This document shows positions 1-33,669 of a stretch of 33,669 bases of DNA, in pieces. The translations under genes and the position numbers were made by a program. Every line of letters begins with the position of its first letter. The first letter of the stretch is position 1. Under the pieces are notes generated by a model. It was not told the DNA's origin and made no database searches. It was given only the letters and a program-made list of their open reading frames with translations. This DNA comes from Nitrospira sp. (GTDB lineage Bacteria > Nitrospirota > Nitrospiria > Nitrospirales > Nitrospiraceae), in contig JABFSU010000034.1 in NCBI GenBank assembly GCA_013140455.1, positions 1 to 33,669 on the forward strand. Reading direction: 5' to 3'.

Positions 1-107
1 ATTTGGACGCAGGACTTGCGATCACAGTGTTTGCGTGCTTAAACTGTGGTCGGAGAAAAGCAGCGGACCAGGAACCACGGCCCATCACGGCAAGACATTG
101 ACCGTCT

Positions 108-311
108 ATGGCAGAACCAAAACCACTCACCTACGATGAGCAGAAAGCTGCCGAGGCAGCTTTTGTGGGGGCTCCTTCGAATCCGAAATGGACCGAGGCG
201 GCTCAATTGCTCTACGTCAGGCTTTCGGCGACGGTCCAGACTCGCTCGAAAGAAACGATTGGCACGTCAACCGGGTCCGCGATGCATGACGGGGATACGT
301 CTCGTCGATGA
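108..311 (+). CDS. small conserved-looking protein of unknown function (67 aa)
   Basis: A 67-residue soluble protein with no signal peptide or membrane segment. Residues 8-40 carry a pattern (YDEQKAAEAAF, then NPKWTEAAQLLYVRL) that I associate with short bacterial hypothetical proteins having an AAEAAF...NP.W core; this is recollection, not a search. The C-terminal third is polar and probably disordered. The ATG is preceded in frame by a stop at 99-101, so no longer start is possible inside the window. No clear Shine-Dalgarno sequence is visible. Its TGA overlaps the ATG of the next small gene (ATGA at 308-311), which implies translational coupling. The function is unknown. Confidence 0.6.
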   Translation: MAEPKPLTYDEQKAAEAAFVGAPSNPKWTEAAQLLYVRLSATVQTRSKETIGTSTGSAMHDGDTSRR

Positions 312-466
312 AACCCGCTGTGACTAAGTTGACCGGCATTCCGCGGACTGCCGTACTGTGCTGTCCCCGCTGCTATCGCATGATCAGCTATACACGCGAT
401 CAACTCGTCGTTTCTTGCAATGCCTGCAGCCACAGCTTTCCGCAATCTCCCCCTTCGTCGAACTAG
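308..466 (+). CDS. zinc-ribbon mini-protein (52 aa)
   Basis: A 52-codon frame that overlaps the preceding stop as ATGA. The translation holds two CxxC knuckles, CPRC at residues 19-22 and CNAC at 37-40, spaced as in a minimal zinc ribbon (YRMISYTRDQLVVS lies between). No membrane segment is present. Such proteins usually bind one Zn(II) structurally and may contact nucleic acid or protein, but nothing here points to a partner. Coupling to the upstream 67-residue protein suggests that the two act together. Confidence comes from the paired CxxC motifs and the coupled start. It converges with dapB, leaving 174 bases between the two stop codons. Confidence 0.65.
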   Translation: MKPAVTKLTGIPRTAVLCCPRCYRMISYTRDQLVVSCNACSHSFPQSPPSSN

Positions 467-625
467 TTCGGGCTTCCCAAACACAAGTTTTCGGTCTCTG
501 TTAAGGCACTCCTCCGCTCCGTGCCATCGCCTACACCGTTCATTCGGATCAGGTAGGCTGCACGGGGGCAATAAGAACACGCGATGAAGTTGAGAGGCCC
601 CTGCAAGGGGAACGTGTACCGACAC

Positions 626-643
626 TGACTCAGAACTGAGTCA
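626..643. repeat. perfect palindrome at the dapB stop codon
   Basis: TGACTCAG-AA-CTGAGTCA is an 18-base perfect inverted repeat whose right end is the dapB stop codon (641-643 read on -). As RNA it would give a 7-bp stem with a 4-base loop. No T-run follows on either strand, so it is not a classical Rho-independent terminator. It may be a transcript 3'-end stabiliser or a protein-binding site. Confidence 0.5.
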
Positions 644-1444
644 CTTCAGACCTAACACATCCATCATGTCATAGAGGCCCGGCGGCTGGCGTACCACCCA
701 ACGCGCCGCGCGCAACGCGCCGCGCGCGAAGGTGTCGCGACTGCTGGCACGGTGCGTCACCTCAATGCGCTCACCCATCCCGCCGAAGAGAATGGTGTGA
801 TCTCCCACAATGTCGCCGGCCCGGATAGTCTGAATGCCGATTTCCTGTTTCTTCCGTTCCCCGATCAGACCTTTTCTGGAATAGACGCCGACCTGGTCCA
901 GGTCGCGATTGACGGCGCGCGCAAGTACTTCCGCAATTTTCAATGCGGTACCGCTCGGTGCGTCTTTCTTGAGACGGTGATGCGCCTCAATCACTTCAAT
1001 GTCGTAGTCGTCACCCAATGTTTTGGCCATTTCCCCGATCACCTTATAAATCAAGTTGACGCCCACACTCATGTTCGGGGACAACACGCAGGGAACCTGC
1101 CTCGCAAGCCCCTTGATCTCTTCAAGTTGGGACGGATTAAGCCCCGTCGTGCCGATGACCATAGCCCGACGATGCTGGGCGACGATACGAAAGTGTTCGA
1201 GTGTCGCTTCCGGCGCTGAGAAATCAATGACGACTTCACCGCGGTCCATCAATGCGGCCAGATCACTGGTAATGGCTACACCGGCGCGTCCGGATCCGGA
1301 AGTCTCACCGGCATCGTCGCCGATGGCATGATGGCTGCTTCCCTCGATCGCTCCGGCCAACGTCAAAGCCGTTGAATCCCGCACCAGCGCAACCAACCGG
1401 CAGCCCATCCGTCCTGCCGCTCCTGCCACCACAACTTTAATCAT
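641..1444 (-). CDS. dapB: 4-hydroxy-tetrahydrodipicolinate reductase
   Basis: Reduces 4-hydroxy-tetrahydrodipicolinate to tetrahydrodipicolinate with NAD(P)H, the second committed step of the diaminopimelate/lysine pathway, in the cytoplasm. The 267 residues match the usual family length. The N-terminal Rossmann motif GAAGRMG is at residues 8-14. The family signature is complete: HH at 155-156, KK at 159-160 and DAPSGT at 161-166. The start MIKVVVAGAAG is the only sensible one. It lies 29 bases downstream of dapA and is the last gene of the arg/lys string. A palindrome spans its stop codon. Confidence 0.97.
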   Translation of the reverse strand: MIKVVVAGAAGRMGCRLVALVRDSTALTLAGAIEGSSHHAIGDDAGETSGSGRAGVAITSDLAALMDRGEVVIDFSAPEATLEHFRIVAQHRRAMVIGTTGLNPSQLEEIKGLARQVPCVLSPNMSVGVNLIYKVIGEMAKTLGDDYDIEVIEAHHRLKKDAPSGTALKIAEVLARAVNRDLDQVGVYSRKGLIGERKKQEIGIQTIRAGDIVGDHTILFGGMGERIEVTHRASSRDTFARGALRAARWVVRQPPGLYDMMDVLGLK

Positions 1445-1473
1445 GACCTGGTGTGATCCTTCTGCAACATACG

Positions 1474-2346
1474 CTAGATAAATCGGCCCTCTTTCATCAC
1501 TTGCATCAGCTTATCTCGATTGTCCTTGCCCATCGGGCAGAGAGGCAGGCGAAGTTCGGGATCGATCTTTCCCATCATCCCCAACGCTTCTTTCACGGGA
1601 ATGGGATTCGTTTCATAGAACAGCGCGGCAAATAGGGGGGAGAGCTGGAAGTGGATGCGTCGAGCTTCCTCGACGTTCCCAGCCGCAAACGCCTTGACCA
1701 TGTTCGCCATCTCGGTTGGAGCGATATTGGCCGTCACGGTAATCACACCTTGCCCGCCGACCGCCATCATCGGCAAAGTCATCGCATCGTCTCCGGCGAG
1801 CACCGCCAGACGGTCACCGCACGTGTGCACAATATCCGATGCCTGCTGGATCACTCCGCTGCCCTCTTTCACCCCTACGATGTTCTCAATCACGGCCAGT
1901 CTAGCAATCGTCGCCGGGAGCATATTCACGCCGGTTCGCCCGGGAATATTGTACAGTACCAGCGGCAAATCGACCGCTTCTGCAATCGCCTTATAGTGGC
2001 GATACAGACCTTCCTGTGTCGGCTTGTTGTAGTACGGCGTAATGAGCAGCGCGGCATCGGCCCCGGCCTCCTTCGCATGCTTCGTCAGCGAGATGGCCTC
2101 ATCCGTACTATTGGATCCGGTCCCTGCCGTGACGGGGACTCGACGACGAACCACTTCTACCGTCAGCTCAATCACACGGTTGTGTTCCTCGTGTGACAGC
2201 GTGGCAGACTCGCCGGTAGTGCCACAAGGGACGATGCCGTTCGTGCCCTTGGCGATCTGCCACTCGATCAGATCGCCCAGTGCCCGCTCGTCGACTTTGC
2301 CCTTTCGAAAGGGTGTCACGATCGCGACATGAGAACCGGTAAACAT
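1474..2346 (-). CDS. dapA: 4-hydroxy-tetrahydrodipicolinate synthase
   Basis: Condenses pyruvate with aspartate semialdehyde, the entry step to diaminopimelate and lysine. The protein has 290 residues, a standard TIM-barrel length. Visible active-site features are the GTTGES loop (T43-T44), Tyr132 and Arg137 in LYNIPGRTGVN, and the Schiff-base Lys160 in VGVKEGSG. A strong AAGGAG ribosome-binding site precedes the ATG. The gene follows lysA by 50 bases and precedes dapB by 29, in the same transcription unit. Lysine feedback cannot be judged from sequence alone. Confidence 0.98.
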   Translation of the reverse strand: MFTGSHVAIVTPFRKGKVDERALGDLIEWQIAKGTNGIVPCGTTGESATLSHEEHNRVIELTVEVVRRRVPVTAGTGSNSTDEAISLTKHAKEAGADAALLITPYYNKPTQEGLYRHYKAIAEAVDLPLVLYNIPGRTGVNMLPATIARLAVIENIVGVKEGSGVIQQASDIVHTCGDRLAVLAGDDAMTLPMMAVGGQGVITVTANIAPTEMANMVKAFAAGNVEEARRIHFQLSPLFAALFYETNPIPVKEALGMMGKIDPELRLPLCPMGKDNRDKLMQVMKEGRFI

Positions 2347-2396
2347 AATGGCTCCTTCTCAAGGTACGGGAATCTGGAGGCAGCCCGCGCCTCGTC

Positions 2397-3659
2397 TTAC
2401 TGCAAGAACGCCGGGATGGTTTCGCCCTTGACCAGATCCTCGTAGGTTTCACGCTCGCGGATGACATGGATGTCTCCGCCCTTGACCAGCACCTCCGGGA
2501 CGCGAGGCCGCGAGTTGTAATTCGATGCCATGACGAACCCGTAGGCCCCCGCGCTCATCACCGCCATTAATTCACCCGGCTTCACGGCAGCCAGCAAGCG
2601 GTCCTTGGCCAGGAAATCTCCCGATTCACAGACCGGACCAACGATATCGACCTGCTGCTTGGCTCGATGACCGGCCTCTTCATTGACCGGCTTGATTTCA
2701 TGATAGGCGCCATAGAGGCTGGGGCGAATGAGATCATTCATCGCCGCATCGACAATGACAAAGCTCTTGGCCTCCCCTTCCTTCAAGTACAACGCCTTGG
2801 TCACAAGGATACCGGCATTCCCGACAATCACCCGCCCCGGCTCCATTACCAACGTCAACCCCAAATCCTTGACAAGCGGAAGCAGTGCATCGGAAAGGTC
2901 TTGCGGCAATGGGGGTTTTTCATCCGAATAGGTGATGCCCAACCCACCACCAATATTCAGGTAGCGAATATTAATCCCCTGCGCCTTGAGCGTCTCAATT
3001 AATGTCACAACTTTTTTCAGCGCCGCGATAAAAGGGGCGACTTCCGTCAACTGAGAGCCGATATGGGCGTGGACACCGGCCACATCAATGTGACTCATGG
3101 AGGAAGCCAGGGTGAATTCTTCCACGGCCCGATCAGCCGCAATCCCGAACTTACTTTTCTTCATGCCGGTTGAAATATACGGATGGGTTTTCGGATCGAT
3201 GTCCGGATTGATCCGCAGCGCCACGCGCGCCTTTTTCCCGACTGCGGCGGCAACCTCTTGAATCGCCTGTAGTTCAGCCGACGACTCGATGTTGAACATC
3301 AGAATATCGGCCTTGAGAGCCTCGCGGATTTCGTCGGCGGTTTTCCCGACTCCGGCAAAGACAATCTTGGAAGCCGGGACACCGGATTTCAGCGCGCGAA
3401 ACAACTCGCCGCCCGAAACAATATCGACGCCGCTGCCCTCTCTGGCCATCAGACTGAGGATGGCCAAATTCGAGTTCGACTTCATGGCAAAGGCGATGAC
3501 ATGGGGGATGTTCTTGAAGGCGCTATCGTACGCCCTGAAATGCCGGATGAGCGTCGAGTGGCTATAGACATAGCAGGGCGTACCGACCTCTTTGGCAATT
3601 CGGCTGATCGGCACCTGTTCACAATATAATTCGCCCTGGTGATATTCGAAGTCATGCAT
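2397..3659 (-). CDS. lysA: diaminopimelate decarboxylase
   Basis: PLP enzyme (fold type III, alanine-racemase-like barrel) that decarboxylates meso-diaminopimelate to L-lysine. It has 420 residues. The PLP lysine is K60 in FAMKSNSN. Further motifs are HIGSQ at 199-203, the phosphate-binding GGGLG at 237-241, EPGR at 273-276 and the catalytic CESGD at 344-348, with Y373 near the C-terminus. It sits directly downstream of the small LptM-like lipoprotein gene, a neighbourhood also known in proteobacteria (lppL-lysA in Pseudomonas). Confidence 0.98.
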   Translation of the reverse strand: MHDFEYHQGELYCEQVPISRIAKEVGTPCYVYSHSTLIRHFRAYDSAFKNIPHVIAFAMKSNSNLAILSLMAREGSGVDIVSGGELFRALKSGVPASKIVFAGVGKTADEIREALKADILMFNIESSAELQAIQEVAAAVGKKARVALRINPDIDPKTHPYISTGMKKSKFGIAADRAVEEFTLASSMSHIDVAGVHAHIGSQLTEVAPFIAALKKVVTLIETLKAQGINIRYLNIGGGLGITYSDEKPPLPQDLSDALLPLVKDLGLTLVMEPGRVIVGNAGILVTKALYLKEGEAKSFVIVDAAMNDLIRPSLYGAYHEIKPVNEEAGHRAKQQVDIVGPVCESGDFLAKDRLLAAVKPGELMAVMSAGAYGFVMASNYNSRPRVPEVLVKGGDIHVIRERETYEDLVKGETIPAFLQ

Positions 3660-3715
3660 CGTGAAAATCCTCGTTCAGTAAGTTGATCCCGCTCACCGCG
3701 AATTCCCTGCCCTCA

Positions 3716-3982
3716 TTACCGTGTTCCAACCGGCCGCAACGGCGGCAACTCTTCATCCTGTCCCTTGATTGCGCCCGGCGCGACCTGATCCGAAGACACA
3801 GTTGTATTGACTGGCTCTTGGGTCTCGCCCCGTTTCTTCAGCTCCGTCTTCTGTCTAGCAATCGTCGGATTCACACCCACGTTCTCCGGAGCGACCGGAG
3901 GGCCCACGACACCGCAGGCGGTCACCATGGTCACTATCATGAAGCTCACACCAGCCAAAGAAACGTAACTCATTTGTTTCAT
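3716..3982 (-). CDS. LptM/LppL-like small lipoprotein between argH and lysA
   Basis: An 88-residue lipoprotein. Residues 1-22 form a signal peptide and VTAC ends at lipobox Cys23. The mature start CGVVGPPVAP resembles the CGxxGPLxxP start of LptM (YifL) and LppL. In proteobacteria these sit beside lysA or dapF, and LptM helps mature the LptD/LptE lipopolysaccharide translocon. The remainder is low-complexity, Pro/Thr/Gln-rich and probably flexible. A longer open frame runs upstream, but the ATG at 3982 gives the signal peptide and overlaps the argH TGA as ATGA, so I chose it. Assignment to LptM rests on motif and position; this is inference. Confidence 0.75.
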   Translation of the reverse strand: MKQMSYVSLAGVSFMIVTMVTACGVVGPPVAPENVGVNPTIARQKTELKKRGETQEPVNTTVSSDQVAPGAIKGQDEELPPLRPVGTR

Positions 3983-5394
3983 GCCAACAACTTCGCCAGC
4001 TCTTTCAGGCGGCGAACCACTTGCAACCTGGCAGTCCCGCCGATCTGCGCCTTCCGGTCGATGGCTCCCTGCACCGTGAGCCGCTGCAGCACGGACTTCT
4101 CGAAGCGGGGCGAAAAGGCACAGAGCTCTTTGACCGTGAGTTCGGAGAGTTCGCGCCCGGCATCCAAGGCCCACCGAACGATCCGGCCGGTAATCGCGTG
4201 CGCTTCTCGAAATGGTACACCCTTGGTCACCAAATAGTCAGCCAGCTCTGTCGCCAACATCCCACCGCCCGTTAAAGCGCGAGTCAGCGCTGCCCGATCC
4301 ACTTTGAGCCGACGCATCAGCTCCGTCATGACTTCGACACAATCTTGCGTCGTGTCGAGCGCGTCGAACAGCGCCGGTTTGTCTTCCTGCAAATCGCGGT
4401 TGTAGCTGAGCGGCAACGCTTTCAACGTCGTCATCAATCCGATGAGATGTCCGTAGACGCGGCCGGTCTTTCCGCGCACCAGTTCGGGCACGTCCGGATT
4501 CTTTTTCTGGGGCATCATGCTGCTACCGGTACAGAATCCGTCCGGCAGATCGACAAAATGAAATTCCTGCGTGGCCCAGATAATGAGTTCTTCGCTCATG
4601 CGCGACAAATGCATCATGACGATCGCCAATGCCGATGCCACTTCAATCATGAAGTCGCGGTCGGACACCGCATCGAGACTGTTTTGCGTCACCGCAGGGA
4701 AGTCCAACAAGACCGCGGTATAGAGCCGGTCCACTGGATAATTCGATCCCGCCAGCGCCCCGGATCCTAGAGGCATCACGTTGACGCGGGCCCGGGCATC
4801 GGCCAGACGCGCGTTATCTCGCAGGAACATTTCCACATACGCAAGTAGATGATGAGCCAACAGCACCGGTTGCGCGCGCTGCAAATGCGTGTAGCCCGGC
4901 ATCGGCACATCGAGATGTTCCGTCGCCTGCGTCACGAGCACGCGCTGAAATTCCGTGAGCCGTCCGATGAGGATCGTGAGCTGATCGCGCACATAGAGCC
5001 GCACATCGAGCGCCACTTGATCGTTCCGGCTGCGGCCCGTATGCAATTTGCCGCCGACCGGACCGATCAACTCGGTCAATCGGCGCTCGATCGCCATGTG
5101 AATATCTTCGTCTTCCGGCAGAAACTTGAACCGCTCGCGCTCCAGTTCGTGCTGCACCAACTGCAAGCCGCGCACGATCGTCGCAGTCTCGCGGCGGCTG
5201 AGCACACCGGCCTTGGTCAGCGTCCGGCAATGGGCGATGCTGCCGCGGATATCGTGCGCGTACAGCCGCTTATCCACCGCAATGGATCGTGTAAAGGCTT
5301 CCACTAACCGATCGGTGGGTTCCCGAAAGCGTCCCGCCCACGCTTTACTCGGCTGCTTGCCTGATACTGCTTTGCCGGGTCTCCGACTGGCCAT
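3979..5394 (-). CDS. argH: argininosuccinate lyase
   Basis: Cleaves argininosuccinate to arginine and fumarate, the last step of arginine synthesis. It belongs to the fumarase/aspartase superfamily and acts as a tetramer. The 471 residues fit the family, with an N-terminal extension of about 17 basic residues before KAWAGRF. Conserved blocks are HTGRSRNDQ around 118-126, GYTHLQRAQP at 167-176 with catalytic His170, and the mobile loop GSSMMPQKKNP at 290-300. Its ATG shares one base with the argG stop (TAATG), and its stop overlaps the lipoprotein start, so it is coupled on both sides. Confidence 0.98.
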   Translation of the reverse strand: MASRRPGKAVSGKQPSKAWAGRFREPTDRLVEAFTRSIAVDKRLYAHDIRGSIAHCRTLTKAGVLSRRETATIVRGLQLVQHELERERFKFLPEDEDIHMAIERRLTELIGPVGGKLHTGRSRNDQVALDVRLYVRDQLTILIGRLTEFQRVLVTQATEHLDVPMPGYTHLQRAQPVLLAHHLLAYVEMFLRDNARLADARARVNVMPLGSGALAGSNYPVDRLYTAVLLDFPAVTQNSLDAVSDRDFMIEVASALAIVMMHLSRMSEELIIWATQEFHFVDLPDGFCTGSSMMPQKKNPDVPELVRGKTGRVYGHLIGLMTTLKALPLSYNRDLQEDKPALFDALDTTQDCVEVMTELMRRLKVDRAALTRALTGGGMLATELADYLVTKGVPFREAHAITGRIVRWALDAGRELSELTVKELCAFSPRFEKSVLQRLTVQGAIDRKAQIGGTARLQVVRRLKELAKLLA

Positions 5395-6608
5395 TAGGAC
5401 TTCGCTTTCCGCCTCTGTGCCCGGATCTTCAACCGCAGCGCGTTCAACCGGATGAAACCCTCGGCATCTTTCTGGTTGTACACGTCGTCCTCTTCAAAGG
5501 TGGCAATATCCAGCCGGTAGAGAGAATTCCTCGACTTTCGACCGGCAAGCGTGCAACTGCCCTTGTAGAGCTTCACGCGGGCCGTCCCCGAGACATCTTT
5601 TTGGGCTTCGTCGATGGCCACCTGCATCATTTCCCGTTCCGGGCTGAACCAGTACCCGTTGTAGATCAGATCGGCAAACCGCGGGATCAGGCTGTCACGG
5701 AAGTGCAGGACCTCTCGATCCATCGTGAGCGATTCGAGTCCGCGATGCGCGACGTGCAGGATTGTCCCGCCCGGCGTTTCGTATACGCCGCGCGACTTCA
5801 TCCCGACATAACGATTCTCAACCAGATCGACACGGCCGACCCCATGCGCTCCGCCCAGCTTGTTGAGATGCGCCAACAGCTTGGCCGGGCTCATCTTCTT
5901 CCCGTCGACGGCGACCGGATTCCCCTGCTCATACTCGATTTCAACTTCCAGCGGCTTGTTCGGCGCTTGCTCCGGAGAGACGGTCATCTGGAAAATTTCA
6001 TCCGGCGGCGACTTCCAGGGATCTTCAAGAATGCCGCCCTCGTAGCTCACGTGAAAGAGATTCAGGTCCATGCTGTAGGGCTTGGCTTTCGTGGCCGTCA
6101 CGGGAATGCCGTGCCGGTCGGCATATTCGATGCACTCCCGCCGGGACCGCAGAGTCCACTCGCGCCACGGCGCGATAATCTTGAGGTCGGGAGCCAGCGC
6201 CGTGTAGGTCAACTCAAACCGGACCTGATCGTTCCCCTTTCCGGTCGCGCCGTGGGACACGGCCTCGGCGCCTTCCTGCAGCGCAATTTCGGCCTGTCGG
6301 CGGGCGATGAGCGGCCGGGCGATCGACGTCCCCAGCAAGTAGCAGCCTTCGTACATCGCGTTTCCGCGTAACATCGGAAACACGTAGTCCTTCACGAAGG
6401 ACTCCCGCAAATCCTCGACGTACACTTTCTTCACGCCAAGCTTCTTGGCTTTCGCCTTAATCGCCTGCAGATCTTCGCCCTGACCGAGGTCGGCGCAGAA
6501 GGCGATGATTTCCGCGTGATAGGTTTCCTGCAGCCATTTGAGGATGACCGACGTGTCGAGTCCGCCGGAATAGGCCAGCACCACTTTCTTAATCGGTTTT
6601 GGTTTCAT
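5394..6608 (-). CDS. argG: argininosuccinate synthase
   Basis: Joins citrulline and aspartate with ATP to give argininosuccinate. The 404 residues match the bacterial short form. The N-type ATP-pyrophosphatase loop AYSGGLDTS is at residues 12-20, and [13 protein letters not shown] follows in the citrulline/aspartate site. It begins 9 bases after argF and overlaps argH by one base. The order argF-argG-argH is common in bacteria and supports a single transcript. Confidence 0.98.
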
Positions 6609-6617
6609 GATGAACGC

Positions 6618-7595
6618 TTATGCCCTGCCTTTCTTCTGAGTCAGCAACTGAACCAAGATCGCTTTCTGCATATGCAGCCGGTTTTCTGCTTGATCGATCA
6701 CGACGGACTGCGGCCCATCGAGCACGTCGGCAGTAATTTCTTCTCCACGATGCGCCGGCAGGCAATGCATGACGATAGCATTGGGCTTCGCCTTCTGCAG
6801 CAAACGCCCGTTCAACTGATAGGGCGCCAGCGTCCGCAAACGGCGCGCCTGCTCTCGTTCACGCCCCATGCTGATCCACACATCGGTGTAGAGTACATCG
6901 GCATCTTTCACGGCAATCTGCGGATCGACTCCCACTTCGATATCCGAGCCGTTCCGGGCCGCCTCCTGCCGCGCCCGATCCACCACATGCTGATCTGGCT
7001 GATAGCCGACCGGGCACCCCAGGGCGATGTGCATCCCCACCTTGGCGGCCGCTTCAATCAACGAATTCGCCACATTATTCCCGTCGCCGATATAGGCGAG
7101 CTTCACGCCTTTGAAGCGCCCCTTCTTTTCCTTGATGGTCATCAGATCGGACAGCGCCTGACAGGGATGGCTCAGATCAGTCAATCCGTTAATCACCGGC
7201 ATGGTGGCTTCTTCCGCCCACTCCTGCACAATGCCGTGATCGTAGGTACGGATCACGATCCCGTCGAGATAGCGAGACAACACACGAGCCGTGTCTGCCA
7301 CACTCTCGCCCCTCGAGAGCTGAATATCCGCCATGGGCAAGACCATCGCGTGGCCGCCCAACTGATTCATGCCGGCTTCGAACGACACCCTGGTCCTTGT
7401 CGACGGCTTCTGAAAGAGCAGCCCGAGCGTTTTTCCTTCCAATAGGGAATGCGAAGCCCCCCGCCGCAGCTTGGTCTTCAGCGCCGTCGCCAGCCGCAGC
7501 AATGCATCGATTTGGGGACGCGGCATCGTCGCCACATCCAGCAAATCTTTCGCAAAGGCGACTGTCCGTTTCTTCGATGCCCGTGATGTCGCCAT
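6618..7595 (-). CDS. argF: ornithine carbamoyltransferase
   Basis: Transfers the carbamoyl group from carbamoyl phosphate to ornithine, giving citrulline. Carbamoyl-phosphate binding STRTR is at residues 65-69 and HPCQ at 143-146; the ornithine loop HCLPAHRGEE starts near 287. The open frame extends 23 residues upstream into the argD coding sequence, but that part is not protein-like. I place the start at the ATG at 7595 (MATSRASKKRTVAF), one base after the argD stop, giving 325 residues, close to the usual 300-330. It is a member of the argDFGH operon. Confidence 0.96.
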   Translation of the reverse strand: MATSRASKKRTVAFAKDLLDVATMPRPQIDALLRLATALKTKLRRGASHSLLEGKTLGLLFQKPSTRTRVSFEAGMNQLGGHAMVLPMADIQLSRGESVADTARVLSRYLDGIVIRTYDHGIVQEWAEEATMPVINGLTDLSHPCQALSDLMTIKEKKGRFKGVKLAYIGDGNNVANSLIEAAAKVGMHIALGCPVGYQPDQHVVDRARQEAARNGSDIEVGVDPQIAVKDADVLYTDVWISMGREREQARRLRTLAPYQLNGRLLQKAKPNAIVMHCLPAHRGEEITADVLDGPQSVVIDQAENRLHMQKAILVQLLTQKKGRA

Positions 7596-7596
7596 G

Positions 7597-8814
7597 TCAG
7601 TGATGCTGATCCTTTTCCGCCATCGTCCGCTGATTGAAGATCGACGACAAGGTTTCCAAGACACGATCGATTTCCGCTTGGGTGATGATCAGCGGCGGCA
7701 CAAAGCGCAACACCCGTTCGCTGGTGGCATTCACCAGGACACCGCGGGTCAAACAATCCGCGACAACCGCCTTCGCATCGATCTCCACTTCCAGCCCCTG
7801 CAATAAGCCCAGCCCCCGAACATCCCGCACCGCACGATGGCGGTCTTTGAAGTCGGCCAGCCCTTTGGCCAGATAGTCCCCCATGCGCCGGGCCTGCTCA
7901 AGCACCCGGCCTTCGATCAAGATCCGACAGACCGCGAGCCCCGCGGCACAGGCCAACGGATTACCGCCGAACGTCGAGGCGTGCGTCCCGGCCGTGAACA
8001 CCGCCGCAACCGCGTCCTTTGCCAGACAGGCCCCGATCGGCATCCCGCCGCCGAGCCCCTTGGCAAGCGTCATGATGTCGGGCTCCACACCCAGCTGCTC
8101 ATAGGCAAACAACGTCCCCGTTCGCCCCATTCCCGTCTGGACTTCATCGAAAATCAGGAGAATATCCTTCTGCGTACAGAGCTCTCGCAGATTCTTCAGA
8201 TAGGCTTGATCGGCGACATGCACGCCTCCCTCACCCTGGATCGGCTCCAGCATGATTGCGGTCGTCTTGTCCGTCACGAGCGATTCGATCGCCGCAAAAT
8301 CGTTGAACGGCGCATAGACAAACCCCGGAACGAGCGGCTCGAAGCCTTTCTGCACCTTCTCCTGGCCGGTCGCCGTCAACGTCGCCATGGTCCGGCCATG
8401 GAAGGAATTCTTCATCGTGATGATTTCGAACCGGTCCGCTCCATGCTTCTCATGCCCGTAGCGCCGCGCCAGCTTGATCGCCGCTTCATTCGCTTCCGCG
8501 CCGCTGTTGCAGAAAAAGACCCGGTCGGCGCACGAATGATCGACCAGCATTTGCGCGAGTCTGACCTGCGGCTCGGTATAGTAGAGGTTCGACACGTGGA
8601 TCAGCTGCGCCGCCTGGCGCTGGATGGCTTGCACCAAATCCGGATGGCCATGGCCCAGGATATTGACCGCGATGCCACCGACAAAGTCGATGTACTCCCG
8701 GCCTTCCATGTCGTAGACCTTGGCCCCGCGCCCCCGCACGATTGAAATCGGCTGGCGCGCATAGGTTTGCATCAAATACTTGGCGGCGTAATCTTTGAGT
8801 TCCTCGGTCGGCAT
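7597..8814 (-). CDS. argD: acetylornithine aminotransferase
   Basis: PLP class-III aminotransferase that converts N-acetylglutamate semialdehyde to N-acetylornithine. The same enzyme often also serves as the succinyl-diaminopimelate aminotransferase, which would suit the dap genes downstream. It has 405 residues. NSGAEA (103-108) binds the PLP phosphate, DEVQTG (223-228) holds the PLP-ring Asp, and Lys252 in TLAKGLGGG forms the Schiff base. It is the first gene of the arg/lys string, and a predicted promoter lies 32 to 60 bases upstream. No argB, argC or argJ is nearby, so the early arginine steps must be encoded elsewhere. Confidence 0.97.
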   Translation of the reverse strand: MPTEELKDYAAKYLMQTYARQPISIVRGRGAKVYDMEGREYIDFVGGIAVNILGHGHPDLVQAIQRQAAQLIHVSNLYYTEPQVRLAQMLVDHSCADRVFFCNSGAEANEAAIKLARRYGHEKHGADRFEIITMKNSFHGRTMATLTATGQEKVQKGFEPLVPGFVYAPFNDFAAIESLVTDKTTAIMLEPIQGEGGVHVADQAYLKNLRELCTQKDILLIFDEVQTGMGRTGTLFAYEQLGVEPDIMTLAKGLGGGMPIGACLAKDAVAAVFTAGTHASTFGGNPLACAAGLAVCRILIEGRVLEQARRMGDYLAKGLADFKDRHRAVRDVRGLGLLQGLEVEIDAKAVVADCLTRGVLVNATSERVLRFVPPLIITQAEIDRVLETLSSIFNQRTMAEKDQHH

Positions 8815-8845
8815 AATAAACGTATCCCCTCAAGAAAGAAGGGGA

Positions 8846-8874
8846 AAGCTAGCATAGGGTTGAGTCGAAATCAA
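8846..8874 (-). promoter_or_regulatory. predicted sigma-70 promoter for the arg/lys operon
   Basis: Read on -, a -35 TTGATT (8874-8869) is followed after 17 bases by an extended -10, TGC-TAGCTT (hexamer 8851-8846). This would start transcription about 25 bases upstream of the argD ATG. No ARG-box-like palindrome could be recognised. Confidence 0.45.
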
Positions 8875-9038
8875 TAACGGTGACGCCGGGACAGAGGGAT
8901 TGCCGTCCGGTTTTCCTGAGGATGAGGCGCGAAATGCCAGGACTCGCTCCTTACTCCCCGGATCAGACCGATACACCTGTCCAGTTCCTCGCAATAAGCC
9001 CTCAGCCCTGGTGCCCGAGTGTGTTAAGCTGCAGGTCC

Positions 9039-9710
9039 ATGAAATCCTGTCAGCACTGCCGGCAACAGAATTCTGAAGACGCCAACTTCTGCGCTCAATG
9101 CGGCCGTGCGCTCGCCGTGACATCCCCTGCCGACTCGGCAGGGAGTACCACCGCTGATGCGCCACCCGAAGCAGCTTCCTATGCTCCCCTGGCATCCGAC
9201 CAGGATCTCTGGCGGCAGTTCGTCGGCCCGAAGGCCGATTATTACCTCGAACAGTTCAAAAAATTTTCCTCCGACGGGCAACCTAAATTCGCCCTCAGTT
9301 GGAACTGGCCCGCCTTCCTCTACATCTCGTTTCTCTGGTTTCTCTACCGGAAGATGTATCTGCACGCCTTTGTGTACGCCATCGGCCCCATGGCCTCGAC
9401 CTATGTCACCGGTGACATGACCGTCGGCCTCGTGTGGAGCGTCATGGCCGGCGCCACGGCCAATTACCTGTACTACTGGCACTGCAAAGAAGAGATCGCA
9501 GAGATCAAGAAAGCAGGAAAGCTCAACCCGGCGGCGCAGGAGGCCGCACTGAAGGAAGCGGGCGGAGTCCAACCCTATGTCATCTACGTGGGAATCGTGC
9601 TCTATGTGATTGCGCTGGCCGGCCTTGCCAAGATGATCGAGGAAGGACAGCTGGACGGAGATAAGCTCCCGACACGCCCTGCGAAGCCTGTTTCGACAGT
9701 TTCGACCTAG
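9039..9710 (+). CDS. zinc-ribbon plus DUF2628 membrane protein
   Basis: A 223-residue protein. The first 25 residues form a zinc ribbon with two CxxC pairs (CQHC, CAQC). A Ser/Thr/Ala/Pro linker follows. A DUF2628-type membrane region starts at NWPAFLYISFLWFLYRKMY, with aromatic-rich helices at roughly residues 90-150, and a final helix follows (YVIYVGIVLYVIALAGL). The short C-terminal tail is polar. DUF2628 proteins have no established function. The open frame extends 53 residues upstream, but the ATG at 9039 puts the start directly at the zinc ribbon (MKSCQHC), as in similar proteins. It is transcribed divergently from argD. Confidence 0.85.
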   Translation: MKSCQHCRQQNSEDANFCAQCGRALAVTSPADSAGSTTADAPPEAASYAPLASDQDLWRQFVGPKADYYLEQFKKFSSDGQPKFALSWNWPAFLYISFLWFLYRKMYLHAFVYAIGPMASTYVTGDMTVGLVWSVMAGATANYLYYWHCKEEIAEIKKAGKLNPAAQEAALKEAGGVQPYVIYVGIVLYVIALAGLAKMIEEGQLDGDKLPTRPAKPVSTVST

Positions 9711-9740
9711 TTCTAGCGACCACCGGCCTGAGATATTCCG

Positions 9741-10568
9741 TCAGCCTCTTCCCTGCTGCCATCCCATCCAAGCCTGGAACCATTGAAAGTCTTGTTCGTA
9801 CGCAGCCCCGCCCGCATCGGTCGCTTCCTGTCGCTGTTCGAGCTGCGTGTAGGTGCGGGGCCAGTTTTTCTGCCACCAGGACTTGAGTTCGTCCGGCGGA
9901 TAGGGCTGGCTATTGGGGTTCAGAATGCCGGCGGCCGCGCAGAGCGGGGCGACCAGCGGCCAGTAGCGGTCCTTCCCCAGCCCGAGACTGCGGAAATGTT
10001 CACGCAACAGAAAGACGACCCAGAGTTCGGCACTATGTTTCTTGTTGTGCTTAAACGGCTGGGTCTGGCGGAGCGGAACGGGGTCGAATGCTTTGACAAT
10101 CGAGGTGTAGTCCGGGCCGCCATAGGTCCCTGCGGCTTCAGCAATACCTTCGACGATGTTCGCCAGTTCGAGTTCCGTGACCGGCGATGCGCTCAGACCT
10201 TTTCCCTGAGAGGATTCGGATAAGGGACCAGGGGCGGTCAGCAACTCGATCAGCGGCTTCAGTTCCCGCAAGCGAACGGCGGCCGCCTTGAGAATATGTT
10301 CCGATTCAAGCCAATAGTCCGGATCGTTCTTGGTCAACCGCTCACGGCCCGGTGGGGGCAGCACGGTCGGCACCCAATAGCGCATGAGCACGAACAGAAC
10401 ATAGTCGGCCTGTGCGCCGACCTGGGCAATGCGATCGAAATGATTTCCGGTCTGAACGGCTGTGAAGAATGCCTGTGCCCGGTCGAGGACGGCCAGTCGC
10501 GCGCCCATCCCACACCACCAGGCTTCAAGCGCGGACCAATTCATATCAGCTGCCGGCGGGACCGTCAT
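9741..10568 (-). CDS. hypothetical protein, 275 aa
   Basis: I do not recognise this protein. It is soluble, with no signal peptide, and rich in Trp (WSALEAWWCGMGARL near the start; WWQKNWP and WFQAWMGW near the end). The predicted content is mostly helical. A Ser/Gly-rich stretch around residues 115-130 separates two helical halves. No catalytic motif stands out. An alternative start at the internal Met9 is possible, because neither start has a strong ribosome-binding site. It ends 30 bases from the convergent DUF2628 gene. Confidence 0.7.
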   Translation of the reverse strand: MTVPPAADMNWSALEAWWCGMGARLAVLDRAQAFFTAVQTGNHFDRIAQVGAQADYVLFVLMRYWVPTVLPPPGRERLTKNDPDYWLESEHILKAAAVRLRELKPLIELLTAPGPLSESSQGKGLSASPVTELELANIVEGIAEAAGTYGGPDYTSIVKAFDPVPLRQTQPFKHNKKHSAELWVVFLLREHFRSLGLGKDRYWPLVAPLCAAAGILNPNSQPYPPDELKSWWQKNWPRTYTQLEQRQEATDAGGAAYEQDFQWFQAWMGWQQGRG

Positions 10569-10637
10569 GGATCGTCTGTTCCTGCGTGGAGCGAATAGAG
10601 CGGCATGGTACTGCCGGTTCCGGATGAAAGCAACGGC

Positions 10638-10665
10638 TTGACTTGATCGGCCGATCCAGTATTCT
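10638..10665 (+). promoter_or_regulatory. predicted sigma-70 promoter of gpmA
   Basis: TTGACT (10638-10643), a 16-base spacer, then TATTCT (10660-10665), about 40 bases before the gpmA start. A good AGGAG ribosome-binding site follows at 10695-10699. Confidence 0.6.
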
Positions 10666-10705
10666 TGCTGACAGGCACTTGGCTTCCTGAGAAAAGGAGA
10701 TGACT

Positions 10706-11311
10706 ATGGCTCGCTTGGTCTTGCTGCGTCACGGTGAATCGCAATGGAATCTGGAAAATCGGTTCACCGGCTGGGTCGATGTCCCGCTGTCCCCGCGCGG
10801 CATCCAGGAAGCCAAGAATGCCGGCGATAAACTGCGCGGCTTCACCTTCAACCGGGCATTCACCTCAGTACTGGCCCGCGCGAATGAGACATTGCGCCTG
10901 GCGCTTGAGGGCATCGGACAAACGAATATCCCGATCGAGAAAGATAAGGCACTGAACGAGCGGATGTATGGAGAGTTGCAGGGGCTGAACAAAGCCGAAA
11001 CAGCCAAGAAGTACGGCGACGACCAGGTCAAAATCTGGCGCCGGAGTTTTGATGTGCGCCCGCCAGGGGGAGAAAGCTTGAAGGATACGGCCGAGCGGGT
11101 GCTCCCCTACTATGAAAGCAAGATCAAACCCTACGTCCTGAAGGACGAAACCATTCTGATCGCCGCCCACGGCAACAGCCTGCGCGCGCTGGTTATGGAG
11201 TTGGAACAGCTTACAAAAGAACAAGTACTGGAGCTCAACATCCCCACCGGCGCTCCACTCCTCTATGAACTCGACAAGAACGGGAAGGTGTTGTCTCACC
11301 GATACTTGTAG
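10706..11311 (+). CDS. gpmA: 2,3-bisphosphoglycerate-dependent phosphoglycerate mutase
   Basis: Interconverts 3- and 2-phosphoglycerate in glycolysis and gluconeogenesis. It is a histidine phosphatase superfamily member: LLRHGES at residues 6-12 carries the phosphorylated His9, followed by the GpmA-type block QWNLENRFTGWVDVPLS, and the second active-site His lies in IAAHGNSLRALVMELE. The 201 residues make it a short form compared with about 250 in E. coli; the C-terminal region is trimmed. Two in-frame ATGs exist. AGGAG directly abuts the first (10700) but sits 6 bases from the second (10706), so I chose the second. Confidence 0.93.
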   Translation: MARLVLLRHGESQWNLENRFTGWVDVPLSPRGIQEAKNAGDKLRGFTFNRAFTSVLARANETLRLALEGIGQTNIPIEKDKALNERMYGELQGLNKAETAKKYGDDQVKIWRRSFDVRPPGGESLKDTAERVLPYYESKIKPYVLKDETILIAAHGNSLRALVMELEQLTKEQVLELNIPTGAPLLYELDKNGKVLSHRYL

Positions 11312-11335
11312 GGAGCGCGCGCGTGAGGCGGGAAA

Positions 11336-11812
11336 TTACCTGACGTCGTCAAGGAGTTCCGCGTACTGATCGACCGGTGCGTAGTCGATCAAGAGCACCA
11401 GCAACTTCTGCCGGTCGTCGGACGACACCACACTCTGGTCTTCCAACAGCGTAGCGGCTTCCGCGCTGAGCCCCATCGGGTTCAACCGGTCGTCCATCAG
11501 TCGCGCATAGTACTCCCGCCGCTCATCAAGCTCCTGCCGATACCCATCCCACTGCTCCAAGCCGAATGTATCCGACGACCATTCAGCGGTGACCGATTCA
11601 AGCAAGAGTCCGCCGATCAACGCCCGGTACTTCTGGAGAATGTGGGCATCGACCGCCGCCAGGATCCAATAGAGGTTCAACGACATGATTTCCCGCGCGA
11701 GATGGCGGGCCTGAGCCTCGGTAACCTCAATCCCGTATTCTTGGATCTGATCGACTGAGATAGGTTTCGGAAGGGCCGCGAATAGACCGGTAGCAGCATC
11801 TTTCGGTGTCAT
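11336..11812 (-). CDS. hypothetical protein, 158 aa
   Basis: An acidic, mostly helical soluble protein that I do not recognise. It has no signal peptide, Cys pair or metal motif. The first half contains a conserved-looking helix (LAREIMSLNLYWILAAVDAH), and the second half is rich in Asp/Glu and Leu. It is convergent with gpmA, with only 24 bases between the stops. A GGGGGAG sequence lies about 10 bases before the ATG. Confidence 0.7.
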   Translation of the reverse strand: MTPKDAATGLFAALPKPISVDQIQEYGIEVTEAQARHLAREIMSLNLYWILAAVDAHILQKYRALIGGLLLESVTAEWSSDTFGLEQWDGYRQELDERREYYARLMDDRLNPMGLSAEAATLLEDQSVVSSDDRQKLLVLLIDYAPVDQYAELLDDVR

Positions 11813-11888
11813 GGGAACGAATCTCCCCCAAGCAGGTCGATGAGAAAATTGTGAGGGTACTGCACCTGCGCCCCGACACTCAAGCGCC

Positions 11889-11917
11889 TTGTTCGAGTCA
11901 AAACGCTATGCTAGATT
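11889..11917 (+). promoter_or_regulatory. predicted promoter ending just before the start codon at 11924
   Basis: TTGTTC (11889-11894), 17 bases, then an extended -10 TGC-TAGATT (hexamer 11912-11917). Transcription should begin near 11924, the A of the start codon, so the mRNA may be leaderless. No Shine-Dalgarno sequence is present. Confidence 0.5.
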
Positions 11918-11923
11918 CGCGAC

Positions 11924-12499
11924 ATGCGTTCACAATATTTCTTCACACCGAGCACCCGTCAGCTCCACTTCATCGGAACATTCGCACTGGCCATCCTGAT
12001 TTGGAGCAGTATCTCCCCCGGGCAAGTCCGCGCAGATGAGAACCGGTGGGGATTTGGGTCAGATCTTGGGCTAACAACCGGCACGGTAAATGGAACCGTT
12101 TTCGCCCTCGGGTTCAATGTCGACTACTATGCCGATCGGAACTTTTCCTTCGGACCAATGATGCAGATCAGTCCCACCGGCAATCTCTTTCAGATTGCGT
12201 TTGCCGGAGTCGGAAAATACCACCTCCGGCTGAATAACGGGTTCAATCTCGTCCCTTTCACCGGCATCGGTCTCATCCATGCCGACCTGGACCGCGGGAC
12301 CGGACCCTCTCAAATCAATCGCAACGATACCAGTTGGTACATTCCCATCGGTCTGTCGCTGGAGTATCAAGTCATTCACAATATCGCGCTGTCCTCAACG
12401 CTGATGGTGAATCTCCACGACATCAATCTCCAGCCTTCCCTGCCGGAGAAAGACCGAACCAGCATCAGCCTGATGTTCGGCTTCCGTTGGGGACCGTAG
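11924..12499 (+). CDS. outer-membrane beta-barrel-like protein
   Basis: A 191-residue exported protein. Residues 1-36 form a signal peptide with a long polar n-region, the hydrophobic stretch FIGTFALAILIW and a likely cut near VRA-DEN. The mature part is a series of alternating amphipathic strands rich in Gly, Asn and aromatics (WGFGSDLGLTTG, ALGFNVDYYADRNFSFGPMM, FNLVPFTGIGLIHADL) and ends in an aromatic strand, SISLMFGFRWGP. Length and pattern suit an eight-stranded OmpA/OmpW-like barrel. The specific role is unknown. No ribosome-binding site is visible; see the promoter entry on a possible leaderless start. Confidence 0.75.
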   Translation: MRSQYFFTPSTRQLHFIGTFALAILIWSSISPGQVRADENRWGFGSDLGLTTGTVNGTVFALGFNVDYYADRNFSFGPMMQISPTGNLFQIAFAGVGKYHLRLNNGFNLVPFTGIGLIHADLDRGTGPSQINRNDTSWYIPIGLSLEYQVIHNIALSSTLMVNLHDINLQPSLPEKDRTSISLMFGFRWGP

Positions 12500-12625
12500 G
12501 CTCACTGCCTGCGCTCTTCCCTTCCTCCAAGCGGCATAGCTAACGACCATCGCCTCTCAGCGATTCAACAGACCGAGCACCGGCTGATTTCTATTCAAGA
12601 TCTAGGGATGATTGCTGGTGTGAGA

Positions 12626-13648
12626 CTAGGCGGCTTTGGCCGGCTGCCAACGCAGTCCGACATTCAGCAGTTCCTGGAGTAAATCTTTGTAGCTATAGTC
12701 GGCCTTCTCCGCAGAATCAGCGAAATCCTCCTCGTGTGCGATTTGAGGATTGGGATTCGCCTCAAGCACATAGACCTTCCCTTCCGCATCCATGCGCACA
12801 TCGATTCGCGCATACCCGCTGAGACCGAGCGCTCGATACACCCGTTTGGCGAGGTGCTGAATCTCCTCCGCCTTCCCGGCCGGAAGATTCTTGGCCTCTT
12901 CCGATGTGATGCCGTACTTGTCTTGATACTTCCGGCTCCACTTCACCCGCTGAGTGGCGATTCGCCTGGCATCCTCGGGAAGCTTGTCCATGATTAATTC
13001 CCACACGGGCAACACTTGAAGATGCCCGTTGCCCATGATGCCGACATAAAACTCACGCCCCTCAATGTACCGCTCGACCAGCGCCCCGGTACCGATGCTC
13101 TGGTGAATAAAGGCCACGCGCTCTTTGAGCTTCTCGTCGTCTTCAACGATCGAGGCTTGCGAGATTCCCAATGACGCCTCTTCGCTGATGGACTTCACAA
13201 TGAGCGGGAACGCCAGATCCTTGGGGCGCTTGACGCTCCGCCCCTGCGGGACCACCATGAATTCAGGATAGGGAATCCGGTGATAGGACAGCACCTTCTT
13301 GGTCAGCGCTTTGTCACGCGCCAACATGAGCCCACGGGGATTACAGCCGGTATACGGCACGTGCAGCAACTCGAGGTAGGACACGACATTCTGGTCATAC
13401 ACCGATATCCCGTCGAATTCTTCGAGCAGATTGAAGGCGATGTGCGGACGCCATCCTTCGATCGCCGTCCGGATGACCCCCAAATCGCTCTTGACTCCGA
13501 GCGGGTGCACATCATGGCCCAATTTTCTGAGCGTCGACACGACATCATATTCTGTCTTCCATCCGACCTTGCTCAGATCATGACCGTTCAGCTCATCCGG
13601 CGGCACCAAGTCTTCATGCATCAGGACGAGAATACGCAACCGCCTCAT
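12626..13648 (-). CDS. ATP-grasp ligase, D-alanine--D-alanine ligase-like
   Basis: A 340-residue ATP-grasp enzyme. The N-terminal domain has FNLLEEFDG at 72-80 and YTGCNP at 99-104, as in the D-Ala-D-Ala ligase fold. ATP-grasp features are DKALTK at 112-117, Lys152 in VKSISEEASLG, the adenine-binding VERYIEGREF near 191-200, and the Mg-binding RIDVRMD (281-287) and EANPNP (296-301). Family chemistry is activation of a carboxylate as acyl-phosphate and amide formation with an amine. The gene is not in a cell-wall cluster, and its residues are not those of a canonical Ddl, so the substrate is open. It overlaps the metallopeptidase gene by 4 bases (ATGA), suggesting a joint function. Confidence 0.85.
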   Translation of the reverse strand: MRRLRILVLMHEDLVPPDELNGHDLSKVGWKTEYDVVSTLRKLGHDVHPLGVKSDLGVIRTAIEGWRPHIAFNLLEEFDGISVYDQNVVSYLELLHVPYTGCNPRGLMLARDKALTKKVLSYHRIPYPEFMVVPQGRSVKRPKDLAFPLIVKSISEEASLGISQASIVEDDEKLKERVAFIHQSIGTGALVERYIEGREFYVGIMGNGHLQVLPVWELIMDKLPEDARRIATQRVKWSRKYQDKYGITSEEAKNLPAGKAEEIQHLAKRVYRALGLSGYARIDVRMDAEGKVYVLEANPNPQIAHEEDFADSAEKADYSYKDLLQELLNVGLRWQPAKAA

Positions 13649-14706
13649 AGGGCCACCCTATGCCGACCGCTACGCAAATAATTCATCGTGTGCACCGTCA
13701 GCAAAATGGTAAAGTCCAGCTTGGCCTGTTCTTCTGCCACCGACATGCGAAGATCCAATTGGCGACACCGTTTGATCATGTCCTCTAATACCTGGTCGAT
13801 AGTGTACTGATACTCTCCGGTCCAACTCGCGACCTTACGGCGCACCTCCCGTCGAAACCGGTTGAGAAAGGTCGCGGCGTTGGGCTTACCAGGTTGCGCC
13901 GCCCCTTCCGAAAACAGCCGCTTGAGGTCCGGGTCGTAGAGGAGGGAATGTTCCACACCATAGTGCGCACGCTTCTGCTCGTAATGCTCGCGTAAGGTCT
14001 TCTTGAGGCTGGGAAGGGGATCGACTTCTTCAGTCGTCACGACGACCGGTTTGGCCCCGGCCAACTCTTGCATCAACGCATCGACATATTTCAGTTTCTT
14101 CAGCACCGGCCACCCGCGATATCGGTCATGCCACGTGGAATCCGGCGTCAGCCACACGGCAAACGTCTCCGCGAAGTCTTCGTCCGGATGGCTTTGGGCA
14201 TACCACACATCGAGATGCCGGACAAAGCTCCGGCTGTAGGGCCTGGGACTGTAGTACTTGGGGTAGACTTGGGACGACTTCCCGAAGATCGCTTGCCGCG
14301 TGCGACGGCGACGGATCCGGTAGGCATTTTCAATTGCGTGCCCGGCCTCATGCCGCAGAATTCGCAGACACCAGTCAGGCGTCCCGCCTTCGACTTCAAG
14401 CATCTGCGCCAACTCAAGCTTGGCCAGGCGCGGATGCGCCAGATAGAACGGAATGGCAATGCCCGGCACACCGTCCGGCGTGAACCATTCATTCGACAGC
14501 CAATAGTGTGGACGGAATCGCAAGCGCCTGGATTCCAGCTCACGGTCCAACTCGGCAATCGGCCCCTCAAGAAAGCTGCCCTTGACCTCCAGATTAAGCC
14601 GGCCCATCGGCAGATCCAACAACTGCTCGTCAGACCACCCGACCCACTCCGGGTCAATCAAGTCATGTGCGGGATGTTTGGTTATCTCAAGTGCTGATCG
14701 ATACAT
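13645..14706 (-). CDS. putative zinc-binding metallopeptidase
   Basis: A 353-residue protein without a signal peptide, so probably cytoplasmic. HEAGH (119-123) is an HExxH zinc site. DEDFAETFAVWL (175-186) supplies a likely third ligand, Glu180, 57 residues later, as in gluzincin-like peptidases. Upstream, WFTPDGVPGIAIPFYLAHPRL may form the substrate strand. The C-terminal third is basic and helical. The stop overlaps the ATP-grasp start (ATGA), so the two are coupled. I have no recollection of an experimentally defined substrate. Peptidase plus ATP-grasp pairs fit peptide tagging or small-peptide turnover, but that is inference. Confidence 0.75.
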   Translation of the reverse strand: MYRSALEITKHPAHDLIDPEWVGWSDEQLLDLPMGRLNLEVKGSFLEGPIAELDRELESRRLRFRPHYWLSNEWFTPDGVPGIAIPFYLAHPRLAKLELAQMLEVEGGTPDWCLRILRHEAGHAIENAYRIRRRRTRQAIFGKSSQVYPKYYSPRPYSRSFVRHLDVWYAQSHPDEDFAETFAVWLTPDSTWHDRYRGWPVLKKLKYVDALMQELAGAKPVVVTTEEVDPLPSLKKTLREHYEQKRAHYGVEHSLLYDPDLKRLFSEGAAQPGKPNAATFLNRFRREVRRKVASWTGEYQYTIDQVLEDMIKRCRQLDLRMSVAEEQAKLDFTILLTVHTMNYLRSGRHRVAL

Positions 14707-14884
14707 TGTGCAACCGCTTCGTACGTTCTCGACAGAATGTTTGTGCTACTTGAGAAACTATAGCATCCGAAGTGAAATTCGTCGGCCACGAGACATCGCA
14801 AAAGGGACTCGTGACAAAAATCGGAATATCTTGTTACTGAAAGTACAAGAATGAACCACGGAATGAGAATGTTGAGGGGTGAAA

Positions 14885-14986
14885 TTACCGAAGATGAGGC
14901 AATCGTGCCGCGAAGTGAGGAATCGCGTCGCATATGTGATCGACCACCGAAATCACATAGGCCTGGGCCTGCGCCTCATTCTCTTC
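14885..14986 (-). pseudogene. displaced C-terminal tail of the phosphatase, beyond an in-frame TGA
   Basis: Directly after the phosphatase TGA (14989-14987), the same frame stays open for 33 more codons to a TAA at 14887-14885. The tail (EENEAQAQAYVISVVDHICD, then AIPHFAARLPHLR) reads like the C-terminal helix of this phosphatase family. With one residue in place of the TGA the protein would be 161 residues, the normal family size. ALPD-stop-EE suggests an original Trp (TGG to TGA). Confidence 0.7.
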
Positions 14987-15370
14987 TCAATCAGGCAGCG
15001 CCTCATGCACATCAAGGATCGGCTCGTCTCGCTCAAAGCAGAGTTGATTGAAGAGAGGAATCGACAATCCGAACAATTGTCGCACCGCTTCTTGATGGTC
15101 GCGCCCCATCGCCGCGACGCAGTCGGCCTGATCGAGCAACGATTGTGTCAGCTTGCGTTGAATGTGTCCAACAGGGTCAGCGCCATGCTCTAGGAGCCTG
15201 GCACACACGATGGGATGGATCGATTGCGGCTTTGCCTCGATCCCGGCGGAGCCGACACAATACAAACCTTGCGAACCAAGAAATTGCTTGAGCGCATACT
15301 CCGCTGTCTGGCTCCGAAAGATGTTGCCGGTGCAGATGAAGAGGATCGATTTCACGGGCTCGTCCGCCAA
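14987..15370 (-). CDS. low-molecular-weight protein-tyrosine phosphatase / ArsC-like protein, prematurely ended
   Basis: The frame encodes 127 residues. The catalytic P-loop CTGNIFRS is at residues 13-20, with nucleophile Cys13 and Arg19 (CX5R), and VGSAGIEA follows as in the LMW phosphatase fold. Family members remove phosphate from tyrosine or reduce arsenate. The usual length is about 150-160, and the frame continues past the TGA with protein-like sequence (see the adjacent tail), so this looks like a recent nonsense allele or a sequence error. The start is uncertain: a TTG at 15370 is the longest, while a GTG at 15355 gives MKSILFICTGN, a typical family start. It is divergent from ttcA. 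Confidence 0.8.
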   Translation of the reverse strand: MADEPVKSILFICTGNIFRSQTAEYALKQFLGSQGLYCVGSAGIEAKPQSIHPIVCARLLEHGADPVGHIQRKLTQSLLDQADCVAAMGRDHQEAVRQLFGLSIPLFNQLCFERDEPILDVHEALPD

Positions 15371-15390
15371 TTCATTCTACATTTGCTCCA

Positions 15391-15420
15391 TCGACAGCCG
15401 GATAAGTGAGCAGGTACAAT
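15391..15420 (+). promoter_or_regulatory. predicted promoter of ttcA, possibly leaderless
   Basis: TCGACA (15391-15396), 18 bases, TACAAT (15415-15420). The ttcA ATG begins 7 bases after the -10, so transcription would start at or next to the start codon. No ribosome-binding site is seen. Confidence 0.45.
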
Positions 15421-15427
15421 CGCCCCC

Positions 15428-16300
15428 ATGTCATCATCATCGGCACCTACAGCGTCCGCTGCAAAGCTGGACGAAGAGACCGAAAAACTCCAGACCCGGC
15501 TCTGTCGCCTGGTCGGCCAAGCCATCGCCGACTATCGGCTGATTGAAGACGGGGACAAGATCATGGTGTGCCTGTCTGGCGGGAAGGATAGTTATGGGCT
15601 ACTCGACATCCTGCTTCTCCTGCAACAGCGTGCACCGATTCACTTTGATCTCATTGCAGTCAACTTGGACCAAAAACAACCGGGGTTTCCCGCGCACATT
15701 CTGCCGGAGTACCTGACGAGCCGGGGTATTCCATTTCACATTGAAACCCGCGACACCTACTCCATCGTCAAGCGTCTGATCCCTGAGGGCCAGACCACGT
15801 GTTCCCTCTGTTCGCGACTCAGACGCGGGCATCTCTATCGCATTGCCTCTGAGCTGGGCGCCACCAAGATCGCACTCGGCCACCACCGTGATGATATCAA
15901 TGAGACGCTATTTCTGAATCTCTTATATACGGGCAAACTCAAGGCCATGCCGCCCAAACTTCGTTCAAAAGATGGCCGACATCTTGTCATTCGCCCGCTT
16001 GCCTTTGTGAAAGAAATGGATCTGGCCCGTTATGCGAAGCTCCGGAGATTCCCAATCATCCCCTGCGATCTGTGCGGATCCCAGGAAGACCTGAAGCGGA
16101 AGGAAGTTAAGGCTTTCCTCCGTCAATGGGAGCAACGCTCACCTGGGTCATCTGACAGTATCGCGGCGGCCATCGCCAATGTCGCCCCGGCGCTTCTCAT
16201 GGATCAGCGCTTGTTCGACTTTCAAACGCTTCACACGGCACAGGACAGTACCGGCGAAGGCGACGCCTGGTTGGATGCGGAAGCACATCCACCGCAGTAG
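15428..16300 (+). CDS. ttcA: tRNA 2-thiocytidine synthetase TtcA-type
   Basis: PP-loop ATPase that thiolates cytidine 32 of certain tRNAs using an Fe-S cluster. It has 290 residues. The PP-loop SGGKDS is at 50-55, CSLC at 125-128 and CDLC at 213-216 (cluster ligands in TtcA), and the family block [16 protein letters not shown] lies between. The C-terminal part carries [12 protein letters not shown]. The first 15 residues are Ser/Ala-rich and probably disordered. The only plausible start is the ATG at 15428. It diverges from the phosphatase gene; the 57 bases between them must hold both promoters. Confidence 0.93.
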
Positions 16301-16359
16301 CTCCGCAAAGGGGCGGACGCTCCGACCGAGAACCACATCGCTTCAGGTGTAGCTGAGGA

Positions 16360-16794
16360 ATGGGCGGCTTGCGTGATTCTGACGATGACGTACGATCCGA
16401 TCCACCGCTCTGGTCGATGGGACTGGCCGTCCTCGTCATCCTCGCCGCCCCTTTGATTTTATATTCGCTCGCGCCGTCAGGTCCGCTGCGCACAGGGGAC
16501 ACCATTTTCTCCCAAGGTCAGCAGCAAGTCCGCGTCGTTGCTCCCGGAACAACTGTAGGACCTCAGGCACGGGAAACCTGCCTGCTCGATCCCAATACTC
16601 CCCTCATCATTCTCGAATTGCGAGATGAGCGGGAGGAAGGTGAAATACTCGCCACCGTACAAGGCAATCCTGTTTCCGAATGGCCGTTCTGCCCACCCCA
16701 CACCCAGGTATGTGTGAACACTCAGCAGATTGTTCAAAAGCCTGATCCATTGGATGCGCCAAAACGAGGGCTGTCGTGGATTGTTGGAAAATGA
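16360..16794 (+). CDS. membrane-anchored hypothetical protein, 144 aa
   Basis: One membrane helix at about residues 20-36 (MGLAVLVILAAPLILYSLA) follows an acidic cytoplasmic tail, and about 105 residues lie outside. The outer part has three Cys (74, 111, 118) and short strand-like segments, which could form a small disulphide-bonded domain. I do not recognise the family. The GAGGA ribosome-binding site touches the ATG at 16360. A TTG at 16369, spaced 9 bases from it, is a better-placed start and would remove three residues. It ends 14 bases before the convergent msrA stop. Confidence 0.7.
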   Translation: MGGLRDSDDDVRSDPPLWSMGLAVLVILAAPLILYSLAPSGPLRTGDTIFSQGQQQVRVVAPGTTVGPQARETCLLDPNTPLIILELRDEREEGEILATVQGNPVSEWPFCPPHTQVCVNTQQIVQKPDPLDAPKRGLSWIVGK

Positions 16795-16808
16795 CGGTAG
16801 GACTCGCC

Positions 16809-17351
16809 TCAGGGCTTCAGCTTTGACACAAACTGCTTCCGAAACTTGGCGACCTTTGGACTAACCACAAACTGACAGTAGCCTTGAAGCGGATTTCTGG
16901 CAAAGTACTCTTGGTGGTATCGTTCGGCCTCGTACCACGTTGTCGCAGCAACGATCTCAGTAACTACCTGATTAGGATATACACCTTGGGCTGTGACCCC
17001 CGCTTTAACCGCCTCGGCCACCTGCCGCTGCTCAGGGGAATGGTAGAAAATCGCGGAACGATACTGCGTGCCTTCGTCGTTGCCCTGGCGATTCAACGTC
17101 GTGGGATCGTGGATCGCAAAAAAGATTTCGACCAACTCCCGGCAGGAGATGAGCGTCGGATCGTAGGTGACGCGCACCGCTTCGGCATGGCCCGTCCTTC
17201 CGTCACACACCGCTTCGTACGAAGGATTCTCAAGGGCGCCTCCGATATAACCGGATTCAACCGCGAGTACACCCTTGATTTGGTCATAGACCGCCTCCAG
17301 ACACCAGAAGCATCCGCCCGCCAGAGTGATGACTTCGGTTCCGGTGCTCAT
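16809..17351 (-). CDS. msrA: peptide methionine-S-sulfoxide reductase
   Basis: Reduces the S epimer of methionine sulfoxide in proteins with thioredoxin. It has 180 residues. The signature GCFWC is at 13-17, with nucleophile Cys14, followed by LEAVYDQIKGV. VESGYIGG, GHAEAVRVTYDP and EYFARNP are typical MsrA blocks. The Cys in GYCQFVVSPKV near the C-terminus is a possible resolving cysteine. No MsrB is adjacent. A GGGAGG sequence lies about 12 bases before the ATG. Confidence 0.97.
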   Translation of the reverse strand: MSTGTEVITLAGGCFWCLEAVYDQIKGVLAVESGYIGGALENPSYEAVCDGRTGHAEAVRVTYDPTLISCRELVEIFFAIHDPTTLNRQGNDEGTQYRSAIFYHSPEQRQVAEAVKAGVTAQGVYPNQVVTEIVAATTWYEAERYHQEYFARNPLQGYCQFVVSPKVAKFRKQFVSKLKP

Positions 17352-17434
17352 CGCGTAGCCATCCTCCCACCGTGCCCCAGTTATCTGTTTCCGAATCGTT
17401 CACGTGCCTTCATTACGTCAGGCTCTCCGGCATA

Positions 17435-17596
17435 CTAGTCGTCTTCTTCTTCTTCAATATCCTCAATACCCTCATAGCTCATTTCTGGAAATGCGGCAGT
17501 AGCCTTTTCGCAGGCAGTTTCTATCATTTCCTCAGCATCTTCAGCCGAATCAGCGTTGACCAAGAATTTGACTGTAATCGCATACCGTTGCTCCAC
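17435..17596 (-). CDS. small acidic protein, 53 aa, GTG start
   Basis: This frame uses a GTG start at 17596. An ideal AAAGGAG (17609-17603) lies 6 bases upstream and an in-frame stop lies further back. The translation starts MEQRYAITVKFLVNADSAED and reads like a short beta-alpha-beta unit (a strand, then a helix AEEMIETACEKATAAF), then ends in an acidic tail with EDIEEEEDD. It is soluble and has one Cys. The strand-helix layout with alternating hydrophobics and the strong ribosome-binding site argue that it is a real gene. The function is unknown. Confidence 0.7.
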   Translation of the reverse strand: MEQRYAITVKFLVNADSAEDAEEMIETACEKATAAFPEMSYEGIEDIEEEEDD

Positions 17597-17889
17597 TCCA
17601 CACTCCTTTCGGTTCCCCTACAAAAATGAAAAGGCTGAGAACGAGGGCCACGAAGAGACTCTCCGTTTCATCCTGTCTATTGTGGGTACTTTGTTACAGC
17701 GAGAGGGAGCATGTCAATCGGTAGTCCCCCTCATAATGTGCTCCCAGCTGGCACCCCAAGCCAAATGGAGCCCGCCCCTCGACGGCAATAGTTCAGCCGA
17801 GAGCCATCTAGCTTGGAGGTGTAGTTAGGGAAAGGAAGAGAGTCCGGCACGTATTATTATCGAAGCGGATGGGCGCCGGTGATGAGCGG

Positions 17890-18291
17890 TCAGGTCTGCT
17901 GTTCCTGCTCAATCTTGCTGATAATCGCAGTGATTTTGTCCTGCTCTCCTGACCTGATACGTGTGAAAGCCAACCCGAATGTCTTGCCCTCAACCCAGCG
18001 AACGATCGCTTCATCGATCATGATCGGCCAATCGAGGTCTGGAATATGGAGACGACATTCAAACTTATCCCCTTGGCCGACAACTGTTCCACTTTCGATC
18101 TTGCACCCTCCGACAGACAGATCGAGGGTTCGTCCATTCCCTTCATTTGGGCCGCCCGAGAAGGTGCTTCGAAACTGCGTGGTAAAGCGAGGTTGATTCC
18201 GACGCTCATCGGAACTCGAGAAGCCAGTCTCATCCGACTTCTTCTCAGACTTGAACAGCGAGGCCATTTTTTTCATTGCTGAAATTGGCAT
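17890..18291 (-). CDS. PilZ-domain protein (probable c-di-GMP receptor)
   Basis: A 133-residue single-domain PilZ protein. RxxxR at R31-R35 (RNQPR) and DxSxxG at D57-G62 (DLSVGG) are the two c-di-GMP-binding motifs, correctly spaced. The C-terminal block GKTFGLAFTRI matches the end of the barrel. Residues 1-28 are Lys/Ser-rich. It would bind cyclic di-GMP and act on an unknown partner, such as motility or surface structures. The start is uncertain between 18291 and the in-frame ATG 5 codons later (MKKMASLF). It follows pal on the same strand, with a strong hairpin between. Confidence 0.85.
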   Translation of the reverse strand: MPISAMKKMASLFKSEKKSDETGFSSSDERRNQPRFTTQFRSTFSGGPNEGNGRTLDLSVGGCKIESGTVVGQGDKFECRLHIPDLDWPIMIDEAIVRWVEGKTFGLAFTRIRSGEQDKITAIISKIEQEQQT

Positions 18292-18331
18292 ATCGGCAAG
18301 CTACGTGGAAGTTTTACGAAAAGGTCTCTCC

Positions 18332-18376
18332 CGCGAGGCGTCCTTCACCAGGATCTTCAGAAAAGGACGCCTCGCG
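18332..18376 (-). terminator. hairpin between pal and the PilZ gene
   Basis: A perfect 14-bp inverted repeat (CGCGAGGCGTCCTT, 18332-18345, with its complement at 18363-18376) surrounds a 17-base loop, starting 20 bases after the pal stop. Read on -, a TTTT occurs about 9 bases beyond the stem, so termination may be partial. Confidence 0.6.
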
Positions 18377-18396
18377 ATGATGCCGACTCAAACCTT

Positions 18397-19074
18397 CTAC
18401 TGCTTGACCTGAAGCAACATGTGGCCACGCCGATTTTGCTGATAGCATGACTCGGCATGGTCAAAGCAAAACGGCTGTTCTTTACCGAATGACACGATCG
18501 CGACTTGCTTGGGACTGATTCCAGCTTCATGAAGATACGTCTTTGCTGCCTTTGCCCGCTTGTCCCCAAGAACCATGTTGTAATCGGTCGTTCCCCGTTC
18601 GTCACAATGTCCTTCAATTTTCAAGACGGCACCAGGATGATCTTTCAGCCAGCTTGCATCGCGGTTCAACGCTTCCATGCCGGCACTAGATACGGTCCAT
18701 TGATCGTAACCAAAAAACACGTCCTGGAGTCCTGCTTCAATGGCCGCCTTCTCCTCCTTCGTCAACTCGGCACGCCGTCTCACGGTGACATCGGAAGGAT
18801 TCAGTGAGGCTCGATAGCCACTTTGAGCCAATCGCTCTTCATCGGGATTCTGAGAAAATCCTCTGAGTTCTCCTGATGCGCCCCCACGTGCCATTCCTGG
18901 GAAATTGGGATTGACGCCTTCCCCATTCCAATTCTTCGATTTATCTGACTTATCTGCTTGTGCCGATGTGACATCTCCATCAGACTGAAGCCATTTCATC
19001 CCGCAACCTTGACTCATGATCATGACTAGACCCAACATAACCACATTGGCCAAAGAAACATTTCTTCCCGTCAT
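18397..19074 (-). CDS. pal: peptidoglycan-associated lipoprotein (Pal/OmpA family)
   Basis: A 225-residue lipoprotein. The signal peptide ends at SQGC with lipidated Cys24, followed by a long polar linker (residues 25-110). The OmpA-like peptidoglycan-binding domain occupies about 117-222: DVFFGYDQWTVS, GHCDERGTTDYNMVLGDKRA (158 Asp and 173 Arg are the diaminopimelate-binding pair) and VSFGKEQP. C203 and C210 probably form a disulphide. GAGGAG lies 6 bases before the ATG. No tolB, tolQ or ybgF is adjacent, so it is a solitary Pal-like gene and may not be the Tol-linked copy. Confidence 0.88.
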   Translation of the reverse strand: MTGRNVSLANVVMLGLVMIMSQGCGMKWLQSDGDVTSAQADKSDKSKNWNGEGVNPNFPGMARGGASGELRGFSQNPDEERLAQSGYRASLNPSDVTVRRRAELTKEEKAAIEAGLQDVFFGYDQWTVSSAGMEALNRDASWLKDHPGAVLKIEGHCDERGTTDYNMVLGDKRAKAAKTYLHEAGISPKQVAIVSFGKEQPFCFDHAESCYQQNRRGHMLLQVKQ

Positions 19075-19356
19075 ACAATTCTCCTCAGTTAATAATTCCT
19101 ATCGTGAGACGATCGTCATGGCTCTATTCGAATGAGTACGAATCTCACATTCTGTAAGAGGCCTTGGCTTCCCTGCCTTGAGACGATCAGTGCAAATCGT
19201 TAGATTAACTATAGCACCAGCTTCAGAATTGTCTTCCCCGAGAGCCACTTCACTAGGTCACCCCTCCAATCTTTCAACTTGAGATGAAAGAGATCTCAAA
19301 AACTTGGGTCAAAATACCCTTGGATGGACTTAGGCTTGGTGGACGCAAGACGTTAA

Positions 19357-19362
19357 ATTATA
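19357..19362 (-). promoter_or_regulatory. candidate -10 element (TATAAT) for the pal transcript
   Basis: A perfect TATAAT on -, about 280 bases before the pal start. No consensus -35 exists; instead the tandem 14-base repeat lies over the -35 zone, as at activator-dependent promoters. Confidence 0.35.
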
Positions 19363-19373
19363 TGAGCAAATCA

Positions 19374-19401
19374 TGATGTATGAGGACTGATGTATGAGGA
19401 C
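19374..19401. repeat. two tandem copies of a 14-base sequence
   Basis: TGATGTATGAGGAC occurs twice in immediate succession (19374-19387, 19388-19401), with no mismatch. It sits 11 bases upstream of the TATAAT on -. It may be a binding site for a dimeric regulator or a slippage duplication. Confidence 0.7.
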
Positions 19402-19498
19402 TGTGGTAAGCAGGAGTGAGAGCGCCCTAGGTTGAGAGGGAATACTGAGCGAGCGGGATACCGAGCTACAAAGACCCGCCATTCTGATGAGAGGAAGG

Positions 19499-19639
19499 CT
19501 AGCGCGAAGCCCTACGGTCAGACCACCGGGCCGGTCGCATAATCGTCCCCAATCCGGCAACGGCACAGATTAACACCAGCATCGCAAGACCCACAGCAAG
19601 AAGAAAACCTGCCTTTACATCATGCAATACAGGGGTCAT
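19499..19639 (-). CDS. single-pass membrane micro-protein, 46 aa
   Basis: AAGGAGG (19654-19648) lies 8 bases before the ATG. The protein has a short polar N-terminus (MTPVLHDVKA), one membrane helix at residues 11-32 (FLLAVGLAMLVLICAVAGLG) and a basic C-terminal tail (MRPARWSDRRASR), predicting an N-out, C-in orientation. It is probably an inner-membrane micro-protein. The ribosome-binding site and helix/tail pattern make it credible. It may be co-transcribed with the Cys-rich ORF just upstream. Confidence 0.65.
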   Translation of the reverse strand: MTPVLHDVKAGFLLAVGLAMLVLICAVAGLGTIMRPARWSDRRASR

Positions 19640-19660
19640 TATCGCACCCTCCTTATCTAC

Positions 19661-19867
19661 TTACCCACACTGCCATCCACACTTGCAGTACCAGGCACTC
19701 ATGGGCGCTTCTTTTTGTAGGATCCGACCACAGCAAGGGCAAGAACGAGTCCACCGCCACCGAGCTGATAGTAAAAGCTTATCAGACCAGTTTCTTCCAT
19801 GTCTCTCTTTTCGGCAACAACCACCCATGGAACAACCCCCACCTGAACTATTTTTACTGTAAGGCAT
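19661..19867 (-). CDS. possible Cys-rich small protein, 68 aa
   Basis: The frame has nine Cys in 68 residues, arranged as GGGCSMGGCC near the start, CPCCG at 43-47 and a final YCKCGWQCG, reminiscent of a zinc ribbon. No good ribbon-length spacing can be verified and no strong ribosome-binding site precedes the ATG. Another small frame (19699-19800) overlaps it and also looks protein-like, so which is translated is unclear; both could be. Confidence 0.35.
   Translation of the reverse strand: MPYSKNSSGGGCSMGGCCRKERHGRNWSDKLLLSARWRWTRSCPCCGRILQKEAPMSAWYCKCGWQCG
19699..19800 (-). CDS. possible membrane micro-protein, 33 aa, overlapping the Cys-rich ORF
   Basis: The ATG at 19800 opens a 33-residue frame with a glycine/valine/leucine helix (LGGGGLVLALAVVG) and a basic end, SYKKKRP, the pattern of a one-helix membrane peptide. 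Its TGA overlaps an ATG at 19702 (ATGA) that lies in the Cys-rich frame and would give a 13-residue peptide ending CKCGWQCG. The ribosome-binding site is weak (AAGAGAG). Confidence 0.35.
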   Translation of the reverse strand: MEETGLISFYYQLGGGGLVLALAVVGSYKKKRP

Positions 19868-19992
19868 GGGCTGTTTGATTGCTATTCCCCTTTGGCGGGA
19901 GAAGAGAGTGAGAGCTAACAGGGGATAAAGCAGCGGAAAGGATTACAGTTCTTACTTGTCAATCACTTAGCAGTCAGTCTCTCTTGTGCGAG

Positions 19993-20069
<77 letters not shown>

Positions 20070-20164
20070 ACAACGACACTTCAATCACTTCTGCGGCAGA
20101 AATGTCAAGGATGACCGGAAGCACCACCCCAGACATCAGCACAGAACATGGAGACCTACTCGAT

Positions 20165-20671
20165 CTACCGCTGGACGGAGGGAAGAATCATCTCGACGAT
20201 TTGATTGATGGTGCATCCATCGGTGGGCACAATATGGTCGGCTGCCTCTCGGTATTTGGGCGTTCGCACTACCAGAACCTCCTCAATCTCCTCAACGAAT
20301 GATTTGGCACCCGTCAGTGAGGGGCGCTGGGTATCACGCCCGATGCGCGAAGCGATCGTTGCAACTGAAGCGGTCAGCCAAAACAGCATGCCGTTCTTTT
20401 TCAAACAAGCCATATTCTCCTGACGAAGAATCGCTCCTCCACCCGTATCGATAATCAATCTATCTTGTGCTGAAAATTCCTGGCAGACCGTCGATTCAAA
20501 ATCGCGAAAATACTCCCAGCCATGCTGCGCGACTATCTCCGGAACTGATCGCCCCGCCCGCCGAACAATTTCCGCATCAGTCGAGACTAGCGGCCATCCG
20601 AGCCTCGCAGCCAGTACTTTCCCAACCGTACTTTTCCCCGTCCCGCGATATCCGATCAGCACGATGTTCAT
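20165..20671 (-). CDS. aroK: shikimate kinase
   Basis: Phosphorylates shikimate at O3 with ATP in the aromatic amino acid pathway. It has 168 residues. The P-loop GYRGTGKST is at 7-15, shikimate-binding Asp32 in STDAEIV and Arg56 in YFRDFES, and the GGG turn at 77-79. Arg in GRDTQRPSLTG belongs to the lid. The open frame extends 40 residues upstream inside aroE, but the ATG at 20671 starts directly at the first beta strand and overlaps the aroE TGA as ATGA, so the pair is coupled. Confidence 0.95.
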   Translation of the reverse strand: MNIVLIGYRGTGKSTVGKVLAARLGWPLVSTDAEIVRRAGRSVPEIVAQHGWEYFRDFESTVCQEFSAQDRLIIDTGGGAILRQENMACLKKNGMLFWLTASVATIASRIGRDTQRPSLTGAKSFVEEIEEVLVVRTPKYREAADHIVPTDGCTINQIVEMILPSVQR

Positions 20672-21522
20672 CGGAAACGAGACTCCAACACGGCTCGCAT
20701 GACATCCGCCGGAGCAGTGTGATTCGTCCACAACTCGAATTGCGCGGCAGCTTGATGCAGAAACATTTCCAACCCGGGGATCGTGACACATCCTGCCAGC
20801 CGGGCATCCTTAAGCAATTGTGTCTCACGCGGATTGTAGACAATATCCATGACGGCCAGGCCTGCGTGCAAAAGCGACGCCGGCACGCAAGTCCCTTCAG
20901 TCTTTGGAGACATGCCGATCGGAGTACAGTGGACCAGGATTTGCGCAGCAGGAAGAGTCTTCGCCAGCACGGCCTCGTCGAGGTGAGCCTCTTCTACTGA
21001 AAGCGGAGTCTTCGATCGAAGATCCGCTGCCAACCGCGAACGTTCATTCGCGTCCACACCAAGCAACGTTAATCCCGCGAGGCCCGGCTCCCCGGCAAGC
21101 GCAAAGGCAATCGCTCGTGCAGCCCCTCCCGATCCCAACATCACAACGCGCTTTCCGGCGAGAGATCCAACCCCTCCACGAAGCGCACGCAACGCACCAG
21201 TGGCATCGGTGTTGTACCCAACCAGCACGCCCTGCTTTGCCACAATAGTATTGATGGCCCCGATGTGCCCGGCGGTAAGCTCAATCTCGTCGAGAAACGG
21301 GATCGACGAAACTTTATGAGGGATCGTGACGCTGGCGCCTCGAAACCCACCCAACGCGCGGAGCCCTCCGATCGCCTCACCGATCGCCTCGACTCGAAAC
21401 GCGAGGTACACCAGATTCAGCCGAAGTTGTTGGAATGCCGCGTTGTGGATGGCGGGAGAAAGCGAATGTTCGACGGGATTTCCGATAACCCCGCAGAACC
21501 CTGTGTGTGCGTCAATCTCCAT
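20668..21522 (-). CDS. aroE: shikimate dehydrogenase (NADP+)
   Basis: Reduces 3-dehydroshikimate to shikimate. It has 284 residues. Substrate-binding SLSPAIHN is at 20-27, catalytic Lys70 in VTIPHK, Asn91 in GAINTI and Asp106 in GYNTDA. The nucleotide-binding glycine loop GSGGAARA is at 130-137. The protein ends with the family helix LEMFLHQAAAQFELWT. It is followed immediately by aroK, the next enzyme of the pathway, with overlapping codons, so substrate flow and expression are matched. Confidence 0.97.
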   Translation of the reverse strand: MEIDAHTGFCGVIGNPVEHSLSPAIHNAAFQQLRLNLVYLAFRVEAIGEAIGGLRALGGFRGASVTIPHKVSSIPFLDEIELTAGHIGAINTIVAKQGVLVGYNTDATGALRALRGGVGSLAGKRVVMLGSGGAARAIAFALAGEPGLAGLTLLGVDANERSRLAADLRSKTPLSVEEAHLDEAVLAKTLPAAQILVHCTPIGMSPKTEGTCVPASLLHAGLAVMDIVYNPRETQLLKDARLAGCVTIPGLEMFLHQAAAQFELWTNHTAPADVMRAVLESRFR

Positions 21523-21561
21523 AAATTCAGCTCACCTATACTCTGAGACTAGTGGGACTGC

Positions 21562-22317
21562 TCACCACACTGTCATTCCACCATCAATGCGAAAAGTCCC
21601 GCCGGTAACCCATGCCGATTCGTCCGACGCAAGATACAGGACCATGTTCGCCACTTCTTCAGGTTTGCCCGGGCGCCGGATCGGATAGTGCGACAAGATC
21701 GATCCAAGCTGATCGGGATTGGCCATCAAGGGAGCAGCCATCGGCGTATCGATCAAGCCCGGGTTCACCACATTGCACCGAATGCCATCGGTGGCGTAAT
21801 CAATCGCGATCGATCGCGTGAGCGCGTCGAGCGCTCCTTTGGAAGCCGCGTACGCGGACAGCAGCGGGATACCGACCAGACTGGCAACCGATGAAAGATT
21901 GACGATGGATCCGCCGGCTTGCTTGAGCATTTCCGGAATGACCGCCCGTATCATGCGGAACACCCCGGTCAAATTCACATCCAGCACATGCGCCCAGGCC
22001 GCATCATCCATCTCATGAAGGCGTTTGCCAAAATCTCCGACGCCCGCGTTGTTCACCAACACATCGATTTTTCGAAACGAAGCTAACGCCTGCTGAACCA
22101 CAGCCCGTACATGACCGTCATCCGTCACCGACCCGGCGACAGCGAGCACCTTGCCGCCATGCGCTGAAATCTCACGTACCACCCGATCGAGTTCGGCTTG
22201 GCGTCGGCCCGTAATCACAACGGCCGCGCCCTCTTCGGCAAACCGTTTGGCGACGGACTCCCCAATGCCGGCATTCCCGCCCGTAATTAATGCCACTTTT
22301 CCGTCCAACCGTTTCAT
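21562..22317 (-). CDS. short-chain dehydrogenase/reductase (SDR)
   Basis: A 251-residue classical SDR. The cofactor motif GGNAGIG is at 13-19, NNAG at 89-92 and the catalytic Ser143, Tyr156 and Lys160 (YAASK). Arg38/Arg39 after the second strand (TGRR) favour NADP(H). The C-terminal ASDESAWVTGGTFRIDGGM is typical of FabG-like SDRs, but the substrate cannot be told. The longer frame upstream overlaps trmI in another frame; the ATG at 22317 overlaps the trmI stop (ATGA). Confidence 0.9.
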   Translation of the reverse strand: MKRLDGKVALITGGNAGIGESVAKRFAEEGAAVVITGRRQAELDRVVREISAHGGKVLAVAGSVTDDGHVRAVVQQALASFRKIDVLVNNAGVGDFGKRLHEMDDAAWAHVLDVNLTGVFRMIRAVIPEMLKQAGGSIVNLSSVASLVGIPLLSAYAASKGALDALTRSIAIDYATDGIRCNVVNPGLIDTPMAAPLMANPDQLGSILSHYPIRRPGKPEEVANMVLYLASDESAWVTGGTFRIDGGMTVW

Positions 22318-23192
22318 GATGCCGCCCCTTCTGTGTCGCTGTCCCCGGGGGACTCTGAAAGAGCCGCCTCCGCAAGATCCGGCTCGCGACCTCCCCCCAG
22401 CAGACCCGGCTCGACCTTCCTCGCCACCGTGATAAAACCTGAATGGGCCACCATCCGATGATCCGGACGAACACTTCGGCCTAACACCGACCACGTACGG
22501 ATGAGGGACTCGAACGTCTCCACCATACCAAACACTTTAGCCCGCTCAAGCGCTTCAACGGTTTGAACGACTTGCGGAACCGTCGGCACAAAACTCAGAT
22601 AGATGCCGCCTGATCGCAAGGCTTTAGCCGCATGCGGCACAACCTGCCAGGGTTCCGGCAAATCGAGCACGACACGATCAAATGGAACACCGTCATCTAA
22701 CAGATCAATCCCCTCATAGGCGCTTTTTCTTAATGACACAAGATTTGGTGTCGGGCCTAAATAACGATTGATATTCGTCAGCGCCGTTTTTGCAAAGTCT
22801 TCCCGCAAGTCGTACGTCACCACAAGGCCCTGCGGCCCCACAAGACGTAAGAGCGCCATGGTCAGTGCACCGGACCCGGTCCCCGCCTCGAAGACGCGCG
22901 CGCCCGGATACACGTCCGCCCACATTGGAATGAGTGCCAGATCCTTGGGATACAGCACCTGCGCGCCACGTGGCATTTTCAGGACGTAGTCACCGAAGGT
23001 CGGCCGCAACGCCAGCATCTTCTTGCCCCCCGACAAAGTCACCACCGTGCCGTCAGAACGGCCAATCATCTCGTCATGGGGAATCTTCTGCCCGCTAAAT
23101 TGATATGTCTCACCGGCCTTAAGCGTCAGCGCGTACTGCCGCCCTTTCTTGTCGATGAGATGGATGCGTTCGCCTGATAAAAGTTGTGACAT
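22314..23192 (-). CDS. trmI: tRNA (adenine-N1)-methyltransferase, TrmI type
   Basis: Methylates adenine 58 in the T loop of tRNA with S-adenosylmethionine. It has 292 residues from the ATG at 23192. The N-terminal small domain (GERIHLIDKKGRQY) is typical of TrmI. YPKDLALIPMWADVYPGARV leads into the SAM loop EAGTGSG at 102-108, and LDLPEPW is the family active-site block. About 35 residues at the end (GGGREPDLAEAALSESPG onward) are acidic, extra and probably disordered. A longer start at 23234 is less likely. A promoter ends 8 bases before the ATG. The stop overlaps the SDR start. Confidence 0.9.
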   Translation of the reverse strand: MSQLLSGERIHLIDKKGRQYALTLKAGETYQFSGQKIPHDEMIGRSDGTVVTLSGGKKMLALRPTFGDYVLKMPRGAQVLYPKDLALIPMWADVYPGARVFEAGTGSGALTMALLRLVGPQGLVVTYDLREDFAKTALTNINRYLGPTPNLVSLRKSAYEGIDLLDDGVPFDRVVLDLPEPWQVVPHAAKALRSGGIYLSFVPTVPQVVQTVEALERAKVFGMVETFESLIRTWSVLGRSVRPDHRMVAHSGFITVARKVEPGLLGGGREPDLAEAALSESPGDSDTEGAAS

Positions 23193-23200
23193 GGGGCGGC

Positions 23201-23230
23201 ATTCTAGGGGGTTCGTTCTCCCCTTTGCAA
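23201..23230 (-). promoter_or_regulatory. predicted promoter of trmI, possibly leaderless
   Basis: On -, TTGCAA (23230-23225), 18 bases, TAGAAT (23206-23201), then 8 bases to the ATG. There is no room for a ribosome-binding site. Confidence 0.5.
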
Positions 23231-23519
23231 CCAATGCTCGGGCGACATGAGCATGACCTCATGAAATGATAGGCCTTCCCTGCGCCTCACGAGCAGTCAC
23301 TCCCCTCTCGATATCCGTTACGCAACATCGCCGCCATTCCCGCGACTCTGATTGCCTGAAGCCTCCTCCCACCACGCCTGCGGACGGAATGATTGAGTGA
23401 GGCAGATCGGCTGGCACGCAGTGCAAATCATACATAGTTGCCGCATTCGCATCACACCTCGATTCAGATTCTCTCATTAAGCCCCCCTAATCTTGCTGCA
23501 ATATCTTCAGGATTGCGCG

Positions 23520-23580
23520 TCTGCCTTCTCATGTTCAATCCAGCATCACTCTTGCTTCGTAGAAGGACATGAGAGGCAGA
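23520..23580 (+). promoter_or_regulatory. long hairpin in the presumed 5' leader of the sigma-factor gene
   Basis: TCTGCC plus TCTCATGT (23520-23534, one bulged T) pairs with ACATGAGAGGCAGA (23567-23580): 14 pairs around a 32-base loop, ending 50 bases before the start codon. No T-run follows, so it is more likely a leader structure or regulator site than a terminator. Confidence 0.5.
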
Positions 23581-23630
23581 AATAACGGTGAATCTTCTTG
23601 ATCCCAGGCAACTCTAACAGGAGTGAACAG

Positions 23631-24923
23631 ATGCGAAACCAGGAGACAAGAGGTGACGCGATGGAACATGAAGATCTGCGGACAGCAGAAAGCATAGACG
23701 ACCAGGCCACGACAGCCGACGTCGACACCGACGATTCTGACGCCAGCGATGCGATCGAAGCGATCGGACGGGAAGCGGAAGTGGATGCTGAGCCGGCGGA
23801 GAAAGGCGTGGAAGCCGCCACGCTCAAGACAAGTCCTGGCGCGAGCCCCTTCCTCCTGGAATCACTCTACTTTCGCTCATTCGGCGAGCGCGCGCTTCTG
23901 ACACGAGAAGAAGAAATCACCTTGGCGAAGCGCTTGGACGAAGGCTCACGCCGTATTCGAGTGGCATTGAAGGAAGCGCTGAAAGTTATGGCGCGCGCGA
24001 GACGCACTCCCATTCTGCTGGAGTCGACAAAGTCCCTTCAACTCGCACGCGGGCTCAGCGGATTTTCCGCCACCGCGCTCGATACCGTCGAGCAGGCCAT
24101 TCTGAATATTCTGAAACCTGCGATCCGGGAGATGAAGCCTGCAGCTACCGTCGCGAAACAGCTCAAGGCCGTGCTCGATGAAATTCGGGCCGCCCGGCTC
24201 GTCTTGGAGCGAGGGAAAGACGAGATGGTCCGTTGCAATCTCCGCCTGGTGGTGGATGTCGCAAAGCATTATACCCATCGAGGCCTGACCTTGTTAGACC
24301 TGGTGCAGGAAGGGAACATTGGATTGATGAAGGCCGCCGAACGGTACCAACACCGGAAAGGCTTTAAGTTCAGCACCTATGCGACCTGGTGGATCCGGCA
24401 AGGAATCACGCGGGCCCTGGCGGATCAGTCTCGGACGATCCGTATTCCCGTGCACCAGACGGAGGCTTCCAGCCGGATTCTGCGGGTCACGCGTCGACTC
24501 GGGCAACAGTTCGGCCGTCCGGCCAAATTAGAAGAGATTGCCAACGTACTGCGAATGAGACCTGAGCGGTTGCATGAAACCGTGCAGGCATTTCAGGAAC
24601 CAGTCGCCCTCGAACGACCGGTCGGGGACGGTGATACTGAGTTCGGGGAGATGATTCCTGATCACCAAGTACCGCCACCCGATGCCCATGTGCATCGTAC
24701 AGAGATGACCCAACAGCTGGATCGTATCTTGAGTACCTTGACTCCGAGAGAACAGACGGTCATCCGGCTCAGGTTTGGAATCGGGCATGATGAGCCCTGC
24801 ACGCTTGAGCAAGTCGGCCAGAACCTGTCGGTGACACGTGAACGGATCCGACAAATCGAAGCGAAAGCCCTCAAAAAGCTCAAAACACCTGAAATCAAAG
24901 AGCTGTTTGCGGCGATCAAGTAA
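23631..24923 (+). CDS. sigma-70 family RNA polymerase sigma factor (RpoD/RpoS-like)
   Basis: A 430-residue protein. An acidic N-terminal tail (about 1-60, many Asp/Glu) precedes region 1.2 (SPFLLESLYFRSFGERALLT, residues 72-91), then a helical non-conserved insert. Region 2 (about 199-270) has RCNLRLVVDVAKHY, DLVQEGNIGLMKAAERY and FKFSTYATWWIRQ. Region 3 follows, and region 4 (about 369-420) ends with VTRERIRQIEAKALKKLK. Regions 2 and 4 are nearly those of a primary sigma factor. Size and the reduced N-terminus suggest a group-2 (RpoS-like) factor, but it may be the housekeeping one. AGGAG lies 7 bases before the ATG at 23631, which decides the start over the upstream TTG. A strong terminator follows. 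Confidence 0.9.
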   Translation: MRNQETRGDAMEHEDLRTAESIDDQATTADVDTDDSDASDAIEAIGREAEVDAEPAEKGVEAATLKTSPGASPFLLESLYFRSFGERALLTREEEITLAKRLDEGSRRIRVALKEALKVMARARRTPILLESTKSLQLARGLSGFSATALDTVEQAILNILKPAIREMKPAATVAKQLKAVLDEIRAARLVLERGKDEMVRCNLRLVVDVAKHYTHRGLTLLDLVQEGNIGLMKAAERYQHRKGFKFSTYATWWIRQGITRALADQSRTIRIPVHQTEASSRILRVTRRLGQQFGRPAKLEEIANVLRMRPERLHETVQAFQEPVALERPVGDGDTEFGEMIPDHQVPPPDAHVHRTEMTQQLDRILSTLTPREQTVIRLRFGIGHDEPCTLEQVGQNLSVTRERIRQIEAKALKKLKTPEIKELFAAIK

Positions 24924-24939
24924 CCCTATCCTCTCAATC

Positions 24940-24983
24940 AACAGGCGCACAAGCTCTCTAGCTCGTGCGCCTGTTCCGTCTTT
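24940..24983 (+). terminator. Rho-independent terminator after the sigma-factor gene
   Basis: AACAGGCGCAC (24940-24950) pairs with GTGCGCCTGTT (24965-24975); the inner AGCT/AGCT extends the stem, and CCGTCTTT follows. The hairpin starts 17 bases after the stop. Confidence 0.8.
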
Positions 24984-25054
24984 CCCCGACCTCTCAGGTA
25001 TGAGAGAATGCGATCCTCGTTGGATCCGTGTCTCCGACTTGTTGAAGGACACCG

Positions 25055-26101
25055 ATGAAGCAGTCCCAACCAATCGTCAGGTCTCTGCTGCCACCGGCTG
25101 TGATGATCCTGGTGATCTCCGCCCTTGGGACCTTCGCATGGAATACTCAAGCGATCGCTGACGACAAACCCCTATCGGTGCCGGCCGTCGTAGCCAAAGT
25201 GCGCCCCTCCGTCGTGACGATCTTGACGCGTGGTATGCCTTCAGCTCCGTCCCTCCACGGAGCACAATCAGGTTCGGGCTCAGGCATTGTGATCGATACA
25301 ACCGGCTACATCCTGACGAACAATCATCTGGTCGAAGGGGTCACGAGTCTCGTGGTGGGATTGCCAACCGGGCGATTGACGCCGGGGCGCGTGGCTGCGC
25401 GGGACTTCCTGCTGGACCTCGCATTGGTCAAGATCAATGCGACGGATCTCGTCCCTGCCACATTGAAAGCATCGGCAACCTTGGAGATTGGGGAAACCGT
25501 GATCGCGATCGGGAACCCCTTGGCCCTCAAGGGGGGATCGACTGTCACCGTAGGAGTCGTCAGCGCACTGGACCGTTCGGTTCTCACCCCAAACGGCGAG
25601 ACTTTGTACGATCTGATCCAGACGGATGCGGCGATCAATCCCGGCAATAGCGGTGGCCCGCTCGTGGATTTATCCGGCCAGGTAGTCGGCATCAATGTCG
25701 CGATTGCGCCATCGGCCCAGGCGATCAGTTACGCAATTGCCATTGAAGCCGTCTATCCTCACATCCATTCGATGATGCTTCGTGGAACCATCTCTCGGCC
25801 GGACTTCGGGTTTACGCCGGTGACGGTCACTCCAAGTGTCGCCGCCAGCTTCGGGTTGGAGGCAGAGCGCGGGATTCTCGCTCTAAACGTTGATCCGGCC
25901 AAGGTCGCCGGCACAGCGGGCTTGCAAACAGGAGATGTCATCACCGCCCTGGATCAACGCCAGCTCTACAATATGGGGGACTTCTGGCATAGCGTGATGC
26001 AGGAAGACGAGCAACCATCCCTTCACATGACAATCCAGGGGCGTACCGGCCAGACCACGTTGACCATGCCACGGCCAGTGGTGCAGAAGTTCATGCCATG
26101 A
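25055..26101 (+). CDS. HtrA/DegP-like serine protease with one PDZ domain
   Basis: A 348-residue exported S1C protease. An N-terminal hydrophobic segment (residues 12-30, PPAVMILVISALGTFAW) followed by TQAIADD may be a cleaved signal or an anchor. The catalytic triad is His91 (TNNHLVE), Asp121 (LLDLALVK) and Ser199 (NPGNSGGP). The PDZ domain covers about 240-340 (RGILALNVDPAKVAG...GLQTGDVITAL). It acts in periplasmic protein quality control. AAGGA precedes the ATG by 6 bases. Its TGA overlaps the lipB ATG (ATGA), an unusual partner. Confidence 0.92.
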   Translation: MKQSQPIVRSLLPPAVMILVISALGTFAWNTQAIADDKPLSVPAVVAKVRPSVVTILTRGMPSAPSLHGAQSGSGSGIVIDTTGYILTNNHLVEGVTSLVVGLPTGRLTPGRVAARDFLLDLALVKINATDLVPATLKASATLEIGETVIAIGNPLALKGGSTVTVGVVSALDRSVLTPNGETLYDLIQTDAAINPGNSGGPLVDLSGQVVGINVAIAPSAQAISYAIAIEAVYPHIHSMMLRGTISRPDFGFTPVTVTPSVAASFGLEAERGILALNVDPAKVAGTAGLQTGDVITALDQRQLYNMGDFWHSVMQEDEQPSLHMTIQGRTGQTTLTMPRPVVQKFMP

Positions 26102-26853
26102 CAACACCGGCCGCTCTAAGCAAGTCTCACGTCGCTGACCAATCCAACATACATGGGTTCCACACTTCGACAGAATTGCTCTGGTTTTCTTCGCCTGTCC
26201 GCTACGCGGATGCATGGAACCTTCAGATGCGTTTGCATCACGAGAGAGTCATGAACTCACGACCCGATACCATCCTCATCCTCGAGCACCAACCGGTCTA
26301 TACCGTCGGCCGGCGAACCCCGGTTTCGGATTGGGGAGACGACCCCACAGCGACCCACGTGGACGGAATCGAGATCCACCACGTCAATCGGGGCGGCGCC
26401 GTGACCTATCATGGGCCCGGGCAACTCGTGGTGTACCCCATCCTTCGCCTGACAGACCATGTGAGAGGCGTACGGGCATACGTGGCACAACTAGAAGAAG
26501 CTGTCATTCAATGTCTGCGGCAGAACGGGATTGCCGGCCATCGGCAAGCGAAGACCCCGGGCGTCTGGGTGACAGGTCCCAAAGAAGCCAAGATAGCCTC
26601 GATCGGGATTCGAGTGGATCGAGGCGTGACCATGCACGGACTGGCCCTCAACGTGGAGATGGATCTCTCACCATTTCGAGGGATCACTCCCTGCGGTCTG
26701 CAAGGCAGCCACATTACGTCAATGGCTAAGATCGTCGGCCAACCGGTTTCCTTGTTGGCCGTGACGCACTCGCTCCTGGATCAACTGAAACAGACCTTGG
26801 CCCTCAGGTGGACTAAGACACCGGCTCCCATCGAATTCCATACGGCTGCATGA
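26098..26853 (+). CDS. lipB: octanoyl-[ACP]:protein N-octanoyltransferase
   Basis: Transfers octanoate from acyl carrier protein to lipoyl domains, the first step of lipoate synthesis. It has 251 residues. The block NRGGAVTYHGPGQLVVYPIL around 97-116, Lys165 in AKIASIG and the acyl-thioester Cys199 in GITPCGLQG give the Cys/Lys dyad. The first 25 residues precede the family core (ELLWFSSPVRYADAW), and a later start is possible, but the ATGA overlap with the protease gene supports 26098. No lipA is adjacent in the window. Confidence 0.96.
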   Translation: MTTPAALSKSHVADQSNIHGFHTSTELLWFSSPVRYADAWNLQMRLHHERVMNSRPDTILILEHQPVYTVGRRTPVSDWGDDPTATHVDGIEIHHVNRGGAVTYHGPGQLVVYPILRLTDHVRGVRAYVAQLEEAVIQCLRQNGIAGHRQAKTPGVWVTGPKEAKIASIGIRVDRGVTMHGLALNVEMDLSPFRGITPCGLQGSHITSMAKIVGQPVSLLAVTHSLLDQLKQTLALRWTKTPAPIEFHTAA

Positions 26854-26895
26854 TCATAAACTCGACATTCTCTCCAGATACAGAGTGAGGGCGCC

Positions 26896-28152
26896 ATGAA
26901 AGAATTCGATACTCCAACCTTTCGATTAGCCGTCTCCCAGTTTGACCAGGCAGCGGAGGCGATGCACCTGGATTACAACCTGCGTGAGCGGCTCAAACAG
27001 CCCCAGCGTTCGCTCGTCGTCAGCATTCCTGTCCGTATGGATGACGATCACGTCGAGGTCTTCACTGGATACCGCGTACAGCATGACTCCTCGCGCGGCC
27101 CTTCCAAAGGCGGTGTCCGCTATCATCCCGACGTTAACCTCGGCGAAGTGGCGGCGCTCGCCATGTGGATGACGTGGAAATGCGCTTTGGCCGGGTTGCC
27201 CTACGGCGGGGCCAAGGGCGGCGTGGCCGTCGCGCCCAAACAGTTATCCCCTGCGGAACTTCAACGGCTGACCAGACGCTACGCCGCGGAGATCTTCCCC
27301 TTGATCGGCCCCGATAAGGATGTACCCGCGCCCGATGTCGGGACGGACGCACAAGTCATGGCCTGGATGATGGACACCTACAGCCAGCAAGTCGGCTACG
27401 CCGTCCCCGGTGTGGTGACAGGGAAACCCCTTTCGCTCGGCGGCAGCTTAGGTCGGGAAGAAGCGACGGGACGCGGGGTCGTGTATGTCACGCTGGAAGC
27501 GCTCCGGCATCTCAAGCTCTCCATCGACCGCGCCACCGTCGTGGTTCAGGGATTCGGGAATGTCGGGATGCACACCGCCCTCATCATGGAACAAGAAGGA
27601 GCCCGTGTCGTTGCGGTGAGCGATGTCACCGGCGGCCTCTATAACGAGAAGGGGCTCAACATTCGGGAGCTCCTGGACCGCTACAAAACCAAGGGCCAGA
27701 CGCTCAAGGACACCAAGATGGGCGATTGGATCACTAACGAGGAGCTGCTCCAACTTCCATGCACCGTGTTGGTCCCAGCCGCGCTGTCGGAGCAGATCAC
27801 CGTGCACAATGCCGCCGCCCTTCGGTGCCGGATCCTCGCGGAAGGCGCCAATGGCCCGACCACTCTTGAGGCCGATCGGATCCTCGAGGACAAAGGCGTT
27901 TTTATTATCCCCGACATCCTGGCTAATTCCGGTGGCGTCATCGTGTCCTATTTTGAGTGGGTCCAGGACCTGCAGCGGTTTTTCTGGAATGAAACGGATA
28001 TTCGAAAGCGCCTTCAGGACATTATCATCTCGGCATTTCACCAGACCAAACTGTTCGCCACCGAAAAGCGAGTCTCTATGCGGATGGCCGCACTGATGAA
28101 CGGAATCGACAAGGTCGCCCAAGCTCATTTGCAACGAGGTTTGTACCCTTGA
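26896..28152 (+). CDS. gdhA: glutamate dehydrogenase
   Basis: Interconverts glutamate and 2-oxoglutarate plus ammonium with NAD(P). The 418 residues correspond to the hexameric small form. Substrate-binding and catalytic lysines lie in GPSKGGVRYHP and PYGGAKGGV (Lys107); the family block APDVGTDAQVMAWMMDTYS follows. The Rossmann loop is in VVQGFGNVGMHTA, and the adjoining residues do not settle NAD versus NADP. It has its own start 42 bases after lipB, so it could be read from the same transcript. An ammonium-assimilating or glutamate-degrading role cannot be separated by sequence. Confidence 0.96.
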   Translation: MKEFDTPTFRLAVSQFDQAAEAMHLDYNLRERLKQPQRSLVVSIPVRMDDDHVEVFTGYRVQHDSSRGPSKGGVRYHPDVNLGEVAALAMWMTWKCALAGLPYGGAKGGVAVAPKQLSPAELQRLTRRYAAEIFPLIGPDKDVPAPDVGTDAQVMAWMMDTYSQQVGYAVPGVVTGKPLSLGGSLGREEATGRGVVYVTLEALRHLKLSIDRATVVVQGFGNVGMHTALIMEQEGARVVAVSDVTGGLYNEKGLNIRELLDRYKTKGQTLKDTKMGDWITNEELLQLPCTVLVPAALSEQITVHNAAALRCRILAEGANGPTTLEADRILEDKGVFIIPDILANSGGVIVSYFEWVQDLQRFFWNETDIRKRLQDIIISAFHQTKLFATEKRVSMRMAALMNGIDKVAQAHLQRGLYP

Positions 28153-28195
28153 TCCGGTCCTTCTTCACACCTATGACTACTCCCTCTAGTTCATC

Positions 28196-28585
28196 ATGAG
28201 GGACTATGCCTTAGCCGCCATTGCGGGAATCTGGCTCGCCGATGGGTGCTCTCTATTGTTGGCGCCTCGCTTCATGGTTGAACGTTTGCGGGAAGTGATC
28301 CGCCAACAGCCGGCAATCTAGACCTGGCAGTGGTTGTCTGTCGTCGCCGGAGGCGTCCTGCTGATCGCAGCCTTACCACTCACGTACCAACCCCTGTGGG
28401 TTGTGACCGCCTTAGCCATGCTCATCAAGGGAGTGTTCCTCGCTCTGGGACCGGAGGCGTGGCGATCACGCTTGGTTGAGTGGTGCCTGAACCGGGACGA
28501 TGTGGACTACCGGTTTGTCGGTATCGGTTTATGCACGCTTGCCGCACTCCTTCTCCATGCGCTAGGGTGGCTGGGATCGTCATAG
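28196..28585 (+). pseudogene. membrane protein gene split by an in-frame TAG
   Basis: The frame opening at the ATG 28196 encodes 41 residues (starting MRDYALAAIAGIWLADGCSL) to a TAG at 28319-28321. It then runs on without a break for 87 further codons to the TAG at 28583-28585. Intact, the protein would have 129 residues with about four membrane helices. Its two halves look alike: helix, then LLLAPRFMVERLRE (first) and LALGPEAWRSRLVE (second), then a polar loop and a hydrophobic helix. Each resembles DUF2065-type membrane proteins, so it may be an internal duplication. A TTG at 28334 could restart only the second half. The function is unknown. Confidence 0.65.
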
Positions 28586-28603
28586 CTGGAGGGGCAGAGA
28601 ATC

Positions 28604-28903
28604 ATGACCGTGAGTCGTGCCGCTATTGCATCGGCCTGGGAAACACATTGCAGCGAAGGCTGGCCAACCTTTGCCAGCCCCAATCAAGGACAGCTGATGA
28701 CCCTCGATACCGTCATCAGCGGCTGCGTCGTATTTTTCTTGGACAGCCCGGAAGGGTTAGACCGTCAGCGAATCGAGATTCTGAAAGATTGCCTGGCGGA
28801 TCTTGAAGAGGTGACATCGGAGCTGGAAACGGATTCCCAACCATACTTCGTACGTCTCCATCGTCTCGGCGAACTGCTGCTGGCCACCACCGTACCCGTC
28901 TAA
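28604..28903 (+). CDS. hypothetical protein, 99 aa
   Basis: A soluble, mildly acidic protein with no signal peptide that I do not recognise. The N-terminal half has aromatic and polar segments (WETHCSEGWPTFASPNQGQL), and the C-terminal half is helical (RIEILKDCLADLEEVTSELE). GGAGGGG lies about 10 bases before the ATG and only 2 bases after the preceding stop, so it is probably co-transcribed with the interrupted membrane protein gene. Confidence 0.65.
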   Translation: MTVSRAAIASAWETHCSEGWPTFASPNQGQLMTLDTVISGCVVFFLDSPEGLDRQRIEILKDCLADLEEVTSELETDSQPYFVRLHRLGELLLATTVPV

Positions 28904-28965
28904 GGCACGTCTCGCATTGGCAATTCCCCGGCTCACAGCTTTTCTCATTCCCAACCGGACCTTTC

Positions 28966-28994
28966 TTGCAAGTTCATCTTTCCTTGGATAGAAT
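28966..28994 (+). promoter_or_regulatory. predicted promoter of the exported protein at 29086
   Basis: TTGCAA (28966-28971), 17 bases, TAGAAT (28989-28994); about 85 bases of leader to the start at 29086, with AAAGGGG before it. Confidence 0.55.
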
Positions 28995-29085
28995 GTTCCA
29001 AGCCTGATGAAACCTGCCTATCCTTGAAACGATCAGAATAATCTGTACGATCAACTGACATCTTTGATCTGCGAAAGGGGAGACG

Positions 29086-29619
29086 ATGAGGGAGAAATAC
29101 GGATTGCCTGTGCTGGCCGGAATGCTCGTGGCGATCCTCACCAGTCCGACCTCATCGTTGCATGCTGAACCCTACGAGCTGAGCAAGAATGATGTGATGG
29201 AATCGAAGGAGATTTCCAGCGCCACAGTGTCGCTCTTTGGGGTGAAGTTAGGCGACTCCGAGGCGAAGGCGCTGGATGTCCTGGTGAATGAGAAGATTGC
29301 CGGGATCAAAGCGGAACAGGAAGCAGCATTCATTTTTCTGATCGATCAGCGGAAGCCCACCGGTCCAATGGCTGGCGTCCGTGTCCAGGATGGGAGAGTG
29401 GACCTCATTTTCATCAACAACCGATTTACCCACAAGGCCCGCGGCATATTTAGAAATGTGTTGAACAGCGAAAGCCCTGAGGACATCCGGAAATTGTTGG
29501 GAAAAGAAGAGTACGGGGATGAAAACGTGATGGGCGCCGTCATGGCCTATGACAAGCAAGGTTTTCAGGTGAACTACCTCGGGAAGGACGTCAATATCGA
29601 ATTTTCTACCCCCCACTAG
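29086..29619 (+). CDS. exported hypothetical protein, 177 aa
   Basis: A signal peptide at 1-27 (hydrophobic LPVLAGMLVAIL, cut near LHA-EPY) precedes a mixed alpha/beta mature part of about 150 residues. A repeated layout of charged helix (SEAKALDVLVNEKIAGIKAE) and strands (GRVDLIFINNRF) suggests a small periplasmic domain. I do not recognise the family. AAAGGGG lies before the ATG. Its stop shares a CTAG with the stop of a convergent ORF on -. Confidence 0.75.
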   Translation: MREKYGLPVLAGMLVAILTSPTSSLHAEPYELSKNDVMESKEISSATVSLFGVKLGDSEAKALDVLVNEKIAGIKAEQEAAFIFLIDQRKPTGPMAGVRVQDGRVDLIFINNRFTHKARGIFRNVLNSESPEDIRKLLGKEEYGDENVMGAVMAYDKQGFQVNYLGKDVNIEFSTPH

Positions 29620-29939
29620 ATCTCTGTTGTGTAGCTAATACCGCCCCCCTTCCCGCGATCTATCGCGAAGCCACCGTTTTTCCACTCATAAACTTTATAG
29701 CAGGAGGGCGAGGAACCGTGCTGCTTCACGGAATCCCAATGGAGTCCTGATGTCGTGTCGGGACAATACCGATCGAGCCCAAACCAAAAATCGCCGACAT
29801 CGACTGATTCGTGGAAGACACCACTATAGCGGGATGGCGTGTAGGCAAGGACGTCTTCGCGAAGTCCATCAAGGCGTCGAAACACCATCCAGCATGAAAG
29901 CTGGGCCTGACAACATTCGAATGGCTGCGCGCTGAACAA
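29616..29939 (-). CDS. possible small protein or gene remnant, 107 aa
   Basis: The central part (YSGVFHESVDVGDFWFGLD, then RYCPDTTSGLHW, CYKVYEWKNGGFAI) is rich in Trp, Tyr and Cys and reads like a folded secreted domain. The N-terminus, from a TTG at 29939, shows no signal peptide or clear ribosome-binding site, and dacA ends just 33 bases upstream. It may be a truncated remnant whose beginning was lost, or a frame that starts at the Met18 ATG. It is convergent with the exported protein gene and shares CTAG with it. Confidence 0.4.
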   Translation of the reverse strand: MFSAQPFECCQAQLSCWMVFRRLDGLREDVLAYTPSRYSGVFHESVDVGDFWFGLDRYCPDTTSGLHWDSVKQHGSSPSCYKVYEWKNGGFAIDRGKGGGISYTTEI

Positions 29940-29971
29940 ACCCTGTAGATGAGATAGAAATGAAGAGGGAC

Positions 29972-30862
29972 TTAATGCACCGTTGCAGTAGATTTGAGTC
30001 CAAAATCAATAAGACTCACGGCGGTGTTCCAGCGACGGTTGGAGTTTAAGATCACGACCAACAAGTCACTGCCGTTTTGGGAAACTTTCGCAATGAGGCA
30101 CCGGCCCGCTTTTGAGGTAAACCCGGTTTTGACACCTTCCACGCCGGGGATGCGTCCCAACAGCCGATTAGTGCTGTGCAGAACATACGCACGGTGACCG
30201 CTGATTGGAGTGATAATCTCACGTTCTTCGCGCACGAGCGCACGGAAGATGGGATTTTGCAGAGCGACCTCACTGAGCTTCGCCAGATCCTCGGCCGTTG
30301 AATAATGCTCAGGTCCATCAAAGCCACAGCCATTGCTGAAGTGGGTATCGGTCAACCCGAGTGCGGCAGCCTTCGCATTCATGAGCATGACAAACTGCTC
30401 TTCATCACCGCCGACATGTTCCACCGCAGCCAGACAGGCGTCATTGGCCGACACGATCAACATGGCTTTGAGCAAGTCTTCGAGTTTGAACACCTCTCCT
30501 GGACGGAGCCGAAGATGCGTTTTAGGCGCCCGCGCGGCATTGCGACTGATGGTCGCCTGATCATCTAACTTCCCCTTCTCCAAAATCACCAGCGCGGACA
30601 TGATTTTCGTGAGGCTCGCGGGCGAGAGTCGCTTGAGGGATTCATGCTGGTAGAGCACGCGGCCGGATCGAAGCTCTTTCATGAAAATGCTATGAGCGGG
30701 AGCCACTCGCCAAGGAAGGCGGTCGCCCGATGTACTTACGGCCCGAATCTGGCGCTTATGTTTATGGCTATACTCGGCCTGGGCATCGAGAGGAATTCCC
30801 AAGACCACGGCTCCGAATACCGCAGCCAGAACCGTTGACGTGAGGGCAAATGACTTGACCAA
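29972..30862 (-). CDS. D-alanyl-D-alanine carboxypeptidase (peptidase S11, PBP5/6 type)
   Basis: Trims the terminal D-Ala of peptidoglycan pentapeptides in the periplasm. I chose a TTG start at 30862: AAGGAG lies 7 bases upstream and a clean signal peptide follows (VKSFALTSTVLAAVFGAVVL, ending DAQA). An ATG at 30904, coupled to the upstream stop (TAATG), would add 14 residues. From the TTG there are 296 residues. Catalytic motifs are SxxK at Ser83-Lys86 (SLTK), SAN at 138-140 and KTG at 245-247. The protein ends soon after the penicillin-binding domain and lacks the usual PBP5 C-terminal anchor domain, so it may be soluble. Confidence 0.93.
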   Translation of the reverse strand: MVKSFALTSTVLAAVFGAVVLGIPLDAQAEYSHKHKRQIRAVSTSGDRLPWRVAPAHSIFMKELRSGRVLYQHESLKRLSPASLTKIMSALVILEKGKLDDQATISRNAARAPKTHLRLRPGEVFKLEDLLKAMLIVSANDACLAAVEHVGGDEEQFVMLMNAKAAALGLTDTHFSNGCGFDGPEHYSTAEDLAKLSEVALQNPIFRALVREEREIITPISGHRAYVLHSTNRLLGRIPGVEGVKTGFTSKAGRCLIAKVSQNGSDLLVVILNSNRRWNTAVSLIDFGLKSTATVH

Positions 30863-30903
30863 TGAGGTGCTCCTTACCCAGGACGGTGAGCTACAGGGAC
30901 ACA

Positions 30904-31092
30904 TTAGAGCGGGTAGGATTCCCGCACTTTCCCGCCACGAACACCGCTATCAATCACCTTATGAAAAAACCGCAGGACATCCGCGAGATCAATCCAAAAC
31001 CCGCAGTTCAAGCAGCGCGCAAAGAGCCGCCGATTCATGAGCGTATAGTGCCGCTCGACCATCATGAACCCTTTGCATTTCAAGCAACGCAT
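30904..31092 (-). CDS. zinc-ribbon mini-protein, 62 aa
   Basis: CLKC at residues 3-6 and CLNC at 27-30 form a short zinc ribbon; GFMMVERHYTLMNRRLFAR lies between. The following helix (LADVLRFFHKVI) and basic tail complete it. There is no membrane segment. The stop codon overlaps an ATG of the dacA frame (TAATG), although that ATG may not be the real dacA start. The function is unknown; the ribbon pattern resembles the 52-residue protein at the left end only in general form. Confidence 0.65.
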   Translation of the reverse strand: MRCLKCKGFMMVERHYTLMNRRLFARCLNCGFWIDLADVLRFFHKVIDSGVRGGKVRESYPL

Positions 31093-31113
31093 ACTATCGC
31101 GTCTACAGTGTCA

Positions 31114-31320
31114 TTACCGAAGTCGATTGAGGACAACCGCTAAGCATCCGGCCAGAAGGCCTCCACCAAGAATGGTGGTACCGAACGAGACCACCGCGGT
31201 GGTGCCTGCAGCAGGCTGGGTCCCTTCCAACAGATCGCGTATCCCCCCTTGCACCATGAGGACAGCAAGGGTCAGGACTGAACCCATTGCAAACCACCAG
31301 GTAAATGTTCTCAGGGGCAT
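31114..31320 (-). CDS. small two-helix membrane protein, 68 aa
   Basis: From the ATG at 31320 (MPLRTFTWWFAMGSVLTLAV) the protein has two hydrophobic segments, about residues 8-24 and 44-64, joined by a polar loop (RDLLEGTQPAAGTT), and ends LNRLR. The longer frame upstream is not protein-like. No strong ribosome-binding site is visible. I do not recognise the family. Confidence 0.55.
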   Translation of the reverse strand: MPLRTFTWWFAMGSVLTLAVLMVQGGIRDLLEGTQPAAGTTAVVSFGTTILGGGLLAGCLAVVLNRLR

Positions 31321-31428
31321 TACGCTCACACGGACAACAATGTGTCGCGGACTCACACCTGTCGGCCACTCTAGCGGAGGGTCCAAGACCTGTCAAGAAG
31401 TGCCGGTATTGCGCGTTTTGCAAAGGCG

Positions 31429-32631
31429 TCAGCGCTCATTTGAAGCGATTGGCGATGGTTTTCCCGCTTTCAGCCCGCGATGAAGAAAAATTGAAACGGT
31501 CCCATTTCCATTATCGGCCGTCACCAATCCTGGCTCTTCGACGGCTTTGGTGGTCACCCAGAATGTCGCCAGCGCAAACGGCCCCGCCTTTGTAGGATAG
31601 TTCCTGGGTGGATAATGAAAGGTTCCGTCACCCTTGCCGAAGAGAATCGACAGGTCGTTGGACTGCAAGTTCGCAATGGCGACATCAAGGATGCGATCGC
31701 CGTCGAAATCACGCGTGACGCCTGAGATGGGCCCAGCATCGGCGCCGGAATCTGTTCCCGGACGAAATGTGCCATTGCCATTGCCGAGGTATGTCGTGAA
31801 ACTATCCCGTTCGCCATTGATCACAAGCAGGTCGCGGTGGTGATCATTGTTGAAATCGGCAAATGTGGCTGAGAGCGGACGCTTGCCGGTCCGATAGTCT
31901 TTAGGGTCGCGAAACGTCCCGTCCCCGTTGCCCAGCCAGATTGACACGGCATTCGACATGGGGCCGCCGTTGGTGACGACCATGTCGATCTTCCCATCGC
32001 CGTTGAGATCCGACAGCGCAACAGACGTGGGCGTATCACCATAGGTATATTGCGCCCCATGGTGAAACTCTGGGGTTCCGGTTCCAAGAAATATTTGGAT
32101 CTTATCGTTTCGCAATGCAACAACGACATCGGGGTGACCGTCACCATTCAGATCCTCGGTGGCCAGGGCCACCGGCGTTCGATGGACAGGGTAGTGCGGT
32201 CCCTCTTCAAACTTGCCGTTTCCTCGACCCATCAGGAACGCGACTTCATCACCTCCCGAGCAGGCCAGCACGATGTCCGCATGGGTGTCGTGGTTAAAGT
32301 CCGCCATGACCAAGGTCCGTGGCTCCTGACACACTTTGATTTGGGTTTGGTCGCTGAAACTTCCATCACCATTGCCCAGCAGGATCGAGAGGGTGTTGCT
32401 GGAAATATTTGTCGTAATGAGATCCGTAAATGTATCGTGATTGAAATCGCCAGTCGTAATCGTCGTGGGATTCTTCCCGACTTTATAGCTCGCGTAGTAG
32501 TAGAAAAGATCTGGCGGCTGGTATGGATCGGCCTTGGTACAGGCCCACATCCCGATGGCCAAGACACAGCCCAGCCCGATTTTCACGGCATGAACCGCTG
32601 GATGAGAGACACGATGCGAGGCAGGTTTCAC
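31429..32631 (-). CDS. FG-GAP/VCBS repeat lipoprotein, seven-bladed propeller
   Basis: A 400-residue lipoprotein. I chose the GTG at 32631 because GAGG sits 6 bases upstream; an earlier in-frame GTG at 32646 has none. The signal peptide ends at MWAC with lipid Cys31. Six repeats follow, each with a Ca-binding loop (DFNHD, DFNHD, DLNGDG, DLNGDG, DFNND, DFDGD) and an outer strand LGNGDGTF or similar. A seventh, degenerate repeat (ADNGNGTVSIFL) completes a seven-bladed integrin-like propeller. It is probably exposed on the outer membrane and binds protein or polysaccharide. A 16-base inverted repeat lies 21 bases upstream. Confidence 0.88.
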   Translation of the reverse strand: MKPASHRVSHPAVHAVKIGLGCVLAIGMWACTKADPYQPPDLFYYYASYKVGKNPTTITTGDFNHDTFTDLITTNISSNTLSILLGNGDGSFSDQTQIKVCQEPRTLVMADFNHDTHADIVLACSGGDEVAFLMGRGNGKFEEGPHYPVHRTPVALATEDLNGDGHPDVVVALRNDKIQIFLGTGTPEFHHGAQYTYGDTPTSVALSDLNGDGKIDMVVTNGGPMSNAVSIWLGNGDGTFRDPKDYRTGKRPLSATFADFNNDHHRDLLVINGERDSFTTYLGNGNGTFRPGTDSGADAGPISGVTRDFDGDRILDVAIANLQSNDLSILFGKGDGTFHYPPRNYPTKAGPFALATFWVTTKAVEEPGLVTADNGNGTVSIFLHRGLKAGKPSPIASNER

Positions 32632-32651
32632 AACTTCCCTCTTCACAAGAA

Positions 32652-32667
32652 TAGGCCGATAGGCCTA
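32652..32667. repeat. 16-base inverted repeat upstream of the propeller lipoprotein
   Basis: TAGGCC-GATA-GGCCTA is a perfect inverted repeat with a 4-base centre, 21 bases upstream of the GTG at 32631. It may be an operator or an mRNA-leader hairpin. Confidence 0.5.
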
Positions 32668-32781
32668 CTGATTCACGCCCTATTGCCCTATGCAACCAAA
32701 GCGTGGTCCCGCCGGAGTATACAGAGGGCTTGTTTCACCATGCAATCGACCTGATTTCTTCCTTTGAGATAAGAATCAGCC

Positions 32782-32811
32782 TTGTTGATGTCACGAGACT
32801 TGCGCTAGAAT
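32782..32811 (+). promoter_or_regulatory. predicted promoter of the gene at 32836
   Basis: TTGTTG (32782-32787), 18 bases, TAGAAT (32806-32811), then a short leader with GAGGAGG before the ATG. Confidence 0.5.
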
Positions 32812-32835
32812 GGGGCTCACTTTGAGGAGGATGCA

Positions 32836-33156
32836 ATGAGTAAACACGTGAAAGTGGATATCACCATGTACGGGATCGCGGAGGTCCTGAGCTGGTGTCA
32901 TGACAGAAACAAAGGCCGCATCGGTGGTGTCGATACCGAGGGCTTCCAGAAGATGAAGACGTTACTGGCGGAGAAGCCGCAATCGGCGGACTACTTCACC
33001 CTCGATCAGTTCTGGAAGAAGAAGGTCTCCCTCGATTTGACAGAAGATGAAGTGGCAACGATTGATCGGTGCCTCTACGACATTCCGAATTTCGACAACG
33101 AACCGCTTCCGCAGATCCGCCATAAATTCTGGCCGCAAGCAGTCGGCGCGATCTAG
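32836..33156 (+). CDS. hypothetical protein, 106 aa
   Basis: A soluble protein with mixed helix and strand content. Trp and charged residues are frequent (SWCHDRNKG, LDQFWKKKVSLDLTEDEVATI, RHKFWPQAVGAI). GAGGAGG lies 7 bases before the ATG, a strong ribosome-binding site, and a promoter precedes it. I do not recognise the family. A stem-loop follows the stop. Confidence 0.75.
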   Translation: MSKHVKVDITMYGIAEVLSWCHDRNKGRIGGVDTEGFQKMKTLLAEKPQSADYFTLDQFWKKKVSLDLTEDEVATIDRCLYDIPNFDNEPLPQIRHKFWPQAVGAI

Positions 33157-33171
33157 CCAAGAGACTTCTCC

Positions 33172-33197
33172 CCCGGAATTGCTCACGCGATTCCGGG
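33172..33197 (+). terminator. possible terminator hairpin
   Basis: CCCGGAAT (33172-33179) pairs perfectly with ATTCCGGG (33190-33197) around a 10-base loop, 15 bases after the stop at 33156. No strong T-run follows, so termination is uncertain. Confidence 0.45.
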
Positions 33198-33309
33198 ATT
33201 CTCACTTATCAGGCGCAGTGCTGTTGCTCTCTGACACAAAATTCAGTGTTGGTGTGTGTATATGACTAGCACAGGAGTACGGTGAAGGTGGACGAACGCT
33301 GCAGGAGCG

Positions 33310-33669
33310 CTAGAGCGCCCCTTCGCCCTTGAGATACCTGCGGAACCGACCCATGAGATCGGCTCCAAGCGTGCCCCCCTCAGGCTTTTTCGCGTTGGGA
33401 TCGGAAAAATGCCCGCGGATTTCCTGTAAACGCTTTTCAGCCTGATCGTTCCCCTGAAGCCGCTTCGTCTTGGTCAACGCCGTATCAAATGCGTCAAACG
33501 TCAGCTCGTTGTAGCCGAACGATCGAATGCGTTTCACCGCTTTCATCATCGCCTGATTGCGAAACGTCGTCAGGGAATCCGAGTCGATCTCGGACAAGCC
33601 CAGCTTCCTGGCGCGACGTTCAGCCGCCTTTCGAATGCCACTCCTGACGAAATCAGGCGAGGTCTGGAG
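33310..33669 (-). CDS. PCP_red-domain protein, C-terminal part (5' end beyond the window)
   Basis: The frame on - is open from the window edge at 33669 to the stop at 33310 (119 residues; the start lies outside). The first part, SPDFVRSGIRKAAERRARKLGLSEI, then TTFRNQAMMKAVKRI, matches the PCP_red domain pattern (FVR...R...E..A...G...I) known from the C-terminus of the protochlorophyllide reductase 57-kDa subunit and from stand-alone proteins. The rest is basic and ends GADLMGRFRRYLKGEG. A TTG near 33597 could start a shorter frame, but the upstream residues are part of the domain, so I treat it as truncated by the window. Confidence 0.75.
   Translation of the reverse strand, partial: LQTSPDFVRSGIRKAAERRARKLGLSEIDSDSLTTFRNQAMMKAVKRIRSFGYNELTFDAFDTALTKTKRLQGNDQAEKRLQEIRGHFSDPNAKKPEGGTLGADLMGRFRRYLKGEGAL

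Follow-up and report, generated by a model that had tools for sequence, protein, structure and literature searches.

A likely recent nonsense mutation in a low molecular weight phosphatase-family gene of Nitrospira, at a locus apparently lost repeatedly within the genus

Analysing a 33,669-nucleotide stretch of a Nitrospira sp. genome (assembly GCA_013140455.1, contig JABFSU010000034.1, positions 1 to 33,669; hereafter the window), we identified a gene of the low molecular weight phosphotyrosine phosphatase (LMW-PTP) family that is interrupted by a single in-frame TGA at a conserved tryptophan codon. The gene has likely become a pseudogene recently, by a nonsense mutation, or the assembled strain carries a nonsense allele of it. 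A G to A change at the third position of the codon for the conserved Trp128 would have created the TGA and ended translation at 127 residues, leaving a truncated product that would retain the P-loop cysteine and arginine as well as Asp120, without the 24-residue C-terminal helix of the LMW-PTP fold. Because this helix is missing, the truncated product is probably unstable or inactive.

The initial annotation of the window, made from its letters and open reading frames, had described a 127-residue reading frame ending at the TGA, and its coordinates, residue counts and tail sequence all proved correct (Table 1). The 33 further codons that it had read past the TGA do restore a protein of 161 residues when the TGA is counted as one residue, on the minus strand, which had been left unstated. 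Translation would cover 127 residues from the TTG, or 122 from the in-frame GTG at codon 6; either codon may still initiate the phosphatase. No second intact copy was found in the genome, where the locus is single-copy, the sole other family match being a 31%-identical paralogue on another contig (C36) that is present in relatives too.

Table 1. Coordinates of the interrupted phosphatase gene, its landmarks and its neighbours in the window
Feature	Position	Strand	Description and basis
Disrupted LMW-phosphatase-family gene	14885..15370	-	161 codons in a single frame, one in-frame TGA, terminal TAA
Premature TGA, codon 128	14987..14989	-	TGG (Trp) in 27/27 orthologues read by codon; DNA alignment
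33-codon tail after the TGA, untranslated	14888..14986	-	Homology to orthologues
Final TAA of the phosphatase frame	14885-14887	-	Same frame as the ORF
Phosphatase ORF up to the TGA	15370 to 14987	-	127 residues
TTG at the start position	15368-15370	-	ATG in closest relatives; start actually used is inferred
In-frame GTG, codon 6, alternative possible start	15353-15355	-	Could also initiate the protein
Phosphate-binding loop CTGNIFRS, residues 13-20	15311..15334	-	Upstream of the stop, kept; invariant columns, 34 rows
Asp120, likely general acid	15011..15013	-	Upstream of the stop, kept; invariant; role inferred from the LMW-PTP family
DNA of the lost C-terminal helix, residues 132-155	14906..14977	-	AlphaFold2 model, mean pLDDT 92.6
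TtcA-like PP-loop protein, divergent neighbour	15428..16300	+	Pfam PF01171; conserved slot landmark
Peptidase_Mx-like protein, downstream neighbour	13645..14706	-	Pfam PF15887; other slot landmark

In a search of 59 relatives, the source genome matched over residues 1-161, interrupted by a single internal TGA, and 27 other genomes gave stop-free matches of nearly full length. Read codon by codon, all 27 orthologues carry TGG at position 128 followed by a homologous tail, in line with the initial annotation, which had held the interrupted codon to be most simply TGG and the tail to be family-like. This homology establishes the tail as real; 33 open codons in a row would, on their own, be nothing unusual. 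The closest relatives (G032, G065, G093, G029, G025 and G095) all have TGG at codon 128, and the DNA alignment reduces the difference to a single transition, G to A, at the third base. At the scale of the genus, 57 orthologues were counted by us among 79 Nitrospira genomes (E below 1e-40), with an internal stop in the source genome only and none in the other 56; the disrupting change is absent from the orthologues, as expected of a pseudogene. Outside Nitrospira, codon 128 often aligns with Trp, sometimes with Tyr or Phe, and every aligned relative extends beyond it. The comparison with Nitrospira orthologues that the initial annotation had proposed thus yielded the conserved Trp and matching tail expected of a disruption, and the outcome that it had named as contradictory, orthologues ending at the TGA position or lacking similarity to the tail, was not observed.

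The closest relative, Nitrospira sp. S2bin.15 (JACOEJ010000013.1; G032), harbours an intact orthologue with 89-90% identity over 160 residues, located in the same slot beside ttcA and ending with the same tail. This orthologue differs from the window copy in having TGG at codon 128, where the latter has TGA, and an ATG start. As a separate observation, the Peptidase_Mx gene of this relative (G032:C54, L065 about 5417-5518, opposite window positions 14169-14530) has about 260 nt deleted and its halves fall in different frames, and it therefore appears broken.

The family assignment relies on profile, motif and predicted structure. The PF01451 profile (low molecular weight phosphotyrosine phosphatase) matched the ancestral frame with 52.8 bits over residues 9-100 (cut-off 23.2), and the P-loop pattern C-x5-R-[ST] was recovered near the N-terminus as CTGNIFRS (residues 13-20). 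In the protein alignment of 33 loci from named genome records, with invariant columns scored over 34 rows, C13, T14, G15, N16, F18, R19 and S20 were invariant, as was Asp120, which is mostly followed by Val or Leu and not by Pro. The late catalytic Asp of LMW-PTPs usually lies within a D-P-[YW] motif; by analogy with this family, Asp120 is the likely general acid. An AlphaFold2 model of the read-through protein, built from 34 sequences (mean pLDDT 92.6), presented the LMW-PTP fold with its terminal helix and was closest, among solved LMW-PTPs, to the YwlE arginine phosphatase (TM about 0.78-0.84). The final helix is modelled at residues 132-155 and is therefore lost to the stop, while the P-loop and Asp120 are spared; the encoded 127-residue protein, deprived of residues 128-161, falls short of a complete domain. 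An intact member of the family would be a small cysteine-based phosphatase.

The position of the P-loop and Asp120 upstream of the stop, together with the existence of shorter ArsC-type relatives (about 130 residues), could fit a genuine shortened form in which the 127-residue protein is functional. We consider this improbable and rejected it, since no orthologue ends at this position, the removed helix is modelled with high confidence, and the matches to solved LMW-PTP structures span about 155-160 columns of the 161-residue model. The genuine early end followed by a fossil tail, the third of three readings offered by the initial annotation, is disfavoured on the first of these grounds.

Alternatively, the full protein could be produced by decoding of the TGA, either through leaky readthrough inserting Trp or through selenocysteine incorporation. 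Trp is the residue usually inserted by UGA readthrough, and it is also the ancestral residue here. Against this, TGA terminates 13 of the 26 other genes of the window, and the full-length orthologues of these TGA-ending genes almost all terminate at the matching codon or at most one residue away in the alignment; the exceptions are an orthologue truncated at a contig boundary and two stop-codon differences found in single genomes, and two genes fall outside the G032 contig. The release factor 2 gene prfB is present above its cut-off, and the source genome gave no tRNA-Sec match at or above the gathering score, an absence that is not absolute in a genome 95.5% complete; 12 sub-threshold matches were obtained, the eight best of which sit on ordinary tRNAs. 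The genes of the window showed no further in-frame TGA, and the hallmarks of a code reading TGA as Trp (no use of TGA as a stop, loss of RF2, several conserved Trp positions occupied by TGA) were not found. Recoding as Trp or selenocysteine was rejected on the basis of stop usage, prfB and the tRNA-Sec search, in agreement with the doubts raised in the initial annotation about general recoding, and decoding of this TGA in any form appears highly improbable. Slighter still is the chance that the TGA is real but leaky, allowing small amounts of the full-length, Trp128-containing phosphatase to be made, in which case the stop would act as an expression dial in this lineage.

A wrong base in the consensus or assembly, the organism itself having TGG and an intact 161-residue protein, deserves more weight than the preceding alternatives, even if we hold it to be unlikely. 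The lesion is one substitution in an otherwise intact frame with a conserved tail, and a published study traces many of the internal-stop pseudogenes of bacterial assemblies to assembly error, in association with low coverage (PMC11017572). The source assembly comprises 143 contigs. We nevertheless rejected the idea that it is error-rich, as the window contains no further disrupted gene, and a comparison with the relative G025 over about 80 coding genes (about 26,000 codons) yielded no additional credible internal stop. The remaining apparent internal stops in these sampled genes corresponded to antisense shadow ORFs or over-long starts, the latter call being, for minor N-terminal cases, a judgement from the position of the stop.

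The evolution of the gene on the branch leading to the source genome bears on both the base error and the nonsense mutation. On this branch the phosphatase shows 11 nonsynonymous changes for 13 synonymous ones, compared with 93 nonsynonymous and 301 synonymous in the other genes of the window (Fisher p=0.025); this excess weakens when start and stop changes are removed (p=0.077) and is not significant relative to the same gene in the sister lineage. The ratio of nonsynonymous to synonymous rates is about 0.26, thus indicating purifying selection over most of the branch, and the tail shows little extra decay after the TGA. Such a ratio, below 1, is as compatible with an intact gene bearing a miscalled base as with a very recent mutation. 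Conversely, the start codon has changed from ATG in near relatives to TTG, and this change, the mildly raised nonsynonymous substitution and the fact that the lesion strikes a gene repeatedly lost by the genus all speak against a base error. Since the rest of the frame still resembles a gene under purifying selection, the loss would be recent. Overall, the evidence favours a true mutation over a base error, without being conclusive; among the readings of the initial annotation, the recent nonsense allele is thus retained as the favoured one and the assembly base error as a less favoured one.

The orthologue is absent from 22 of the 79 Nitrospira genomes (about a quarter), whereas the neighbouring ttcA is present in 74. 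The Peptidase_Mx gene still adjoins ttcA in several genomes devoid of the phosphatase, so that the vacated slot can be inspected. In the single-contig genome G022, this slot contains a remnant of residues 116-158 with the core gone (L083 1266-1394), scoring 25-31 bits against at most 20.8 bits for shuffles of the slot; these were mononucleotide shuffles compared with one query, the real remnant being scored against several orthologues. A weaker remnant was detected in the slot of G076 (L099 1289-1384), and a different one in that of G017 (L087 2412-2507), consisting of the P-loop stretch (about residues 1-31) with VARLPHF shortly after it. Judging from the parts retained, the G017 remnant appears to have arisen independently of that of G022. 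On a ttcA tree, the absences require about 6 changes, only two of which are forced by well-supported branches. Taken together, these patterns indicate that the gene is dispensable and has been repeatedly lost within Nitrospira. Separately, the ttcA match in genome G003 (G003:C93:25288-26100) contains one in-frame TAG.

A literature search for the gene in Nitrospira returned no relevant work. The import of the case beyond annotation is small: annotators should mark the gene as disrupted, or check the base, and not list it as a short phosphatase. The case further documents the ttcA-adjoining phosphatase as dispensable and repeatedly lost in the genus.

With respect to known systems, the ancestral protein resembles YwlE (1zgg, 4etn, 4kk3) and Wzb/AmsI in its Pfam score above cut-off, its Cys-x5-Arg-Ser P-loop and its predicted fold (TM against YwlE). 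It differs from the LMW-PTP family in a Pfam match limited to residues 9-100 and in the truncation of the window copy. Common bacterial LMW-PTPs carry a second Cys in the P-loop where this subfamily has Phe (CTGN[IV]FRS), and the conserved Asp is followed here by Leu or Val (D-[LV]) rather than by Pro. From these motifs, the CTGN[IV]FRS proteins look like a distinct LMW-PTP subfamily; the form with Phe in the P-loop and no Pro after Asp120 occurs also in Latescibacterota, Verrucomicrobia and archaeal bins. As for the lesion, this is an ordinary disrupted gene, another instance of a familiar kind, sharing with the nonsense pseudogenes of bacteria a single in-frame stop, an otherwise intact frame and a homologous tail. 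Nothing sets it apart from nonsense pseudogenes in general, except that in this case the locus also holds deletion remnants in relatives.
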